A stretch of DNA of 64,000 bases. Origin: Pseudomonadota bacterium. GTDB lineage: Bacteria > Desulfobacterota > Desulfobulbia > Desulfobulbales > Desulfocapsaceae. The translations under genes were made by a program, and so were the position numbers. The stretch spans positions 1 through 64,000 of the forward strand of contig JAHJNL010000055.1 in assembly GCA_018820855.1 (NCBI GenBank), written 5' to 3'. Shown here one piece after another: positions 1-64,000 of this stretch; positions within the stretch are counted from its first letter, which is position 1; every line of letters begins with the position of its first letter. Below the pieces are notes generated by a model. That model worked only from the letters and a program-made list of their open reading frames with translations. It did not search any database and was not told where the DNA came from.

Positions 1-861
1 AACTGTCCCCCAGCTGCCAGGGCGCCTCTGCTCCAACAGCCATTCCAGGGCCTGAGAACTTATATTCGGCATATCGCAGGCCACCAGCATCCAGGAGACG
101 GCAGGTTGCCAGCGCATGGCGGCAAGGATACCGGTAAGGGGGCCGGCCACATCCGGCAGGTCCGGCAGCCTGATCAGATGATCAAGGTGGGCAGGGACTT
201 CACCTCGCCCCGAAAGGACCACCTGCTCGGCAAAAGGTCCCAGGAGTTTTACCGTATTATCGATCCATGTCTGCCCGTTTTCCCCTTCTATCAAGTGCTT
301 GGGACGTCCCATCCGGGAACTGCGTCCTCCGATGAGCAGACAGGCACAGACAGGAAGCCTGAGCTGCTGCTCCCGGAGCCAGATCCTGATCCACTCCAGA
401 CCCTTTCTTATCCTGTCCTGATCACGGGCCAGAACCTGATGGAGCCCCTCCACACCCGGAGGCGTACCTGTTTCCCCTTCACTGAGCAGCCAGAGTTTTG
501 CCACCGGGGTCTTTCCATGTCCCTCGACCAGGATCAGATCATACTGCCCGGCAAGTTGCGCCAGCTGTATCTCAAAAGAGCGATCCTCATCACTGTGCAG
601 TCGTACAAATTCCTCACCGCCAAGGAGAAAGACATCAGCACCTGCCTGATAGAAACGATCACTGTCCTTCCCCGGCCTGTCCAGCTTAAGATCACGGCAG
701 TCATGTTTGACCACGGCCACACGCAGACCGTCTGCGATGAGCGGCGGCAGCAAGGCCTCGATCAGGGTGGTTTTTCCGGCACCGGAGAGTCCGCACACCC
801 CAAGAATCGGCAGTTTTTTCAGGTCAACAGCAGGGGCCTGGTAGGTTAAATGTCTTTTCAT
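1..861 (-). CDS. MobB-MobA fusion, molybdopterin guanine dinucleotide synthesis (partial)
   Basis: The frame is open from ATG at 861 down to base 1, so the 3' end lies outside the window (287 codons seen). The N-terminal part has a MobB-type P-loop (GLSGAGKTT, about residues 23-31) followed by VVKHD. From about residue 185 a MobA-type nucleotidyltransferase begins with the signature LLIGGRSSRMGRPK, and VACDMP follows further on. MobA attaches GMP to molybdopterin to form the cofactor of formate dehydrogenases and related enzymes; MobB is an accessory GTPase. The start overlaps the mqnD stop as ATGA, which suggests translational coupling. The MobB-first fusion order is read directly from the translation. 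The call is firm; the true C-terminus is unknown. Confidence 0.88.
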   Translation of the reverse strand, partial: MKRHLTYQAPAVDLKKLPILGVCGLSGAGKTTLIEALLPPLIADGLRVAVVKHDCRDLKLDRPGKDSDRFYQAGADVFLLGGEEFVRLHSDEDRSFEIQLAQLAGQYDLILVEGHGKTPVAKLWLLSEGETGTPPGVEGLHQVLARDQDRIRKGLEWIRIWLREQQLRLPVCACLLIGGRSSRMGRPKHLIEGENGQTWIDNTVKLLGPFAEQVVLSGRGEVPAHLDHLIRLPDLPDVAGPLTGILAAMRWQPAVSWMLVACDMPNISSQALEWLLEQRRPGSWGTV

Positions 862-1700
862 GCCTGCAGCGTGACTCCCGCAGGCTGAGCAGGAAGAATG
901 CCAGCCTCACGACCAAGACGGAGAAAGGCTTCAACGGCTGCCATCCCTTCCCTGCCCAGATCCTTGGAATAGTCATTAACATACAGACCGATATGACTCT
1001 GCATCACCTGCTGGTCCATCTCCTGTGCATGTTCACGGATATAGGGCAGACACTCTTCGGGATGTTTGTCTGCCCAGAGGATAGAGTCACGGATAGCCTG
1101 ATCAATACGACAGATATGCTCCTTGCCCAGCGAGCGTCTGGCAGCAATACAGCCAAGGGGGATGGGATGACCGGACGTTTCTTCCCACCACTGTCCAAGA
1201 TCCTGGAGACAGACCAGCCCGTGCTCAGCAAAAGTGAAACGGCTTTCATGGATAATGACACCGACATCGACATCTCCTCGTGTCACTGCAGTCATAACCT
1301 CGTCAAAACGCATCTCAAGCAACTGCTCGGAAGCAGGTGAATACATGCGAAAGAGGAGTGCTGCCGTGGTCAGACGACCGGGAATGGCGATGCGGGCCGT
1401 GGCCAGCGAGGCCTGGTCAAAACCGGGACGAGCGACAAGGAGCGGGCCGCAGCCGCGTCCGAGAGCGCTGCCGGCAGAGAGGACACAGTACTCATCCAGG
1501 ACATGGCCCAGGGCATGAAAAGAGAGTTTTGTGATATCGAGCTTTTTAGCCATTGCCCAGCTGTTCAGGGTCTCCACATCTTCCAATAGAGGAGGTGCCA
1601 GCTCCACATTCGGCAACGCAACCTTGCCGTGGGTGAGACCGTAAAAAATATAGGTGTCGTTGGGACAGGGCGAGTAGCCGATGGAAAGTTGGGTTGTCAT
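858..1700 (-). CDS. mqnD: 1,4-dihydroxy-6-naphthoate synthase
   Basis: This 280-residue protein has the MqnA/MqnD-family signature SPCPNDTYIF near its N-terminus (residues 11-20) and a periplasmic-binding-protein-like fold pattern throughout. MqnD converts cyclic dehypoxanthine futalosine to 1,4-dihydroxy-6-naphthoate in the futalosine route to menaquinone, the quinone used in anaerobic respiration. It overlaps mqnB upstream (1697-1700) and the mobB-mobA gene downstream (858-861), both as ATGA junctions, so the three are probably one transcript. Length fits the family. MqnA is the nearest alternative, but MqnB next door and the PNDT motif favour MqnD. Confidence 0.93.
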   Translation of the reverse strand: MTTQLSIGYSPCPNDTYIFYGLTHGKVALPNVELAPPLLEDVETLNSWAMAKKLDITKLSFHALGHVLDEYCVLSAGSALGRGCGPLLVARPGFDQASLATARIAIPGRLTTAALLFRMYSPASEQLLEMRFDEVMTAVTRGDVDVGVIIHESRFTFAEHGLVCLQDLGQWWEETSGHPIPLGCIAARRSLGKEHICRIDQAIRDSILWADKHPEECLPYIREHAQEMDQQVMQSHIGLYVNDYSKDLGREGMAAVEAFLRLGREAGILPAQPAGVTLQA

Positions 1701-2359
1701 GGTTGTTTCAAATCCCTGAGAAGTAATGCAGCGGCCATTCCGGCACGCTCACATGCCTCGGCCAGTCGCCAGCGCTCCAGATCTCTGTCTTCCACAAAGT
1801 TGGAGATCGCCCGCAGTTCAAGAAGGGGGAGCCGGAACTCTTCACAGACCCTGGCCATGGCCGCACCTTCCATATTTTCACATATTCCGTTGTATTGTTC
1901 AGTGAGCATGGTCCCGCGCACAGCAGTGGCACTTACCCCGCAGACCGTAACAAAACTGCCTTGCTTACAGAAAAGCCCCTGCTCCTGCAGGATTTCTCCC
2001 GCCTGGGCCAGGAGGCCATGATCAAGCGGATAGACCTGCCGGTACATCATCTGTGCACTGAGAGGTTCAATCCGGTCCCGGTAGCAGATGCCGAAATCAC
2101 CAAAGACCTCTTCCTCGGCAAGGCAGATATCCAGGAGATCGGCGCCGTCCGCATCAGGACGGACATAGGCCCCACCCACGCCAAAATGGAGTACCCCACT
2201 CACCCGCCCAGGGTGTTGTTCCAGGTAGCGGGTCAGGCAGAGGGTGGTTTCCACGATGCCGACCCCGGTGACCAGGCTCAGCCACTCTCGATCTGCCTGA
2301 CTGAGATGATCACGCAGGGGCTGCATCTCAAATTCGGTTGCACAAGCGGCAAGGAACAT
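1697..2359 (-). CDS. mqnB: Futalosine hydrolase
   Basis: The 220-residue product begins MFLAACATEFEM and looks like a nucleoside phosphorylase/hydrolase-fold protein, with a GVGGAY segment and a C-terminal NFVEDRD segment typical of the family. MqnB cleaves hypoxanthine (or adenine) from futalosine, giving dehypoxanthine futalosine for menaquinone synthesis. It is first in the mqnB-mqnD-mobBA run and overlaps mqnD by 4 bp. It is divergent from queA; about 100 bp separate the two start codons and must contain both promoters. A methylthioadenosine nucleosidase is the main alternative, and the mqnD partner argues against it. Confidence 0.9.
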   Translation of the reverse strand: MFLAACATEFEMQPLRDHLSQADREWLSLVTGVGIVETTLCLTRYLEQHPGRVSGVLHFGVGGAYVRPDADGADLLDICLAEEEVFGDFGICYRDRIEPLSAQMMYRQVYPLDHGLLAQAGEILQEQGLFCKQGSFVTVCGVSATAVRGTMLTEQYNGICENMEGAAMARVCEEFRLPLLELRAISNFVEDRDLERWRLAEACERAGMAAALLLRDLKQP

Positions 2360-2458
2360 GGTAGGTAAACGGTTCCGTTTTGAATAGTTGGGGCAGGCAA
2401 AGCATTGCCCTGTCCGATAATGATTTCTACTTTACGTATACCGTATTACCTAAGAACC

Positions 2459-3538
2459 ATGCAACAGGATTTCTCCCTCCAGGCCTACGACTACACGCTT
2501 CCCCCGGAAAATATCGCCCAACATCCGGCAGATGCCAGGGAGAACTCCCGCCTTCTGATCCTGCACCGGGAAAGCGGAAAACGGGAACACGGAACATTTC
2601 ACCAGATCGTCGAGTTGCTGCACCCCGGAGATCTGCTGGTAGTCAACAACACCAAGGTCTTTCCGGCACGATTGCTTGGCCACAAGGAGAGCGGCGGCAA
2701 GGTGGAAGTTTTCCTCCTCTCCTACCCTCACGAGACAGAGGACCATGAAGATGAGAAAAGGGCATCGGCCACGGCCCTGATCAAGAGTTCCAAACGCCCG
2801 AAACCTGGCAGCCGTCTCCTTTTAGGGCCGGATCTTTCCGCCGTCATTCTCGAACTGCTGGATGAGGGAAAGGTCAGGATCGAACTGCGCTATCCAGGCA
2901 GCAAAGAGCTGGCCACCATCCTGGACGAACACGGTCAGGTGCCGCTCCCTCCCTATATCAGCAGAACAGAGGGCAGCACCGAAGAGGACCGCAAACGTTA
3001 TCAGACAGTTTACGCCCACAGTCCTGGAGCAGTAGCCGCCCCAACCGCAGGTCTCCATTTTTCCGAGAAACTGTTGCAGGCCATTCAGAAAAAAGGGATC
3101 GACACGGCCCATATCACCCTGCACGTGGGTCACGGCACCTTTGCCCCGGTCCGCTGCGAAGAAATCAGAGATCACAGGATTCATGAGGAGTATGTCTCGG
3201 TCTCCAAAGAAAGTGCTGACAAGATCAACAGGGTGCGGGCAAACGGCGGAAAGATCTGGGCCGTGGGAACCACCACGGTGCGCACCCTTGAGTTTATGGC
3301 CGATGTACATGGCCAGATGCAGGCAGGAGACGGCTGGTGCAGGCTCTATATCGTTCCCGGATATGAGTTCAAGGTGGTCGATAACCTCATCACCAATTTC
3401 CACCTTCCCCAGTCCTCACTCCTCTTTCTCGTGGCCGCCCTCTGCGGACGGCAAACCCTGCTTGAAAGTTACCAGGAGGCCATTAAACTGGGCTACCGCT
3501 TCTACTCCTACGGCGATGCCATGGCCATCTGCCCCTGA
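2459..3538 (+). CDS. queA: tRNA preQ1 ribosyltransferase-isomerase QueA
   Basis: From ATG at 2459 the 359-residue product starts MQQDFSLQAYDYTLPPENIAQHP, the usual QueA N-terminus. The frame is open further upstream to 2405, but those codons do not resemble the family, so 2459 is chosen although no strong ribosome binding site precedes it. Family motifs are clear: VVNNTKVFPARL, GAVAAPTAGLHF, LHVGHGTFAPV and the C-terminal NLITNFHLPQSSLLFLVAAL. QueA transfers the ribosyl part of S-adenosylmethionine to preQ1 in tRNA, forming epoxyqueuosine. It is convergent with the kinase-like gene that ends at 3568. Confidence 0.95.
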   Translation: MQQDFSLQAYDYTLPPENIAQHPADARENSRLLILHRESGKREHGTFHQIVELLHPGDLLVVNNTKVFPARLLGHKESGGKVEVFLLSYPHETEDHEDEKRASATALIKSSKRPKPGSRLLLGPDLSAVILELLDEGKVRIELRYPGSKELATILDEHGQVPLPPYISRTEGSTEEDRKRYQTVYAHSPGAVAAPTAGLHFSEKLLQAIQKKGIDTAHITLHVGHGTFAPVRCEEIRDHRIHEEYVSVSKESADKINRVRANGGKIWAVGTTTVRTLEFMADVHGQMQAGDGWCRLYIVPGYEFKVVDNLITNFHLPQSSLLFLVAALCGRQTLLESYQEAIKLGYRFYSYGDAMAICP

Positions 3539-3567
3539 CAAATCTCATCGACAGCGACCGCTCACCT

Positions 3568-5280
3568 CTAATCATTCTTTTCTTTAATCTGTTTCCCCGC
3601 CTGTTCCAGATCCTCCCACAGATCCTCAACCCATTGGTACCTTTTTTTTCTTTCAAAGGAGAGTGCCTTTAAGATAACCTGTTCCAGACCAGCGGACAGA
3701 CCGGCCCGATACTTTTTGGGAGGTATCATCTGTTCTTTATGCTGCAACCAGTTCTGCGATGACTTTCTTTCTTCGCTAAAAGGCAGATGACCTGTCATTG
3801 CCAGGAAGAGCAGGACGCCAAGTCCATAGATATCACTGCGCGGATCCCCGCGTTTCCCCTGGATAAGTTCCGGCGCCATATAGACAAGGTCTCCCTGAGG
3901 ACCAAGACCTGCTGCAACAATAGGATCCGGCAGCTGATCACTTGCCGCCAGCCCCATATCAATGAGGCGCAACAGCCCCTTTTCATCCAGCATCAGAATC
4001 TGCGGACGCAGATCGTGGTGGACAATACCTGCTGCATGCAGGGACGCTGTCAGATCACAGAGCTGCGAGAAAATGGGAAGCAAAAGCTGATCAGCCAATC
4101 GTCCTTTGCTAAGAAGTGAGCTGAGGCTTCTGCCCGAAACCTCCTCCAGTACCAACACATCATCTAACCGCTCCCTGACACGAGGCAGGCAGGGGTGTGA
4201 CATTGTCTCAAACAGCTGCAGTTCTGTGTCAAGGCACGATCGGTATAAGGGGTTTTGCAGCACCTCAGCAAAACCGATCTTGAGAGCTACCTTGTCTTCA
4301 GACCTCACTGAATAAGCGCTGTACAGCCAGGACATGGCACCGGCAACTATTGGCTGCCTCACAACATAATCGCCGATAAAGTTGGGCTGAAGCGCGGCCC
4401 CCTTACGGGCTGAACGGACATAGCTGTGCAAAGACCCCAGGGAGGCATGCAGTACGTCAAGCTCATCTCCGGGACCTGGCACACTGGTCTCTCTCTTCTT
4501 TTCAGCCACAAGCGAGAGCATCACCCCGAGCCGCTCGATAACAAGATGCTGAAAGAGCAGGTTCAGAAGCCACAACAAGACAAAGCTGCCACCGAGGGTT
4601 ATTATAAAAATAACAAAACTCCCCTGCCAGGCTTCACGCAATGAAGCGGAGACAGGAATTGCCACCGAATCGATACCGGCAAGATCACCAGCCTGGAATC
4701 GGAATCCGCCTTTTGGGCCGTATCGATCTATCAGTGACTGCGGCGCATCCTCCACCTTACTGTGGCAAGGTAGACAGGGCGCAGCAAAGTAATCGGGAAC
4801 CATGGAAACAAAAAACGCTTCTCCATTTTTTTTCACCACACCCTGCCAGAAGGAGCGCCCGGAATCCGCTTCAAACCAGTCAAACATCTCCTCTTCAAAG
4901 GAATCAGCCAGATTCCGTGGATTATGCGGATTTAATGAGGCACGACGATAGATATAATTGGGCATGGACTGGGCAAAGCGCTCCATGATAGTGGTGCTGA
5001 TATAGGTAGTGGACATGGCCTCGATGATAAAGGTATCAGGCCCGTGCAGCTCGTTCATCTTAGGCCGCAGTTCCTCTTTGACATAGGAACGGATGGCCTC
5101 CACCTCCTGCAGGATAACCTCGGACTTGGCCATGGCCTCGGCCATGAGGAGCCGACGGGTGTTCCAAAAGGAAAGTACCGACAACAGCAGACCGCCTCCG
5201 ATGAGAATGAGGGTGGACCATAGAAAAAAACGCTGTTTAAGATTGGTGGTTGATATCTGTCCGTGTCTCCTGAGTGGCAT
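3568..5280 (-). CDS. Membrane Ser/Thr kinase-like protein with Tll0287-type CxxCH sensor domain
   Basis: 570 residues from ATG 5280, which follows GGAG with 5-6 bp spacing; the longer frame to 5319 would run into the upstream gene. Order: membrane segment (about 19-38); extracytoplasmic DUF3365/Tll0287-like domain with CLPCH at 169-173, a possible c-type heme site; second membrane segment (about 221-246); protein kinase domain (about 303-565). Kinase landmarks: VALK Lys334, Glu353, HHDLRP with Asp423, DMG 441-443 and APE 469-471. The catalytic-loop Asn is replaced (Ile428) and the glycine loop is poor, so activity may be weak or absent. The sensor domain is a clear paralogue of that in the histidine kinase at 11754-14297. 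It is last in a five-gene run. Confidence 0.85.
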   Translation of the reverse strand: MPLRRHGQISTTNLKQRFFLWSTLILIGGGLLLSVLSFWNTRRLLMAEAMAKSEVILQEVEAIRSYVKEELRPKMNELHGPDTFIIEAMSTTYISTTIMERFAQSMPNYIYRRASLNPHNPRNLADSFEEEMFDWFEADSGRSFWQGVVKKNGEAFFVSMVPDYFAAPCLPCHSKVEDAPQSLIDRYGPKGGFRFQAGDLAGIDSVAIPVSASLREAWQGSFVIFIITLGGSFVLLWLLNLLFQHLVIERLGVMLSLVAEKKRETSVPGPGDELDVLHASLGSLHSYVRSARKGAALQPNFIGDYVVRQPIVAGAMSWLYSAYSVRSEDKVALKIGFAEVLQNPLYRSCLDTELQLFETMSHPCLPRVRERLDDVLVLEEVSGRSLSSLLSKGRLADQLLLPIFSQLCDLTASLHAAGIVHHDLRPQILMLDEKGLLRLIDMGLAASDQLPDPIVAAGLGPQGDLVYMAPELIQGKRGDPRSDIYGLGVLLFLAMTGHLPFSEERKSSQNWLQHKEQMIPPKKYRAGLSAGLEQVILKALSFERKKRYQWVEDLWEDLEQAGKQIKEKND

Positions 5281-5290
5281 AGCTTCTCCG

Positions 5291-6031
5291 TCAAACACCT
5301 TTGAACAACCGCGCACCAAGCTCAGGCGGCAGACCGGCAGAGTGGAACGCTTTCACCGATTTTTCTATATCATAGGCAACCCGGTGGAACTCAATCTCCT
5401 GTTTGCGGCTATCAAAGATAAGGTAGCAGGAGCGTGGATCGTTATCCCTTGGCTGACCGACACTGCCGCAGTTGATAATACGACGTCTGGTATCATCAAC
5501 CCTGTATCGCATGGAAGCGGATACGGCCTGGAGATCAATTGTCAGCAGGCTCTTTCTTGTGATCAGCAGAGGCCGATGACTGTGCCCGATGAAGAGGCAA
5601 CGACAGCGGGTGGCAGCAAAACTGCGCAGGGCGTACTTGCGATCCAGCACATAACGCCATCCTCTCGGATTATAGGGATTGGCATGGACAAAGGTCATAT
5701 CCGCCACATCAAGACGGTCCGGCAGGGCTGCCAGATAGGCCTTGTTTTCTGCCGTCAGCTGCTCCATGGTCCAGAGTATCGCCTCGTTGGCTGCAGATGA
5801 CATCCCGTAGGGCGAGGTTTCCCACAATACAGCCACATCATGATTGCCGGCCAGACAGCGACAATTTTTCAAACCGCGCAGCAATTCGATACATTCATTG
5901 GGATAAGGCCCGTAACCCACCAGATCGCCTAGGCAGATGCTTCTGTGAACATTGCGGTCCGCTGCATCGCGCAACATGCATTGCAATGCCTCGAGGTTGC
6001 CGTGGATATCAGAGAAGACCAGCAAACGCAT
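5291..6031 (-). CDS. Calcineurin-like metallophosphoesterase
   Basis: The 246-residue protein has the full metallophosphoesterase motif set: FSDIHGN (6-12), GDLVGYGP (about 35-42), GNHD, VHANP and GHSH. These residues bind two metal ions. It sits between two kinase genes with gaps of 1 bp and 10 bp, so it is certainly co-transcribed with them. In that setting it could be the phosphatase that opposes the Ser/Thr kinases, but many relatives act on nucleotides or cyclic nucleotides and the sequence alone does not decide. It has no membrane segment and is probably cytoplasmic. Confidence 0.88.
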   Translation of the reverse strand: MRLLVFSDIHGNLEALQCMLRDAADRNVHRSICLGDLVGYGPYPNECIELLRGLKNCRCLAGNHDVAVLWETSPYGMSSAANEAILWTMEQLTAENKAYLAALPDRLDVADMTFVHANPYNPRGWRYVLDRKYALRSFAATRCRCLFIGHSHRPLLITRKSLLTIDLQAVSASMRYRVDDTRRRIINCGSVGQPRDNDPRSCYLIFDSRKQEIEFHRVAYDIEKSVKAFHSAGLPPELGARLFKGV

Positions 6032-6032
6032 T

Positions 6033-7997
6033 TCAATCTCCCCCCGCTGCTTCAGGACATGTTTCTCTCATCTCATTTTTCCGGACCAGGAAACAGAGAT
6101 CCTGACCCAGATTAAAGGCACGCAATAAGGGACCATAGCAGGCCAGATTCGGTTGAGTCACAGGACAGGTTTGATCAATCAGAAAAGGTAGCATGGGTGG
6201 AGGCGTATCAAGATGAGCACGCAGAAACAGAGAGACCTGGCCCAGCTCTTTTTTCAATCTGCAGGAAAGCGGCAGTGACTCTTGGACATAGAGCTCCTGC
6301 AAACCTGCATGATCAAGTGCACCCAGCCCGACCATCCGACCGCCAACTTCTTGAAACTGCTGATGGATCGGTTTGAGCAGTGAAGTTACGTTAGCCCAAC
6401 CTCCTGAGGCTTCCAGAGTAGTAAGAAAGGAGCCAAAGCAGGAACCATCCTCGCTGAGATTGATATCCTCCTCAGGATATAGGAGCATATGGTAGATGAA
6501 ATCAGTATGAAAATGCAGGTGTTCATACCAGAGATCTACCAGAAAAATATCACAGGCTAGTACCTGGGAGGCTGTCAACTGATCCGGCTGCAAACCTGAC
6601 AGATCAGTGGCCGGTGCAAACTGCTGCCCTTGAGCGACGATTACTGGGCATGGGCTGTTTTTTTCCAGATGACGCCGCACCGAAGCACTACGCAACAAGC
6701 CCTCTTTTTTACGAGAAGCTCCCAGTACCAACAACTCCGCATCCAGGTCCGTACTGAGCTTCCGCAGGACATCAACAACCTCTCCGCGAATCAGGCGAAT
6801 ACTCGGATCAATACTGCAGCGGCGAAAAAGCTGAACAGCATGCTCCAACCGGGCCATCAACTGCTCACCTTCAACGGCAATGCCATAACGCCTGAAATGG
6901 GAGTCGCTTTCTTCTTCAACGACATGCACCAGGGTCACATCAGCGAAACGGATAAGTGCCTGCTTTTTGGTCTCAGCCAGCACCTTGTCACCTTCTGAAG
7001 AGTCAATCAGGGCAGCGATGATCTGCGGCTTGGCGCCTGAAATCCTTATTCTCTTCCGTTCAGTACTGCTAAGCTGTACGGGTTTTCCCGGGAACAACCT
7101 CCGCCACCAAGGAGGCCGTCTGACAGTGCTGCCTGCACCTGTAACCGGAAGCTGCTGCCAGCATTTCAGGTCCTGCTGCAGCTCCTGCACACTTGCATAA
7201 CGATCTCCCGCATGACGAGCAAGAGCACGCAGGATGATAGTCTGGATCTGAGGTGGTATCTCGGGATTATAATAACGCGGCGGACTAGGATCGTGAGACA
7301 AACGACGACGGGCGATATGGATCTTGCTGGAACGCGGCCAGGGCAAGCGGCCGGTGAGCATCTCATAAAAAAGCATACCCATGCTGTAGATATCGCAGCG
7401 GGGATCAGCCCGTTCACCGAGCAGTTGTTCCGGTGCAATATACCAGGGAGTTCCCTGGGGATTTTTCAGGTCAAGGGCCAGGAGATCAGGAAGATGGCGA
7501 CACCCGGCCAGACCGAAATCAATAATTTTAATACCGGAACCGTTGAGACAGAGAATATTTTCAGGTTTCAGATCCAGATGAACAACGGATTGGCTATGCA
7601 GATAACTTATTGCGCTACAGAGTTGAGCCATCAGGTTCAGGGCAGCGTTCAGTTCAAGCCTGCGTCCCTTGCCGACTCTGGATCGCAGATCCTGGCCGAG
7701 TACATATTCCATGATGATGTACTGCCTGCTTCTTTCCCGGTGGATAAAGCGTATAATTCCAGGGTGATCAAGCAGTCGGCTGATCCGTTCTTCATTCTGA
7801 TAATGATATAACAGGATAGGATTGTTAAGAATATCCCCGCATGGTATCTTCAAAACGACCTGTTGTCCGGAAAGCAGGTCTTCAGCCAGGAAAAGGGTGG
7901 CCAAAGCCCCTTTGTGCAGCTCGGAGCGCAGGATAAAAATATCAATGATCTCGCCAACAGCTGGCTGTTGAAACGAACTATAAGACAAAGAAGACAT
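6033..7997 (-). CDS. Ser/Thr protein kinase fused to a universal stress protein domain
   Basis: 654 residues from ATG 7997 (an in-frame start at 8018 is also possible). The N-terminal Hanks-type kinase (about 20-285) looks intact: Lys50 in VVLK, HLDLKPEN at 140-147, DFG at 160-162 and a GTPWYIAPEQ activation segment. A universal stress protein domain follows (about 330-465), including LVLGASRK and CPVIVAQG. The last 180 or so residues have no family I recognise; they are rich in His and aromatic residues, for example WYEHLHFHTDF. No membrane segment is seen, so the kinase is cytoplasmic. It overlaps the preceding gene by 20 bp and is 1 bp from the phosphoesterase gene. It may phosphorylate, or be tuned by, the adjacent UspA protein. 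Confidence 0.87.
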   Translation of the reverse strand: MSSLSYSSFQQPAVGEIIDIFILRSELHKGALATLFLAEDLLSGQQVVLKIPCGDILNNPILLYHYQNEERISRLLDHPGIIRFIHRERSRQYIIMEYVLGQDLRSRVGKGRRLELNAALNLMAQLCSAISYLHSQSVVHLDLKPENILCLNGSGIKIIDFGLAGCRHLPDLLALDLKNPQGTPWYIAPEQLLGERADPRCDIYSMGMLFYEMLTGRLPWPRSSKIHIARRRLSHDPSPPRYYNPEIPPQIQTIILRALARHAGDRYASVQELQQDLKCWQQLPVTGAGSTVRRPPWWRRLFPGKPVQLSSTERKRIRISGAKPQIIAALIDSSEGDKVLAETKKQALIRFADVTLVHVVEEESDSHFRRYGIAVEGEQLMARLEHAVQLFRRCSIDPSIRLIRGEVVDVLRKLSTDLDAELLVLGASRKKEGLLRSASVRRHLEKNSPCPVIVAQGQQFAPATDLSGLQPDQLTASQVLACDIFLVDLWYEHLHFHTDFIYHMLLYPEEDINLSEDGSCFGSFLTTLEASGGWANVTSLLKPIHQQFQEVGGRMVGLGALDHAGLQELYVQESLPLSCRLKKELGQVSLFLRAHLDTPPPMLPFLIDQTCPVTQPNLACYGPLLRAFNLGQDLCFLVRKNEMRETCPEAAGGD

Positions 7998-8544
7998 AGC
8001 CAACCACAAGCAGGACAATGACCAGAAGCTCCACGGCAGTGATCTTGGCGATCATCAAACATATTTTTCGCTGAGACGGATCCATCTGCAGCATCATGCG
8101 GTTCATCAGGAAGCGAAAAAACAGCGTGACTGGTGTCCGTTTCACATAGATGCGAATATACTCCTTGATGGATCGAATCCACAGCAGGAGCGGATCACTG
8201 GCATCAATCACTTCATCCGCTGAAAAGATTCGAACCTTCAACCGGCAATCACTGCTTACAAAAGCAACTGTTACGTTGAATGGATTAGCCAGCTTGATAG
8301 ACAGAAGTTCATCTTCATTTCCGTTAAAAACAAAACTGCCTGATGCCGGAAATTCCTCTTCCGTCACATAATCTTTCAGAAGTGCGGTAAAAACACCGTC
8401 ATCCCGGTGAAAATCCGAGACAAACCAGTTAGGATGCAGCCGCAGGAGGCGGTCATTGGGAAAAAGTGTTTGCAGGTCAAAGTTGGCCGGTAACTGCAGG
8501 CCAAGGTCTACTTCCTGTGAGACGGACGGTGGCAGTACCGTCAT
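7978..8544 (-). CDS. Conserved-looking protein with C-terminal membrane anchor, function unknown
   Basis: 188 residues from ATG 8544, which overlaps the uspA stop as ATGA; a GTG at 8565 is an alternative start. The body is soluble and mixed alpha/beta. It ends in a strongly hydrophobic segment (roughly KITAVELLVIVLLVVGYVFF) immediately before the stop, so it should be tail-anchored in the inner membrane with the body in the cytoplasm. No known domain is recognised; a START/SRPBCC-like fold is only a guess. Translational coupling to uspA upstream and overlap with the kinase-Usp gene downstream imply a shared role in this signalling operon, perhaps holding a partner at the membrane. Confidence 0.7.
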   Translation of the reverse strand: MTVLPPSVSQEVDLGLQLPANFDLQTLFPNDRLLRLHPNWFVSDFHRDDGVFTALLKDYVTEEEFPASGSFVFNGNEDELLSIKLANPFNVTVAFVSSDCRLKVRIFSADEVIDASDPLLLWIRSIKEYIRIYVKRTPVTLFFRFLMNRMMLQMDPSQRKICLMIAKITAVELLVIVLLVVGYVFFVL

Positions 8545-9011
8545 GGGGCGATAAGGAGCGGGCACGGAAGCAGCGGATGCAGGGTGTCATTTTTTATTCT
8601 GGCCCGCAGCCCTTTTTCCCCATGAATGAAAAGCCCTTTGCTCTTTTGATAGGGACCGATGGCAATCAAGTCGCAGTGAAGCTTCTCGGCAACCCTTGTA
8701 ATTGTTTCTGCAATGGCACCGGTTCGCTGGAGAAAAACCGCCTGTGCTGCTGCCGGGTAAGTGTCTCTGATCCGCTGCCACTCTTCTGCTATTTCTTCAC
8801 TGACCTGCGCCTCAACATGGTCAAGAAAGGCAGTATGGGTCTTACTGGAGTTAAGCCAGTCATCACCGGTCATCATTCGCCAATCTTCATCAAGAATCGT
8901 GAGTACACTGACTTTGAGATTCGGATCAGCAGTTAACTGTTTAAAAACAAAAGCCTCGGCTTTCTGAGCTCCTTCCGTGCCATGGGTACAGAGTAAAAGA
9001 TGTTTAAACAT
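8541..9011 (-). CDS. Universal stress protein, UspA family
   Basis: 156 residues from ATG 9011, preceded by GTGAG; the longer frame to 9068 adds residues unlike the family. It begins MFKHLLLCTHGTEGAQKA, as usual for UspA, and has the nucleotide-site region LIAIGPYQKSKGLF and the C-terminal CPLLIAP. The canonical G-2x-G-9x-G(S/T) ATP motif is imperfect, so nucleotide binding is uncertain. It is first in the tight run uspA / anchored protein / kinase-Usp / phosphoesterase / sensor kinase. A small membrane protein gene lies 174 bp upstream. Confidence 0.83.
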   Translation of the reverse strand: MFKHLLLCTHGTEGAQKAEAFVFKQLTADPNLKVSVLTILDEDWRMMTGDDWLNSSKTHTAFLDHVEAQVSEEIAEEWQRIRDTYPAAAQAVFLQRTGAIAETITRVAEKLHCDLIAIGPYQKSKGLFIHGEKGLRARIKNDTLHPLLPCPLLIAP

Positions 9012-9185
9012 AAAAAGACTCACTTTTTGCGAAACCAGAAATACCATGGCCGATACATGACCGGCCATGGCAGAGTGGATTGTTTTCTTTAAGCTACTGT
9101 TGCATGTAATACATCGCCTGGCAGTGATCCGGCTGTGTTCGCTTGGGCGGCACAGCTGAGATGCTGGTAACCTTTTACTACTGTA

Positions 9186-9395
9186 TCACACCATCCACTT
9201 GGTGAACAGCAATACAAGAAAGGTGGTGATCAGACAAAAAACAAGCGCAGTTATATCTTCATTACGCTCACTGGAGAAAACAGACAAGGCACGTTCCTCG
9301 AGTTCTTCAGTGTTAGCACTTTCAGAAAGTTCCGAAGTTCCTTTGCCGGCTTCGCCGGTTTCAATAATTACTTTTTTTCCTTTATTATCACTCAT
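9186..9395 (-). CDS. Small single-span membrane protein, unknown
   Basis: 69 residues: an acidic, Glu/Ser-rich soluble N-terminus of about 48 residues, then one membrane segment at the C-terminus (ALVFCLITTFLVLLFTKWMV). The start has a usable ribosome site (AGCAGGGAGCTGATT before ATG). It lies between the YeiH-like transporter and the uspA operon on the same strand, so it could belong to either unit. No family is recognised. The tail-anchored layout resembles that of the larger unknown protein at 7978-8544. Confidence 0.62.
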   Translation of the reverse strand: MSDNKGKKVIIETGEAGKGTSELSESANTEELEERALSVFSSERNEDITALVFCLITTFLVLLFTKWMV

Positions 9396-9538
9396 AATCA
9401 GCTCCCTGCTTGGATATTAGTACCTTAGAAATTATTTTCATTATTTTGCAGCGAGAAAATAATTTCGTGAAGGCACTTTCACCCCTCAAGGGGGTATTGA
9501 AAAACGTCATGATCTGTAAAAGTTCTCGTTTCTCAAAA

Positions 9539-11167
9539 CTAGTTCAAAACAACATCTTTGACTAACCAAAGGACAACAAAGAAAGAAAGAGCCGCCTTGG
9601 TGATTCCGGCTATAACACCCATAACTATTGGCCATCCACCTGCCTGGGTAATTGCCTTTTTAGTAATCTGCATACCAAGGCCGATCAAGCCAAAGGCAAA
9701 AAACCAAATCATGAAATCAGTCAGGGTAACAATGGTCTTGGATTTTTTATGCACCTGCTTGATTGCATGCTTGATACCACTCTTGACATCACTGGACAGT
9801 GTTAATTCTTTAGCTTTAGCAGCTGCCAATACACCTTCCAGCTCAGCCATACGTGCACGACCGACCCTGTCGAAGACCTTCCCGTCATTCCGTTCAGCAT
9901 AGTTGCCGGCAATCTGCCGTTGCTCTATGAGATTTTCAACAGCAGCGAGCTGTTCTGGATTCAAGGCAGAAAACTCTCCCGCGGCCATGGCTTTCTTCAG
10001 AGTTTCCCACTCTTCACTGGTGACTTGAGTACGGTCATTATAGGATACATCGATATACTGACCCTTGTAATGGCTGGGCGGTGAAAACATACCAACAGAT
10101 GACATACCGAAGAGAAGTAAAAAACCGAGGATAAAAATCGGAAACTTATCAATGACAACAGACTTAAAGCTCAGCTTCTGTCCTGATTCCTTACCGAACC
10201 AGGTTGCCAGAACCAAGACAATAATCGGCAGAAAGAGAACGCGGGTAATATTAAAAATTTCTGCAACTTTCAGGGTTTTGATATCCACGGCATTAAAAGC
10301 AAGTGCTGCTGCCGCCACTTGAGCGGAATTGAGAATACCGGTTCCTGCCCAGGCCCCGAACTGTACAGGATTCATACCCGCCATATGACCAATGGTAGGA
10401 AAGACAAACATACAGATAATACCAAAGGAAAGAATTGTACCGATAGTGTAAGCCATTTCCGCACTCTTGGCCTTCACTACAGGTGCCACGGCAACTGTGG
10501 CTGAAACACCGCAGACGCCCATGCCTGCGGAAAGAACTCCGGTCATCGACTTGGGTTGTTTGAAAATATTTCCAAGCCACAGCACCAGAAAAACAGTACC
10601 GAGAACAAAAAAGCCGACCAACCAGACGGAATAGACACCGAGCTTTGCCAATTCAGCAAAAGAGTAGCGGGCACCAAGCATAATAACACCCATCTTCAGG
10701 ACAAAACGGGCACACTTGACTCCGGCTTCGGCAAATTTCGGAATTCCCCAGGTATTGGTCAACAGAACGCCGGCCAGGATTCCCAGAACAACGTAATTAA
10801 GGTTAAGAACCTTATAGACGTTAAATCCCAGTAGCGGCTGCAACGAGTCACTCATGATTTTGACCAGTGGCTCCAGATACCAGCGTATTGCCATGGCCAT
10901 AACCAGAATCAAAACGATTCCACCAAGGGGCTGCAGAAAGAATCGGTCAAGAATAGAATTGCCAGGCTCCTTGACTGAGTTAATCAGGGCACCGACAATG
11001 ACAATGCCTCCAACAATTAAGGTTAACGTCATCTGCAGATCCATAGCTTTATGGGTATGCAGATATTTCATCATGGGCAACAGGATTCCTGTTTTGACAA
11101 TGAGTCCATAAATGATCAAAAGTCCGCCCATGATCAGGACAGGCATATGGTCTTTTACTCGTGGCAT
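9539..11167 (-). CDS. YeiH/UPF0324-family putative anion (sulfate/sulfite) exporter
   Basis: The 542-residue multi-span membrane protein carries the family core GVLSAGMGVCGVSATVAVAPVVKAKS and the downstream GTGILNSAQVAAAALAF. It is longer than the usual 330-350 residues because of extra N-terminal spans and a soluble insert of about 110 residues (near 370-480: SPPSHYKGQY to VHKKSKT) before the last spans. Family members are annotated as sulfate or sulfite exporters on limited evidence. A small membrane protein gene lies just upstream on the same strand, and the divergent two-component system at 11754-15711 probably regulates it. In a sulfur-metabolising anaerobe, export of sulfite or a related anion is a reasonable inference. 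Confidence 0.82.
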   Translation of the reverse strand: MPRVKDHMPVLIMGGLLIIYGLIVKTGILLPMMKYLHTHKAMDLQMTLTLIVGGIVIVGALINSVKEPGNSILDRFFLQPLGGIVLILVMAMAIRWYLEPLVKIMSDSLQPLLGFNVYKVLNLNYVVLGILAGVLLTNTWGIPKFAEAGVKCARFVLKMGVIMLGARYSFAELAKLGVYSVWLVGFFVLGTVFLVLWLGNIFKQPKSMTGVLSAGMGVCGVSATVAVAPVVKAKSAEMAYTIGTILSFGIICMFVFPTIGHMAGMNPVQFGAWAGTGILNSAQVAAAALAFNAVDIKTLKVAEIFNITRVLFLPIIVLVLATWFGKESGQKLSFKSVVIDKFPIFILGFLLLFGMSSVGMFSPPSHYKGQYIDVSYNDRTQVTSEEWETLKKAMAAGEFSALNPEQLAAVENLIEQRQIAGNYAERNDGKVFDRVGRARMAELEGVLAAAKAKELTLSSDVKSGIKHAIKQVHKKSKTIVTLTDFMIWFFAFGLIGLGMQITKKAITQAGGWPIVMGVIAGITKAALSFFVVLWLVKDVVLN

Positions 11168-11222
11168 GTAGATCCCTCCCTAACTAGGTTTTATGACAAC
11201 TCGCCTCCTTACCTTCTGCGTA

Positions 11223-11504
11223 TCAGTCCTCCTCTGTTTTCTTTGTTTGTGAAAAGACTCCGCTGCCTCTTGAATTCGCGCTCATACGTGGCACGAAGTA
11301 GCTGCAGAGGAGGTTCAAAAGAAAGTAGCAGGCAGCAAATCCTGCCACAGTAAAGAGCAAACAGGCAGCAGCCTGCAGTGGAGTGATAACCCCATTATGA
11401 ACAAATTGAATGAGCGGGGTAAAGACATCAGAACCAGCCATCAGGGCAACGCTTCCGAGCAGACCAAACAAAACAATCATGGGAGTAATAACAGTTCGAT
11501 TCAT
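11223..11504 (-). CDS. Small two-span membrane protein, probable transporter partner
   Basis: 93 residues from ATG 11504, which is preceded by GGAG with 7-bp spacing; this beats the longer frame to 11615. Two hydrophobic segments are visible (about 7-30 and 42-66), followed by a charged tail ending TKKTEED. It is the first gene downstream of the sigma54-like promoter at 11554-11572 and is followed 55 bp later by the YeiH-type transporter. It therefore probably forms an operon with the transporter and may be a small subunit or regulator of it. No named family is recognised. Confidence 0.7.
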   Translation of the reverse strand: MNRTVITPMIVLFGLLGSVALMAGSDVFTPLIQFVHNGVITPLQAAACLLFTVAGFAACYFLLNLLCSYFVPRMSANSRGSGVFSQTKKTEED

Positions 11505-11553
11505 TGCAGACTCCAGGATATGGTTCATATATGGTGGTTCTTTGCTTTGCAGA

Positions 11554-11572
11554 AGCAAATACTGTTCCCAAG
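11554..11572 (-). promoter_or_regulatory. Candidate sigma54 promoter for the small membrane protein/YeiH operon
   Basis: Read on the minus strand, TTGGGAACAGTATTTGCT has GG and GC separated by exactly 10 bp with a good -12 box (TTTGC). The -24 box (GGGAAC) is a weaker match to TGGCAC. It lies about 50 bp before the ATG at 11504. The next gene pair on the other strand encodes a histidine kinase and a sigma54-type regulator with intact GAFTGA, which supports the call. Confidence 0.5.
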
Positions 11573-11587
11573 TGAAACAGAAAAATG

Positions 11588-11604
11588 ATACATTCGTAAT
11601 GTAT
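11588..11604. promoter_or_regulatory. Operator-like inverted repeat 1 (ATACATT-CGT-AATGTAT)
   Basis: This is a perfect 7-bp inverted repeat with a 3-bp spacer, about 20 bp upstream of the candidate sigma54 promoter in the divergent intergenic region. A related ATACA/TGTAT pair occurs again at 11689-11703. Both could be binding sites for the regulator encoded at 14290-15711; this is an inference. Confidence 0.45.
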
Positions 11605-11688
11605 TGACAGAACAATACTATTCACATCGCAGCGCCAGAAAACCATAGATATCCGGATGACAAGATGCTTCCACGAGTTTGCATGTGG

Positions 11689-11703
11689 ATACATAAAGTG
11701 TAT
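11689..11703. promoter_or_regulatory. Operator-like inverted repeat 2 (ATACA-TAAAG-TGTAT)
   Basis: A 5-bp inverted repeat has the same half-site (ATACA/TGTAT) as the repeat at 11588-11604, but a 5-bp gap between half-sites instead of 7. It lies 51 bp before the histidine kinase start at 11754 and about 120 bp from the divergent sigma54-like promoter, a usual distance for an enhancer site. Confidence 0.4.
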
Positions 11704-11753
11704 ACTTGTGAATGCACGACGTCCCTTTACGAAACGCTGCTATGGAGTTTTTT

Positions 11754-14297
11754 ATGAAAGATATTATTCGGGACCTTGCCAACAAAGATCAACACAACCT
11801 CAAACTCCGGTTTCAGGTTGGCTTAGGGATCATACTTTTCTGCTTTTGCCTTTTCACAACGACCATCATCTATCATTTTCAGAAAAATCTATTGGAAGAA
11901 GAGGCCCTCAGACAAACCGAACTGGTCACGGCCGCCCTGGAGTCGACCCGAGGATATATCAGAGAGGTGCTTCGCCCGCGTATGTATGAAGAATTCGGGG
12001 AAGACCACTTTATTATCGAAGCAATGTCCACCTCCTATATCACCCGAGTCATCATGGATCGTTTTGAAGAAAAAATTCCCTTCTTCAAATACCGACGTGT
12101 TGCCGTCGGTGCCAGGAATTCAAGTTTCGAGGCAAACACGGCAGAACAGAAAATGATCGGCTATTTCCGTGAAAACCCCGATGCACATGAATGGCACGGC
12201 ATGACACGGATGGACTCTGTCCGCTATTACACCCTGTATCGTCCAGTTGTTTTCAAGACATCCTGCCTGCACTGCCATGGGAAGCCAGACGACGCCCCAG
12301 CTGCCATCAATGAATCTTACGGAACCACCCAAGGCTTCTATCGAGAGGCGAACGAAGTTGCCGGTCTTTTTTCCATCTCCATACCTCTCGAAGTAAGCCT
12401 TGATCAAATCAGAGGGACCTCATTTCGAATGTTCGGCATAGTCCTGATCCTGGCACTGCTGCTCTACGGCACAATATGGCTCTTTTTCCACCAACTTATA
12501 ATCACTAACCTGCGTGACCTGGTCACATTATTTCGTACCAGCATGGATGAGAGCAGTGCAACATCATTACCGAAAGAACTCAAAGGACACAGAGAAGAAC
12601 TCGAAGAACTGTTTCACAGTGCCAGAACCCTGATAAGCAGCCTGCAAGACAAACGATCACAACTTGTTGAATATGCGGACAATCTTGAAGAAATGGTCGC
12701 TGAGCGAACAGAGGCATTAAATCTCTCAGAAAACCAGCTGCGAGCTCAGGTTAAGAAAAGGAACAGAGAACTGACACTGCACACAACTCTGACTGGCCTT
12801 ATCACCCGGACAGACACCCTGCAGACCATCCTCCATCAGGTGCTCAATGAAGTTCTGCAGGTTATTCCGGCAAACGGGGCAGGAATTTACCTCTATAATG
12901 ACAAGAGTGATAATTTTGTTCTTCAGTGTTCAAAACAAGCTCCGATGCTATCCGATTCCATCGAACCTGAATTCACCTGTAAATCCAAGCAGTGTGACCA
13001 GGCCCCGGATACGCATAGCGGTAGTTGCGATCATCTGCAGATATCAGTCTCAGAAAATGATAACAGCCTCAATATCCGCATCCCCCTTTGCTGCCGCAAC
13101 CGGCTGCAGGGCATAATGGTTATAACCGAACTCCCCTTTGCAGGCTTAAATGATGCCTTGCAGGATCTCCTTCTCTCCATCGGGCAACAAATCGGCATGA
13201 CCATCGAAAGCCTGCAGAATATGCAAAATTTACGACAAAGCACAGAACTTCTCCAATCAGTCTTTGACGGCATAAGTGACCCGCTCATTCTCCTTGCCCC
13301 GGACGGTACTTTGAAAATGGTAAATCAGGCCTTTCTCTTACGGAATAATCTTCATCTTGATGAGGCTCTGGGGGTGACGGTTGACATGCTTTCCCTGCCA
13401 CAGCAATGTCTTTTCAGCAATCTGGCACTAGACGTTGATCTATCGGCAAAAAAACCACATACAGAAGAGATCCAATTGGATGATGGATCAATTTTTGATG
13501 TGTATTTCTATCCCATTCTCAACACTGACGATTCTGTGCGCGCGATTATCGGTTTTGCTAAAGATGTCACCATTGTCAAAGCAACAGAGCGCCGAATCCA
13601 ACAGACCCAGAAACTTGTCGCCGTGGGCCAGCTGGCTGCAGGTGTTGCGCATGAGATCAACAACCCCCTCGGAGTCATTCTCTGTTACACAGATATTATC
13701 AAAGAAAACAACAGAGACAATGAAGAGATCATTGCAGATATCACAACCATTGAACGCCACGCAGGAAACTGTCGCCGCATTGTCGCAGACCTGCTTGATT
13801 TTGCCCGCAGTAAAGAGTCCCGAATAGACAAACAGGAAGCATCGGTCAATAATACCATCAAAGATGTCCTGGCCATGCTTCGCCCGCAATTCCTGAAAAA
13901 CCAGATCAATCTGGACTGCGACCTGGACCCCGATCTCCCGACCTGTTTCATGGACAGCCGACGCATGCAACAGGTCTTCCTCAACCTGATCATGAATGCG
14001 GAACAGGCAATTGGCAGTCAGGGAAATATCTCTATCAGTACCAGAGCAGAGAGCAACACTATTACTGTAGAGATCAAAGATGACGGCCCCGGAATCAGTA
14101 AAGAGATGATAGACAAAATTTTCGACCCCTTTTTCAGTACCAAAGAACCGGGCCAGGGGACCGGGCTCGGTCTATCAGTCAGCTACGGCATTGTTCGTGA
14201 GCATGATGGAGAAATCAAGGTCCAGTCAACGCCGAATAGAGGCTCACGATTTACTGTTACCATACCTGTAGCAGAGGAGAACTTTAACAATGATTGA
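11754..14297 (+). CDS. Membrane sensor histidine kinase with Tll0287-type CxxCH domain, GAF and PAS
   Basis: 847 residues from ATG 11754, preceded by GGAG with 6-bp spacing; earlier in-frame ATGs lack such a site. Order: membrane segment (about 20-42), extracytoplasmic DUF3365/Tll0287-like domain with CLHCH at 171-175, second membrane segment (about 225-247), coiled coil (about 290-355), GAF-like domain, PAS domain, HisKA with phospho-acceptor His633 in GVAHEINNPL, then HATPase with DDGPGIS and GTGLGLS. The CxxCH could hold a c-type heme and sense redox state or a small ligand. The sensor region aligns with the Ser/Thr kinase-like protein at 3568-5280 (FIIEAMST and CxxCH...DAP...YG...GF in the same order). 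The gene overlaps the regulator gene by 8 bp. Confidence 0.9.
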   Translation: MKDIIRDLANKDQHNLKLRFQVGLGIILFCFCLFTTTIIYHFQKNLLEEEALRQTELVTAALESTRGYIREVLRPRMYEEFGEDHFIIEAMSTSYITRVIMDRFEEKIPFFKYRRVAVGARNSSFEANTAEQKMIGYFRENPDAHEWHGMTRMDSVRYYTLYRPVVFKTSCLHCHGKPDDAPAAINESYGTTQGFYREANEVAGLFSISIPLEVSLDQIRGTSFRMFGIVLILALLLYGTIWLFFHQLIITNLRDLVTLFRTSMDESSATSLPKELKGHREELEELFHSARTLISSLQDKRSQLVEYADNLEEMVAERTEALNLSENQLRAQVKKRNRELTLHTTLTGLITRTDTLQTILHQVLNEVLQVIPANGAGIYLYNDKSDNFVLQCSKQAPMLSDSIEPEFTCKSKQCDQAPDTHSGSCDHLQISVSENDNSLNIRIPLCCRNRLQGIMVITELPFAGLNDALQDLLLSIGQQIGMTIESLQNMQNLRQSTELLQSVFDGISDPLILLAPDGTLKMVNQAFLLRNNLHLDEALGVTVDMLSLPQQCLFSNLALDVDLSAKKPHTEEIQLDDGSIFDVYFYPILNTDDSVRAIIGFAKDVTIVKATERRIQQTQKLVAVGQLAAGVAHEINNPLGVILCYTDIIKENNRDNEEIIADITTIERHAGNCRRIVADLLDFARSKESRIDKQEASVNNTIKDVLAMLRPQFLKNQINLDCDLDPDLPTCFMDSRRMQQVFLNLIMNAEQAIGSQGNISISTRAESNTITVEIKDDGPGISKEMIDKIFDPFFSTKEPGQGTGLGLSVSYGIVREHDGEIKVQSTPNRGSRFTVTIPVAEENFNND

Positions 14298-15711
14298 CAA
14301 CCGTTCCTCACTTCCCCAACTCCTGCTTGTTGACGATGAACCGGACCTGCTCACCGGTCTGAAAAGAAACTTTGCCAAACGACTGCCTTACACAAATGTA
14401 CTGACAGCGGCCAGCGGCAGCGGCGCATTAGAGATACTGGCAAAGGAGAATATTTCCCTGGTCTTGATGGATATCATGATGGGCGAAATGAATGGCCTTG
14501 AGGTCCTTGACCGCATCCACCGCATACACCCGGAACTAACCGTTATCATAATGACCGGATATGGAACTATAGAATTGGCTGTGGATGCCATTCGCCGGGG
14601 AGCATGGGATTTTGTAACCAAGCCCCTGGAACTCGACGGGCTGACCAGAACACTTACAAAAGGCCTGGAGCGAAGCCAACTGCTCAATGAAAACAAAAAA
14701 TTACGCAGCAGGATGTGTTCAGGGGAACCAATCACTGACTTTGTCGGCCAGAGTTCCTCCATGCAGCAGTTATACAAAACCATCCAGACCTCCGCCAACA
14801 GCGAGTATACCCTTTTAATCCGTGGAGCCTCCGGCACAGGCAAGGAACTCTGCGCACAGGCTGTCCATGCCTTGAGCAAGCGATCAAGAAAACCCTTTAT
14901 CATGGTGAACTGCCCGGCAATTCCGGAACATCTGTTGGAGTCAGAGCTGTTTGGCTACCGTAAAGGTGCCTTTACCGGGGCAGACAAAGACCATGCCGGA
15001 CTATTCTTCGAGGCAGATGGCGGCACCATCTGTTTGGATGAAATCGGAGATATCCCGGTCAGCGTTCAGACAAAGCTGCTGCGGGTTCTCCAGGAGCAGG
15101 AGATAAAACAACTCGGGGCAGACACCTCAAGCAAAATCGATGTCCGTATTATTGCCTCAACCAACGCTGATCTGGAGAGCAAAATTAACGAAGGCAAATT
15201 CAGGGAAGATCTTTTTTATCGCCTGGAAGTCCTCACCCTGCGCATGCCGTCTCTTTTCGAAATCAGGGAAGATATTCCTCTGCTTGCCAATCACTTTCTT
15301 AAAAAGGCCCGCATTGAACTGAACAGCAGTGAAAAAGAATTCTCCAAGGCCGCTCTTGAGAAACTCTTAAGGCACAATTGGCCAGGCAATATCAGAGAGC
15401 TGCAGAATGTCATACGTCGTGCAGTCCTCTTCTGCCCAGGCTCTGTTATTGATGCCCAGCACCTCATGATAGAATCGTCATTCTCAACTCCTGATCCCGA
15501 TTTGAGACAGGGGGCAGAGATGAATATTATCCCCTACAAGGAAGCCAAAGATAATTGTCTTGATTCTTTCACCCGGCAGTACGTCTCTACTCTGCTCAAC
15601 AAAAGCAATGGCAATGTCTCTCAGGCAGCACGGTTGTCACACCTCACCAGAGCCGCCCTGCAGAAGATAATGCGCCGATATACCATTGATGGTAATCAGT
15701 TCAGAGAGTAA
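14290..15711 (+). CDS. Sigma54-dependent response regulator (NtrC family)
   Basis: 473 residues: receiver domain with Asp61 (VLMDIMMGE), AAA+ domain with Walker A GASGTGKE (179-186), intact sigma54-contact loop GAFTGA (226-231) and CLDEIGDIP Walker B, then a Fis-type helix-turn-helix at the C-terminus (NVSQAARLSHLTRAALQKIM). It overlaps the cognate kinase gene by 8 bp. It should activate sigma54 promoters; the nearest candidate is at 11554-11572, before the divergent small membrane protein/YeiH operon. Confidence 0.95.
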   Translation: MIDNRSSLPQLLLVDDEPDLLTGLKRNFAKRLPYTNVLTAASGSGALEILAKENISLVLMDIMMGEMNGLEVLDRIHRIHPELTVIIMTGYGTIELAVDAIRRGAWDFVTKPLELDGLTRTLTKGLERSQLLNENKKLRSRMCSGEPITDFVGQSSSMQQLYKTIQTSANSEYTLLIRGASGTGKELCAQAVHALSKRSRKPFIMVNCPAIPEHLLESELFGYRKGAFTGADKDHAGLFFEADGGTICLDEIGDIPVSVQTKLLRVLQEQEIKQLGADTSSKIDVRIIASTNADLESKINEGKFREDLFYRLEVLTLRMPSLFEIREDIPLLANHFLKKARIELNSSEKEFSKAALEKLLRHNWPGNIRELQNVIRRAVLFCPGSVIDAQHLMIESSFSTPDPDLRQGAEMNIIPYKEAKDNCLDSFTRQYVSTLLNKSNGNVSQAARLSHLTRAALQKIMRRYTIDGNQFRE

Positions 15712-15758
15712 TGAGAAGCTGCAGGAAAAGACTCAAAGCAGAAAAAAGCGAGAAACAA

Positions 15759-15796
15759 ACGAGACGCTCCGGCAGTGAAGTGCGAAAGCGTCTCGT
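15759..15796. terminator. Bidirectional terminator-like hairpin
   Basis: A 10-bp inverted repeat (ACGAGACGCT with AGCGTCTCGT) surrounds an 18-nt loop, between the convergent response regulator (ends 15711) and the fmdB-like gene (ends 15804). There is no long T run, so its strength is uncertain. Confidence 0.5.
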
Positions 15797-15803
15797 CATT
15801 CAA

Positions 15804-16076
15804 TCAAGTTGCAGTAGCAGCTGGACAGTTCGCACAGCTATCGCCGGATTTGCAGGGGGAAGGAGATGAACTGGACGCTTTGCTTTCGCTGACTTTGCTC
15901 GAAGAATAGCCATCAGCATACCAGCCGCCGCCCTTGAGCTGAAAAGAACTTCTCGACACTATTTTTTTTACAGCACCCTCACACTCAGGGCACTTGGACA
16001 AAGGGTCATCAGCCATTCGCTGCTGCACCTCAAAGACAGTTTCACACGTTGGACACTCATATTCGTAAACAGGCAT
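15804..16076 (-). CDS. FmdB-family zinc ribbon protein
   Basis: 90 residues starting MPVYEYECPTCETVFEVQQ, the standard FmdB/CxxC_CXXC_SSSS N-terminus. Cys8/Cys11 and the KCPEC pair form the zinc ribbon. The tail is Ser-rich and ends in an extra Cys cluster (PCKSGDSCANCP). Family members are proposed to act in regulation, but the role is not established. It is a stand-alone gene, convergent with the two-component system and divergent from the mucR-like gene. Confidence 0.85.
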   Translation of the reverse strand: MPVYEYECPTCETVFEVQQRMADDPLSKCPECEGAVKKIVSRSSFQLKGGGWYADGYSSSKVSESKASSSSPSPCKSGDSCANCPAATAT

Positions 16077-16284
16077 TTTTCACTCCATCACACTTACAGA
16101 TAAATCTTATTGAAATCATATAACAATCCCGGCCACCAGAAAAAATCTCCCTGTCAACCTCCAAGATACTCTCATCAAAAACGTTGTTAATGTAATGCTC
16201 CGGACTCGGTCTGTCAACTCTCCCCTTCACTCCTGAAAAACCAATCAGAAGAAAACCCACTCCACAAGAATAAGAAGTCACCAC

Positions 16285-16312
16285 TTGACTTTTATACCTG
16301 TCTGTATACTAT
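16285..16312 (+). promoter_or_regulatory. Sigma70-type promoter for the mucR-like gene
   Basis: TTGACT at 16285-16290 and TACTAT at 16307-16312 are separated by 16 bp, and the start codon is at 16370. The spacer and -10 box include CTGTCTGTATA (16298-16308). Its reverse complement recurs just after the gene at 16868-16878, so it may be an autoregulatory site. Confidence 0.5.
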
Positions 16313-16369
16313 CAGAGCAATACTATTATTGATCATTCTAAAAAAGTCTACAACTCTCAGGAGAATATA

Positions 16370-16840
16370 ATGACAAAATCATTGGTTGAAATGGCAGCGG
16401 AAATAGTTCAGGCCCAGGGAAATTCAAAAAGTTTAACGATCGAAGAGATGCAGGCAGCATTACAGGAAACTTTTTTTACTCTGCAAAATCTGCAAAAAAT
16501 GGAATCAGGTGAAATAAGCAATCCAGAAGAGAACAAAAAGCCTGTCACTTCCCCTGACAAATCAATTTTAAAGAACAAGATCATTTGCTTGGAATGTGGT
16601 GAAGAATTCAAAATGCTCTCACCTAAACATCTCCGTTCCCATGAACTCACAGGACGAGAATACAGAATCAAGTATGGTTTTTCCCTGCGCCAACCTCTTT
16701 GTGCAAAAGCGCTTTCGGAAAAAAGAAAAGAGTCAGGAAAGGCACGCGGTATTCCGGATGCCCTGAAAAAATCTATTGAAGCACGGAAAAAAGCCAATGT
16801 CGTTCCCAAAAAAACAACCAGAAAAACTGTGAAAAAATAA
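16370..16840 (+). CDS. MucR/Ros-family zinc-finger transcriptional regulator
   Basis: 156 residues. The central region has the family pattern: CLECGEEFKMLSPKHLRSHELTGREYRIKYG, a prokaryotic Cys2His2-type finger followed by the conserved Tyr/Lys-Tyr-Gly segment (about 75-105). A basic C-terminal tail (KKANVVPKKTTRKTVKK) follows. MucR proteins bind AT-rich DNA and act widely on surface polysaccharide, motility and other genes. The AGGAG before the ATG fits a ribosome site. It is probably monocistronic. Confidence 0.88.
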   Translation: MTKSLVEMAAEIVQAQGNSKSLTIEEMQAALQETFFTLQNLQKMESGEISNPEENKKPVTSPDKSILKNKIICLECGEEFKMLSPKHLRSHELTGREYRIKYGFSLRQPLCAKALSEKRKESGKARGIPDALKKSIEARKKANVVPKKTTRKTVKK

Positions 16841-16997
16841 TCTTTAGAATATCCCCACCTGTTCGATTATACAGACAGATGGGATAATCACATCGACCCT
16901 TTCATATTCGTAAACAGGGGGGTGCGTGACCTATTTTTTTCTAGCGAAAAAATTAAGGCCCGCGCCCCTGTCCCTTTTTTGTAAAAAGTTTCCTCTC

Positions 16998-17780
16998 ATG
17001 ATTGGTATTTTTGATTCAGGTATCGGCGGGATGACAGTGGCCCGCGCCGTAGAACAACTCCTGCCTACATACTCACTTGTCTATTACGGTGACATCGCCA
17101 GGACTCCCTACGGCCCCAAAAGCCCAAAGACCATCACCGATTACTCCATCCGCAACACTGAGTTTCTTCTGGAGAAAGGAGCCGAGCTGATCATCATTGC
17201 CTGCAACACTGCCTCCTCAGTTGCCACTCAAACCCTGCGGGAACGCTTTCAGGTTCCAATTATTGAAGTGGTTACTCCGGCAGCCAACCGAGCCATTGCT
17301 ACCAGCCAAAACGGGCGTATCGGTGTCATTGGCACCAAGGCCACGGTGAAAAGCGGTATCTATCAGAAAACCATCATGGCAGAGCGCCCTGACTTCAAGG
17401 TCTACTCAGAATCCTGCCCCCTGCTGGTCCCCTTGGTCGAAGAGAACTGGCTGAACAAACAGGAAACAAAGATGATCCTGCGTCGCTACCTCCATCCCTT
17501 GAAAGACAAACAAATAGACACTCTGGTTCTGGGCTGTACCCATTACCCCCTGCTCAAAGAGTTGATCCAACACCGTATAGGAAAGCGCGTTACCCTCATT
17601 GATTCCTCCATTGAAACAGCGCAGTACGTCAAAGAATTTCTCTTGAACAACCCGCATCTAATTTCCAGACAAGAACAGGAGCAGGTGAGCCACAGCTATT
17701 ATGTTTCCGACTGCACCGAAACAGCCATGAAGGTGGCTCAACGCATCTTTTCCCGCCCTATGGAGCTGATACTGGCATGA
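16998..17780 (+). CDS. murI: Glutamate racemase
   Basis: From ATG 16998 the 260-residue protein begins MIGIFDSGIGGMTVARAV, the normal MurI start; the frame extends to 16926 without family similarity. The catalytic cysteines are in ACNTASS and LGCTHYPLL. MurI makes D-glutamate for peptidoglycan. It overlaps lolA as ATGA, so the two are co-translated. The ribosome site before 16998 is weak. Confidence 0.94.
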   Translation: MIGIFDSGIGGMTVARAVEQLLPTYSLVYYGDIARTPYGPKSPKTITDYSIRNTEFLLEKGAELIIIACNTASSVATQTLRERFQVPIIEVVTPAANRAIATSQNGRIGVIGTKATVKSGIYQKTIMAERPDFKVYSESCPLLVPLVEENWLNKQETKMILRRYLHPLKDKQIDTLVLGCTHYPLLKELIQHRIGKRVTLIDSSIETAQYVKEFLLNNPHLISRQEQEQVSHSYYVSDCTETAMKVAQRIFSRPMELILA

Positions 17781-18508
17781 AAACAATCCAGACAAGACAC
17801 CGGAACTATATACTTTTATTCCTGATCATCCTGCTCAGCACCTTACCGTTTACGGCTTTGGCAAAAGAATCTCCAGAAGACACAGCCAGCAGGCTGCAAA
17901 AGCGGTACGATGAGATAAACTCCCTCACCTTTGATTTTATTCAGGACACCAGGGGACAGCTCAGCGGTAGGCCAAAGAAGGGACGCGGGCAGGCATTTTT
18001 CGTCAAGAGCGTCAGGGACGATACGAGTGCAGAGCTGCCGGGCATGATGCGCTGGGACTACTCGGATCCTGACCAGCAGGTTCTGGTCAGTGACGGAGAA
18101 ACCTTTTCCATGTATTTTGCAGCGCTGCAACAGATGATTGTCACTTCAGCAGAATCTCTGAAACAGGATCTGACCTACTCTTTTTTTACAGGATCCGGAA
18201 ACCTGCTCCAGGACTTCAAAATCCTGGAGTCGACAGAAAATTCAAATGGGGTGCAAGAGGCTCAAGATCAAACAATAGTGATCAAGCTGATTCCAAAAGC
18301 AAAACAATCCCAAGTGGCCTCCATCCATCTCTGGATAACAGAAGATTCCCTGATTCGCCGAATTGAAATCCTTGACCATTTCGACACCCTGACCGTCCTC
18401 AATTTCAGCAATATCAAGGTAAACACCCTTTCTCCTGACGATGCTCCCCTGATGAAGCATCTGTTCACCTTTACCCCTCCTGAAGGAACGGAGATAATTC
18501 ATCAATAG
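17777..18508 (+). CDS. lolA: LolA-family outer-membrane lipoprotein carrier protein
   Basis: 243 residues with a signal peptide (hydrophobic YILLFLIILLSTLPFTALA, cleavage near ALA-KE). The mature part has the LolA pattern: LQKRYDEINSLTFDFIQ near the start, a GMMRWDYSDPDQQVLVSDG segment and later QVASIHLWITEDSLIRRIEI. LolA carries lipoproteins across the periplasm to the outer membrane. It overlaps murI by 4 bp and is convergent with the response regulator at 18642-20021. Confidence 0.88.
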   Translation: MKTIQTRHRNYILLFLIILLSTLPFTALAKESPEDTASRLQKRYDEINSLTFDFIQDTRGQLSGRPKKGRGQAFFVKSVRDDTSAELPGMMRWDYSDPDQQVLVSDGETFSMYFAALQQMIVTSAESLKQDLTYSFFTGSGNLLQDFKILESTENSNGVQEAQDQTIVIKLIPKAKQSQVASIHLWITEDSLIRRIEILDHFDTLTVLNFSNIKVNTLSPDDAPLMKHLFTFTPPEGTEIIHQ

Positions 18509-18641
18509 CAAAACTCAAGCGATACATCGTCACCAAAACCACGCTTACACTGCATAAACAGGCAGGCGGGCAGATCCAGGTCCATCGTTCGGGGATAAAT
18601 CAGTTCCCACATGAAAAGCACAACTGCATACCAACACGGAT

Positions 18642-20021
18642 CTATCCCACATCAATTCCGCTTTTCTCATATTTCTTCAGTTTTCGCCAGAGGGAAACCC
18701 TGTCAATGCCTATGATTTTGGCAGCCTTTGTCTTATTGCCGTCAACGCTTTTAAGGACCGAGAGAATATATTCCCGTTCGTTTTCTTCAAGACTCTTGCT
18801 ATGTTGGTCTGCCTGGAAGTCTGGAATCTGATAATGCGGACTGTTGATAAGATCCGCGGGAAGATGGTGTGGTTGTATTTCTGAGCTGTCACATAGGGCC
18901 AGAGAGCGTTCAATGATATTCTCAAGCTCCCGCGCATTACCGGGGAAATCATATTCCTGCAGCCGCCGGATTGTTTCCGGAGAAATACTTTTGACATGTC
19001 CGATTGGTAGCGAATATTTGGCCAGGAAATAATTAACCAGCAGTGGAATATCGTCTTTTCTCTCCCGGAGCGGAGGGATATGAAGATTGATGACATTGAG
19101 CCGGTAATACAGATCCTGACGGAATGTTCCTTTTTTGACTTCTTCCTTGAGATCTCGGTTGGTTGCAGCCAGCAGACGAACATCTATCGGTATTTCTTTG
19201 GTTCCGCCTACCCTGATAATCTTTTTTTCCTGCAGTACCCGTAATAATTTCACCTGCATAGTGAGCGGCATTTCACCTATTTCGTCAAACAGGACAACCC
19301 CACCATTTGCCGATTCAAGAAGCCCATTACGCATGCTACCGGCATCAGTATAGGCGTCTTTTTCATGCCCGAACAGTTCATTGACCATCAGGTCTTCTGT
19401 CATTGCCCCGCAGTTGATAGGGAGAAAACGTTTATCAGCCCTGGGACTCAATTCATACATTGTCCTGGCTACCAATTCCTTACCGGTTCCGGTTTCACCG
19501 GTGATAAGGATATTGCAGTCCAGCTGGGCAAAATGAGCAATGGAATCCTTAAGCTCTAATATTGCCGGGTTCTGACCAATAAACTGAGTCGTCCCATGTT
19601 GTGCTTTGATCCGCTGCTTGAGACGGCTGATCTCCCGCAACAGCATTGTCTTTTCAGTTGCCCTCAGGACCAGAGTGTGAAGTTCCTTGAGTTTGATCGG
19701 TTTTGGGAGATAATAGAATGCCCCATGAGCCATGGCATCTACAGCAGAGTTTACCGTTGCATAACCGGTGACAATGATAACTTCAATATCAGGATGGAGT
19801 TCTTTGGCAGTTTTCATAACCTGAACGCCATCGACATCACCCATTTTCAAATCTGTTATTACCAGATCAAAATGGGATTTACTGAGCAGGCCTATTGCCT
19901 CGTTACCACTTGTCGCCGTTGTTACCTGAAATCCATGGTGCTCAAGGAAATGAGCAACATTCTGAACATTTATTACCTCATCATCAACCACCAGGATTGC
20001 AATAGTACTGGTATCAGTCAT
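18642..20021 (-). CDS. NtrC-type response regulator with variant GAFTGA loop (DAYTDA)
   Basis: 459 residues from ATG 20021, preceded by AGGTG; it overlaps the kinase gene by 8 bp. Receiver with Asp57 (VITDLKMGD), AAA+ domain with GETGTGKE Walker A (about 175-182), VLFDEIGEMP Walker B and R-finger region, then a Fis-type helix-turn-helix (NKTKAAKIIGIDRVSLWRKLKKY). The sigma54-contact loop, normally GAFTGA, reads DAYTDA (222-227); the central Thr is kept. Some Desulfobacterota regulators tolerate changes here, so loss of activity is not certain. It is the best candidate to bind the TGTTGCA-N3-TGCAACA sites near 21740-21921 and 28215. Confidence 0.92.
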   Translation of the reverse strand: MTDTSTIAILVVDDEVINVQNVAHFLEHHGFQVTTATSGNEAIGLLSKSHFDLVITDLKMGDVDGVQVMKTAKELHPDIEVIIVTGYATVNSAVDAMAHGAFYYLPKPIKLKELHTLVLRATEKTMLLREISRLKQRIKAQHGTTQFIGQNPAILELKDSIAHFAQLDCNILITGETGTGKELVARTMYELSPRADKRFLPINCGAMTEDLMVNELFGHEKDAYTDAGSMRNGLLESANGGVVLFDEIGEMPLTMQVKLLRVLQEKKIIRVGGTKEIPIDVRLLAATNRDLKEEVKKGTFRQDLYYRLNVINLHIPPLRERKDDIPLLVNYFLAKYSLPIGHVKSISPETIRRLQEYDFPGNARELENIIERSLALCDSSEIQPHHLPADLINSPHYQIPDFQADQHSKSLEENEREYILSVLKSVDGNKTKAAKIIGIDRVSLWRKLKKYEKSGIDVG

Positions 20022-21486
20022 TGTTACACCTGAAGGTTTCACTCTGGCCAAGAGAATATTCTTCTTCAAGACCCGTGTGGAGCGGCAGGGTGATGATAAC
20101 TCGAGTTCCCTTTCCTTTTTCTGACTCTACCCGAATTGAACCATTTTGTTTTTTTATAATGCCATAGACAACTGCCAGGCCCAGGCCGGTTCCATTTTCA
20201 GCATTTTTAGTTGTGAAAAACGGGTCAAATATTTTCGGCAGATGCTCTTTATCAATTCCGCTACCCGTATCAGCAACAATAATGATGGCATTCTTGTTGT
20301 TGGCATCCTTTTCTGCTCCGATTACGACCGTACCAGGCGGTTCGGGGATAGCCTGGATTGCATTAATTGTCAGATTCAGCAAGGCTTCGATCATTTTTTG
20401 CACATCTATGAAAAGGATTATATCCTCGGGAATATCAGTCTCCAAATTAATGCCGGACGGAATCTCGCTGGCGACAAGTTGTTGGACCCTCTCGATAACC
20501 TTTGTTAGTTGATAGGGTTGAAGAGAAAATGCATGCGCTCTGGAAAATTCCAGCAGGCCACGAACAATTTCTCCGGCACGATGGGTTTCCTGATTAATGG
20601 TTTCCAGCATCTTTGCGACTAACGGGTTCTGTTCAGCATCAATCTCGGCAAGAGCCAACTGGCAGGATGTTGAAATATTGTTGAGCGGATTATTGATCTG
20701 ATGAGCTGTTCCAGAGGCCAGGGTACCGATTGATGAAAGTTTCTTCACCTGAAAAAGCTGTTCCTGTTGTTCTGCCAGATCGGTAACCATTTTATTAAAG
20801 GCCCGAAATACACTGCGAATCTCACCTTTTTTTTCATCAACCCGCAGCTGGGTAAAGGTTCCGTTTGCAATATCTCTCGCAGCATTCTCAACCCTTTTTA
20901 AAGGCTTTATAATCGAAGTGTAAAGGATGGTGATGGTGAATATCGAGAGAAGAACAAGAAAGATAAACGTTTTTATAATTTGTCCTTTTAATTCAGTTAT
21001 AAAATCGGACATCTTTGCCTGTTCAAACACGACCAGATCTTCGCTGATATTAACAAGGTCCTGCCCCAGACTACGTACTTTTTCCCGTAAAGAACACTCC
21101 ACACCCTCATTTTCCGGGATACATTCTTCTTTAAACTCCCGAAAAGTCAACTTATAGGCCGCCAGTTTAAATGTAAGATTCTGCAAATGTGTCGGCTGCG
21201 GCATTATCTTTAAATCATCGATTATCTGGGGAACTGTTTTCTGGGCCTCATCAATATATTCAATGACTCTGTCAAAATCTTCTTCCTCATGACTAATGAT
21301 GAAGTTTTTTTCATAACGTCGTATTTCAAGACTGAGATTGCTGAGATTACCAGCATGCATCAATACGATGACATCATCGTTAAACCTGTCAAAATCTCTC
21401 AAAAAGGTTACTCCGACAATGATGTAAAAAAGCAGATGCAGGCAAAAACAGCCAGTCATCTTCTGACGCAGATTTAAAAAGAACAT
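20014..21486 (-). CDS. Membrane sensor histidine kinase (4-helix-type sensor, HAMP)
   Basis: 490 residues: membrane segment (about 12-29), a helical extracytoplasmic domain of about 140 residues, second membrane segment (about 170-190), HAMP linker, HisKA with His262 in [12 protein letters not shown], and HATPase with ADTGSGID and [11 protein letters not shown]. The sensor domain contains Cys122 and Cys131, which could form a disulfide. It precedes and overlaps its regulator. A sigma54-type promoter lies about 150 bp upstream on the same strand, which implies positive feedback or control by a related regulator. Confidence 0.92.
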
Positions 21487-21632
21487 AAGGGGACACTCCC
21501 ACTCTGATCAGCTGTAAAGATGGACACAGATAAAAGCATATATGTGTTATTTTCTAAAATAAAAAAGAATTGTTTAATTCATTTGGCACTGAAATACAGA
21601 AGAAATAATTTTGTATCCCACTTACTATCAGA

Positions 21633-21650
21633 AGCAAATTTAAGGCCAAC
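21633..21650 (-). promoter_or_regulatory. Sigma54 promoter for the histidine kinase/response regulator pair
   Basis: On the minus strand GTTGGCCTTAAATTTGCT has TTGGC at -24, TTGC at -12 and exactly 10 bp between GG and GC. The kinase start is about 150 bp downstream. The centre of the long inverted repeat (21740-21807) is about 127 bp upstream of the -24 GG, a normal enhancer distance. Confidence 0.65.
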
Positions 21651-21739
21651 TGAGAAATAAAATAAGATTGACGCAATCCTTCCCTGCCTACAAGATTATA
21701 ACGAGTTTTGTCTCTAAGATACCATATCCGAAGCTCCCT

Positions 21740-21807
21740 GCACATAGTGTTGCATATTAACAACATTGTTGCAATGTGCAATGTTGTTAATATGCAACAC
21801 TATGTGC
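21740..21807. repeat. Perfect 29-bp inverted repeat with 10-bp centre, probable enhancer site
   Basis: The two 29-bp arms (21740-21768 and 21779-21807) are exact reverse complements. The sequence is AT-rich with no terminal T run, so a transcription terminator is unlikely. Each arm contains TGTTGCA or TGCAACA, and the centre contains TGTTGCA-ATG-TGCAATG (21767-21783). It lies between two divergent sigma54-type promoters, as expected for a shared enhancer for a dimeric or oligomeric activator. Confidence 0.9.
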
Positions 21808-21904
21808 AAATATGATGGTTATCACACCATTATTTTATTCGCTCTCCCTGCCATTTCCCCTCTCAAAAGCCCCCTCCTCTTCTTCTGTTCCTCTTCTGGC
21901 AAAC

Positions 21905-21921
21905 TGTTACACCCTGCAACA
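21905..21921. promoter_or_regulatory. Enhancer-like site TGTTACA-CCC-TGCAACA
   Basis: A 7-3-7 inverted repeat with one mismatch, centred 106 bp upstream of the -24 GG of the promoter at 22018. The same pattern (TGTTGCA-N3-TGCAAyA) recurs at 21767-21783 and 28215-28231, in each case before a sigma54-type promoter. Confidence 0.6.
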
Positions 21922-22017
21922 ACAACGTAAAAGTCCCTCAAACTTTCCTCATTTTTTAGGTCCATCTAACAGAGTAAACAGACACCTCAATCACCTTTCA
22001 TCCAACCTGGTGAAAAA

Positions 22018-22034
22018 CGGCATACAGGTTGCAA
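22018..22034 (+). promoter_or_regulatory. Sigma54 promoter for the 38-codon gene and SLC13 transporter
   Basis: CGGCATACAGGTTGCAA matches the -24/-12 pattern: GGCAT, 10 bp between GG and GC, then TTGCA. The expected start is near 22045, giving a leader of about 95 nt before the strong ribosome site of the gene at 22140. Confidence 0.65.
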
Positions 22035-22139
22035 TTTGAATTAAAAATTTGCTCGCAATCAAACTGCTTACCAAGAGGCGAAATACGTTACGAGCCTGGA
22101 ATTGCAAAAGATTTAAACATCTTTTTAAGGAGGAAGGAA

Positions 22140-22256
22140 ATGAAGCAAGAAATACAAAAAAAGAAGAAGGGAGGAAACGTTAACCCGGCGTCCATACCGA
22201 GTTGTCATTATGCTACCGGTCCACCGCCTCTCTCAGAAAAAATGTGCATGTATTAA
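22140..22256 (+). CDS. 38-residue peptide of unknown function
   Basis: The ATG at 22140 follows a very strong ribosome binding site (AAGGAGGAAGGAA), which is the main evidence that this short frame is translated. The peptide has a basic Lys-rich start (KKKKGG) and a C-terminal half rich in Pro, Ser and Cys (IPSCHYATGPPPLSEKMCMY); it has no membrane segment or signal peptide. It is first downstream of the sigma54-type promoter at 22018 and ends 66 bp before the SLC13-type transporter. It could be a small regulator, a metal- or redox-reactive peptide (two Cys, one His) or a translated leader. No family is recognised. Confidence 0.6.
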   Translation: MKQEIQKKKKGGNVNPASIPSCHYATGPPPLSEKMCMY

Positions 22257-22322
22257 CCCTTAGGCATAATAAGATGTCCTATCATTATCAGGAATCAAGA
22301 AAAAAAGGATAATAAGGAAAAA

Positions 22323-24137
22323 ATGACTCTACCAATAATTTTAGTCATGGCCGTTCTGGTCTTGGCGATTCTACTCTTTATTTTTGAGTGGGTGCGTGTC
22401 GATGTCGTCGGTATCATTATGATGATCATGCTGCCCCTGCTCGGTCTGGTTACGCCCAAAGAAGCCATCAGTGGGCTTTCAAGTAATGCCGTTGTTTCAA
22501 TTATTGCCGTTATTATTATCGGTGCAGGCCTGGATAAGACAGGGGCCATGAATCACTTGGCCAGAATCATCCTCAGGTTTGCCGGCAAGAGCGAAAGCAG
22601 AATCATGGTGCTCATCTCCGGTACAGTGGCCTTTATATCCAGTTTCATGCAGAATATCGGCGCGGCAGCTCTTTTCATGCCGGTTTCCAAACGTATCTGT
22701 CGACAGACCAACATCCCGGTTTCCCGAATCCTCATGCCCATGGGATTTTGCGCAATTATCGGCGGCTGTATCACTTTGATCGGATCAAGCCCGCTCATTC
22801 TGCTCAATGATGTAATGAAAATTTCATCGCCGAATGTTGTACCATTTGGCCTTTTTTCCGTGACTCCGGTTGGGTTGTCCTTGATTGTTGCCGCCCTGCT
22901 CTATTTCGTTCTGCTGGGCCGTTTTATTCTTCCAGCCGGAGAAGGTGATGCGGCGGGGAGCGGACCAATGTCCCAGGAACTTGAGAGAACCTACCACGAC
23001 ATAGGTAATCTTTTTGAAATCCAGGTACCTGATTCCTTCGAAGGACCAAAAACTCTTGAGGAACTGGAAATCAGACCCATCTTTTTCACCACAATTCTCG
23101 CCATCGCCAGTAAGGGTGGAATACCTGTTTCTTCCCCTGACTATTCTGACACCATTGAAGGAGGCGATACAATTGCTGTAGAAGGCCCTCCGGACCTGGT
23201 AGCCAAAATGGCCAAATCCTTTGGCTGGATGATCAAAGACGATCTGGCGGTGTTTGCCGAAAGTCTCTCCCCTAACAATGCCGGCATCATGGAGACCATT
23301 ATCACTCCACGTTCTGAACTGGTTGGACATACCCTGCGTTCCTTTTCTTTCAGGAAAAAAAATGGTGTTACGCCACTGGCAGTGTTCCGCGACAACAAGA
23401 CCTTTGTCGGCGACATCTCAACAATGCCGCTGCGGGCTGGTGATGCCATGTTACTGCAAGGTCCATGGGAAAAATTTCATTACCTGAAAGAAAGAACTGA
23501 CCTTGTCTTTACCGAAGAGGTGCAGGGAGAAATTCTCCGAACAGACAAAGTCAAGTTTGCCGTGGGCAGTTTGATCCTGGCTCTGGTCATGACCATTGGT
23601 TTTCACGTCCAGCTTTCCATTGCCCTGCTGACAGGTGCTCTTGCCATGATTCTGACCAAGGTTCTCTCAATTGATGAGGCCTATGACTCAGTTGACTGGA
23701 TGACTGTTTTCCTCCTTGGCGGCCTTATTCCTCTGGGTATCGCTTTTGAAAAAACAGGAGCAGCCAAACTTATTGCAGAAACTATCATGGGTATGATGGG
23801 TGATGTTTCTCCGCTCATTCTCCTGACCGTTATCGGTATTCTCACCTCATTTTTCACTCTGGTTGCCTCTAATGTCGGAGCAACAGTACTCATGGTTCCT
23901 CTTGCCATGAATATGGCCGGTACTGCCGGGGCTGATCCCCGCATAGCTGCCCTGGTGGTTGCTGTTGCCTGCTCAAACACCTTCATCCTGCCCACCCATC
24001 AGGTCAATGCGCTGATCATGCGACCGGGCGGGTATAAGACAAAAGATTACTTCCGGGCAGGAGCAGGAATGACAGTCCTCTACCTCGTAGTAATGATGGC
24101 CTCCATAGCCTTGTTTTACGGTGTTACCGGCAGCTGA
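22323..24137 (+). CDS. SLC13/ArsB-type ion transporter with TrkA-C domains
   Basis: 604 residues. Hydrophobic spans at both ends surround a soluble middle part (about 215-390) that looks like two RCK/TrkA-C domains (GDTIAVEGPPDLVAKMAK and GDAMLLQGPWEKF). Transport-domain features include the re-entrant SSNAVVSIIAVIIIGAGLDKTGA and a second copy ending SNVGATVLMVPLAMNMA. The family moves sulfate, dicarboxylates or related anions, usually with Na+. Here the substrate is unknown, though sulfate is plausible. A terminator follows, and NhaD comes next on the same strand, so Na+ coupling could link them. Confidence 0.85.
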   Translation: MTLPIILVMAVLVLAILLFIFEWVRVDVVGIIMMIMLPLLGLVTPKEAISGLSSNAVVSIIAVIIIGAGLDKTGAMNHLARIILRFAGKSESRIMVLISGTVAFISSFMQNIGAAALFMPVSKRICRQTNIPVSRILMPMGFCAIIGGCITLIGSSPLILLNDVMKISSPNVVPFGLFSVTPVGLSLIVAALLYFVLLGRFILPAGEGDAAGSGPMSQELERTYHDIGNLFEIQVPDSFEGPKTLEELEIRPIFFTTILAIASKGGIPVSSPDYSDTIEGGDTIAVEGPPDLVAKMAKSFGWMIKDDLAVFAESLSPNNAGIMETIITPRSELVGHTLRSFSFRKKNGVTPLAVFRDNKTFVGDISTMPLRAGDAMLLQGPWEKFHYLKERTDLVFTEEVQGEILRTDKVKFAVGSLILALVMTIGFHVQLSIALLTGALAMILTKVLSIDEAYDSVDWMTVFLLGGLIPLGIAFEKTGAAKLIAETIMGMMGDVSPLILLTVIGILTSFFTLVASNVGATVLMVPLAMNMAGTAGADPRIAALVVAVACSNTFILPTHQVNALIMRPGGYKTKDYFRAGAGMTVLYLVVMMASIALFYGVTGS

Positions 24138-24144
24138 TCAAGAT

Positions 24145-24188
24145 GAGCTATTTCGGCAGATCACGTCGGAATAGCTCTTTTTTTTGAG
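24145..24188 (+). terminator. Intrinsic terminator after the SLC13-type gene
   Basis: GAGCTATT (24145-24152) pairs with AATAGCTC (24170-24177), with additional pairing inside, followed directly by a run of eight or more T. It separates the transporter transcript from nhaD. Confidence 0.85.
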
Positions 24189-24244
24189 CTTGGCGGTAAT
24201 ATCTTTTACTTCATTCTAAAATTATTAATTTAAGGATATCTGCA

Positions 24245-25666
24245 ATGAAAATCTTTCTATTGCTCTGCATCACTCTGCTTGGCAGTGCTGGTCAGGCATT
24301 GGCTGCATCTGGCCATGGTGGGGGGGAAACGGCAATGAGCCTGACCGCCACTTCGATGGGATATGCATCTCTGGCTATTTTTGTTCTCGCTTATCTACTT
24401 GTTATTTTTGAGGAGAAAACCCACCTGCGCAAGAGCAAACCGGTAATGTTGGCCGCCGGTGTTATCTGGATACTTCTCGCCATTACCTACCGCATAGCAG
24501 GTATCCCGCCTGAAGAAGCACATACTGCGATTATTCACAACATTACCGAGTATGCCGAGTTGCTCCTCTTCCTGCTTGTGGCTATGACCTATATCAATTC
24601 CATGGAAGAGCGTAATGTCTTTCAGGCCCTGCGTTCTTCGCTGGTTTCCAAAGGATTCTCTCTGCGCATTATTTTCTGGATCACCGGATTTCTCGCCTTT
24701 ATCATCTCACCGGTTGCGGACAACCTGACCACGGCACTGCTCATGGGAGCTGTTGTCATGGCCGTGGCAAAGGACAATAAAAAATTTGTTGCTCTGGCCT
24801 GTATCAATATCGTTGTTGGAGCCAATGCAGGCGGAGCCTTCTCACCCTTTGGCGATATCACCACTCTTATGGTCTGGCAGAAGGGACAGGCAACGTTTGG
24901 CCAATTCTTCTTTCTCTTTGCTCCAGCCTTGCTCAACTGGTTAATTCCAGCAGCCATCATGAGCATCTTTGTCTCCAAAGAGGTACCTAAGGCCCTGGAT
25001 GAAAAGGTCACGATGAAATTTGGTGCCAGACGAATCATGTTCCTTTTTCTCATGACAATCGTTACAGCAGTTTCCTTTCACAACTTTATTGAACTGCCCC
25101 CGGCAGCTGGCATGATGCTGGGGCTTTCCTACCTGGGCTTTTTCTCCTATTACATCAAAATAAGAGAAAAACGTGCTCTTGAGTATGATAAACCCTTAGG
25201 AATTTCCTTCAGTAATCAAGACGACCCCTTTGATATCTTCAAAAAAGTGGCCCGTGCTGAGTGGGATACCCTCCTCTTTTTCTACGGGGTTATTCTCTGC
25301 GTCGGCGGTCTCTCGCAATTTGGCTATCTTGCCCTGGTTTCACACCAGATGTACGATGGTCTGGGTGCCACCTATGCCAATGTCCTCGTTGGAATATTAT
25401 CAGCGATTGTTGACAATATTCCTGTCATGTTTGCTGTGTTGACCATGGATCCCACCATGCCTGTCGGCCAGTGGTTATTGGTTACCCTGACTGCGGGCGT
25501 AGGCGGCAGCCTGCTCTCCATTGGCTCCGCTGCCGGTGTAGCACTCATGGGAACCGCGCGGGGAACATATACCTTTGGTGCCCATTTAAAATGGATGCCC
25601 GTCGTTGCTCTTGGATATGCAGCAAGTATTTTCTGTCATTTATTTATTAACAGTCGTTTGTTCTAA
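24245..25666 (+). CDS. nhaD: NhaD-type sodium:proton antiporter
   Basis: 473 residues with an N-terminal signal-like segment (MKIFLLLCITLLGSAGQALA) and about 12 spans. NhaD hallmarks: SPVADNLTTALLMGAVV, GANAGGAFSPFGDITTLMVW and SAIVDNIPVMFAVLTM. The antiporter exports Na+ (or Li+) in exchange for H+, serving Na+ and alkaline pH tolerance. It follows the SLC13-type gene after a terminator and precedes the receiver-Lon gene, so it may have its own promoter in the 107-bp gap; none was recognised there. Confidence 0.92.
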   Translation: MKIFLLLCITLLGSAGQALAASGHGGGETAMSLTATSMGYASLAIFVLAYLLVIFEEKTHLRKSKPVMLAAGVIWILLAITYRIAGIPPEEAHTAIIHNITEYAELLLFLLVAMTYINSMEERNVFQALRSSLVSKGFSLRIIFWITGFLAFIISPVADNLTTALLMGAVVMAVAKDNKKFVALACINIVVGANAGGAFSPFGDITTLMVWQKGQATFGQFFFLFAPALLNWLIPAAIMSIFVSKEVPKALDEKVTMKFGARRIMFLFLMTIVTAVSFHNFIELPPAAGMMLGLSYLGFFSYYIKIREKRALEYDKPLGISFSNQDDPFDIFKKVARAEWDTLLFFYGVILCVGGLSQFGYLALVSHQMYDGLGATYANVLVGILSAIVDNIPVMFAVLTMDPTMPVGQWLLVTLTAGVGGSLLSIGSAAGVALMGTARGTYTFGAHLKWMPVVALGYAASIFCHLFINSRLF

Positions 25667-25846
25667 AGAGATGTAATATAGGATAGGAAAGTAAAAGGCT
25701 GAAGGTAGAATAATATAACAGAAGGTATTTTGGCCTGTCCGGATAAAGATAATTTCCTTCTCTCATCGGGATCATGTGCACTTCTCTTTTCGGCTTCAAT
25801 CTTCAGCCTCTAGGCTAAGCGTCTGAATAGTTACTCTTTTTCTTGT

Positions 25847-25889
25847 CATGCGAGGGGAGCGATATTGCAAATATTGTTTCCCTCGCATG
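25847..25889 (+). promoter_or_regulatory. RNA hairpin in the lon-like gene leader
   Basis: CATGCGAGGG (25847-25856) pairs with CCCTCGCATG (25880-25889). The interior also pairs to a 3-nt loop, including G-U pairs that exist only in plus-strand RNA, giving about 20 consecutive pairs. A run of seven T follows about 8 nt later (25898-25904), and the start codon is at 25921. It could be an attenuator or a stability or translation element. Confidence 0.55.
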
Positions 25890-25920
25890 CATAAATATTT
25901 TTTTCAACAGATGGATAGAG

Positions 25921-27948
25921 ATGAGTTTTTTTTCAAAAAAAGAACCTGAAGCGAAAACACCTGGATCTGGAGGAGCAATCAGTTCCGGACAGATCGGTGA
26001 TCTAAAAAACAGGGTGGCCGGTACTGACCTGCCACCCTACGTTGCTCACCAAGTAACAACCGAATTGAACCGTCTTGAAAAAACCGATCCAATTACCGCT
26101 GAATTCTCCATCGGCGTAAACTATATCGAATTGCTTCTCTCGTTGCCCTGGTTCCAGGAAACGAAAGATAAACTTGATCTCAAGCGAGCTGAATCCATCA
26201 TGGCCTCTCACCATTTCGGGCTTGAGGGAGTCAAAACGCGGATACTGGAATACCTTGCAGCCAAGACCCTGAAGAATCAGCAAAAATCAAGGATACTGAT
26301 TGTTGATGATGAAGAAATTGCCCGCAATAATCTTCAGCACTACTTCAAGAATATTGGCCATACCGTGCAGGTGGCTGCTAACGGAATTGATGCTCTGCAA
26401 CAGGTTGAAACAAGTGATCTTTTTGATGTGATGATCACCGACCTGAAAATGGATAAGATGGATGGCCTCACCCTTATTGAAAAAATCAGTAAAGTATCTC
26501 CGGAGACCAATGTGATCATGGTTACCGGCTATGCAACAGTGGCAACTGCAGTAGATGCGATGCGCAAAGGTGCAACCCATTATTTATCAAAACCGGTACA
26601 GCTTGATGAACTGAGAGATACGGTGGAAGAGATCCTGCAAAGACAGAAGAAACTGCAGATCAGTCAGGGCCCCGTCCTCTGCTTTTCCGGCCCCCCCGGT
26701 ACAGGCAAAACCTCCATAGGACAGTCTGTGGCCACCTCCCTTGGCCGGGAGTTTATTCGTCTGTCCATGGCAGGTCTCCGTGATGAAGCTGAAATCCGTG
26801 GCCACCGCCGCACCTATGTCGGTGCCATGCCAGGCCGCATTATTAATGAAATTAAACGGGCCGGAGTGACTAATCCCTGTTTCATGCTCGATGAAATTGA
26901 CAAGATCGGCCAGGATTTTCGTGGAGACCCTGCTTCCGTTCTCCTTGAGGTTCTTGATCCCGAGCAGAACGGGAACTTTATGGATCACTATCTTGATATT
27001 CCCTTTGATCTATCCGGTGTCCTGTTCATTGCTACGGCAAATGACATAACAAAACTGCCTGGCCCTCTGCTGGACAGACTGGAAGTCATTGAGTTTTCTA
27101 GCTATTCATCCCAGGAAAAACAGGTTATTGCCAGAAAATATCTTCTGCCCAAACAGTTATCCATCAACGGCTTAAGCGATATAAATCCGCAGATCACCGA
27201 CAGTGCCCTCGATAAACTTATCGTGGAATACACCAGAGAATCCGGCGTACGGGGGCTCAATCGGACAATCGGGACCATCTGTCGCAAACTGGCCCTGCAG
27301 GTCCTGCAAAACGATTCAAAAGAATCTTTGCCGGTTATAGACAAAGATGCCATTGCGCCACTGCTCGGACCGAGAAAATACCGCCAGGAAGCTGCTGAAG
27401 GCGAGGACAAGGTTGGTGTCGTAACCAGCCTGGTCTGGACCCAATTTGGTGGTGAGATTATGTTTATCGAGGCCTTGGCCATGCGAGGCAGCACCCATCT
27501 CATCCTTACCGGTTCACTGGGCGAAGTATTGCGTGAATCGGCGCAGACCGCTTTGAGTTATATCAGAAGCAATGCCGAACAACTTGGTATCGCTCCAGAC
27601 TTCTACGATCATTCCGATATCCATATCCATCTACCTGCAGGCGCAGTTTCAAAAGACGGCCCCTCTGCCGGTGTTGCCATAGCCATTGCCTTGATCTCCC
27701 TGCTCACCGGCCGCCCGGTCCATCGCAACGTATCGATTACCGGAGAGATGACACTGACCGGCCAGGTGCTGCCTGTCGGAGGAATCAGGGAAAAACTCCT
27801 GGCAGGCGTTCGAACCGGTTGCGTGAAGATCGTCCTGCCTGCAAAAAATAAGGAAGATGTGGCCTCATTACATGACGATGTTACAGATCATCTTGAACTG
27901 GTATATGTCGATATGCTCGATGAGGCAATCCCACACCTGCTTACCTGA
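25921..27948 (+). CDS. Lon-type ATP-dependent protease with internal response-regulator receiver domain
   Basis: 675 residues from ATG 25921; the frame is open to 25843, but that part overlaps the leader hairpin. The usual N-terminal Lon substrate domain (about 190 residues) is absent. Residues 40-115 match the Lon helical linker (LLLSLPW, HFGLEGVKTRILEYLA). A complete receiver domain follows (about 122-242: DD129-130, Asp174, Thr202, Lys224), placed exactly before the AAA+ domain (GPPGTGKT 257-264, FMLDEIDKIG). The protease domain is intact, with Ser582 in DGPSAG and Lys625 in GIREKLLAG, 43 residues apart as in E. coli Lon. Phosphorylation could gate proteolysis; this is inferred. It lies in the sigma54/two-component cluster. 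Confidence 0.93.
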   Translation: MSFFSKKEPEAKTPGSGGAISSGQIGDLKNRVAGTDLPPYVAHQVTTELNRLEKTDPITAEFSIGVNYIELLLSLPWFQETKDKLDLKRAESIMASHHFGLEGVKTRILEYLAAKTLKNQQKSRILIVDDEEIARNNLQHYFKNIGHTVQVAANGIDALQQVETSDLFDVMITDLKMDKMDGLTLIEKISKVSPETNVIMVTGYATVATAVDAMRKGATHYLSKPVQLDELRDTVEEILQRQKKLQISQGPVLCFSGPPGTGKTSIGQSVATSLGREFIRLSMAGLRDEAEIRGHRRTYVGAMPGRIINEIKRAGVTNPCFMLDEIDKIGQDFRGDPASVLLEVLDPEQNGNFMDHYLDIPFDLSGVLFIATANDITKLPGPLLDRLEVIEFSSYSSQEKQVIARKYLLPKQLSINGLSDINPQITDSALDKLIVEYTRESGVRGLNRTIGTICRKLALQVLQNDSKESLPVIDKDAIAPLLGPRKYRQEAAEGEDKVGVVTSLVWTQFGGEIMFIEALAMRGSTHLILTGSLGEVLRESAQTALSYIRSNAEQLGIAPDFYDHSDIHIHLPAGAVSKDGPSAGVAIAIALISLLTGRPVHRNVSITGEMTLTGQVLPVGGIREKLLAGVRTGCVKIVLPAKNKEDVASLHDDVTDHLELVYVDMLDEAIPHLLT

Positions 27949-27992
27949 CTAGTTTCTTTTTACAAAAAAATCATAATGTTGCCCCATAACCC

Positions 27993-28025
27993 ACAGAAGG
28001 ATCCGCTGTTGCGCGATCCTTCTGT
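27993..28025 (+). terminator. Terminator hairpin after the lon-like gene
   Basis: ACAGAAGGATC (27993-28003) pairs perfectly with GATCCTTCTGT (28015-28025), followed by CCTTTCTTCCTTT, a moderately T-rich stretch. It ends about 45 bp after the stop codon. Confidence 0.7.
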
Positions 28026-28056
28026 CCTTTCTTCCTTTGCTTCCCGATAAGTCGTT

Positions 28057-28091
28057 TGTTGCATTCTGTTACGCAGTTTCATCCTGCAACA
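28057..28091. promoter_or_regulatory. Distal half-sites of the TGTTGCA motif
   Basis: TGTTGCA at 28057-28063 and TGCAACA at 28085-28091 are separated by 21 bp, upstream of the better site at 28215-28231. They may give extra binding for the same activator, but the spacing does not match the 3-bp gap of the other sites. Confidence 0.35.
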
Positions 28092-28214
28092 ACTTCCTGT
28101 TCTCCGTGACACCGCTTCATTGACAAAACCATCGTATTCCAGACAGTTACCTACAATCACATCCTCTCCCACAGTCAACGACTCTGCTTTTCACACCCTA
28201 TCCAAAAGAGTTGT

Positions 28215-28231
28215 TGTTGCAAGCTGCAATA
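28215..28231. promoter_or_regulatory. Enhancer-like site TGTTGCA-AGC-TGCAATA
   Basis: The same 7-3-7 pattern as at 21905-21921 and 21767-21783, centred 117 bp upstream of the -24 GG of the uspA promoter at 28338. This suggests that one regulator acts on all of these promoters. Confidence 0.6.
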
Positions 28232-28337
28232 ACTCACAGGCTGACTCAAGGCCTGACTCAAAGACAGTTTCAGACGGATCTCACCTGACTATCGCCCAAC
28301 ACACTGTTTTGTTTGCGATAATAACTATTTTTCAGTT

Positions 28338-28354
28338 TTGGCACGACATGTGCA
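28338..28354 (+). promoter_or_regulatory. Sigma54 promoter for uspA
   Basis: TTGGCACGACATGTGCA is a near-perfect -24/-12 element: TTGGCACG, 4 bp, then GTGCA, with 10 bp between GG and GC. The start codon is at 28420, leaving a leader of about 55 nt with the ribosome site GAGAGGAGA. Confidence 0.85.
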
Positions 28355-28419
28355 TTGACTGTATGCAAAGGCACAATCAATAAATATTAACAACCACCTA
28401 CAATAGAGAGGAGAACATC

Positions 28420-28974
28420 ATGGGCTTCACTGACTGGTTCACATTAGGAATGAAAAAAAACAAAGAAGTTAATGTAAAAAAAATCAAAGAAAAATCTATC
28501 GATATGGGTGCAATGGCAGCCGGTAGTCCATCAAACGCTGCTGGAGCCATTGCCAGAGTGATGGACCAGAGAAATACGCCAACAAAGGTTCTTATGATCC
28601 AAGACGGAGAATATCTTCAACAAGTCACTGATTACGCTATGAAAATGGCACAGCGACTTGACTGTGAAATCATCGCCCTTGATATTACGGACAGACCACT
28701 TCAATTTACAGGTGACAGAAGAGCAAGAGAAAGTGACCGCTTCATTGATATGGCCAGGACAAATGCCGAAAAATTTACCAGCCAGGCCAAGGCGTGCGGA
28801 ATCAAAGTCGAACATATTATGGATATCGGTGACTCAGAAGAGATCATTGCTCGTGTCAGTGCTGCAGATGCAGGTATTCGCTACGTATTAAGCAAACCTG
28901 ACGAAGAAGCAATCAGAACCGATCAGGAACGACCCCATGTTCCGGTCTTTGATCTCCACTGTTCACGCTTATAA
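28420..28974 (+). CDS. Universal stress protein-like, sigma54-controlled
   Basis: 184 residues. The first 50 or so are a Lys- and Ala-rich extension (KKNKEVNVKKIKEKS, then AAGSPSNAAGAIARVM). A UspA-like alpha/beta domain follows (KVLMIQDGEYLQQVTDYAMKMAQRLDCEIIALDIT to YVLSKPDEE). The classical ATP-binding glycine motif is not evident, so it is probably a non-nucleotide-binding member. It has a near-consensus sigma54 promoter and an enhancer-like site, and is followed 26 bp later by a small membrane protein with its own good ribosome site. Role in the stress response is inferred from family and context. Confidence 0.8.
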   Translation: MGFTDWFTLGMKKNKEVNVKKIKEKSIDMGAMAAGSPSNAAGAIARVMDQRNTPTKVLMIQDGEYLQQVTDYAMKMAQRLDCEIIALDITDRPLQFTGDRRARESDRFIDMARTNAEKFTSQAKACGIKVEHIMDIGDSEEIIARVSAADAGIRYVLSKPDEEAIRTDQERPHVPVFDLHCSRL

Positions 28975-29000
28975 TTTCCAATCACAAAGGAGTGACCCTC

Positions 29001-29276
29001 ATGGAACCTTTAACAATGTTTGCAGCAACCGTTGGATTTATAGGATTCTTCCACTTATTATCCACAGCCGTTGAACACTTTGGAAAAAGAAGAAACAACA
29101 GCCACGATCTAAATACAAAGAGAGAGGAATGGTACTGCTTCTTTCAACCATCCGACCTTCTTGGAGAAGACCTGGGAGCAGGTGGGAATATGGGTCAGCA
29201 TCCGTCCATCACCGATGCCGAGCTGCTTAAGCAGAGGCGGCAGCAGCAGGCAAACCGCCCTCGCCTTCAAGCCTGA
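29001..29276 (+). CDS. Small single-span membrane protein cotranscribed with uspA
   Basis: 91 residues from ATG 29001 (ribosome site AAAGGAGTG). One hydrophobic segment near the N-terminus (LTMFAATVGFIGFFHLLSTAV) is followed by a polar cytoplasmic or periplasmic tail with a Gly-rich stretch and a Gln/Arg-rich end. No family is recognised. It is 26 bp after the uspA-like gene and before a terminator, so the two form a bicistronic unit; it could be a membrane partner for the Usp protein. Confidence 0.7.
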   Translation: MEPLTMFAATVGFIGFFHLLSTAVEHFGKRRNNSHDLNTKREEWYCFFQPSDLLGEDLGAGGNMGQHPSITDAELLKQRRQQQANRPRLQA

Positions 29277-29304
29277 AAAATCATCAAAGTCCGTTAAAAA
29301 GAGC

Positions 29305-29346
29305 AGATAGAACAGCTAGCGATAGTTGCTCTATCTATTCTTTTTT
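29305..29346 (+). terminator. Terminator of the uspA operon
   Basis: AGATAGAACA (29305-29314) pairs with TGCTCTATCT (29327-29336) with one mismatch, followed by ATTCTTTTTT. Confidence 0.7.
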
Positions 29347-29665
29347 GATTATCCTGAATCAACAAACACCTCGACAATCAACGCCACCGTCTCTTTCCAG
29401 GAATAATATTCTAGTACATATCACCCAGAGACTTGAACAACCAGCCGACAATATCCGGCTACTCATTGTTATCAGTCTGCTTTTTCTTTTCCTCCCCCTC
29501 TTTCTTGCTCAATCCAGCGTCCCTCAAAATAGTGCTCTGAGAGTCTGATTCATACTGTTATCTCTTTTTCTGTTTTTTGCCTGAAGCGTTAAGCAGAGCA
29601 TTACTCACCACACGAAAGATTAACCTAATTGCCAATACCCCGGTGAACTGTTATCATCACCGCCA
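29347..29665. other. Gene-free stretch before the radical SAM gene
   Basis: Between the uspA operon terminator and the radical SAM gene. A short frame over 29345-29548 lacks a ribosome site and does not resemble a known protein. No promoter could be assigned with confidence and no precursor-peptide gene was recognised. Confidence 0.5.
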
Positions 29666-31477
29666 ATGAAAAATGACAAAGCACATCCATTTCGACTGGG
29701 TCTGGTATCCATGCCCTGGTCAATCTTCAACCGTCCTTCCATACAACTGGCAGCACTCAAGGCCTATCTGGATCGAAACAGCTCGGTTGTGACAACACTC
29801 TTCCATCCCTATCTCGCTGCAGCTGCATCCATTGGCACTGAGACGTATCACTATCTGGCAAAAAACAGCTGGGCCGGAGAAGCCCTTTACAGCCCCCTGC
29901 TCTTTCCCGAGCAATCCAACCAGGCGGAACAACTCTTTTATGAGAGCTGCCGCGATGAAACTGCTCTCAAACTGCTCAATTTTCAAGACACCAGTCGGGT
30001 CCTGGATCAGAACCTTGATCAATGGCTCTCCTCTGTAACTTTTGATGGTTTTGACCTCATAGGATTCTCCATCTGCTTCAATCAGCTCCTCTCTTCCCTT
30101 ACTGCTGCGGCACGCATAAAAAAACAGTTTCCCGATCTCCCCATAGTAATTGGCGGATCCGGCTGTGTGGACAAGATCGGACTCTCATTTCTTCATCACT
30201 TTCCCCAGATCGATTTTGTCATCAACGGAGAAGGTGAAGAGGCCCTGAAAGGGCTCTGTGACTTCCTGGCGAGTCCCGACCCGGCAACAGAGATGCCAGC
30301 CCAGGTTATGACCAGAAAAACTGTTGGAGAGACACATCGTGTATGTGGTGGAATAGCAGATCTCAACACTCTGCCTGCACCCGACTACAGTCCCTACTTT
30401 CAAGAAATGCACCACTGTTTTCCAGGGCAGCCCTTTATCCCTGTCCTCCCCCTTGAATTCTCCAGAGGCTGTTGGTGGAACAAATGTACCTTCTGCAACC
30501 TGAACCTTCAGTGGAAGGGATACCGATGGAAAAAGGCTGAAACAGTATTGGCAGAGGTTCTCAAGCAGTCCACACGTCACCGATGTCTTGATTTTTGTTT
30601 CACGGATAATGCCCTGCCCCCCAAAGAAACCAATGTTTTTTTTCAAAGCCTTGCCAAGGAAAAAAAAGATTACGACTTTTTCGCCGAAGTACGTGTCATC
30701 ACCGATCCTGACATCCCCGCCCTCTATCGTCGCGGCGGACTCTCCACAGTGCAGGTTGGCATTGAATCACTTTCCTCCAGCCTGCTGAAGAAAATGCACA
30801 AGGGAACCAGTGCTATTGAAAATATTGCTGCCATGCGCCAGAGCGCCGAAGCTGGAATACGCCTGGAAGGGAATCTCATCACTGAATTCCCGGGAAGCAG
30901 TGTTGAAGAAGTTGAAGAAACCCTGAAAAATCTGGATTTTGTCCTCCCCTTTTCACCACTCTGCAGTGCCTCTTTTTTTCTTGGCCACGGCTCACCGGTA
31001 GCCAAGAATCCTGGCAGCTATGGGATCAAGGCCGTAACCCAGCACAAAAAAAACAAAATGCTCTTTCCGCCGACACTACTCCAGGACCTCGACATGCTGA
31101 TCAAAGACTATCGGGGAGACCGAGTTCTCCAATGCAGGCGTTGGAAACCCGTACAAGAAAAGATTCGCCGCTGGCAGGACTTTCATGAGAAGCGAAAATC
31201 GCTCCTTCCTCCTCTTTGCTATCGAGACGGTGGAACGTTCCTCCTCATTCGCCAGGAACAGGTAAACGGACCGGTTCTGCAGCATCGTCTCCAGGAAAAA
31301 TCCAGAAAGATCTACCTCTTCTGCCGTAAGATACGCAGCCAGGAAGAGATTCACCAGGCCTTTACCACTATTGGCGAAGCCACCCTGCTTAAATTCCTGC
31401 AAGATCTCACAAACAAGAAGCTGTTCTTTAGCGAAGAGGGTCACTATCTGGCCCTGGCAATCAAACAGCTTTCGTGA
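29666..31477 (+). CDS. B12-binding-type radical SAM protein, RiPP maturase-like
   Basis: 603 residues. The N-terminal half looks like a cobalamin-binding Rossmann domain (LVSMPWSIFNRPSIQLAALK; GFDLIGFSICFNQ; IVIGGSG; NGEGEEAL), but no DxHxxG cobalamin ligand motif is visible. The radical SAM core starts with CWWNKCTFC (Cys269, Cys274, Cys277), a CX4CX2C spacing instead of the usual CX3CX2C. The wording SRGCWW...CTFCNLN and PSIQLAALKAYL recalls the ribosomal-peptide maturase group (rSAM/ocin 1 type). No precursor peptide or partner maturase was found nearby, so the substrate is open. A terminator-like hairpin follows at 31546. Confidence 0.75.
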   Translation: MKNDKAHPFRLGLVSMPWSIFNRPSIQLAALKAYLDRNSSVVTTLFHPYLAAAASIGTETYHYLAKNSWAGEALYSPLLFPEQSNQAEQLFYESCRDETALKLLNFQDTSRVLDQNLDQWLSSVTFDGFDLIGFSICFNQLLSSLTAAARIKKQFPDLPIVIGGSGCVDKIGLSFLHHFPQIDFVINGEGEEALKGLCDFLASPDPATEMPAQVMTRKTVGETHRVCGGIADLNTLPAPDYSPYFQEMHHCFPGQPFIPVLPLEFSRGCWWNKCTFCNLNLQWKGYRWKKAETVLAEVLKQSTRHRCLDFCFTDNALPPKETNVFFQSLAKEKKDYDFFAEVRVITDPDIPALYRRGGLSTVQVGIESLSSSLLKKMHKGTSAIENIAAMRQSAEAGIRLEGNLITEFPGSSVEEVEETLKNLDFVLPFSPLCSASFFLGHGSPVAKNPGSYGIKAVTQHKKNKMLFPPTLLQDLDMLIKDYRGDRVLQCRRWKPVQEKIRRWQDFHEKRKSLLPPLCYRDGGTFLLIRQEQVNGPVLQHRLQEKSRKIYLFCRKIRSQEEIHQAFTTIGEATLLKFLQDLTNKKLFFSEEGHYLALAIKQLS

Positions 31478-31545
31478 GAATTCAATATGTATAGCAGTTA
31501 ATTTACCCTCGCAGACAGCTGAATCGGGTCATTCTTGCCCAAGAA

Positions 31546-31586
31546 TCTATCCGCCAAAAGACCATTCGGCGGATAGAGATATTTTT
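31546..31586 (+). terminator. Terminator-like hairpin after the radical SAM gene
   Basis: TCTATCCGCC (31546-31555) and GGCGGATAGA (31568-31577) form a perfect 10-bp stem with a 12-nt loop, followed by GATATTTTT. Confidence 0.75.
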
Positions 31587-31989
31587 AGCTACCCGCAATT
31601 TGCACAAAAATTTGCAACATTCACTCCATTTGTACGTTAATATTTATATTAATGCCCATCCATAACTGATAAGTGTGGCTTGTATAGGCGTCATGCTCAA
31701 ATATGAATTTTCGGAATTCATCATACTATTTCGGGGTGTTCTAAACATATTAAGGCACCGATCAAGCAATACAAGAGGACTCCACTGCAATTGCGTGATC
31801 ATGGTCTTCAGAGAAAAACACCTTATCAGTTTTTGCTTAAATCACAACCTTGGCTATTCCATAACAACACAATTTCATAGGATTTTGTGGAGAAATCGGA
31901 CTGCACTCTTTAAGTTGACTCATTCATTCTTGTGATTACTTGTATTGTCAGGGTTTAGAAACAACCATTTAACTAAAGGAAATTTGAGA
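31587..31989. other. Gene-free stretch before the lipoprotein gene
   Basis: No supported gene. A frame over 31675-31935 lacks a ribosome site and has an unremarkable translation. The stretch includes the short direct repeat ATTTGCA...ATTTGCAACA near 31600. A TTGACT (31915-31920) close to the lipoprotein gene may be part of its promoter, but the -10 box is unclear. Confidence 0.4.
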
Positions 31990-32226
31990 ATGAAAACAAG
32001 TTTAAAGTTGGCATTGATACTTCTGAGCATGCTGCTTCTCGCTGGTCTAAGCGCTTGCGAGCAAGCAGAAAAGAAAATGGATGACGTAACAGCATCCGCA
32101 GAAAAAGCCGTAGATACGGTAAAAGAGAAGGCTGCTGAAATGCTGACCGGATCTGAAGAAAAAACCTCTGATGAAGGATCTGCAGAGAAAGGAGAAAAAG
32201 AGGAAAAGGAGCATGAGAAAGAGTAA
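31990..32226 (+). CDS. Small highly charged lipoprotein
   Basis: 78 residues with a lipoprotein signal: MKTSLKLALILLSMLLLAGLSAC, lipobox LSAC with Cys23. The mature part (55 residues) is a Lys/Glu-rich amphipathic helix with Ala repeats (ASAEKAVDTVKEKAAEM) and a Glu-rich tail (KGEKEEKEHEKE). A ribosome site (AAAGGAAATTTGAGA) precedes it. The layout is like small envelope lipoproteins of the entericidin or Lpp type, but no precise family is recognised. Confidence 0.78.
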   Translation: MKTSLKLALILLSMLLLAGLSACEQAEKKMDDVTASAEKAVDTVKEKAAEMLTGSEEKTSDEGSAEKGEKEEKEHEKE

Positions 32227-32339
32227 TACTCTCTAACCATTGTCTTCCCCGAACACTTTTTTTTCGAGACTGGTAAGAAAAAACAGACCAAAAGAATGAG
32301 CTTGAGCATCAGACATTCCTTTATTCTCTCTTTTCTCCT

Positions 32340-32376
32340 CTGCACGCTGTATGACCTGAGATCATACAGCGTGCAG
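32340..32376 (+). terminator. Strong hairpin after the lipoprotein gene
   Basis: Two perfect 15-bp arms (32340-32354 and 32362-32376) with a 7-nt loop; a T run (TTATTTTTT) follows about 10 nt later. It lies 114 bp after the lipoprotein stop. Confidence 0.7.
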
Positions 32377-32863
32377 CCAGTACTTATTTTTTCTGCCTGC
32401 TACCTAACAGAGCATAAGGAATCAATTTCAAGAGACTCCAAATTTGTCCGGGGATATAACTGATTTCTGCTCTAGCGCATAACTGCGTTGGTTATATATC
32501 TATACGCTTTTGACTTTACAAAAACGCATTTCATACATAAAAATTGGCCCAAACGAAGCATACTTTCCCGCCCTTGCAACTTGCCTGCGCAGCCATACCC
32601 CGGAACACCTCAAGACAACAGGACAATGAATAACATACAAAAGGATAGAATCGATCCAAGTCAGTACAGATCTGCTGCAACTTGGCCTGTCGCCTAATTG
32701 CCAACATATTGAGTAAAGGCCACCTTGCAAAATTGCCTTTTCGCCCAAACTCTTCGTTATGAAATAAATTTTATCCTCGGAATATCAGATAGATGCCTGC
32801 GGTAAAATTTATCTTATGCCTCGATTTTGAACGAAAATTCTAATTTTTCAAGGTACCCTAAAA
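32377..32863. other. Gene-free stretch
   Basis: No supported gene between the lipoprotein terminator and the zinc-ribbon gene on the minus strand. Short frames (for example 32488-32697) lack ribosome sites and family resemblance. Confidence 0.5.
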
Positions 32864-33139
32864 TTAAAGTCTGGGATCAATATTTCCAGGCCCTCCACAG
32901 GTAGGCTCGTAACAGGTAACATTTTTAAAATCACAGCTTTCTCCACATCCCGGGCATTTTTCAGGAGGATTTGGAGCTTGTAGAGTCCTCCCACAATTAC
33001 CACATTTCCAGTATGGATCTGAAGCTGCAGCCATATGAGGAGTACCATGAGGTGAATAGCCGCAAACACCACAGACTGTGCGGATCTCCTTATAATCCTT
33101 CCCACATTCTTCACATTTGCCCTGTTTTATCTTGCTCAT
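32864..33139 (-). CDS. Multi-Cys zinc-ribbon/rubredoxin-like small protein
   Basis: 91 residues with several Cys pairs: CEECGKD, CGVCGY, CGNCGRT and CPGCGESC, plus a final CYEPTCGG. The second half (YWKCGNCGRTLQAP...EKCPGCGE) is like the rubredoxin-type knuckles of rubrerythrin, which bind Fe or Zn. The first half is another ribbon. A strong ribosome site (AAGGAGTGTAGCT) precedes ATG 33139. Electron transfer or metal storage under oxidative stress is possible, but the exact role is unknown. Confidence 0.75.
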   Translation of the reverse strand: MSKIKQGKCEECGKDYKEIRTVCGVCGYSPHGTPHMAAASDPYWKCGNCGRTLQAPNPPEKCPGCGESCDFKNVTCYEPTCGGPGNIDPRL

Positions 33140-33556
33140 AGCTACACTCCTTGCTGCCAGCTGTTATTAAAAAATGACATGATGTCACAAAAAAGCAATG
33201 AAGGGGCCAGAATAAAATCAATATGGTAATGTCTCCGCCTCTACTATAATCCCGAACCTCACATATTGAGACATAGTGAACAGGCAGTTTTAAAATAATA
33301 AACAGGGAAACCAAAATAGCAATGTACTGCTGCAGATGATTTCAGCAACATTTTGCAATTCCGGGAACACTCTGCTTAGTCGGTCTTTTCTGCGAAGGGG
33401 ACGCTTGCTTTTGTAAGAGCCCTTTTTTTGCTTTTCTGTCGGGCAAAAAACTTGTCCTACCTTAAAGCCCCCTCTTTCAGAAAGGTACGACAGCTCGGGC
33501 TACTGCAGTAATCGTTCATTCAGCAAGTCCTATGAAGCACCTTGCTATAGGTGTTA
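33140..33556. other. Gene-free stretch between the two zinc-binding protein genes
   Basis: No supported gene. It must contain the promoter of the zinc-ribbon gene (minus) and the end of the DUF2007 transcript; a GCCC...GGGC hairpin with flanking T and A runs near 33419-33446 could be that terminator. Confidence 0.4.
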
Positions 33557-33967
33557 TCAGTTCATTTTATACCCACAGTCTTTACATTGATACTTTTTTC
33601 CGAACAGTATCAATGGAAAACTAAGTAGTAGGCTCAATGCTCCGTATTTTCGAGAAACTTTTATGAGCCGTATATTTGAAGAACCACAATTTGTGCATAA
33701 GTCACCTTGCTCAGGCTCGGGAAATTCATTTTCAATATCTAACAGATCAGATGAGTGATCATCTTTTAATATTTTCAATGCATTTTCAACATCCTCAGTT
33801 CTAACCTGTAGTTCCACACCTCCTAACGCAGTTGAATACAACCAATTAAGAGCGATAATATTTTTGTTCAGAAGAAAACAAGGGATTCCTTCTGATTCAA
33901 GTTTTGATTTTGCGAGCTCAGCAAGAGGAAGATCTCTATAGCTTGCAATTATTGTTAATGAACGCAT
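33557..33967 (-). CDS. DUF2007-domain protein with C-terminal zinc ribbon
   Basis: 136 residues. The N-terminal domain (about 1-70) matches the DUF2007 'putative signal transducing' pattern: a ferredoxin-like fold with YRDLPLAELAKSKLESEGIPCFL and VELQVRTEDVENALKIL. A zinc ribbon follows, with CTNCGSSN and CKDCGYK separated by a hydrophobic stretch (ALSLLLSFPLILFGK). The function is unknown in the family. It lies 89 bp after the TetR gene on the same strand and could be cotranscribed with it. Confidence 0.8.
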   Translation of the reverse strand: MRSLTIIASYRDLPLAELAKSKLESEGIPCFLLNKNIIALNWLYSTALGGVELQVRTEDVENALKILKDDHSSDLLDIENEFPEPEQGDLCTNCGSSNIRLIKVSRKYGALSLLLSFPLILFGKKYQCKDCGYKMN

Positions 33968-34056
33968 CAGCTTTCGGCCTTGTCCTTATTTTCCGGAAAA
34001 GATTTTCATTTTGTTTTCCAATCAATACCTTAGAGAGTGATTCGTTCACATTTATT

Positions 34057-34656
34057 TCATTTCTCTTCACTGGAAGCAGACATCCCAGCCAATGTTTGCC
34101 GCACCAGTTGCTTGGCAAAATTCTGATCAAGAGGCGTATGTCGGATCAGCAAACGGTACCACATTGGACCAAAGAGGCTATCGGCGGCAATTTCCATATC
34201 TATCTCTGGATTCACCTCACCACGCGTGATCCCTTTTTCAATAAGCTCAATCACCAGTTCTCTTCTTCCTTTGAGAAAGACCCGATGGAACTGTGCAGCC
34301 AGCTCAGGATTGTTTTGTGACTCGGCAACCAGGCCCGTTATTACATGAGATGACGGTGGAGCACTTATTCGGGTAAATATTGCTGTCAGCAATACCTCCA
34401 AATCATTCTTTACAGACCCTGTATCCGGTGATTGCAGGTAATCTGTGCTTTTTTGGGAATAGGCTTCAATTACCAGTGCCGCTTTTGTCGGCCACCACCG
34501 ATAAATCGTCTGTTTTCCGACACCGGCACATGCTGCGATACCCTCGATGCTTAAACCTAAATATCCTCTCTGTTCAATGAGTTCGAGTGTTGCAGCTAAA
34601 ATGGCCTCATGCGCTCGTTTGCTTCGTCGGCAGGCTTGTTGTTTTTGAGTTTTCAT
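34057..34656 (-). CDS. TetR/AcrR-family transcriptional repressor
   Basis: 199 residues. The N-terminal helix-turn-helix is typical: ILAATLELIEQRGYLGLSIEGIAACAGVGKQTIYRWWPTKAALV (about 19-62). The C-terminal ligand domain is unremarkable. The gene is divergent from the MFS transporter gene at 35073, with a strong palindrome at 34675-34714 just upstream of its start. The usual design would be repression of itself and the transporter until an effector binds. Confidence 0.9.
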   Translation of the reverse strand: MKTQKQQACRRSKRAHEAILAATLELIEQRGYLGLSIEGIAACAGVGKQTIYRWWPTKAALVIEAYSQKSTDYLQSPDTGSVKNDLEVLLTAIFTRISAPPSSHVITGLVAESQNNPELAAQFHRVFLKGRRELVIELIEKGITRGEVNPEIDMEIAADSLFGPMWYRLLIRHTPLDQNFAKQLVRQTLAGMSASSEEK

Positions 34657-34674
34657 ATAATCTGTTTAAACAAT

Positions 34675-34714
34675 ACGCACCGTAGCGTCAAACATTATTG
34701 ACAATACGGTGCGT
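34675..34714. promoter_or_regulatory. Probable TetR operator palindrome
   Basis: ACGCACCGTA (34675-34684) and TACGGTGCGT (34705-34714) are perfect inverted repeats; inside them GTCAA and TTGAC also pair. The position, 18 bp before the TetR start codon and in the TetR/MFS intergenic region, fits an operator. Confidence 0.6.
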
Positions 34715-35072
34715 CTCGTCTATTTTCTACAGGTAGAAACTGTACATAATGTATGAAACTCAGAACTGTCTGTGATTACTTTTACAGGTGACCGCTTGAC
34801 CAATTGAGAAAAAAACAACAGCAATTCAGCAAGTAACTGAAGTGAATGTTGAGGTAACTGGTACCCCAACAAATTGTACAGTGTTCTGATCCAAAAACAA
34901 TATGATAAAAATCAAGCAGGCAACCGAACAAACATGTCGTGATTTGAAGAAGAGAAGAGAAACGATGGCCAATTGCAGTGTAAAAAAGACTGTTTTGTTG
35001 CCAACGATAAAATAACGGGGCATTTTTAGTAGCCTGTAAAAGAATCCGTCATAGGTAATCAAGAGTTACATC
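34715..35072. other. Intergenic region before the MFS gene
   Basis: About 360 bp without a supported gene. It should hold the promoter of the MFS gene. The start of that gene has only a weak ribosome site. Confidence 0.4.
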
Positions 35073-36296
35073 ATGCCAAAAGACAAGTTGTTGAATTTTG
35101 AATTTTTATCCCTTTGTTTCATAACCTTTCTAGCCATTTGCAATGTATCAGTATTTTATAACCTCCACCTTTACCTTAGAACCATTGGCCTGTCAGGAAA
35201 AGAAGCGGGGTTAACAATAGGACTCTATTCCTTTTCGGCAATGATTTTGTATGTAACGGCCAGCAACCATATTAGTCTCAAAAATTCAATATGTTGCATG
35301 TTGACAGGTATGCTGGTTGTAGTCGGCTGTGGTGTAGCTTATCTTTTTGCAGAAAATTTCTGGTCACTGGCCATTGTTCGCATAGTTAACGGAGCTGGTA
35401 TGTTTCTGGTTATGGCTTCGTGTATGGTCAGACTGGTGGCGATAATTCCACCTGACAAAACAGGCCTGGCATTCAGCCTCTACTCGGTGGCTTTGTTATT
35501 GCCATATTCTATTATGCCGGCAGTATCTGAAATGGTTATGCCTCAGACAGACAAACCAACAATTATTTACATGCTGACAGCCGGTCTGCTTTTACCTGCT
35601 GTCATTCTTGTCTTGCGCATGCGCACCCGGGCAAGCAGCAGCTATCAGGCTCCGCAAACAAAAAGTGAGAAAACATACCGTAAAAATTTTAAAAAGAAAA
35701 ATCTTCTTCGCAAATCAGTGGCCTCTATCTTACTTGTGAATGCTGTCTACTTTACACTTTTCTCTTCACTTTTTTATCTCTTTCAAGGTCTTGCAGTTGA
35801 AAGAGGAATTAAAAGTCCTGGCTTCTTTTTCACTGTACAGATGGGAGTCATGGTCGTCATTCGTCTGCTCTGCGGTCGCATCTTCGACAAATTTTCCAAG
35901 GTTGCTCTGGTTACCATAGCTTTATTGATAACAGGGGCAGGGTTCGGCTTATTACGTGTAGTATCCGACCCAACGTGGCTTTTGCCAATTGCAGTCGTTT
36001 TTGGATTGGGTATGGGATTATGTGTCCCGGCACTTAACTCATTAATGTATCTCGTCACAACTCCGCAATCTCGAGGATATAACGCAAACATGATGATGCT
36101 TGCTCTTCACTTAGGCTCTTTTACCGGGCCTTTTGCCGGAGCTTGGATAATTGATTTTGGCGGGTATGATCAATTTCTATCTTTAGCACTGTGTGTGACA
36201 GTGAGTGCTGCCGCATTCTTTTTAGTAGTCAATCCGAGGAAAGGAACCGGTCAAAGCCTATCTGGCGATAACATTTCTACCGCTACAGTTCGTTAG
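35073..36296 (+). CDS. MFS-family transporter
   Basis: 407 residues with 12 predicted membrane spans and a charged central loop (about residues 185-212, TKSEKTYRKNFKKKN). The pattern IVRIVNGAGMFLVMAS in the first half and the repeat VFGLGMGLCVPALNSLMYLV in the second fit major facilitator drug or metabolite exporters. A TetR gene is divergent, which favours export of a toxic small molecule. The ACR3 gene is convergent downstream. The substrate cannot be told from sequence. Confidence 0.85.
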   Translation: MPKDKLLNFEFLSLCFITFLAICNVSVFYNLHLYLRTIGLSGKEAGLTIGLYSFSAMILYVTASNHISLKNSICCMLTGMLVVVGCGVAYLFAENFWSLAIVRIVNGAGMFLVMASCMVRLVAIIPPDKTGLAFSLYSVALLLPYSIMPAVSEMVMPQTDKPTIIYMLTAGLLLPAVILVLRMRTRASSSYQAPQTKSEKTYRKNFKKKNLLRKSVASILLVNAVYFTLFSSLFYLFQGLAVERGIKSPGFFFTVQMGVMVVIRLLCGRIFDKFSKVALVTIALLITGAGFGLLRVVSDPTWLLPIAVVFGLGMGLCVPALNSLMYLVTTPQSRGYNANMMMLALHLGSFTGPFAGAWIIDFGGYDQFLSLALCVTVSAAAFFLVVNPRKGTGQSLSGDNISTATVR

Positions 36297-36336
36297 AGTC
36301 AGTCCTGTCTCCGATATTTTTTCTCTTCCCTCTCTC

Positions 36337-37527
36337 TCAACTCGATCTCGAAAAATGATGTTGTGTTTTAAGACAGAATTTTACCAGCATCAACATGACC
36401 GGCACTTCAATGAGCACTCCGACAACAGTTGCCAAAGCCGCTCCTGATGAGAGGCCAAAAAGCATGGTAGAGGTGGCGATGGCGACTTCAAAATGATTCG
36501 AGGCACCGATCATGGCAGCTGGTGCGGCATCTTCATACGACAGTTTCATCATTTTGGCAGCAGCATAACCCAAGCCGAAAATAAGGATGGTTTGCAGAAA
36601 AAGGGGTATAGCAATCCAGAGAATGGTTAATGGGTTGCTCAGGATAACCTCACCCTTAAAACTGAAGAGCAGCACAAGTGTTGTCAAGAGAGCAATAATG
36701 GTCACAGGAGTGAGCACATGCAGAAATTTTTTTTCGAACCAGTCCTTCCCTTTTGTCCTGAGAATCCATCTTCGTGTTACAAACCCGGTTACAAGAGGCA
36801 AAGCGACATAGATGGAAATAGAGAGGAGGAGTGCCTGCCAGGGCACAGGCAACCTGCCTACCCCAAGAAGAAAACCACCCAAAATGCCGTACAGCACCAG
36901 CATGGTCAACGAATTAATGGCCACCATAACCAGAGTCAGACCATCATTGCCGCGGGAGAGATAGCCCCATACCAATACCATCGCCGTGCAGGGAGCAATT
37001 CCCAGGAGAATACAACCCGCCAGATAACTGCGCCACAATGGTATTTGAAGCATTTTAACACCTTCAGACAACACCACAACCCCTGCTCCATGTATGGCAC
37101 CCACTGGGAGGTCTAGACCGAACGGCATCTTGACCAAATCAACGGCATCAGGGCCAATCAGTTTATTAAAAAGCACGCCGAGAAATAAAAGAGCAATGCC
37201 GTACATGGTAAAAGGTTTGATTGCCCAGTTGATAAAAAGAGTCAAAAAAACTGGTTTACCGCTTTTGCCGGCCTTGATGACCGTAGTGAAATCAATTTTC
37301 ACCATAATCGGGTACATCATGAAGAACAGGCAGATGGCAATCGGGATTGAAACCACTGGTGCTCCGTTTACAAAGATAGACATGCCATCAAGTGTTTTTG
37401 CCAGATCTGGCACCATCTTGCCTAAGAGGATGCCACCGACAATGCAAATACCTACCCATAAAGTAAGATATCGCTCAAAGATACTGCTCATTTGTCGATC
37501 TTTGTGAGGAGAATTTGACTTTGTCAT
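36337..37527 (-). CDS. acr3: ACR3-family arsenite efflux transporter
   Basis: 396 residues from ATG 37527 (AGAGG upstream; earlier in-frame starts lack support). Ten spans with the ACR3 hallmarks: [19 protein letters not shown] with the catalytic Cys, [10 protein letters not shown] near the start, and [25 protein letters not shown]. It extrudes arsenite (and perhaps antimonite). No arsR or arsC gene is seen next to it. It is convergent with the MFS gene. Confidence 0.93.
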
Positions 37528-37675
37528 AAAAAGGGGACCTCTTTGTGAGAATAACAGCGTATCCGTGAGCACTTGGCGGCCATAGATTCAGCACCAAGCT
37601 TGAAGCTACGATCCACTTAAATCCACTGCAACTTCCGATACAGGATCGCAGATCAGGTAACCAGCCTTCTGCAGC

Positions 37676-38311
37676 TTATTCTATGATTATATCAAATACA
37701 TCTAATAATGATAACACCTCGGGGGAGGAAAATTTTGTTTTACATAATTTATTGCCATGTGGATGTATGGCATAATGCGTGGCATTTGTGAAATCAGCAC
37801 GTGTAAGATTTGTATTCATAAATCGAGCGCCTGAAAAATCGGAAAAGCTACATCTTGCTTTTGATAAATTTGCCTCTGAGAAGTCAGCATCCTTTAATTG
37901 GCACTCAATCATTTCTGTATTTGTAAGATCCACCCCTATGAACCCTGAATAATTCAACAAACACCTGTAAAAAGCAACATCCAGAGGAATAGCGGCATCA
38001 GCCCATTGGATACCTGAGAGTTTTGTATCGTAAAATTTCACATCTCTAAAAGATGTCGACCGCATGAGAGACAGCGATAAGTCGCAATTTTCAAATTTGC
38101 AATTTTCGAACACACAATAGAAAAATGCGCTTTTAAAAAATTTACAGTTTTTAAAGACACAATCATAAAACTCAGTATTCGCTGTCTTCTGGCCTTCATC
38201 CTGATGAAGCCCTGAAAAAGTTTTATCTGCATAAGATGCATCGCACTCAATGGATAAAAAATCATCACTATTTCCTGATGCAGAAAAGCCAGGCAGAGTT
38301 GGTTGTTTCAT
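37676..38311 (-). CDS. Pentapeptide repeat protein
   Basis: 211 residues with repeated A(D/N)LXX-type and related five-residue units, for example CVFKN CKFFK SAFFY CVFEN CKFEN CDLSL, and DLTNT, ADFSE ANLSK, ARFMN TNLTR ADFTN. These would form a right-handed quadrilateral beta-helix. Some family members mimic DNA and protect gyrase, but most have no known role. The N-terminus (MKQPTLPGFSASGN) is not repetitive. It appears to be a stand-alone gene. Confidence 0.85.
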   Translation of the reverse strand: MKQPTLPGFSASGNSDDFLSIECDASYADKTFSGLHQDEGQKTANTEFYDCVFKNCKFFKSAFFYCVFENCKFENCDLSLSLMRSTSFRDVKFYDTKLSGIQWADAAIPLDVAFYRCLLNYSGFIGVDLTNTEMIECQLKDADFSEANLSKARCSFSDFSGARFMNTNLTRADFTNATHYAIHPHGNKLCKTKFSSPEVLSLLDVFDIIIE

Positions 38312-38390
38312 TTTATCACGTTATTTGAAAAATAAGAGAAAAGAAGGATACAAATGATACGCTGGAAAAAAGGCGTTGTGCAGGTGGCTA

Positions 38391-38415
38391 TTCGCGGCTG
38401 AAGCCGCTCCCACAG
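38391..38415. repeat. Single REP-like hairpin
   Basis: TTCGCGGCTGAAGCCGCTCC followed by CACAG has the GCGGCT/AGCCGC stem and the CTCCCACA tail typical of REP elements known from Pseudomonas and relatives. Only one copy was seen in the window. Confidence 0.45.
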
Positions 38416-38502
38416 ATAGAGAAAGCACTCAGGAGTCTGCTTCGGCAAATGGACGTGAAGCAGACTGCAGCATCTCATGCCTTGATCTCTGAACGAATCC
38501 CG

Positions 38503-39708
38503 CTATTCTATTGCCGCAACCCTGCTCCCATCACTGATGGACGATTCCGGGGCCACAATCACTGTCTCTCCCACCCGTACACCGGACAGGATCTCTGCCT
38601 GATGATCATTCATCAGGCCGACTTCCACGTTTGTCAACTCTGCCCGGCCGCTTATGACACGATAGATCTGCCAATTACCCTCCATTCCACGAAACAGCGA
38701 CGTCCGGGGAACAACAACAGCACGCGGTTTCTCATCAGTAATGATCCGCACCCGGACACGATAGTGCAGGCCAATGGTTTTGCCGGACTGATTCAAGGCG
38801 TCCAGGGCCTGCTCAGCAAATGCAATCTTGACAGCGACCCGCTGCTCTTCGACACCCAGAGATGACATTTTAGTGAAGGCCTCCGGCTGAACCAGCCGGA
38901 CGCTTCCCTGTATGGGGGTACCACCGACAGACTCGCCAAAGATCTCCACCTTATCGCCAGATTGAATATGCACGGCCTCTTCAGATAATATATCTGCAGT
39001 CACTTCCATCTCTGCCAGATTGCCGATGTCAAGTAATGGTTCCCCTGGCGTCATGACTTTTTCATTCCAGACGTGGCGTTTGAGAACAGTCCCGTTTACC
39101 GGACTTGTGACCAGGGTCCGATCCAGGTTTCTTTTAACATAGGCGGGCATGAGTTCCACCATGGATTGAAAGGCTTTACTCATGTGATACATGGCCTGGC
39201 TCTCCTCAATCTTGACCGTAGAATCCAGATATTCCCGCTTTGAATCACGCCCCTGCCGTTCACTGATAGAGGCAGATTTCAATAGAATTTCATTTTTTTC
39301 CCATTCCCATTTGGTAAAATCCTGTCTGATTCTGTTGGCCTTCACCTGTGCTTCGGACGCCTGAATCCAATTGTCCACAGCAACAAGTATATCTTTCACC
39401 TGCCTTGTTGTATCCTGCCAGTCGATATCTTCAAGCCGTACCACAATCTCTCCGGTTTTCACCTCATCGCCTTCTTCCACCGTAATGGGCAATACCCGTC
39501 CCTGCAGAGGCATGGTTACATGGTAGATATGAGGTAAACTTGTTCGGGCACGCTCTTCAACGTAGGCTTTGATATTTCCTTCGCTGGTAAGGGCTATGCG
39601 AACAGGACTTTTTTTATTCATTTTGCTGACCACTGCAAGCATAACTAATAAAAAAAACAGTACAATCACACTCGCCCAAACCCATCGTTTTCTACTCTCT
39701 TGTGCCAT
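38503..39708 (-). CDS. HlyD/MacA-type periplasmic adaptor protein
   Basis: 401 residues from ATG 39708; a TTG at 39732 is a weaker start. One N-terminal membrane segment (about 11-32), then a biotinyl-lipoyl-like domain (LQGRVLPITVEEGDEVKTGEIVVRLE), a helical hairpin (about 100-190), the second half of the lipoyl domain (VTSPVNGTVLKRHVWNEKVMTPGEPLLDIG) and C-terminal beta-barrel domains. It bridges an inner-membrane ABC transporter to the outer membrane. It is the last gene of the ABC operon at 38503-42913. Confidence 0.88.
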   Translation of the reverse strand: MAQESRKRWVWASVIVLFFLLVMLAVVSKMNKKSPVRIALTSEGNIKAYVEERARTSLPHIYHVTMPLQGRVLPITVEEGDEVKTGEIVVRLEDIDWQDTTRQVKDILVAVDNWIQASEAQVKANRIRQDFTKWEWEKNEILLKSASISERQGRDSKREYLDSTVKIEESQAMYHMSKAFQSMVELMPAYVKRNLDRTLVTSPVNGTVLKRHVWNEKVMTPGEPLLDIGNLAEMEVTADILSEEAVHIQSGDKVEIFGESVGGTPIQGSVRLVQPEAFTKMSSLGVEEQRVAVKIAFAEQALDALNQSGKTIGLHYRVRVRIITDEKPRAVVVPRTSLFRGMEGNWQIYRVISGRAELTNVEVGLMNDHQAEILSGVRVGETVIVAPESSISDGSRVAAIE

Positions 39709-39821
39709 TTTCGTCTCTCTCGTTAAACCCAAAAGAACTATTCAGATATAAGGCAGGAGACGAAAGGCAAACTATACAATTTTCACCCTTCAGCCTTTTG
39801 CCTCATCACCTCAGCAACGCC

Positions 39822-42200
39822 CTATTCCTTTAAACTCAAGGCCTCCACCCAATTCTGTTTGCGAAGAGCCCTTACCACAATCCCCTGAGACAGCAAGACA
39901 AACAAGACGGCAAGAGCGACAGTATAGACATAACTGACACCATTGAGTTTTGCCGGAAAGCTGTAGGCATCGGTAATAAAAAGCTGCATTAAGCCAATGA
40001 GCAGCCAATAGCCCATGGGCAACCCGATCAGAGTACCGATCACATTGGTCACCAGGTTTTCACGAAGAAAGAGCCTTGCCACCTCGTTTTCAAAATAGCC
40101 CATGGCTCGAAAGGTGGCCATTTCCACACGACGCTCTGAGATGGCAATCAGGGTCCCATTAAGAATGGCCCCAAAAAAGATGACTGCGGCAAAGAGTATC
40201 ATGATAACGGCCGAGTAACGCATCATCCCGTTGAGCTGGCGATTCAAGGCCTCCTTCTGTTCACCCAGATCGGTCAGGGTTTCAAGACCGGGCATCGCCC
40301 GCACCATGTCCATAAACTCCTTCTTTTCCGTGGCACCGTGGGCAGCAAGAACACGGACTTCACTGACCACCGGCTCTTTCCCGAGGACATGATTTAACCA
40401 GTTGTAATCTGCGTAGACCATCATCCCCACCATACTGCTGATCCCCTGCACAACAGGGAGGGTAAGAACACGACGCTCACCTTTGACAGGAAGGACATCA
40501 ACATAATCTCCGGCTGATATCTCAAGTCGCTCCATTAAACGATCGGTCATAAGCAGACCGGCACTGGGCAGGGGAATGCTCTCTCCCTTATCATTGGTCG
40601 GGGTTGTCAGCTCACCATTGGGGGCAATCCCCATAATGGCGCTGCGCTTGAAGTGATTTCTCACCTGAAAAGTACAAGGCACGATGAATACCGGTTCGGC
40701 ATGTATTATTCCGGGGAGACGCCGGATCTCATCAAAGGTGGAGAAACTCTTTTCATCCTGAAAGGTCAGGTGGTAGTCGCTGCGCAGGACCGTATCAAAC
40801 TGCTGCCGTACCATCTCATCCAATGAATCTACAAAGCCGAAAGTCAGTACGACAATACTGCTGCCCATTGCGGCGGAGATAACAGCCACAGCAGTGCGGC
40901 CCTTATTGCGCAGAAGTCCACGCAGGATCATCTGCCACTGCACATCCAGATGTCGCCAGAACAGATGGATTTTTTCCAGTAAAACAGCACCGCCCACCGG
41001 CGGAGGAGCTGGACGCATGGCCTCTGCGGGATCCAGTCGCATAATATGACGAATCCCCTTCAATGTGCCAAGGATTGAAAAAAAGATTGATACAGACAAT
41101 CCTGCCAGTAACAGCGTTGGATAAAACAAATTGGTCAGCTTCGGAAAGGTAAAATACTGCACATACATCCTTGTATTTACACCTGCCAGCCAATAGCCGA
41201 AAAGACACCCGAGAATACCGCCTGCCAGGCCTGCGGTAACAGAAAATTTGAGAAAGTGGAACATCAGGGAACGATTTTCGTAACCGATGGCCTTGAGTGT
41301 CCCGATAACGGTGCGCTGCTGCTCAGCCAGGCGAATCATCAGGACGTTTAAGAGCAGGGCTGCTACAATAAGAAAAAACGAAGGAAAGATGAAGGCCATA
41401 TTATTCAGCTCCTTCAACTCACCATCCAGTATCATGGGAGAAAACTGTTCTGCACGGGACAGAGCAGCAAAGACGCCATAGGGCTCCAGTCTTTCAGACA
41501 GGATCTTGACAATTCGCTCTGCCTCCTGTCGTGCCTCCGGCGCCAAAAGACAGACAACGCTATTGCATGCGCCGTTAAAACCGAATGTATCCTCGGCAAA
41601 ACTTCGTTTGATATACATCAGTCCGTAACTGCCCGGATCATCAATCATACTGCCGGGAGAGACCATATAGACAAACTCGGCACTGATTGCTGTGCCGACA
41701 ACAATCAACTCCTTACGCTGATTGTTCAATATCGCGGGAATCCTGTCTCCCGGGACAATGTTGCGTGCCTTGGCAAATTTTTCCGAAATGATGACCTCAT
41801 TGGCCCGGTCATGAGTGAAGTATGTGCCCGTACGGATAATAATGTTGTTGATTACAGGCTCCTCCTCATCTGGCAGGGAGAGGACCATGGTTCCGATCGG
41901 TTTCTCAGTCCCGGCAAAATCGAGGAGTACCTGGAACTGAATGCGCTCCCGGATCTCTGAAATGCCGGGGATCATTGCCAGGCGCTTGACCTCCTCTGCC
42001 GGCGCCTTTTTCAGATCAATCCAGATATCGGCAAGTCTGCAGGATGAATAGTAGGTGCTTCTGGCATACTCGAGATTGCGGGCAGCCGACAGCATACCGA
42101 CAAAACAGCCGATACCGACGGAAATGACGATACTCACCGCCAGCAACATATGCCAACTGTGGCGTATGTCCCGGAAGAGTTTGCGGTCCAGAGCCTTCAT
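39822..42200 (-). CDS. FtsX/MacB-type ABC transporter permease
   Basis: 792 residues with two FtsX-type permease repeats: an N-terminal signal-anchor (LLAVSIVISVGIGCFVGMLSAARN), a large periplasmic domain, three spans (about 270-395), then a second copy with a second periplasmic domain and final spans. The segments RTVIGTLKAIGYENRSLMFHFL and RRVEMATFRAMGYFENEVARLFL mark the two repeats. Such permeases move lipids, lipoproteins or peptides, or act mechanically. It overlaps the ATPase gene as ATGA. Confidence 0.88.
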   Translation of the reverse strand: MKALDRKLFRDIRHSWHMLLAVSIVISVGIGCFVGMLSAARNLEYARSTYYSSCRLADIWIDLKKAPAEEVKRLAMIPGISEIRERIQFQVLLDFAGTEKPIGTMVLSLPDEEEPVINNIIIRTGTYFTHDRANEVIISEKFAKARNIVPGDRIPAILNNQRKELIVVGTAISAEFVYMVSPGSMIDDPGSYGLMYIKRSFAEDTFGFNGACNSVVCLLAPEARQEAERIVKILSERLEPYGVFAALSRAEQFSPMILDGELKELNNMAFIFPSFFLIVAALLLNVLMIRLAEQQRTVIGTLKAIGYENRSLMFHFLKFSVTAGLAGGILGCLFGYWLAGVNTRMYVQYFTFPKLTNLFYPTLLLAGLSVSIFFSILGTLKGIRHIMRLDPAEAMRPAPPPVGGAVLLEKIHLFWRHLDVQWQMILRGLLRNKGRTAVAVISAAMGSSIVVLTFGFVDSLDEMVRQQFDTVLRSDYHLTFQDEKSFSTFDEIRRLPGIIHAEPVFIVPCTFQVRNHFKRSAIMGIAPNGELTTPTNDKGESIPLPSAGLLMTDRLMERLEISAGDYVDVLPVKGERRVLTLPVVQGISSMVGMMVYADYNWLNHVLGKEPVVSEVRVLAAHGATEKKEFMDMVRAMPGLETLTDLGEQKEALNRQLNGMMRYSAVIMILFAAVIFFGAILNGTLIAISERRVEMATFRAMGYFENEVARLFLRENLVTNVIGTLIGLPMGYWLLIGLMQLFITDAYSFPAKLNGVSYVYTVALAVLFVLLSQGIVVRALRKQNWVEALSLKE

Positions 42201-42913
42201 GACCAGATGAGTTCCTTAGCCAGCACGGGGGCAGCATTGTGGCTCACCTTGCCGATCTTGCCATCGGCGATAACTGCTATGCGGTTCGCCATCCGGGTCA
42301 TGGCCTGGGCATGGGTGATCATCACCATGGTCGTTCCGGTCTCATGATTAATCTTTTGTAACAGCTCCAGAATCATAATGGTATTTTCATGATCAAGGGC
42401 GCCGGTGGGTTCATCGCAGAGCATGAGTTTCGGATGTTTGGCAATGGCTCGGGCCATGGCCACACGCTGTTGCTCTCCACCTGACAGCTGCGCAGGAAAA
42501 TGATTAATCCGATCAGACAAACCCACCAGATCCAGGGCCTCGGCCGGGTCCATGGGGTTTTCAGCAATCTCTGTGGCCGTGGCCACATTTTCAAGTGCGG
42601 AAAGAGTGGGAACCAGATTATAGAACTGGAAGACAAAGCCTACCTGGTCTCTGCGAAAAGCAGTGAGCCGACGATCTCCTAATTTGCTGATGTCCTGCCC
42701 CTCAAAACTGATTGTCCCTTGAGAGGGTTGATCAATGCCGCCGATCATGTTCAGCAGCGTGCTCTTGCCGGAACCGGACTCGCCCTGGATTATCAGCAAT
42801 TCTCCTGCAAAAATATCGAGATCAATTCCTCGCAGGACATGGACAGCAATCTCACCCACTTGAAATGTGCGATGAACATTTTCAAGCTTCATGAGAACAT
42901 GGCTATTGGTCAC
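42197..42913 (-). CDS. ABC transporter ATP-binding protein (LolD/MacB type)
   Basis: 238 residues with Walker [11 protein letters not shown]-loop, signature [14 protein letters not shown], Walker [13 protein letters not shown] and the H-loop ITHAQAM. The type fits the MacB/LolD group that pairs with FtsX-like permeases. It is first in the operon ATPase-permease-adaptor and overlaps the permease gene by 4 bp. Confidence 0.94.
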
Positions 42914-43259
42914 AAGACGCTCCTTTGCAATTGGCTGAGGATTTTTATATGCAAATCCACCTTATTATATTATAGCAGGTCTGATTCTGCACAACAAACT
43001 TTGACGCTAGATAGATAGGACAAAATGCCCTGCCAGAGGAAAACAATTCTCAGCAAATCAACCTGTTCCTGAGCAAACCGGGAGCAGGCGGGAACAGCCC
43101 TGCCGGGCACAGAAAGAGTTTTCCGGATTCCTGGAAAATAACTCCAACAGGCAACAGAGCATTTTCCCTCTTCCCTTCCTTCTGATACGTGGTAAAATAG
43201 TTTTTTGACAGACTGGCTTTTTCACTCTTTTTCTTTTTCATCTCTAGCAGGTAACAGAC
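42914..43259. other. Intergenic region between the ABC operon and the S1-domain gene
   Basis: Divergent intergenic region of 346 bp. It must contain promoters for both neighbours, but no box stands out. A minus-strand frame over 43050-43340 overlaps the S1 gene start and is not supported. Confidence 0.4.
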
Positions 43260-44453
43260 ATGCCCCAGGATACAGATAGTTTTGCAGCGCTCTTTCAGGA
43301 GCTTGAATCCAAGCCCATACGTCGTCTGACACCGGGTCAAAAGATCACGGCCACCATCGTCGGTATAAGCGGTGAATCTGTCTTCCTTGACACTGGAGGG
43401 AAGAGTGAAGGTATTCTTTATAGTTCAGAACTACTGGACGAAAACAACGAACTCAAAGCTGCTGAGGGAGACAAAATTGACGTCTATTTCCTCAAGGCTG
43501 CCAGGGGTGAACAACTCTTTACCACAAAGCTCGGTTCCGGAAAAAATACTGAGCATTTAGAAGAGGCCTGGCGCAGTGCTATCCCCGTGGAAGGGCTCGT
43601 TAAAGAAGAAATCAAGGGAGGCTTCGAAATCACCCTTGGCGGCTCTATCCGCGCCTTTTGCCCCTATTCCCAAATGGGGTTGCGTCGCGTGGAAGATGCG
43701 GGTGCCGAATACCTCGATCGCCATATGACCTTTCTTGTCACCAAATTTGAAGAGAATGGCCGCAACATTGTGGTTTCTGCCAGAGCCTTACAAGAAGCAG
43801 AACGTGAAGAACAACGGGCAAAACTGCAGGAAACCCTGGAAGAAGGGCAGAGTGTCACCGGTGTAATCACCTCTATCCGCGACTTCGGCGCCTTTGTTGA
43901 TATTGGCGGAGTAGACGGTCTGGTACCTATCTCTGAAATTGGCTGGAGCAGAATAGAAAACATAAATGATTACTACACAGTAGGCCAAGAAGTACGCGTT
44001 GTCATCAAAAAACTGGACTGGGATGCGGACCGTATTTCTCTCAGTATCAAGGAAACGCTTGAGGATCCATGGGAAAAAGCTGTCGAAAAGATGCAGGTGG
44101 GCAGCACAGTCACCGGTACCGTAGCCCGCCTGACCCAATTTGGCGCTTTTGTCACCCTGGAACCCGGGGTTGATGGACTGGTGCATATCTCTAAGCTGGG
44201 TAAAGGACGACGGATAAACCATCCTCGAGAAGTCCTTGAAGAGGGTCAACAGCTTGAAGTACAGGTGGAAAGCGTTGACAGAGCAGAAAAAAGAATCAGC
44301 CTGGCACCCTCCGACTATGTAAGTCCTGAAGAAGATCAGAACAAAGAGCAGGAGCTTTTGAAGACCTTTAAGAAAAGCAAAAAAGAGCAGCCCGCAACCC
44401 TTGGCACCTTCGGCGATCTTCTCCAGGCGAAACTGAACGAAAAATCAAAATAG
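43260..44453 (+). CDS. Ribosomal protein S1-like protein with four S1 domains
   Basis: 397 residues containing four S1 RNA-binding repeats: GQKITATIVGISGESVFLDTGGKSEG (about 25-95), a weaker repeat (about 110-185), GQSVTGVITSIRDFGAFVDIGGVDGLV (about 200-270) and GSTVTGTVARLTQFGAFVTLEPGVDGLV (about 285-360). A Lys-rich tail follows. It is shorter than six-repeat RpsA and lacks the two-domain N-terminal ribosome anchor, so it may be an RNA-binding S1 paralogue rather than the main S1. It is 7 bp before the hybrid kinase gene, so the two are cotranscribed. Confidence 0.85.
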   Translation: MPQDTDSFAALFQELESKPIRRLTPGQKITATIVGISGESVFLDTGGKSEGILYSSELLDENNELKAAEGDKIDVYFLKAARGEQLFTTKLGSGKNTEHLEEAWRSAIPVEGLVKEEIKGGFEITLGGSIRAFCPYSQMGLRRVEDAGAEYLDRHMTFLVTKFEENGRNIVVSARALQEAEREEQRAKLQETLEEGQSVTGVITSIRDFGAFVDIGGVDGLVPISEIGWSRIENINDYYTVGQEVRVVIKKLDWDADRISLSIKETLEDPWEKAVEKMQVGSTVTGTVARLTQFGAFVTLEPGVDGLVHISKLGKGRRINHPREVLEEGQQLEVQVESVDRAEKRISLAPSDYVSPEEDQNKEQELLKTFKKSKKEQPATLGTFGDLLQAKLNEKSK

Positions 44454-44460
44454 GAAGACT

Positions 44461-46803
44461 GTGACATCAAGGATTCGACTGATTCATTGCCTGACAGGCT
44501 CTATCGGTCTCACCCTTTTTACAATACTGCATCTTGCCGGCTCGGGTAGAGAAAGAGAACTCTACCGCTATTTCCTGCCCGCTCTGCTTGGTGCTGCTCT
44601 GGGATGGGTAATTGCGAATCTCCGTCTTTCCCTTTCCCAAAAAGAAGAAGAAATTCACGATATCCAGGACCTGTTAGACAGGGAACTTGAGACAAGTGAA
44701 GGTCTGCTCAGGACACTGACGGACATGCGCAGCAGTCAGGAGCTGATGCTTGACTCCATCGGAGAGGGAATTTATCGTGTCGCCCATGATGGAAAAACCA
44801 TATTCAGCAATCGAGCGGTCTTGAGCAGTACCGGATTTTCCGAAAAGGAACTGCTCCTGGAAAATCATCACCTCCTCCTGCACCACAGCCAAAAAGACGG
44901 GTCCCCTTATTCTCGGGAATCCTGCCCCGTGCATAAAACCTGCATGGATGGGAAAATACGTCAAGTAACAGGGGAAGTCTTCTGGCGAAAAGACGGCACC
45001 AGCTTTCCTGTAGAATATATTGTCACCCCCACAAGCGAAATCAACGGGACCTATGGGGCAGTGGTCATCTTTCGTGACATTTCCAGTCACGTTTTTATCC
45101 AGCAAAAGCTTGAAGAGAGTGAAGAACAGTTCCGGACACTCCTGGACACCTCCACTGACGCCATTCTTATCCTGGATGACCAGGGACAAATAACCAAGGC
45201 CAATCCTGCCACATTCCGCATCTTCCACTGTCAGGATGAAAAACATCTTCTGGGCAGATCTCTCATGGATTTCTCCCCAGCCAGACAGCCTGACAACCTC
45301 CCGTCTGCTGAGGGTCTGGCAAAACTTCTGGCAGACACACTGAGTCAGGGCTCTTCCTTCAGCGAATGGAAACTGCAGCGCAAGGATCTGCAAGAAATCG
45401 ATGTGACAATCCTGCTGGCGAGGATGGATTTAGGCCATACGACCTTCATACAGGCCAATATCCGCGACATCAGCCTGCAGAAAAGAGATGAGGAGAAACT
45501 GCAGCAGATGAAAGACGAACTGGAAGCCAGGGTCGGGGAACGTACCGCCAGTCTCCGGCAAATAAACAAGGAATTGCAGCAGGAGATCATGGAGCATAAG
45601 ATTGCCATAAAATCAGGCCAAGAGACAAGTCTGGCCAAAACCTGCTCTCTTATAAATATCTCCAGTGAAATTCAAGCCCCGATCCAATCAATTATCAATA
45701 TCTGCAAACAGATTCCAACAGAAGAACTCGTCCACCCCCTTGAACGGAATATAACGTTCATCCGTCGTGATGCCGAACGCCTGCGCCGGCTGAGTACCGA
45801 TACCCTGAATTTTTCCCAGCTGGAAGCAAATAATCTCATTCTGGTCAGTAAGACTTTCAATGTCCGGACCAGTGTCCAGAAAACAGTCCATGAGTTTGTT
45901 CTGCGGGCTACTGACAAAGACATTTCCCTGACCTGTGACATCCAACCTGCTATTCCTCTGCTCCTTGTCGGAGACAGTGAACGTCTCCAGATCATCCTGA
46001 GAAAACTTCTCGACAACAGTCTCGAATTTAGCAGCCTGGGACATATTGCTGTGACTGTCAGACTCAAAAAACGACTGAATGAGAGCCGTATTATTCTCTC
46101 ATTCTCCATTCAGGACAGCGGACCGGGAAGAGAGGATAAAGAACAGGGCGATGGCTTGAGTGCCTTGGGACGGGAATCTCCTCCAGGAGACAAAAACACA
46201 AGGGATACAGGGTTAGGACTGTCCCTTAGCAGAAAACTGATCTCCTGCATGGGAGGACGCACAGGAGTGCAGAATCTGTCTCAAGAAGGCAGGCTTTTCT
46301 GGTTTGACCTCCCCTTCACTGTGGCCGAACAACAACTGCTGACAGAGAAAAAAGGCGAAGAGGACACGAGATTGCCGCGGCAACTGGAAGGCTACACACT
46401 CCTTCTGGCTGACGACGAATATATTAACAGACGGATGTTTTCCTCAATTCTGGAAAATCAGGGCGCCGTGGTTCACTGTGCAGAGGATGGCAACGAGGCC
46501 CTTGAAATTTTAGAAACAAAAAACTTTGACTGCATTCTTATGGACGTGCAGATGCCCAACTGCAACGGTTTTGAGGCCATGCAGGCCATTCGCCTGCTGG
46601 AAATCCAGCAGCAGCAACCACGCACCCCGGCCATTGCGCTAACGGCGCATACCCTTTCCGGTTACAGAACACAGTGTTATGATGCAGGAATGGATGACTT
46701 CATCACCAAACCGGTTGACGCCGACCTGCTGATTACCAGCATCTGCGAACTCCTTCATGCGCGACAGCTTACAGATTCCGCTGTCTCGACATCTCAAACA
46801 TAA
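44461..46803 (+). CDS. Hybrid histidine kinase-like protein lacking the phospho-acceptor His
   Basis: 780 residues from GTG 44461, preceded by AGGA. Two N-terminal membrane segments (about 13-27 and 37-57), a coiled linker, a PAS domain (about 90-215), a second PAS domain (about 220-345), a coiled coil, a HisKA-like helix pair, HATPase (DNSLEF, DSGPG, DTGLGLSLS) and a C-terminal receiver with MDVQMPN. In the H-box the residue expected to be His is Ser402 (SSEIQAPI instead of SHEIRTPL). The ATPase and receiver look intact. The 3' end overlaps the convergent rlmB gene by 35 bp. Confidence 0.88.
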   Translation: MTSRIRLIHCLTGSIGLTLFTILHLAGSGRERELYRYFLPALLGAALGWVIANLRLSLSQKEEEIHDIQDLLDRELETSEGLLRTLTDMRSSQELMLDSIGEGIYRVAHDGKTIFSNRAVLSSTGFSEKELLLENHHLLLHHSQKDGSPYSRESCPVHKTCMDGKIRQVTGEVFWRKDGTSFPVEYIVTPTSEINGTYGAVVIFRDISSHVFIQQKLEESEEQFRTLLDTSTDAILILDDQGQITKANPATFRIFHCQDEKHLLGRSLMDFSPARQPDNLPSAEGLAKLLADTLSQGSSFSEWKLQRKDLQEIDVTILLARMDLGHTTFIQANIRDISLQKRDEEKLQQMKDELEARVGERTASLRQINKELQQEIMEHKIAIKSGQETSLAKTCSLINISSEIQAPIQSIINICKQIPTEELVHPLERNITFIRRDAERLRRLSTDTLNFSQLEANNLILVSKTFNVRTSVQKTVHEFVLRATDKDISLTCDIQPAIPLLLVGDSERLQIILRKLLDNSLEFSSLGHIAVTVRLKKRLNESRIILSFSIQDSGPGREDKEQGDGLSALGRESPPGDKNTRDTGLGLSLSRKLISCMGGRTGVQNLSQEGRLFWFDLPFTVAEQQLLTEKKGEEDTRLPRQLEGYTLLLADDEYINRRMFSSILENQGAVVHCAEDGNEALEILETKNFDCILMDVQMPNCNGFEAMQAIRLLEIQQQQPRTPAIALTAHTLSGYRTQCYDAGMDDFITKPVDADLLITSICELLHARQLTDSAVSTSQT

Positions 46804-47572
46804 TCACTCCCGCGGCCACAGAGCTGTTCAGAGAGTCCAGCTGTCCCTCCATGGGAATGGAAATAAGAACATCGCATTGCTTACGCACCAGAGGACGTAT
46901 CCCCTGTCCCTCACTGCCCACAACCACGCAGGCCGGGACAGCCAGGTCGGCCTCATACAGTGACTGAGCCTCGGCGTCTTTCACGGCACCAAATATCCAG
47001 GCACCTGCCTTTTTCAAGGCTTGCAGGGAAGTGGCCAGGTTCGTTACCTGGCAGATATCGATATGAGACATTGCCCCGGCCGCTGATTTGGCAGCAGTCC
47101 CTCCAAGTGGAGCGGAACGTTCCCTGGTCAACAGTACCCCGTTCATCCCTGATGCATGAGCGGAACGGATGATAGCCCCCAGGTTATGCGGATCCTGCAG
47201 AGAATCAAGAACAATAAGCCGCGGGTTCACACCGTTTGCCACCAGAGCAGTGAACTTGTCCAGCAGCTCTTCAAAAGGCAGCAGCTTGGTCTGTGATATT
47301 CGAGCCACCACACCCTGATGACGGACCTGAGATGCATCTTCTCCGGTCAGACGAAGGGAAGTGACAAAGGAGGTCTTGATCCCTGCTGCGCGCGCACGTT
47401 CAATGATTTCTTCGCGCTTGCCGCCCTTCCGGTCCTTGACCACGATGATCTCGCTGATGCGCTCTGCTTCCTGTTCCAGGGCTTCATATACTGGATGAAT
47501 CCCCCAGAGCAGATCGTCACTGAGGCGGATCTTCCGTTCATTTGCCTTATGGTTGCTGTCTTTTGTTTTCAC
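46769..47572 (-). CDS. rlmB: TrmH-family 23S rRNA 2'-O-methyltransferase (RlmB-like)
   Basis: 267 residues. An N-terminal substrate-binding domain (LLWGIHPVYEAL...) is followed by a SpoU/TrmH knot domain: LDSLQDPHNLGAIIRSAHASG, VVVGSEGQGI and IPMEGQLDSLNSSVAAGVIMFE. RlmB methylates G2251 in the 23S rRNA peptidyl-transferase region. It overlaps gmk by 4 bp at the 5' end and the convergent hybrid kinase at the 3' end. Confidence 0.92.
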   Translation of the reverse strand: MKTKDSNHKANERKIRLSDDLLWGIHPVYEALEQEAERISEIIVVKDRKGGKREEIIERARAAGIKTSFVTSLRLTGEDASQVRHQGVVARISQTKLLPFEELLDKFTALVANGVNPRLIVLDSLQDPHNLGAIIRSAHASGMNGVLLTRERSAPLGGTAAKSAAGAMSHIDICQVTNLATSLQALKKAGAWIFGAVKDAEAQSLYEADLAVPACVVVGSEGQGIRPLVRKQCDVLISIPMEGQLDSLNSSVAAGVIMFEMSRQRNL

Positions 47573-48186
47573 GTTTTCTTCACCAGAACTATAGGTTCTC
47601 CTGTAGGCAGCCTGTGTCCACGACTCCGTTCGGCAATAATCACTGCCTGCAAGGTGCTGGCCGCCTCTTCCAGTGAATCGTTAATCACCAGATAGTCATA
47701 GGCGGGTGCCGCCGCCATTTCCCAGGCAGCATTCTTCAGACGCAGCTCAATGGTCTCCTGACTGTCTGTCCCCCGTCCGCGCAACCGCCGTTCCAGTTCT
47801 AAGAGTGTCGGCGGTGCAATAAAAACAGAGACAGCCGCAACGGTTTTATCCTTAGCAATAATCGCTGCCCCCTGAACATCGATATCGAGGATGATATCCT
47901 GCCCCTGCTCCAGCTGTTTCATAACTGCCGGGCGACTGGTCCCGTAAAAATTTCCATGGACTTCTGCCCATTCAAGAAAAAGCCCCTGGTCACGCATGGC
48001 CTGAAACTCTTGCACGGAGACGAAGTGATAGTCCACACCGTTCTTCTCACCGCTACGCGGTGACCTGGTGGTATGAGAAACAGAAAAGGCAAGTCCCGGC
48101 ACCCGGGCCATCACCTTTTTCAGAAGGGTTGTCTTACCAGCCCCTGAAGGAGCGGAGAGGATAAAAAGCTGCCCTTTTACTGCCAT
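47569..48186 (-). CDS. gmk: Guanylate kinase
   Basis: 205 residues with P-loop SAPSGAGKTTLLKKV (about 11-25), SHTTRSPRSGEKNGVDYHFV and the GMP-binding YGTSR. It phosphorylates GMP to GDP. It follows the remA-like gene with a 1-bp gap and precedes rlmB with a 4-bp overlap, so the three are one transcriptional unit. Confidence 0.96.
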   Translation of the reverse strand: MAVKGQLFILSAPSGAGKTTLLKKVMARVPGLAFSVSHTTRSPRSGEKNGVDYHFVSVQEFQAMRDQGLFLEWAEVHGNFYGTSRPAVMKQLEQGQDIILDIDVQGAAIIAKDKTVAAVSVFIAPPTLLELERRLRGRGTDSQETIELRLKNAAWEMAAAPAYDYLVINDSLEEAASTLQAVIIAERSRGHRLPTGEPIVLVKKT

Positions 48187-48187
48187 C

Positions 48188-48472
48188 CTATTCTGTCTCC
48201 TGTCCTGTCAGTGCCCTGGTCAAGTGCGGACTCAACTGCAACGTCGCCAGACGCTGACTGATGGTGTCCGGTTGAATGGAGGAGAGAATAACATGATTGG
48301 AATCCATGATCAAAAGAGATCTGGTCCGTCTGCCCTCCGTCACATCCACAAGTCTTCCCGCATCCTTGGCCAGTTCCTTCAATTTCCGTGCAGGTGAGGA
48401 ACCGGTGTTGATCACGGCAATAATCCGATTGGCCATCACTGTATTTCCGAATCCGATATTAATCAGTTGCAT
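48188..48472 (-). CDS. RemA/DUF370-family regulator-like protein
   Basis: 94 residues starting [31 protein letters not shown], the RemA/DUF370 pattern, with the conserved [23 protein letters not shown]. In Bacillus, RemA is a DNA-binding activator of biofilm genes; in other bacteria the gene is found between yicC and gmk as here, and its role is unclear. The C-terminal tail (about 80-94) is longer than in Bacillus. Confidence 0.88.
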
Positions 48473-48584
48473 TAGAGTTGTTTACCCTGATCAAGTTGAT
48501 TAGCGTGTTCATGGCATACCACACTAGTTACTACTCGCAGCCAGCCTTCTACTTCCAGCCTTCACCCTACCAATCCGAAACCTG

Positions 48585-49475
48585 CTATTCAATATTCTGA
48601 ATCTGTTCCCGCATTTTTTCCAATTCACTCTTGAGTTCTACTGTGAGATAGGCAATGCTCGCATCATTAATTTTGGAGGCCATGGTATTGACCTCACGCA
48701 GAAATTCCTGAAGAAGAAAATCAATCTTGCGGCCGGTTGCCTCTGCCGCTTCCAGAAAAGAACGAAACTGATTGATATGACTGTGTAAACGAACAATTTC
48801 TTCTGTAACATCGGTTTTATCGGCAAGAATGGCAATTTCCTGGGCCAAGCGCTGTGGATCCAGCTGGACATTGTCGAGAAGTTTCTGCAATCGCTCTTTA
48901 AGATTCTGCTCTCTGCGTTGCAGGAGTTCAGGGATAGCGGCTTCTATACTCTGGACAACCTGCGAGAAATGGTCCAGCCGCTCCTGGAGATCCCTGGCCA
49001 TGGCATCTCCCTCCTCACTGCGCATAATATCACAGGCAACAAGGGCCTGCTGCAAAGCAGGCTCCATAGATGACCAGACCGCCTCCAGATCCTCTTCCCT
49101 CTGCTCTCGAGCCAGAATATCCGGATAGGAAGCAAGCTGAGAAAGTGTTGTATCATCAGTGAGATCCAGTGCTTTACCAAGGCTTGCCAAGGCATCACGA
49201 TAAATAGTCGCAAGGCTGGTATTCACCCGCATCTCCAGAAGATCTGAAAAATCTCCGGTAACCGAGAGCAGAACATCCACTCTGCCACGTGAAAGAGTTG
49301 CAGCGACTTCTTTTCGCACCCGTTCCTCAAGTCCTGCATAGCCTTTCGGCAGCTTGATTTTGAGATCAAGATAGCGATGGTTGACACAGCGGATCTCAAC
49401 AGTCCACATCCTGCCTCCCACCTCTGCCTCTCCCCTACCGAATCCGGTCATACTTTTGCTAGACATGTGCGTCAC
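48585..49475 (-). CDS. YicC-family endoribonuclease
   Basis: 296 residues if started at GTG 49475, which overlaps the heptose-kinase stop as GTGA; ATG 49466 (MSSKSMTGFGRG) is an equal alternative. The family motifs are SMTGFGRGE at the N-terminus, VRCVNHRYLDLKIKLP-like text (here EIRCVNHRYLDLKIKLP) and a C-terminal KIDFLLQEFLREVNTMASK. YicC proteins are ribonucleases implicated in small-RNA turnover. The gene precedes the remA-like gene by 112 bp. Confidence 0.92.
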   Translation of the reverse strand: MTHMSSKSMTGFGRGEAEVGGRMWTVEIRCVNHRYLDLKIKLPKGYAGLEERVRKEVAATLSRGRVDVLLSVTGDFSDLLEMRVNTSLATIYRDALASLGKALDLTDDTTLSQLASYPDILAREQREEDLEAVWSSMEPALQQALVACDIMRSEEGDAMARDLQERLDHFSQVVQSIEAAIPELLQRREQNLKERLQKLLDNVQLDPQRLAQEIAILADKTDVTEEIVRLHSHINQFRSFLEAAEATGRKIDFLLQEFLREVNTMASKINDASIAYLTVELKSELEKMREQIQNIE

Positions 49476-50494
49476 CCGCAGCTGGTAAATGCTGTTTCAA
49501 TTTTCTCCTCGCCATGCAACACAGCGAGGAGTTCTTCTGGACTGACTGTAGCAGTTCCCACCTTGCCGACCACCACTCCGGCGGCAATATTGGCAAGAGC
49601 CGCCGCTACACCAAAGGGAGCACCGACGGCGAGCCCCAGGGCCAGCACTGCAATCACCGTATCGCCTGCACCCGTCACATCAAAAACCTCGCGGGCAGTG
49701 GTGGGAATGGAGACCAGTTCCTTTCCCTTCTCCAGCAGGGCCATTCCTGCCTCTCCTCTGGTTATAAGAACTGCCTGACAACCAACCTGCTGCAGCAGGA
49801 TTTCGGCTGCTGCCCGAAGCTCTTCGATGTTGCGAATGCGTATTCCCGACATCTTTTCTGCTTCAATATGGTTGGGGGTAATAAGAGTTGCCCCGAAAAA
49901 ACGATCCGGCTGTTCAGGTTTCGGATCAACGACCACCGGTATCTTTCTCCCAGTCTCTTTTTCCACCTGGGCTACCCGGGTCAGAAGATGATTCATTAAG
50001 GGCTTAGAGATAACCCCTTTGTAGTAATCAGAGATGATTATTGCATCAAAATCAGCAATATTCTCCTCAAGGAACGAATTCATAGCCGCAATCGTTGTCT
50101 CAGAAGGAGTACCGGTCTGCTCCCGATCAAAACGAACCACCTGCTGCCCCTGTGCCACCACCCGGGTCTTTACCGTTGTCGGACGTTTTCCTTTGACAAG
50201 ACCGTGGGTTGATGCACCGAGATCCTGCAATAATCCCTGCAGACGGCCACCCATCTCATCATTCCCAATAATGCCACAAAGGACAGCCTCTGCCCCCAGA
50301 GAATAAATGTTGTGCAGGACGTTGGCACCGCCCCCAAGCAGCAATTCTTCCTTGGTTACGTTGACCACGGGAACGGGGGCCTCCGGTGAAATTCTGCTCA
50401 CGGTTCCCCATATAAAATGATCTACGATAATATCGCCTACCACCAGGATTTTTTTCCCGGCCACCTGCTGTACCAGACCTTCCAACTCGCTCAT
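49472..50494 (-). CDS. D-glycero-beta-D-manno-heptose-7-phosphate kinase domain protein
   Basis: 340 residues from ATG 50494 (GGGGAG upstream). It is a PfkB-family kinase of the RfaE/HldE N-terminal type: GDIIVDHFIWGTVSRISPEAPVPVV, GGGANV, and the C-terminal DVTGAGDTVIAVLALGLA with the catalytic Asp. The product phosphorylates D-glycero-D-manno-heptose 7-phosphate for LPS core synthesis. The nucleotidyltransferase half of HldE is absent, so a separate RfaE2 gene must exist elsewhere. It overlaps yicC by 4 bp. Confidence 0.92.
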   Translation of the reverse strand: MSELEGLVQQVAGKKILVVGDIIVDHFIWGTVSRISPEAPVPVVNVTKEELLLGGGANVLHNIYSLGAEAVLCGIIGNDEMGGRLQGLLQDLGASTHGLVKGKRPTTVKTRVVAQGQQVVRFDREQTGTPSETTIAAMNSFLEENIADFDAIIISDYYKGVISKPLMNHLLTRVAQVEKETGRKIPVVVDPKPEQPDRFFGATLITPNHIEAEKMSGIRIRNIEELRAAAEILLQQVGCQAVLITRGEAGMALLEKGKELVSIPTTAREVFDVTGAGDTVIAVLALGLAVGAPFGVAAALANIAAGVVVGKVGTATVSPEELLAVLHGEEKIETAFTSCG

Positions 50495-50565
50495 CAATCT
50501 CCCCAACTCGTGACTATTTCAGTGCTAAAAATAAATTACAAAAAATCTCAAAAGCTGACTTCTCC

Positions 50566-51393
50566 TCAGCTCCCCAACTTCAGCCAACGCTCCGCCATGC
50601 GCTCAGAGGCAAAAACCAACGATTCTATATCGAGAAAAGCCAACACATCCTGATCAAAAAGCACCTTCACTTTTGCTGGAAAATGATCTTCCTGCTCTTC
50701 ATCCCAGAAAAGGACAAAAAGGGGCAGGCGGGGCAATACCGGTACCAGAAAGGCAGCGGTGCAACTCTGTTCCGAGTCTTCCTGCAGGACAGCATCCAAA
50801 AGAGGCGCACATCGTTTGAGAAGGTCTGGTCTGCCAGTGAAATAAGAAGCTATCCGTTCCTCACAGTAGACTCGCAGGGTCCGAATCTTGGAAATTGAGT
50901 TGGGTAAGGACTCCATCCCAATCCACTCCTGCTTTGGTTTCCTGGCGCCAGCACCGAAATGCACATAATTATAGAGCAGAATCTGATCTCTGGGATCTTC
51001 CGCCTCGTTCCCATCAATAAGGATACCTTTATGGGAGAGTTCTACATCCTGGCCAAGAAACCTGAAACAGAGAGTATCCTCTTCAGGACCGGACCACTCA
51101 CAGCCTATTGATTCTGCTACCGAAGAAAAATCTATACCACTGGTCTTGTCCTTGAGATGGGCGACCAGGGCCAGATCCTTCTCATCAAGGAGTTTTGCCA
51201 CTCCCCGTAAACCATCCTTCCCTCTTTCCTGAGCGCCAAATTCCTCTCCCAGAAGTGACTGGTCAATATAGGGACATTTCACCGGATCCTCGCCACCTTT
51301 GGTGACGGCAGCAGCAAAGGCCAGGCAGGCGGCATAGCCGCATTCACCGCAGTTAGTCCGGGGGGTAAATTTTATAAATTCAAGAGGCTGCAT
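50566..51393 (-). CDS. DUF3786 protein with N-terminal 4Fe-4S site
   Basis: 275 residues. The start has NCGECGYAACLAFAAAV and a later Cys (VKCPY), the four-cysteine Fe-S motif found in corrinoid protein and CO-dehydrogenase-related subunits. The rest matches the DUF3786 pattern, with ILLYNYVHFGAG and FDQDVLAFLDIESLVFASERM. Such proteins occur in anaerobes and are suspected to act in corrinoid or one-carbon metabolism, but no reaction is established. A terminator lies just before it (51425-51457), so it has its own promoter. Confidence 0.83.
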   Translation of the reverse strand: MQPLEFIKFTPRTNCGECGYAACLAFAAAVTKGGEDPVKCPYIDQSLLGEEFGAQERGKDGLRGVAKLLDEKDLALVAHLKDKTSGIDFSSVAESIGCEWSGPEEDTLCFRFLGQDVELSHKGILIDGNEAEDPRDQILLYNYVHFGAGARKPKQEWIGMESLPNSISKIRTLRVYCEERIASYFTGRPDLLKRCAPLLDAVLQEDSEQSCTAAFLVPVLPRLPLFVLFWDEEQEDHFPAKVKVLFDQDVLAFLDIESLVFASERMAERWLKLGS

Positions 51394-51424
51394 GGATTCT
51401 TGTCATATTTGACGGACAAAGAAA

Positions 51425-51457
51425 AACGATGCAGAGGGCCAAGCCCTCTGCATCGTT
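51425..51457 (-). terminator. Intrinsic terminator after skp
   Basis: Perfect 14-bp arms (51425-51438 and 51444-51457) with a 5-nt loop. On the minus strand it is followed directly by TTTTTC; on the plus strand an A run and T-poor sequence follow. It ends the pal/skp-side transcript before the DUF3786 gene. Confidence 0.9.
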
Positions 51458-51494
51458 AGCAAAAAAAAAACAAATCAGAGTGAACAAGCCGCCC

Positions 51495-52022
51495 TTATTT
51501 CATGCGCTTGTCCAATTCTTTTTGCACCTCGTCACTGACATCAACACCATTGGCGGCAAAGAGTACACCAACCTTGGAATCCAGGATCACGAGATACCCG
51601 TTTTTCTGACCATAGGTATTGACAACGGTCTGCAACATCTTAAGAATAGGCTCCAGTTCCTTATCCTGCAGTTGCTTGAGTTCAATCTGTGCATCCTCAC
51701 TTTTCACCTGCAGTTCACGCTGTTTTTTCTGAAGTTCACGGACTTTTTCCGCTTTTTTCTCAGCACTCCAGGCCGAACTTTTCTTTTCAATTTCTTCCTG
51801 CAGAACGACCAGTGAATCCTGCTCAGTCTTAAATTTAGACTGCAATTCATTCATTCTCTTCTCAAAAATATCTTTTGCTTTGCGACCGGCAGAAGATTCG
51901 AGCAATACCTTCTGGATATTCATAACCCCGATCTTTGTCCCTTCGGCACGAACACAGGTGCTATCAAGGGCAAAAGTTGCAAGAACCACCAGGGTGACTG
52001 TCAACAATATACGTTTCAACAT
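51495..52022 (-). CDS. skp: Skp/OmpH-family periplasmic chaperone
   Basis: 175 residues with a signal peptide (MLKRILLTVTLVVLATFALDSTCVRA) and a mature part that is almost all coiled coil: IGVMNIQKVLLESSAGRKAKDIFEKRMNELQSKFKTEQDSL. The C-terminus has the family's DSKVGVLFAANGVDVSDEV motif. Skp holds unfolded outer-membrane proteins in the periplasm. The gene lies between pal and a terminator. A bamA gene is not seen here, unlike in many genomes. Confidence 0.88.
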   Translation of the reverse strand: MLKRILLTVTLVVLATFALDSTCVRAEGTKIGVMNIQKVLLESSAGRKAKDIFEKRMNELQSKFKTEQDSLVVLQEEIEKKSSAWSAEKKAEKVRELQKKQRELQVKSEDAQIELKQLQDKELEPILKMLQTVVNTYGQKNGYLVILDSKVGVLFAANGVDVSDEVQKELDKRMK

Positions 52023-52168
52023 CCTATTTTTCTCCTGTTTGGTATGAATTTAACAATTTACTATTCCTCATAATGAGATCGTAACAGTTCAGGTGTTCAG
52101 CCTTCAGCCCATGAAACTGAATAATTACATTTTAGCGAAACAACCTGAGGTAATTCTCATACTAAAGG

Positions 52169-52681
52169 TTACTCAATGACAAAATCATCACGGCGGTTTT
52201 GGGCCTGTGCCATCTCATCGGGTCCATGAAGCAGGATTTTCTCCTCGCCAAAACTGACCGTAGTGATACGGTCCGAAGATATTCCAAGGTTAACGAGGTA
52301 TTTTTTAGCAGCAAGTGCCCGTTTCTCACCCAGAGCCAGATTATACTCTCTGGTCCCCTTAGGATCACAGTTTCCTTCTATCCTGATTTTCACATTTTCT
52401 TCTGTCTTCAAAAAATCCGCATTGACCTGAATACGCGGTTGCTGATCGCCACGGATGGAATAATCATCGAAGTCGAAATAAACCGGCAACATAGGGCCAG
52501 AGGTGCGGCCTTCCATAATACCACTAGGTTGGGATTCCAAGGACTCTGCCGTGCCCATAGCCGTGGGGTCTTGCTCAAGCCCTACCTCCTGCTCCGAAAC
52601 CTTTTTGCCGGAACACCCGGCCAAGAACAGAAAAAAATATGCCATAACGATTCCGAGACAAATACTGTTTCTACTCTTCAT
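52169..52681 (-). CDS. pal: Peptidoglycan-associated lipoprotein (Pal/OmpA family)
   Basis: 170 residues from ATG 52681, preceded by GGGAGGAGAGT. Lipoprotein signal with lipobox LAGC, a short linker, then an OmpA-like domain: YFDFDDYSIRGDQQPRIQVNADFLK, IEGNCDPKGTREYNLALGEKRALAAKKYLVNLG and a RRDDFVIE end. It binds peptidoglycan and anchors the outer membrane. Other Tol genes are not in the window. Asn replaces the more usual His in the IEGHCD motif. Confidence 0.92.
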   Translation of the reverse strand: MKSRNSICLGIVMAYFFLFLAGCSGKKVSEQEVGLEQDPTAMGTAESLESQPSGIMEGRTSGPMLPVYFDFDDYSIRGDQQPRIQVNADFLKTEENVKIRIEGNCDPKGTREYNLALGEKRALAAKKYLVNLGISSDRITTVSFGEEKILLHGPDEMAQAQNRRDDFVIE

Positions 52682-53175
52682 ACTCTCCTCCCACAAACTA
52701 ATATATCTTAACATAACATAGCCGCTACAATACTTTTGAAGTTTTAAAAATCAATTTATTAGTCTAATGCTATTTTTCAAAAAACACCAGACGTTTTCCC
52801 TGGATGCTGACAAGATCCGGAACAGAAAGAAGGCATCCGCTCTTTTCTGTATTTTTCCGGAACCTATTACTTTGTTTTTAGAATCTTACAAGTAATTCCT
52901 TTGCTTTTTATGACAAAGAAGAAAAAAAAACCGACACCTTCTAGAATTAGTACCTATTGTTGAGATATTGGAATGCTCAAAGAAACACTGAAAAGAGTTC
53001 ATTGGTTCTTTTTTACCTACCGGATTTTCCCAGTAAAGCGATTTACCCTTGATAAATATTGTTCATACCTCTAAATTCAACATTGTCCGAAGCTATATAA
53101 ATGCCAGGATCATGACGAGAACAGCTGAAAAACATTATACATTTTCTAAAAAACTAGCCTCTCAACACAAACACC
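52682..53175. other. Divergent intergenic region between pal and the glucan phosphorylase
   Basis: About 490 bp, AT-rich. It must hold promoters for pal (minus) and the phosphorylase (plus). No clear operator or small gene was seen. Confidence 0.45.
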
Positions 53176-55377
53176 ATGCAACAGAACCTCTTATATGACA
53201 ATGACTTGGACCTGCACACCCTTATTGCCAAAAATCGTTTCGGTACTTTTTTCGGAGTCCCTCAAACCCTATTTGATGAAGTCTGGCAGAACCTGACCGC
53301 AAGTGAAGGAAATTCCGTAGTCTATATCTCCATGGAAATCGGTGCCGACCCTGATGTCTTTCACCCGATCAAAGACAGACTAATTGATCTTGAAAGGACC
53401 GATAGCATGGACTCCACTCTCAAGCAGTTTACCAAAAAGCTGTTCAATGGTCCTGAAAAAATCCCCTGTTATGGCGGTGGGTTGGGGGTTCTTGCCGGTG
53501 ACACCCTGAAAAGTTTTGCTGACTGCCGAATACCTGTTGTCGCGGTCAGCCTGCTCTATCGCCACGGCTATTTTTCCCAGATAGTCGACTCCAAACTGGG
53601 CCAGATATCCCAATCGGTGACCTGGGATCCGGGAAAAACACCTGGACTCTATCTCCTTCGCGATCCCGACAACCCGAAAGAACCCTTACAGATTAACATT
53701 CCCTTCTATAATGAATATGACCAGGAAACGCTGGTCTCAGCCCAGGTGTGGATGAAGATGGAAGTTAATCACTCCCTGGATTTTTTTGTCCCGGAACTCC
53801 TCCTTGACTATTCTCTTGAGGAAAACCCGACTCCCATTCGTGATGCCGCAGGCATACTCTACGACTCCAAATCTCCTATTATTAAAGCGACACAACGACG
53901 AATGCTGGGTACAGGTATTCTTCCGGTACTCCAGGAACTGGGGATCACCTCAAACACTCTGCATCTCAATGAACAGCATGGCGTTGTCGTGGCCCTGCAA
54001 CTTATTGCAGAGGAACTGCAGACAACTCTCAAGAATTCCGACCTTACCCTGGCCAGTGACGAGCAGATTCTGGCCGCAGCAGACAAGGTCGCTCGCAAGC
54101 TGGTCTACACTATCCATACCCCTGTCAAAGCAGGTCATGACCGTTTTGATAAATCCGTATACGCAGGAATCAGCCATAAATCCTGTCACCATATCCTTGA
54201 GCTGCTGGCCCACGATCCTGACAGTCCTCATTCCTACAATTTTACAACATTGGCCATGCGGGTCAACAGGACTGCCAACAGTGTCAGCCGGTTGCACAGA
54301 GATGTAACCCACAAACAGTTTCCCGAATCAGCAAAAAAAATCTCGGCCATCACCAACGGGGTACATCACCTGACCTGGATCAGCGATGCCAGGGCAGAGG
54401 TCTTTGATTCTTTTTCCCAGCTCGATAATTGGAGAGAGAATCCGGGAGTCTTCAAAAATGCCCAAATACTGCAAAATGACAGTCGTTTTCGTACCTATCT
54501 CAGAAGGGCGTGGGAGAAAGACTCCAGTACCCTGTACGACTACCTCAACAAGATGCTGCTCCAACATCGCAACCAGATGTCAAGCACCTGGATTGACCCA
54601 CCCAACTATTACTCCAGTCTCATTGACGCCGATCATCAACTCAATCCTGCTATCTTTACTATCGGTTTTGCCAGGCGCTTTTCTACATATAAACGGGCAG
54701 ATCTTATTTTTGACAATATGGACGCCCTCTGCTCAATTCTGGTAGAAAATAAGTGGCCCGTTAATTTCCTCTTTGCAGGAAAGGCCCACCCAGCAGACGA
54801 ACCTGGAAAATCAGTAATCAAGCTTATCCTTGATTATCAGGAAGAACTGCACACCAAGAGTCAGGGACTGGCAAATCTTATTTTCATCCCCAACTATGAC
54901 ATGCAGATTGCCAAGCTCATGGTCGCAGGCGTTCACACCTGGCTAAACAATCCCAAGCGCCCACTGGAAGCATCAGGAACAAGTGGTATGAAAGCAGCAA
55001 TGAACGGTGTACCCAATTTTTCCATCATGGACGGCTGGTGGGTTGAAGGCTACCATAATGGTGCCACAGGTTGGAAATTCGGTCATGAAGGCTCTGTGGA
55101 TGAAGCCGATCTCAGTGAATCTCCGGATTCCTTACTTTACGCTGAAGATTCCGCCTCCTTTTATCAGACTCTGCCTGAAGTTCTCCAGACTTTTTACGAA
55201 AGCGACTCCCGCGCTCGCTTTCTCGATAAGGCAATCATGAATCTCTGCCTCAACATTCCCATATTCAACACTCATCGAATGGCGGCAGAATATCTACAGA
55301 AATATAACCTTAACCTCCCATCGTCGGTGCAGACCAGGATGGATAATTTTGCTGCTCTTTACAACAGCAACCTGTAA
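53176..55377 (+). CDS. Alpha-glucan phosphorylase (GT35)
   Basis: 733 residues. The PLP-lysine region reads EASGTSGMKAAMNGVPN (near 610-627), and GGGLGVLAGDTLKS near the start and NPAIFTIGFARRFSTYKRADL are also family motifs. This is the shorter Thermotoga-type or 'alpha-glucan family' phosphorylase, not the 800+ residue glycogen phosphorylase. It releases glucose 1-phosphate from storage or maltodextrin glucan. It appears monocistronic. Confidence 0.93.
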   Translation: MQQNLLYDNDLDLHTLIAKNRFGTFFGVPQTLFDEVWQNLTASEGNSVVYISMEIGADPDVFHPIKDRLIDLERTDSMDSTLKQFTKKLFNGPEKIPCYGGGLGVLAGDTLKSFADCRIPVVAVSLLYRHGYFSQIVDSKLGQISQSVTWDPGKTPGLYLLRDPDNPKEPLQINIPFYNEYDQETLVSAQVWMKMEVNHSLDFFVPELLLDYSLEENPTPIRDAAGILYDSKSPIIKATQRRMLGTGILPVLQELGITSNTLHLNEQHGVVVALQLIAEELQTTLKNSDLTLASDEQILAAADKVARKLVYTIHTPVKAGHDRFDKSVYAGISHKSCHHILELLAHDPDSPHSYNFTTLAMRVNRTANSVSRLHRDVTHKQFPESAKKISAITNGVHHLTWISDARAEVFDSFSQLDNWRENPGVFKNAQILQNDSRFRTYLRRAWEKDSSTLYDYLNKMLLQHRNQMSSTWIDPPNYYSSLIDADHQLNPAIFTIGFARRFSTYKRADLIFDNMDALCSILVENKWPVNFLFAGKAHPADEPGKSVIKLILDYQEELHTKSQGLANLIFIPNYDMQIAKLMVAGVHTWLNNPKRPLEASGTSGMKAAMNGVPNFSIMDGWWVEGYHNGATGWKFGHEGSVDEADLSESPDSLLYAEDSASFYQTLPEVLQTFYESDSRARFLDKAIMNLCLNIPIFNTHRMAAEYLQKYNLNLPSSVQTRMDNFAALYNSNL

Positions 55378-55612
55378 GATACAGGTAACAACTTGAATAC
55401 CCATCAAGGGTACTCAAATTGAGCGTTGAGTGTCCGAAAATGTTGTGCTGGCAAAGTCTTATAAATTTTTTATTTGGAAGATTTCTCCATATGCTGTAAA
55501 TTTTGACACACTACTCATAGTCTAAAAAGAAACTCCGTGCCTGCGGCACAGGAAAGAAATAAATCCCGACTTTCCCATACATCCTGACTGAGAAGGTCTA
55601 CAGGAGAAGAAA

Positions 55613-56038
55613 ATGTCAAAAACCCATATAAGCGCCACCAATGCTACCGACAAAACCATCCGCACTATCGACAGAAAACGCGAAAGAGAGAGGCGCTTCA
55701 TACTGAGGAAGGCTCGTGACAACGCTGATGAGTTTTCTGCAAAACTTGTACAGAGACTCATTGATCGGCAAGTCATTGAAACTGACTCTGTGCAAAGTTT
55801 ACGTGATGTCTTTGTAGGTCAGTTAAAAAAACTTCCCGAAATGGAAGAATTTGATATCCAGATGAAAGTAGCACCCATACGCACCCTTATTCCCGACCCT
55901 AACATCCTCAGCCTTTATCTCACCCAGTTTATCATTGAGGACCTTATAGATCATCCTTCCATAGAAGATATTTTTGGTGATGATATAGATATCTACAGGG
56001 CTGTTGACTCCATTTTCAAGGTACTCAGACCCCAATAA
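55613..56038 (+). CDS. Conserved-looking helical protein, unknown
   Basis: 141 residues with a good ribosome site (CAGGAGAAGAAA before ATG). The N-terminus is very basic (DRKRERERRFILRKARDNADEF). The rest is predicted to be helical and acidic, for example LIDHPSIEDIFGDDIDIYRAV. No membrane segment, Cys or known family is recognised. It lies alone between the phosphorylase and a radical SAM gene. Confidence 0.65.
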   Translation: MSKTHISATNATDKTIRTIDRKRERERRFILRKARDNADEFSAKLVQRLIDRQVIETDSVQSLRDVFVGQLKKLPEMEEFDIQMKVAPIRTLIPDPNILSLYLTQFIIEDLIDHPSIEDIFGDDIDIYRAVDSIFKVLRPQ

Positions 56039-56234
56039 TCCATCCAGTGTGACCATGCAGTTACCCGCAACTGTCCACGAATCCAGCATGTACTGATCCT
56101 ATAGTTCACCTGATAGTCCGTGTCCCGTATCGGAAGTTATAGCCCTCAAAAGGGTATTATGAAGCGTAGCCTCTTGAGGGTGCTTCCTGAAACATAGCTG
56201 AACATCCACATTTCGAGGTTTCTCATTTTTTCTT

Positions 56235-57530
56235 ATGCCCCAGAATAGCAAGCACCCAGCAGGGCAACCCACCCTCGTCTTTGCAGATGCCAAGGGAAGC
56301 ATAACGGATTTCCCTGCTCTGCTCATGGCAGGCATGAGCGCCGGACAGTTCCAGCTTCCGCAAAGAGAAGATTTTATCCCCCTTCCTGAGGGCAGTGAAC
56401 TTTTTGTCCTCCCCGGTCGTCTGCCGGTTGGATACGACCCGGATTCAGGGGAACCCCTCCTGCTGGAGGACGACCCTTACAGGCCCGGCGAGCCGATTCA
56501 GGCCGTTGCCGCTTTTATGTCTCCGGCACATACGGCTGTGCTCAACAGCGCCTATCAGACGCAGGAGAAAGCCCCTCACCTTCCCCTTTTTGCCTATACC
56601 GCCGTTGGCTGGTATGATGATCGTTTCTGGACCACTGCCTTTCGCAGCGATTTTGATATCCGTCAGGATACTTCGCAATTCAATCAAACGGTGATCAACG
56701 ACAGGACCAAGAAAAAGCTCAAACAGTACCGGAACAACCGACTGGTTCAGCATCTCGGTAAATGCTGTCTGACCTATGCATGTCCAGCAGCAAGAAATTA
56801 CTTTCTCGGACGCTGGGAAGCCCCTTTGCCCACTTCCCCGGTCTGCAATGCCAGGTGCGTCGGCTGTATCTCCCTGCAATCATCAGGAAAATGCTCAGCC
56901 ACTCAGGACAGAATTCGTTTTGTCCCCACTCCCACAGAAATTGCAGAAATTGCCATTGCACACCTGGAACATGCAGAACGTGCCATAGTCAGTTTCGGTC
57001 AGGGCTGTGAGGGCGAGCCGCTGCTCCAGGCAGATACCATAGAAAAAGCAATCGCAATGATCCGTAAAAAAACTGATCAGGGCACCATCAATCTCAATTC
57101 CAATGCAAGCCTTCCCCAAGCCGTAAAGCGACTCTCTGCTGCAGGACTTGACAGCCTGCGTGTCAGCATCAACTCGGCACAGACGCACTATCATAGCGGT
57201 TATTACCGACCACAGAATTTTTCTCTTGCCGACGTACTCGAATCAATTCAGGTGATGAAAGAATCTGGAGGATTTGTCTCTCTAAACTACTTCATCCTTC
57301 CCGGCGTCACTGACTCTGCTGAAGAATATGCAGCCTTGCGCCATCTGCTCCAAACCTATCAACCGGACCGTATTCAACTTCGTAATCTGAATATGGACCC
57401 CGAATGGTACCTTCGCAGCATTAAATTCAGCACGGAAACCCCTGCCATGGGTATGAGACAATGGCTGGAAAAAATTAAAGAAGAATTTCCTGAATTACAA
57501 CTTGGTTATTACAATCCAGCAATTCGCTAG
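56235..57530 (+). CDS. Radical SAM protein, function unknown
   Basis: 431 residues. The radical SAM motif CNARCVGC (Cys204, Cys208, Cys211; CX3CX2C) lies unusually far into the protein, after a 200-residue N-terminal domain. Other elements are the glycine-rich FGQGCEGEPLLQ, NLNSNASLP and a late IQLRNLNMDPEWY. Extra cysteines (177, 178, 183, 220) might bind a further cluster. The overall form resembles the radical SAM proteins seen in Desulfobacterota genomes with no assigned reaction. It has no obvious partner; the Fur-like gene follows. Confidence 0.75.
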   Translation: MPQNSKHPAGQPTLVFADAKGSITDFPALLMAGMSAGQFQLPQREDFIPLPEGSELFVLPGRLPVGYDPDSGEPLLLEDDPYRPGEPIQAVAAFMSPAHTAVLNSAYQTQEKAPHLPLFAYTAVGWYDDRFWTTAFRSDFDIRQDTSQFNQTVINDRTKKKLKQYRNNRLVQHLGKCCLTYACPAARNYFLGRWEAPLPTSPVCNARCVGCISLQSSGKCSATQDRIRFVPTPTEIAEIAIAHLEHAERAIVSFGQGCEGEPLLQADTIEKAIAMIRKKTDQGTINLNSNASLPQAVKRLSAAGLDSLRVSINSAQTHYHSGYYRPQNFSLADVLESIQVMKESGGFVSLNYFILPGVTDSAEEYAALRHLLQTYQPDRIQLRNLNMDPEWYLRSIKFSTETPAMGMRQWLEKIKEEFPELQLGYYNPAIR

Positions 57531-57612
57531 AAACTTCTTGATTTCACTAGCTTTTCTAGTCAGTTAGCGCTTGGGTTACATTTACATTTTTTACTTTTTT
57601 TTATTTTTTCCC

Positions 57613-57640
57613 TTGAAATTCCTATATTTTGTTCTACATT
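57613..57640 (+). promoter_or_regulatory. Sigma70-type promoter for the Fur-family gene
   Basis: TTGAAA at 57613-57618 and TACATT at 57635-57640 with 16-bp spacing, 45 bp before the ATG at 57686. The region is AT-rich. Confidence 0.45.
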
Positions 57641-57685
57641 AGTGAGCAAGAATTATTCCCACTCATTAAAAAGAGGACCTTCCAC

Positions 57686-58099
57686 ATGCAACACACTCCA
57701 CAGATGCGTTTAACCACACAGAGACAGATCATTCTTGAGGAACTTGGAAAAGTTACCTCGCACCCCACCGCCAACGAAGTATATGACATGGTGAGAAAAC
57801 GTTTACCCCGTATTGGACTTGGTACTGTTTACAGAAATCTTGAACTGATGTCAGAAACTGGCCTCATCCTGAAACTGGAAGTCGGAGGAACCCAGAAACG
57901 GTTTGATGCCACTGTTGATCCGCACTATCACATCCGTTGCCTGCACTGCGGCAGGGTTGATGATATCGACATCCCTGTGCAAATGGATATCAACAGGACT
58001 GCAGCCGAGATAAGTCACTATCAGGTACTTGGCCATCACATCGAATTCGCCGGTATCTGCAGTGAATGCAATTCCCAGGGAGTTGAAACCATAAACTAG
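57686..58099 (+). CDS. Fur-family transcriptional regulator (PerR-like)
   Basis: 137 residues from ATG 57686 (GAGG upstream), rejecting the longer frame to 57629. The N-terminal winged helix (TTQRQIILEELGKVTSHPTANEVYDMVRKRLPRIGLGTVYRNLELMSE) is typical. The C-terminal metal region has DPHYHIRCLHCGRVDD and the second pair ICSECNSQG, which form a structural zinc site. It is of the short PerR/Fur type and probably senses peroxide or metal; which of these cannot be told from the motifs alone. Confidence 0.9.
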   Translation: MQHTPQMRLTTQRQIILEELGKVTSHPTANEVYDMVRKRLPRIGLGTVYRNLELMSETGLILKLEVGGTQKRFDATVDPHYHIRCLHCGRVDDIDIPVQMDINRTAAEISHYQVLGHHIEFAGICSECNSQGVETIN

Positions 58100-58142
58100 T
58101 TTCATTCCTCCTTGTAAAGAAAAGCATACTCAGTTGAAAGCA

Positions 58143-58178
58143 CAAAGGACCTGTCGGATATCTCCGACAGGTCCTTTG
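58143..58178. terminator. Bidirectional terminator between the Fur-family gene and tyrS
   Basis: Perfect 15-bp arms (58143-58157 and 58164-58178) around a 6-nt loop, between convergent genes. It lacks a strong T run in either direction, but the stem is very stable. Confidence 0.75.
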
Positions 58179-58212
58179 CCCTGCAGCCATACTGATAAGT
58201 AATTTTTTGTTA

Positions 58213-59424
58213 TTACTCGAAAATCACCTTACAGAATCGTCTCTTGCCCACCTTAATCAGGATCTCTCCCTGGGGGAAGAGCGATTTGTTGAGGTCACTC
58301 ACCTTTTCACCATCAAGAGACACAGCACTCTGTTTGATCATGCGCCGACCATCCGAAGTCGATTTGACCAGATCCAGCTCAACAAGGAGCTGAGGCAACC
58401 AGATTTCATCTTTGGCCTGTATCCTTTTTTCAGGAACATCATCCGGCAAGCCCCCCTGACCAAACACCTTCTCAAAATTTTCCTCTGCCTGCAAAGCAGC
58501 TTCCGGTGAATGAAAACGAGCAGTTAACTCACGAGCGAGTTGCTGTTTGATCTTTTTAGGATGGAGCCTTCCTGCCTCCATATCTGCCTTCAGACCTGCG
58601 ATTTCTTCACTGCCAATATCACTTAACAAGTCGAAATAGCGAAACATGAGTTCATCGGAGGTGGAAAGGACCTTGCCATAAATATCATTCGCCGGTTCAG
58701 TGATGCCGATATAGTTACCCAGCGATTTACTCATCTTATTGACACCGTCAAGCCCTTCGAGAAGGGGAAGAGTCATGACCACCTGGGGTTCCTGTCCTCT
58801 TGAGCGCTGCAGATCGCGCCCCATGAGAAGATTAAAGAGTTGATCCGTGCCGCCAAGTTCCACATCCGCATGCAATGCCACCGAGTCGTATCCCTGAATG
58901 AGAGGGTACATAAATTCGTGGATTGAAATAGGGCTCCCTTCACGAAAACGGACTTTAAAATCTTCACGCTCCAGCATTCTTGCTACAGTCAATTCTGATG
59001 CCAAACGTATCATGTCAAAAGAATCAAGCTTGCCGAGCCACTCGCTGTTAAACACTACCCGGGTCTTTTCCGGATCAAGAATCTTAAAGACCTGTTCCTT
59101 ATAACTCTCAGCATTTCTGGCAACATCTTCACGAGTAAGTGCTTTTCTTGTTTCCGACTTACCGGTGGGATCACCTATCATCCCGGTGAAATCACCAATA
59201 AGGAAATAGATATCATGTCCGCAATCCTGAAAGTGCTTTAATTTCTGCAGTAAAACAGTGTGTCCCAAATGGAGATCCGGTGCAGTTGGATCGAATCCGG
59301 CCTTGATGCGCAGAGGTACTCCGGTAGCCTCGGCCTTTTTTAGTTTTTTGACCAGCTCATCATGAGCGATACAGTCAACAACGCCCCTTTCAAGAAGGAC
59401 AATCTGCTCTTCAATCGATACCAT
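58213..59424 (-). CDS. tyrS: Tyrosyl-tRNA synthetase
   Basis: 403 residues: the HIGH-like motif HLGHTV, then [26 protein letters not shown], the KMSKS loop and a C-terminal S4-type RNA-binding domain ([21 protein letters not shown]). It charges tRNA-Tyr. It is the YadR-like long TyrS type seen in many Gram-negative bacteria. It is 115 bp after rny on the same strand. Confidence 0.96.
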
Positions 59425-59539
59425 ATCGTTTATTCAGACCTCGAAAAATACTTTCTGAAGGTGCTCATCAAGACGCACTTGGAGAAATAAGATTAATGCG
59501 GTAACCCCTTCAGCCCTCAACTTTTCATGCTCTTACCCA

Positions 59540-61105
59540 TTATTTGGCATATCCAACAGCTCTGGTCTCGCGAATAACTGTCACACGGATCTGCCCGGGA
59601 TAGGTAAGCTTTTCCTCAATGGCCTTGGCAATATCCTGGCTGAGCAGGGTGGTTTCAGAATCGTTGACTTTTTGCGAGTCGACAATAATACGAAGATCTC
59701 GGCCTGCCTGAATAGCATAGCATTTATCAACACCTTCAAAGGAACTGGCAATACCCTCAAGGTCCTCCAGCCGTTTGACGTAGGATTGCAGCATTTCTTT
59801 TCGCGCGCCCGGACGTGCGCCGGAAAGGGCATCCGCAGACTGTACAAGGATATCAAGAACCGACTGCGGCGGCTGATCTTCATGATGGGCACCAATGGCA
59901 TAAACCACCTCTTCCGGCTCCCCATATTTCTTTGCAAGATCACGACCGATGATGGCATGGGAACCTTCTACTTCATGATCCACTGCCTTTCCTATATCGT
60001 GGAGAAGCCCAGCACGTTTGGCCATTTTAACATCAATTCCAAGTTCCGCAGCCATTATTCCGCAGAGGAAGGCAACTTCCAGGGAATGCTGCAGGACATT
60101 CTGCCCGTAACTGGTTCGATATTTCAAACGACCGAGAATATTGATCAGATCCACATGCACGCCATGCGCCCCGACATCAAAGGTAGCCTGTTCTCCGGCC
60201 TCTCGGATAACCACTTCAAGCTCTTTGGTCACCTTGGCCACGACTTCCTCAATTCGCGCGGGATGAATTCGTCCGTCATTGATCAACTGCAGCAGAGCCA
60301 ACCTGGCAATTTCACGGCGAACAGGATTAAAACCGGACAGAATTACGGCCTCCGGGGTGTCATCAATAATAATATCAATACCGGTAGCAGCCTCTATGGC
60401 TCTGATATTTCGTCCTTCCCGTCCAATAATCCGCCCTTTCATCTCATCGTTGGGCAGCGGCACCATGGAAACGGTCTTGTCGGCAACATAGTCTCCGGCA
60501 TAACGAGAAATGGCCAACGCAAGGATATTTTTCCCCTTGCGGTCGGCCTCCATTTTCATCTCATTTTCTATGCGTGCCAGCCGTTTAGCGGCATCCATGC
60601 GAGCCTCACTCTCCATAGACTCCATGAGCAGCTTTTTAGCTTCACTCTGACTGACCCCGGAAATTTTTTCCAGTTCATAGCGCTGCTTGCCAATCAGAAT
60701 GTCAATTTCATTATTTTTTTCGATAACTTCTTGTTCATGCTGCTGCAGTTCAGTGAACCGTTTGTCCATATCTCCCTGACGTCTATCCAGGGTTGTCCAT
60801 TCTTTCTTCAGCTGGTCTTTCTTGCGATCTAGGAGAAGCAACTCTTCCTTGAGATCATTCTTTTCCGCCCGAATTTCTTCCTCGGCAATCTGCTTTTGCT
60901 TGTAGGCCTCTTCCTTACTCTGGATCAGGGCCTCTTTTTTTATCTGCTCAGCCTCGACGATGGCTGTCTCAACAATCTGTTTCCCCTGGGATTGAATATT
61001 GGCCTGATGTCCTTCAACAAACCGTTTTCTCAGGAAAAATCCTCCGACAAGTCCTGCCAACACACCAAGAAGCAAAAGCACAAGCGATTGATTTATAAAT
61101 TCCAT
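59540..61105 (-). CDS. rny: Ribonuclease Y
   Basis: 521 residues from ATG 61105 ([18 protein letters not shown]), which gives the usual RNase Y length; the longer frame to 61249 is rejected. Order: N-terminal membrane anchor, long coiled coil (about 30-200), KH domain ([31 protein letters not shown]), then an HD domain with HDIGKA ([12 protein letters not shown]). It is the endonuclease that starts mRNA decay in bacteria that lack or supplement RNase E. It follows zapA and the putative 6S RNA. Confidence 0.95.
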
Positions 61106-61499
61106 ATAAGCTGTTTCCCCATGGCAGCAGAAGCGGAGATAGCGACAAAACAGAGATGTGGGAGTAAAAACTCCACAAAGAGGGGGAGAAAAACGAAGGG
61201 GGAAGGGAGTTGCACAAACTTTGTCCAGGTATGTTCGTTTACTCCACACCTGAAAAGTTACACTGAAAAGTCAACCACTTACATCATCTTCAAAGAAACC
61301 TATGATGTCACTTACATGTGAATAACGTTTTTTTCTCTATATATGAAATCGGCCAAAAGATAGTGCCGCACCGTTAGACAGTTGATATAAACAGACTATG
61401 CTTTTCCTTTTTTTCGTCTTCTTTCCGACAACTACTCTTTCAGCCGCAGTCAATCCTGCTGGTTATTTCCGAGGGTTAGATCGTTTTTATGCTGCAAGA
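61106..61499. other. Leader region upstream of rny
   Basis: About 390 bp between the putative 6S RNA and rny on the minus strand. It likely holds the rny promoter and leader. No supported gene. Confidence 0.4.
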
Positions 61500-61745
61500 A
61501 TGCCCTTCACAACGATCCGTTCCCGGAATATAAAAACAGAACAGAAGGTCTTTCTGTTCTGAGAAAATTAAATTTCCCCACCCTGCCGTGTCACCAGGAG
61601 AGTTAAACCTATATAATAGGTGGGCAGACCCATGTTCCCTTCTGGTAAATCGCAAGCGATTTTCCATCTAGGAACAGCGAGGTTACCCTTTTTAAGAGAG
61701 TTGGCTCAACGACACTGAAGATCACCAACAGCGCAGGGAAAACTG
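61500..61745 (-). ncRNA. ssrS: Candidate 6S RNA (ssrS)
   Basis: The stretch between zapA and rny is the usual place of 6S RNA in proteobacteria. On the minus strand it has a long, mainly double-stranded arrangement: CTGTTCC pairs with GGAACGG across about 190 nt, CTGCC-CACC pairs with GGTG...GGCAG, and a local hairpin GAACAGAA...TTCTGTTC is present. No protein frame is credible. The ends are estimates, and another structured RNA is possible. Confidence 0.55.
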
Positions 61746-61834
61746 TTAACTACTTCCGTTACTCTAGCTAACCGGAAGAGGTTTTAATCTTATTCTAATT
61801 TAGTATAACAAAGTTTCCGGAAAACGAAAACAGA

Positions 61835-62149
61835 TTATCCTTCTGATATTCTTTTTTCTTCTGTCAGCTCACAGCTTATCTGTTCAGCAAGACGGGCCAA
61901 TCGCGTTTCAGTCTCATTCTTATACTTTTCAAAATCCCTTTTCAGTTCAACATACTTTGAGGCCATATTCAAACTGGCCAAAACAGCGACCTTGCTAACC
62001 GATATGCTGCCCACGGTATCAGGGGAGCTGTTCTCAAGGACAAGCCCCTGAACCATCTGAACAATCTCGTTCACCTCCTCTTCGGGGGCACCGGTATAAA
62101 ATGCAAAATGCTGTCCCAGAAGCTCAAAACGAACGAGGCGTTCCAACAA
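61835..62149 (-). CDS. zapA: Cell division protein ZapA
   Basis: 104 residues with the ZapA pattern: RFELLGQHFAFYTGAPEEEVNEIVQMV, then VAVLASLNMASKYVELKRDFEKYKNE. It promotes FtsZ bundling. It follows zapB by 74 bp and precedes the candidate 6S RNA, a common arrangement. Confidence 0.93.
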   Translation of the reverse strand: MLERLVRFELLGQHFAFYTGAPEEEVNEIVQMVQGLVLENSSPDTVGSISVSKVAVLASLNMASKYVELKRDFEKYKNETETRLARLAEQISCELTEEKRISEG

Positions 62150-62223
62150 GATTCTCCTTTTAATCTATTGTTCAGCACAGACTGAAAAACAAGCCAGGCT
62201 GCGTTGCTTACACTTCAACGTAT

Positions 62224-62565
62224 TCAGAACGTGTCCCCATTCTGTGAGTTTACAGAAAAAAGGCTTCCCTGGACTCCCGAATCGGCGTCCTTCTCAGCAG
62301 AATCTGATGAATTGCTCTCCTTGATAGTAATTTGACTGGTAGCCTCCCACTCTTCTATTTTATCGATAAGGCTGCCAACCCGGCTGGAAATTTCTCCACG
62401 TTCGTTCTTCATGGTGGCAAGATCTTCCTGGAGGGTCTCGATAGTAGCCTCACGCCTCTGTATCCGTTCCTCCAACTCGCTCTTTTCCTCCTGCAGAGCA
62501 TTAAATTTCTCTAGCAGGGAAGAGACAAATCCTTCCAGACGCTGCAATTCATTTTCCTGAGTCAT
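62224..62565 (-). CDS. zapB: ZapB-like coiled-coil cell division protein
   Basis: 113 residues, mainly a single coiled coil (LEGFVSSLLEKFNALQEEKSELEERIQRREATIETLQ), with a Ser/Asp-rich C-terminal tail (ESNSSDSAEKDADSG). ZapB binds ZapA in the division ring. The identification rests on position and coiled-coil layout, since the sequence is low in complexity. It is longer than E. coli ZapB (81). Confidence 0.75.
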   Translation of the reverse strand: MTQENELQRLEGFVSSLLEKFNALQEEKSELEERIQRREATIETLQEDLATMKNERGEISSRVGSLIDKIEEWEATSQITIKESNSSDSAEKDADSGVQGSLFSVNSQNGDTF

Positions 62566-63029
62566 GATATATACTCCTGTGCAAATATAAAAATATTAAA
62601 ACAATAAAATTATCAGTAACCATCAAAGAACACGCGGATTATACCCTCGGTGGCTATTATTGCAAGGTTTCACTCCATGCTATTCAGTTAAAAATACGTA
62701 CCATTTCAAAAACGGTTATCAAAAAGTCAGTAAAGGATTGCAAACCAAAGAATCTAAAAAAAAACACATAAAGGCTTTGGATTACCACTGCAACTCAGCC
62801 TGGACCCATTTGGGTACGCACGGCCTACCCACCGACCACGGAGTATCAAAGAGTTACGGCGCAATCGATGCTGGGTGCACTCAGCGCACCATGTTTAAGC
62901 ATGGAGTGAGAGTAATCAGAGATTACTATTTGTTTTGCTGCAGCTTATAAGAAAATCAATCCGTTTCCTCTTCCTCAAAACCTATTCATCAGCCTGAATA
63001 TCTGGGCATCAATCCTATGCCCGTATTCC
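62566..63029. other. Gene-free stretch with short inverted repeats
   Basis: About 460 bp between zapB and the NUDIX gene. It contains the small hairpins ACCCATTTGGGT (62806-62817), GGTGCACTCAGCGCACC and CCATGTTTAAGCATGG (62875-62907), which look like a decayed repeat element. No tRNA cloverleaf, attC site or gene could be made from them. Confidence 0.5.
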
Positions 63030-63515
63030 TCATACCCTTGAATAATGCCAACTCAGGGGACGTCCATTGGCATAAGGCATATGTCCGTGGAAGGGTTTAT
63101 AATTCCCGTCAAAAACAAGAGGCAGGAAATATTTATCCCCCTCCCACATCGGTAAGGTTTGCAGTTCCGTCAGTGGTTTCCAATGGAGATCACCTTCCTC
63201 GTTGGCCAACCATGGTTCGCCCTGAAAGCTATTAATCAGAAAAATAAAACCAAACCAATGCTCTCCGCCAGGACCGAAACCAGGCCAGCTGATCGTTCCT
63301 CTCAGCTCAGCCTCTTCACAGATGATACCTGCTTCTTCTTGAATTTCGCGTTTCAAACAGGTAAAAACATCCTCCCCTACTTCCATTTTTCCGCCAAGAC
63401 CATTATATTTACCCAAATGCTGATCGCTGCGCCTTTTATTTCTATGGACCAGCAAGACGCTTTCTTTATCCCTGGAAAGGACAAACCCAAGCGTTGCCAA
63501 GATAGGGCTATACAT
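63030..63515 (-). CDS. NUDIX hydrolase (MutT-like)
   Basis: 161 residues from ATG 63515, with AAGGAGG upstream; the frame to 63563 is not needed. The Nudix box GGKMEVGEDVFTCLKREIQEEAGI (about 42-65) fits GX5EX7REUXEEXGU. It hydrolyses a nucleoside diphosphate-linked compound, perhaps oxidised dGTP (8-oxo-dGTP diphosphatase type, by its length and start YSPILATLGFVLSRD). Confidence 0.9.
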   Translation of the reverse strand: MYSPILATLGFVLSRDKESVLLVHRNKRRSDQHLGKYNGLGGKMEVGEDVFTCLKREIQEEAGIICEEAELRGTISWPGFGPGGEHWFGFIFLINSFQGEPWLANEEGDLHWKPLTELQTLPMWEGDKYFLPLVFDGNYKPFHGHMPYANGRPLSWHYSRV

Positions 63516-63581
63516 CAGCTCCTCCTTATGATTAAATAGTAATAATAGTAATATAATTCTCAATCTTCATCTTCTATCCTC

Positions 63582-64000
63582 ATGCCTCCATTGGTATCCA
63601 CCCAGACCTTGACCTCTGACAAAAACAGGATCCTCCCTAGGATGCGAAGCAAATACCCTATCGTTGCAGCCTCTCATTTTTTTCAGCCCTGGTGCCTGGC
63701 AACCTCGTTGTTTTTCTTTGTCCTGTATCTCTGGACTTTTCTCCCGGCAATCAGCTTCGCAGGTGAAGCGTTTCCCCGCTACCCCGTCATTGAAAATAAT
63801 GTCCGCTTCTGGGAAAAAATATACCATCAGTATTCCACCAGTCAGGCCGTGGTGCATGATTCTTATGACCTCTCAAAAATATATGCAGTTCTCCCCATCA
63901 TTGACCAGCGAATTCCCGGTGCTGCAAAAATCAACGCTCCAATTTTCAAGGCCGTGAAAAAGAAATATGCCAGGATCCTGGATGAACTTGCCAGGGGTGT
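63582..64000 (+). CDS. Lytic murein transglycosylase MltD-like (partial)
   Basis: The frame runs from ATG 63582 to the end of the window (139 codons); ATG 63642 is an alternative start and neither has a good ribosome site. A hydrophobic segment (about residues 42-56) ends near SFAGE, a signal peptide-like cleavage. It is followed by FPRYPVIENNVRFWEKIYHQYSTSQAVVHDS and IYAVLPI, the start of MltD-type transglycosylases. The catalytic domain and LysM repeats should lie beyond the window. Confidence 0.7.
   Translation, partial: MPPLVSTQTLTSDKNRILPRMRSKYPIVAASHFFQPWCLATSLFFFVLYLWTFLPAISFAGEAFPRYPVIENNVRFWEKIYHQYSTSQAVVHDSYDLSKIYAVLPIIDQRIPGAAKINAPIFKAVKKKYARILDELARG

Follow-up and report, generated by a model that had tools for sequence, protein, structure and literature searches.

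The window examined here, a stretch of 64,000 nucleotides from the genome of a sulfur-cycling bacterium of the Desulfocapsaceae, harbors a 651-base intergenic region from which two sets of genes run in opposite directions. On the minus strand are a membrane histidine kinase (20014..21486), comprising an HBM-type sensor with HAMP, HisKA and HATPase domains (Pfam), and a response regulator (18642..20021) that we assign to the NtrC family on its receiver domain, sigma54 AAA+ domain and Fis-type HTH (Pfam). The order on the plus strand is a 38-residue ORF (22140..22256), an SLC13/CitMHS-type anion permease with TrkA_C domains (22323..24137; Pfam, NCBIfam), a NhaD antiporter, a Lon-type protease (25843-27948) with a response-regulator receiver domain inserted ahead of its AAA+ domain, and a gene (28420-28974) that we label UspA-like from our reading of its sequence. 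The small ORF, positioned between the plus-strand sigma54 promoter and the permease gene, which is the first long gene of this operon, has a C-terminal HYATGPP-type motif and occurs in most close relatives; it matched no family in Pfam or NCBIfam. The adjacency of the Lon-receiver protease to the SLC13 and NhaD genes is kept in relatives. A second histidine kinase/NtrC-type regulator pair is located a few kb off, at 13536-15711, with a normal GAFTGA loop.

Two predicted sigma54 promoters flank the center of the intergenic region, at the places given by the initial annotation; both have the form GG-N10-GC with conserved flanking letters, and both are kept in most relatives. The minus promoter (21633..21649, minus strand; AGCAAATTTAAGGCCAA as read on the plus strand), with its -24 GG at 21647-46 and its -12 GC at 21635-34, was recovered by scan in 11 of 13 relatives and is predicted to drive the kinase and regulator genes, while the plus promoter (22017..22033; ACGGCATACAGGTTGCA), with GG at 22019-20 and GC at 22031-32, precedes the small ORF and the SLC13, NhaD and Lon-receiver genes and is conserved among relatives as ACGGCATACNGGTTGCA. 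The proximal site of the plus promoter, designated dyad 4 (21905..21921, plus strand), reads TGTTACA-CCC-TGCAACA, exactly the 7-3-7 site originally reported, and is present as GTTACATCCTGCAAC or a similar sequence in most relatives. It lies 111 nt upstream of the plus promoter element in the window; across species this distance is usually 98-111 nt. One-mismatch copies of this site are found elsewhere in the same genome (G000), outside the window, at C28:40939 and C43:36165.

Between these promoters is an inverted repeat (21739-21808) that is as real and as perfect as had been described, with arms of 30 rather than 29 bp: the left arm (21739..21768, plus strand) is complementary at 30 of 30 positions (100%) to the right arm (21779..21808, minus strand), with a 10-nt spacer. 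No other close perfect inverted repeat of the window comes near this length, the runner-up having 16 bp, and the chance expectation for arms of at least 30 bp is about 1e-11 given the local base composition. The TGTTGCA/TGCAACA half-sites noted within it are present and fall into three ordered dyads on the plus strand, namely dyad 1 (21749..21764, GTTGC-N6-ACAAC), dyad 2 (21768..21782, GTTGC-N5-GCAAT) and dyad 3 (21783..21798, GTTGT-N6-GCAAC), the last being the exact reverse complement of the first. A search for the exact TGTTGCA-N3-TGCAACA pattern found no match in the genome because dyad 4 reads TGTTACA; a relaxed TGTTR search found the real set. With TGTTRCANNNTGCAACA and up to two mismatches allowed, the window holds 9 matches against 0.99 expected, and none of 100 shuffles (0/100) reached 9.

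To follow the dyads across species, we used an oriented alignment of 14 species and dyad scans over 20 species in all, with duplicates removed. The position and spacing of dyad 1 are conserved, and in most species dyad 2 starts 19 nt past the start of dyad 1 and dyad 3 starts 15 nt past the start of dyad 2. This 19+15-nt spacing was seen in 13 of the 20 species, including the window, G006 and G018, and an 18+15-nt spacing in 2; in a further 4 the scan missed the middle dyad, with the outer two still 34 nt apart, and in the remaining one the first two dyads alone were recognised, 19 nt apart. Both the alignment and the scans reveal that the sequence between the dyads varies among species while the spacing holds. 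Dyad 1 is 106-122 nt from the minus promoter element across species (116 nt in the window), and dyad 4 follows dyad 3 at a distance of about 108-113 nt in most species and of 123 nt in the window. Dyad-site enhancers of sigma54 promoters are located 100-150 bp upstream (PMC7057263), a range that the distances of dyads 1 and 4 to their promoters fit. On comparison of the sequences, the palindrome is three adjacent GTTGC-N5/6-GCAAC dyads and not one long operator. The proposal that the 29- or 30-bp repeat itself is the unit of recognition is not supported; relatives keep three shorter dyads at fixed spacing instead.

The initial annotation had also read the region as controlling genes in both directions from sigma54 promoters, with half-sites for the neighboring regulator, and this is borne out by the promoters, the dyads and the sigma54-activator domain and Fis-type HTH of the regulator at 18642-20021. 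Pattern counts over 56 genomes showed that so short a motif cannot delimit a regulon across a whole genome, and we therefore took into account only the sites beside the locus and at the UspA-like promoter. Upstream of the UspA-like gene, a second array of two dyads 18 nt apart (28057..28091, plus strand; the same array in 9 relatives), a proximal dyad (28215..28231, plus strand) and a conserved GG-N10-GC sigma54 promoter (28339..28354, plus strand; TGGCACGACATGTGCA) make up a design conserved in 10 species including the window. Since the dyads and a sigma54 promoter recur at 28057-28354, the set looks like a local regulon of the adjacent HBM kinase and NtrC-type regulator. In a more distant species (G005), the regulator homologue is 57% identical and the dyads adjoin its gene, two of them 18 nt apart and one about 120 nt off, with an SLC13 gene nearby. 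The dyad sites are thus conserved together with the regulator gene among the species compared, G005 included. The UspA-like array and the G005 dyads tie the motif to the regulator at 18642-20021, and from neighborhood and co-conservation we consider this protein the probable binder of the dyads.

A feature of this regulator that bears on its function is the sigma54-contact loop (residues 222-227), which reads DAYTDA and not GAFTGA, with positions 2, 4 and 6 kept. All homologues with at least about 78% identity have DAYTDA, and farther ones have DAFTGA, EAFTGA or DAYTGA. As most GAFTGA substitutions abolish sigma54 activation (PMC2941729) and the glycine-to-aspartate changes at loop positions 1 and 5 are fixed in the clade, it is conceivable that the regulator binds the dyads without activating sigma54, acting as a repressor or leaving the sites to another activator. 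We regard this as rather unlikely, given that: 1) relatives commonly have aspartate at position 1, in the form DAFTGA; 2) tyrosine at position 3 and aspartate at position 5 are active in NorR, where F264Y is partly active and G266D fully active without signal (PMC2941729); and 3) species with the DAYTDA loop still have the sigma54 promoters and the enhancer-like spacing. Two of the DAYTDA changes correspond to F264Y and G266D, mutations of NorR that keep activity and bypass repression, and because NorR tolerates both, the DAYTDA loop would be compatible with sigma54 activation by analogy with NorR.

If the dyads are the old and conserved elements, the perfect symmetry calls for a separate account. 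Among the species compared, perfect arms of at least 20 bp occur in the window (30 bp), G006 (28 bp) and G018 (20 bp) only, and these three form one clade on the kinase tree (support 100/99); six additional species have no arm of at least 14 bp, and elsewhere no comparable arm was found at the array. The long palindrome is thus shared with two sister species only, and all other compared species lack it and keep both operons, a result that runs against the repeat as an operator in its own right and that the initial annotation had itself named as refuting. Within the clade, both sides were altered with pairing kept at eight base pairs, seven of them inside the continuous arm of the window (-9, -7, -6, -3, -1, 11 and 17, numbered from dyad 1) and the eighth, -13, outside it. 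All of these compensated pairs lie outside the GTTGC/GCAAC letters, and recognition by a protein therefore does not account for them.

The direction of the change can be read from the outgroups. The right arm of the window matches the left arms of G001, G023 and G008 at 22, 21 and 16 of 26 nt, respectively, compared with 12, 12 and 11 of 26 nt for their right arms; in addition, dyad 3 is 16 nt long in the clade of the window, with the 6-nt spacer of dyad 1, vs. 15 nt with a 5-nt spacer in outgroups. These two features indicate that the right arm was replaced by the left arm copied in inverted orientation, and what the comparison reveals, arms made identical through directional copying from one of them, is the pattern expected of a template switch. 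Template switching at quasipalindromes copies one arm onto the other (PMC8794818, PMC7202029) and is known to generate multi-base compensated changes (PMC8794818). We surmise that the symmetry most likely came about recently, as a side effect of such arm copying during DNA replication, and not through selection for a giant operator. The initial annotation saw no supporting feature for a recombination product; the clade-specific homogenisation of the arms and the compensated changes outside the recognition letters now provide such features. The sequence AGGGCA, which G018 carries on its right flank and G006 on either side, suggests on our reading of the three sequences that later copying also proceeded from right to left in G006. 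With the palindrome in only three species, the number of copying events is not countable.

The same compensated changes, which match the arms in three species with covarying pairs outside the recognition letters, could reflect selection for the perfect palindrome, extruded as a hairpin or cruciform that serves as a supercoiling-sensitive switch or an insulator between the divergent promoters; the single-stranded DNA fold is indeed very stable (-33.8 kcal/mol, z -11). We find this improbable, as other species keep the operons, promoters and dyads without the long palindrome, the left-over-right direction of change fits a copying mutation and the outer flank in G018 is unpaired. Less probable still is a combined scheme in which the dyads seed repeated template switching, and the palindrome so kept by mutation extrudes a hairpin that competes with hexamer assembly and chooses between the divergent operons, with DAYTDA as a bypass-form activator. 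An RNA hairpin (attenuator, terminator or small RNA) would also account for a perfect stem with compensated changes but is very improbable: other species have no such stem, an Rfam search of 21400-28450 gave no match, and the palindrome, being upstream of both promoters, lies in neither transcript. A transposon-derived (MITE-like) insertion or recombination site, brought to mind by a long, perfect, intergenic inverted repeat, can be dismissed almost entirely, because the repeat is single copy in its own genome (a search with the whole 651-base intergenic region returned as its sole other match its own inverted copy) and the region aligns without interruption to the three-dyad array that all relatives share, which means that no insertion took place.

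Our preferred interpretation, which we hold to be likely, is therefore a shared enhancer of two divergent sigma54 operons, with dyads bound by the neighboring regulator and a symmetry that arose by template-switch copying. From the dyads, their spacing and conservation and the promoters, all read directly from the sequence, we infer a scheme of binding, hexamer assembly, looping and activation as follows. The NtrC-type response regulator would bind the three dyads of the palindrome as well as dyad 4. Located at about -135 to -170 relative to the minus promoter, the three-dyad array most likely accommodates three regulator dimers, which would assemble into one AAA+ hexamer and, from about -150, activate the operon of the kinase and the regulator itself. 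From about -130 relative to the plus promoter, dyad 4 would activate the transporter operon, with the array probably helping via looping. A further copy of the dyad/promoter design would activate the UspA-like gene. Activation should not need the 30-bp mirror symmetry. From the covariation of the arms and its direction, likewise read from the sequence, we postulate that in the ancestor of the three sister species dyad 3 was overwritten by the left arm, copied in inverted orientation together with dyad 1, and that further template-switch events since then have kept the arms matched. The presence of an HBM sensor next to an anion permease suggests that the signal of the kinase may be a small anion.

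A close parallel to this arrangement is NorR of E. coli, likewise a sigma54 activator adjoining a divergent operon, for which formation of the active oligomer requires three enhancer sites between norR and norVW (PMC2941729). NorR senses NO and contains a GAF domain, whereas the regulator at 18642-20021 carries a receiver domain, with an HBM kinase encoded next to it; the dyad sequence also differs, and here three dyads are packed within 50 bp with a fourth by the target promoter. Similarities also exist with the sigma54 two-component regulons of Desulfovibrio vulgaris, in which NtrC-type response regulators have short palindromic sites upstream of -24/-12 promoters, made up of inverted repeats of 4-6 bp placed 3-8 bp apart (PMC4641369, PMC3333781). 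A search of the running text of both papers gave no GTTGC/GCAAC-type motif, and in the text of PMC4641369 no anion transporter, antiporter, Lon or UspA appeared as a target. Our wider literature searches likewise gave no match for this motif or gene set. The NtrC-type regulator HupR of Rhodobacter capsulatus has a TTG-N5-CAA dyad resembling those described here but, unlike the proposed system, is not known to depend on sigma54. As for the palindrome, its history resembles quasipalindrome template-switch mutation, in which an imperfect inverted repeat is perfected by arm copying with multi-base compensated changes (PMC7202029, PMC8794818); it differs in that the copying is seen in an evolving bacterial enhancer, the dyadic sites themselves being the putative quasipalindromic seeds.

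On this sequence comparison, the locus belongs to an ordinary class of control regions but has evolved in an unusual way: its operators are the dyads, and the palindrome is a lineage-specific product of copying. A natural operator that looks impossibly long and perfect may thus be explained by short dyads at fixed spacing and by arms matched through copying in replication, which also serves as a warning that compensated changes alone are no proof of a functional hairpin. For the regulator family, an enhancer of three dyads with strict 19+15-nt spacing, possibly for one hexamer, would be a test case for ring assembly by bEBPs, in a regulator clade that naturally carries GAFTGA changes known as NorR bypass mutations.

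Follow-up and report, generated by a model that had tools for sequence, protein, structure and literature searches.

The window analyzed here is a 64,000-nucleotide stretch of contig JAHJNL010000055.1 (assembly GCA_018820855.1) from a sulfur-cycling bacterium placed by GTDB in the Desulfocapsaceae. It contains a gene for a Lon protease that carries a response-regulator receiver within the same chain, preceded by two transporter genes, the second of which we take to encode an NhaD-like protein, and followed by a gene for a Usp-like protein and one for a small conserved protein. Genes for a sensor histidine kinase and a sigma54-dependent response regulator lie on the other side of the transporters (Table 1). 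Between the kinase and transporter genes, positions 21739–21808 form an inverted repeat with perfect 30-nt arms around a 10-nt spacer; the arms contain TGTTGCA-type half sites, and the repeat may be either a hairpin or a set of regulator sites. Three more, ordinary Lon proteases of ~800 aa are encoded elsewhere in this genome (loci L001–L003; G000 C48, C52, and C104).

Table 1. Genes and sites around the Lon–receiver fusion gene, in window positions; residue numbers refer to the fusion protein.
Feature	Position	Strand	Remarks
Partner response regulator	18642–20069	−	Receiver, sigma54-activating AAA+, Fis-type HTH
Partner sensor histidine kinase	20014–21486	−	Weak HBM-like sensor match, HAMP, HisKA, HATPase_c
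Palindrome TGTTACACCCTGCAACA	21905–21921		Putative partner-regulator site upstream of transporter
Sigma54-type promoter-like site CGGCATACAGGTTGCA	22018–22033	+	Upstream of transporter
CitMHS/SLC13-type anion or carboxylate transporter	22323–24137	+	Probable regulon member
Second CitMHS-superfamily transporter	24245–25666	+	Upstream of Lon gene, same strand
Lon–receiver fusion protease gene	25921–27948	+	675 aa; ORF, Pfam, AF2 model
Parts of the fusion protein			3-helix bundle and alpha0, ~19–120; receiver, 124–247; AAA+ alpha/beta, 252–392; lid, 416–468; Ser582/Lys625 protease, 473–674
Receiver domain	26293–26625	+	Residues 125–235, phospho-acceptor Asp174; between AAA+ alpha0 and beta1
Two adjacent putative binding palindromes (28057–28073, 28075–28091)	28057–28091		Upstream of Usp-like gene
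Third putative binding palindrome TGTTGCAAGCTGCAATA	28215–28231
Sigma54 −24/−12 promoter-like site TGGCACGACATGTGCA	28339–28354	+	65 bp upstream of Usp-like gene
Usp-like protein	28420–28974	+	Probable regulon member
Small conserved protein	28992–29276	+	After Usp-like gene

The reading frame of the fusion has no internal stops, and its start Met is kept in all 29 aligned homologues. Pfam assigns, in order, a receiver (residues 125–235, 98.4 bits), an AAA domain (253–392), a Lon lid (416–468), and Lon_C (473–674, 258 bits). No Pfam match to the Lon N-terminal substrate-binding domain (PF02190) occurs in the 675 residues, and the chain starts at the three-helix bundle, in agreement with an earlier note made from the sequence alone, which had called this domain missing. 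Because it is absent, the protein is classed from its sequence as a Lon derivative rather than as a standard LonA. The receiver has the acidic pair, phospho-Asp, Thr, and Lys that define response regulators, and the remainder has the AAA+ module of LonA (S16), with Walker A and B motifs, sensors, and an Arg finger, together with a Lon_C domain bearing a Ser-Lys dyad. D129, D130, D174, T202, Y221, K224, S582, and K625 are each present in 52 of 52 homologues, which upholds two further claims of that note, a complete receiver and a catalytic dyad with a spacing of 43 residues. Walker A (K263/T264), Walker B (D324/E325), sensor 1 (N374), the Arg finger (R386), and sensor 2 (R444) are invariant in the same homologues or have one exception. 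A degenerate receiver or a dead protease can be ruled out insofar as invariant key residues predict function.

The receiver had been described as sitting between the Lon helical linker and Walker A, before the AAA+ domain. It does lie ahead of Walker A, but the insertion is within the AAA+ module: in an AF2 model (pLDDT 81.6, pTM 0.71), it follows alpha0 (102–120) and precedes beta1 (252–256) of the AAA+ fold. A phmmer comparison with Bacillus subtilis Lon (3m6a) matched query residues 22–118 to chain residues 7–103 and query residues 243–674 to chain residues 101–530, so the receiver is a pure insertion that replaced no Lon residues. The distance from the HxGL motif to Walker A is 158–159 residues in the fusions versus 32 in five ordinary Lon proteins picked up by the same kind of pattern, giving an insert of 126–127 residues. 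Both junctions are fixed, with 30 residues from the alpha0 motif to VDDE in 51 of 52 homologues and 36 residues from YLxKP to Walker A in all 52, unlike the N-terminal tail, whose length varies. The Lon core of the fusion is predicted to be normal, the model aligning with Yersinia pestis Lon (6v11_C) over 500 of 503 residues (Z 33, 2.3 Å). The receiver's alpha5 is modeled as a long helix (228–247) that nearly reaches beta1 (252), and as the connections are fixed and short on both sides, this geometry suggests mechanical coupling of the receiver to the AAA+ motor.

An assembly join or frameshift between receiver and AAA+ part is ruled out as the source of this architecture, because the identical junction recurs at fixed length in dozens of independent genomes. 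Two of the loci collected carry a damaged fusion gene, either a pseudogene or an assembly error: L033 (~7542–9563) has an in-frame TAG stop, and in L035 (~9001–11021) the frame is broken ahead of the AAA+ part.

A search for the same architecture and its range, as proposed in the earlier note, detected the fusion in 51 of the 394 Desulfobacterota genomes that were sampled, and the scores show a gap from 974 down to 688 bits. None of 398 sampled Pseudomonadota genomes gave a match at E 1e-90, which is no evidence of absence, given that this cut-off is strict, that no positive control gave a hit, and that Rajeev 2011 (PMC3333781) names further genera, Thioalkalivibrio, Dechloromonas, and Thermodesulfovibrio. 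The architecture is already known, and the phospho-switch hypothesis is a published one. In Rajeev 2011, DVU3303 of Desulfovibrio vulgaris is listed as a "lon protease" response regulator in the three-component system DVU3303–3305, with activation by phosphorylation suggested for it in 2011; the DAP-chip targets of DVU3305 include Usp-domain and transporter genes, and DVU3305 regulates its own operon. DVU3303–3305 display co-fitness >0.9 and are detrimental in chlorate (Trotter 2023, PMC10102598). Our literature search on the Lon response regulator found nothing beyond three papers on D. vulgaris, and neither biochemistry on any Lon–receiver fusion nor a test of phospho-switching was among its results. 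To this, the present analysis adds where exactly the receiver is inserted, that both junctions are fixed, how widely the fusion occurs, that the Lon and partner receivers are paralogues, and which DNA sites are conserved in the Desulfocapsa group.

The histidine kinase at 20014–21486 had been put forward as the nearest candidate to act on the fusion, a choice that the genomic linkage favors. Homologues of this kinase and of the sigma54 regulator (18642–20069) both lie within ~9 kb of the fusion gene at 23 of 26 well-flanked loci. The two are thus conserved partners, and the accompanying statement that no dedicated kinase is adjacent was misleading; the regulator went unmentioned in that note. 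At four loci without a complete pair nearby, the genome's best regulator homologue is on the same contig as the fusion, 8–29 kb away. Of 56 relatives, 25 have the fusion, and 23 of these also encode a regulator homologue; among the 31 that lack the fusion, 6 do (Fisher p 3e-8, with no correction for phylogeny). Specificity of the kinase for the Lon receiver would fit this pattern, and an orphan protein without a kinase is ruled out by the conserved linkage. A few genomes (G005, G050, and G053) lack the Lon fusion but keep a regulator homologue, some of them together with the transporter, so the protease is an added, dispensable arm of the system. The HBM match of the kinase is borderline in the window (30.6 bits, cut-off 29.8) and is below threshold or not seen in its relatives. 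In G005 (C44:12343–16485), a diverged regulator (57%) adjoins a transporter (58%), possibly a protease-less version of the system.

The partner regulator may also have supplied the inserted domain. The window's genome gave 149 receiver matches, and of these the receiver of the partner regulator is the Lon receiver's best paralogue (86.7 bits, 45%), although its lead over the next (85.0) is <2 bits; in Solidesulfovibrio aerotolerans it is well ahead (106 bits and 52% versus 75). In a tree of 72 receivers, the Lon receivers are monophyletic (98/90) and group with the partner receivers (94/73), a grouping that is suggestive and not decisive. As best paralogue and neighbor in the tree, the partner's receiver fits a single fusion event involving a copy of it, and a single kinase would then be expected to act on the two receivers. 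The same close paralogy could serve a receiver that is a mere docking or phosphate-sink domain, tethering Lon to the kinase or competing for phosphoryl groups while proteolysis stays unregulated. We consider this highly improbable, because a fixed-length insertion inside the AAA+ core would be a costly place for a tether and the switch residues T202 and Y221 are invariant.

The flanking genes and their upstream sites indicate what the regulator may control. The Usp-like protein has a weak Usp match (17.7 bits, cut-off 24) and the 94-aa protein encoded after it has no Pfam match; across the window's clade, the two genes are conserved as a pair beside the Lon fusion. The palindrome TGTTGCA-N3-TGCAACA and the sigma54 −24/−12 site are each present upstream of the Usp-like gene at 27 of 27 loci; upstream of the transporter the counts are 16 of 19 and 17 of 19, respectively, and dinucleotide shuffles yield ~1 or fewer occurrences. 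The palindrome pattern was first derived from the window, which is therefore no independent evidence for it; the other loci do count as such, though many are close relatives. The position of the palindrome and the D. vulgaris targets point to it as the binding site of the partner regulator, with the nearby transporter and Usp-like genes as its probable regulon.

Directly upstream of the Lon gene, the palindrome occurs at 23 of 26 loci in a distant clade versus 1 of 29 in the window's clade, where the gene is probably transcribed by read-through from the transporters. Either arrangement, palindromes in front of the Lon gene or a place behind transporter genes that are probably sigma54-controlled, would suit a feedback protease, with the phosphorylated fusion shutting down the response by degrading the partner regulator or the kinase, much like the RpoS–RssB–ClpXP loop. 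Proteolytic feedback is known for RssB (PMC10957080), and the autoregulation of DVU3305 (PMC3333781) is in keeping with it. We nevertheless judge simple negative feedback unlikely, because in D. vulgaris losses of Lon, kinase, and regulator have the same fitness direction at that high co-fitness (PMC10102598), whereas loss of a negative regulator should go the opposite way unless the insertions are polar; the co-fitness may indeed partly reflect polar effects within one operon.

Phosphorylation-switched proteolysis is the reading that best accommodates the anatomy predicted from sequence, with its intact receiver, ATPase, and protease and its fixed-length junctions. Probably the two-component system branches behind a shared kinase and the Lon fusion is its proteolytic arm, gated through phosphorylation of Asp174; one kinase would most likely feed both a transcriptional and a proteolytic output. 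The membrane histidine kinase would phosphorylate two response regulators with related receivers, the sigma54 activator and the Lon fusion. The activator would turn on the nearby transporter and Usp-like genes through the palindromes and sigma54 promoters, while phosphorylation of Asp174 would change the alpha4-beta5-alpha5 face of the Lon receiver. Inserted after alpha0 and before beta1 with junctions of fixed length, the receiver would pass this change on as altered ring assembly or ATPase cycling and thereby gate degradation. As the substrate-binding N-domain is absent, substrate choice would fall to the receiver, the remaining helices, or the pore.

The sign of this gating is not predicted by anatomy. 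Phosphorylation could stop proteolysis that the unphosphorylated receiver permits, stabilizing stress-response proteins, and ordinary Lon is inactivated by Ser654 phosphorylation in Xanthomonas; the published guess for DVU3303 (PMC3333781) is activation, and we regard the inhibitory version as distinctly improbable and weakly favor activation. It could well be, although we stop short of calling it probable, that the receiver, placed between alpha0 and beta1, works as a phospho-clutch built into the protease, through which one kinase sets transcription and protein destruction together. If phospho-gating holds, the fusion would represent a covalently phospho-gated AAA+ protease whose coupling geometry is undescribed in the literature we found. 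A receiver inside an AAA+ motor would offer a compact test system for how phosphorylation drives or stops an unfoldase, and the family is common enough, and its kinase, regulator, DNA site, and probable regulon are now well enough defined, for the 2011 suggestion to be directly testable.

Compared with canonical LonA (Escherichia coli, 6u5z; B. subtilis, 3m6a), the fusion has an AAA+ module, lid, and Ser-Lys protease that are ~46% identical, the same dyad spacing, and the three-helix bundle; it differs in lacking the N-terminal substrate domain and in the 126–127-residue receiver between alpha0 and beta1. Sigma54 activators of the NtrC/NtrC1 type, to which the partner regulator with the closest relative of the Lon receiver belongs, likewise link a receiver through alpha5 to an AAA+ ring, but they carry the receiver ahead of the AAA+ domain and have transcription as their output, whereas the fusion carries it inside the AAA+ module and has proteolysis as its output. 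Most known receivers with control over proteases are separate adaptors, such as the CpdR protein that places the AAA+ protease ClpXP under receiver-dependent control. RssB–ClpXP (PMC10957080) resembles the fusion in the same respect, with the receiver on a separate adaptor rather than in the protease chain. The nearest known counterpart is DVU3303, which by its published description combines a receiver and a Lon protease in one chain, as confirmed here for the fusion, and shares with it a genomic link to one histidine kinase and one sigma54 regulator as well as Usp-domain and transporter genes in the regulon; the match rests on description, gene content, and Desulfovibrionaceae homologues (~52–54% identical). 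In the window, by comparison, two transporter genes separate the Lon gene from the kinase/regulator pair.
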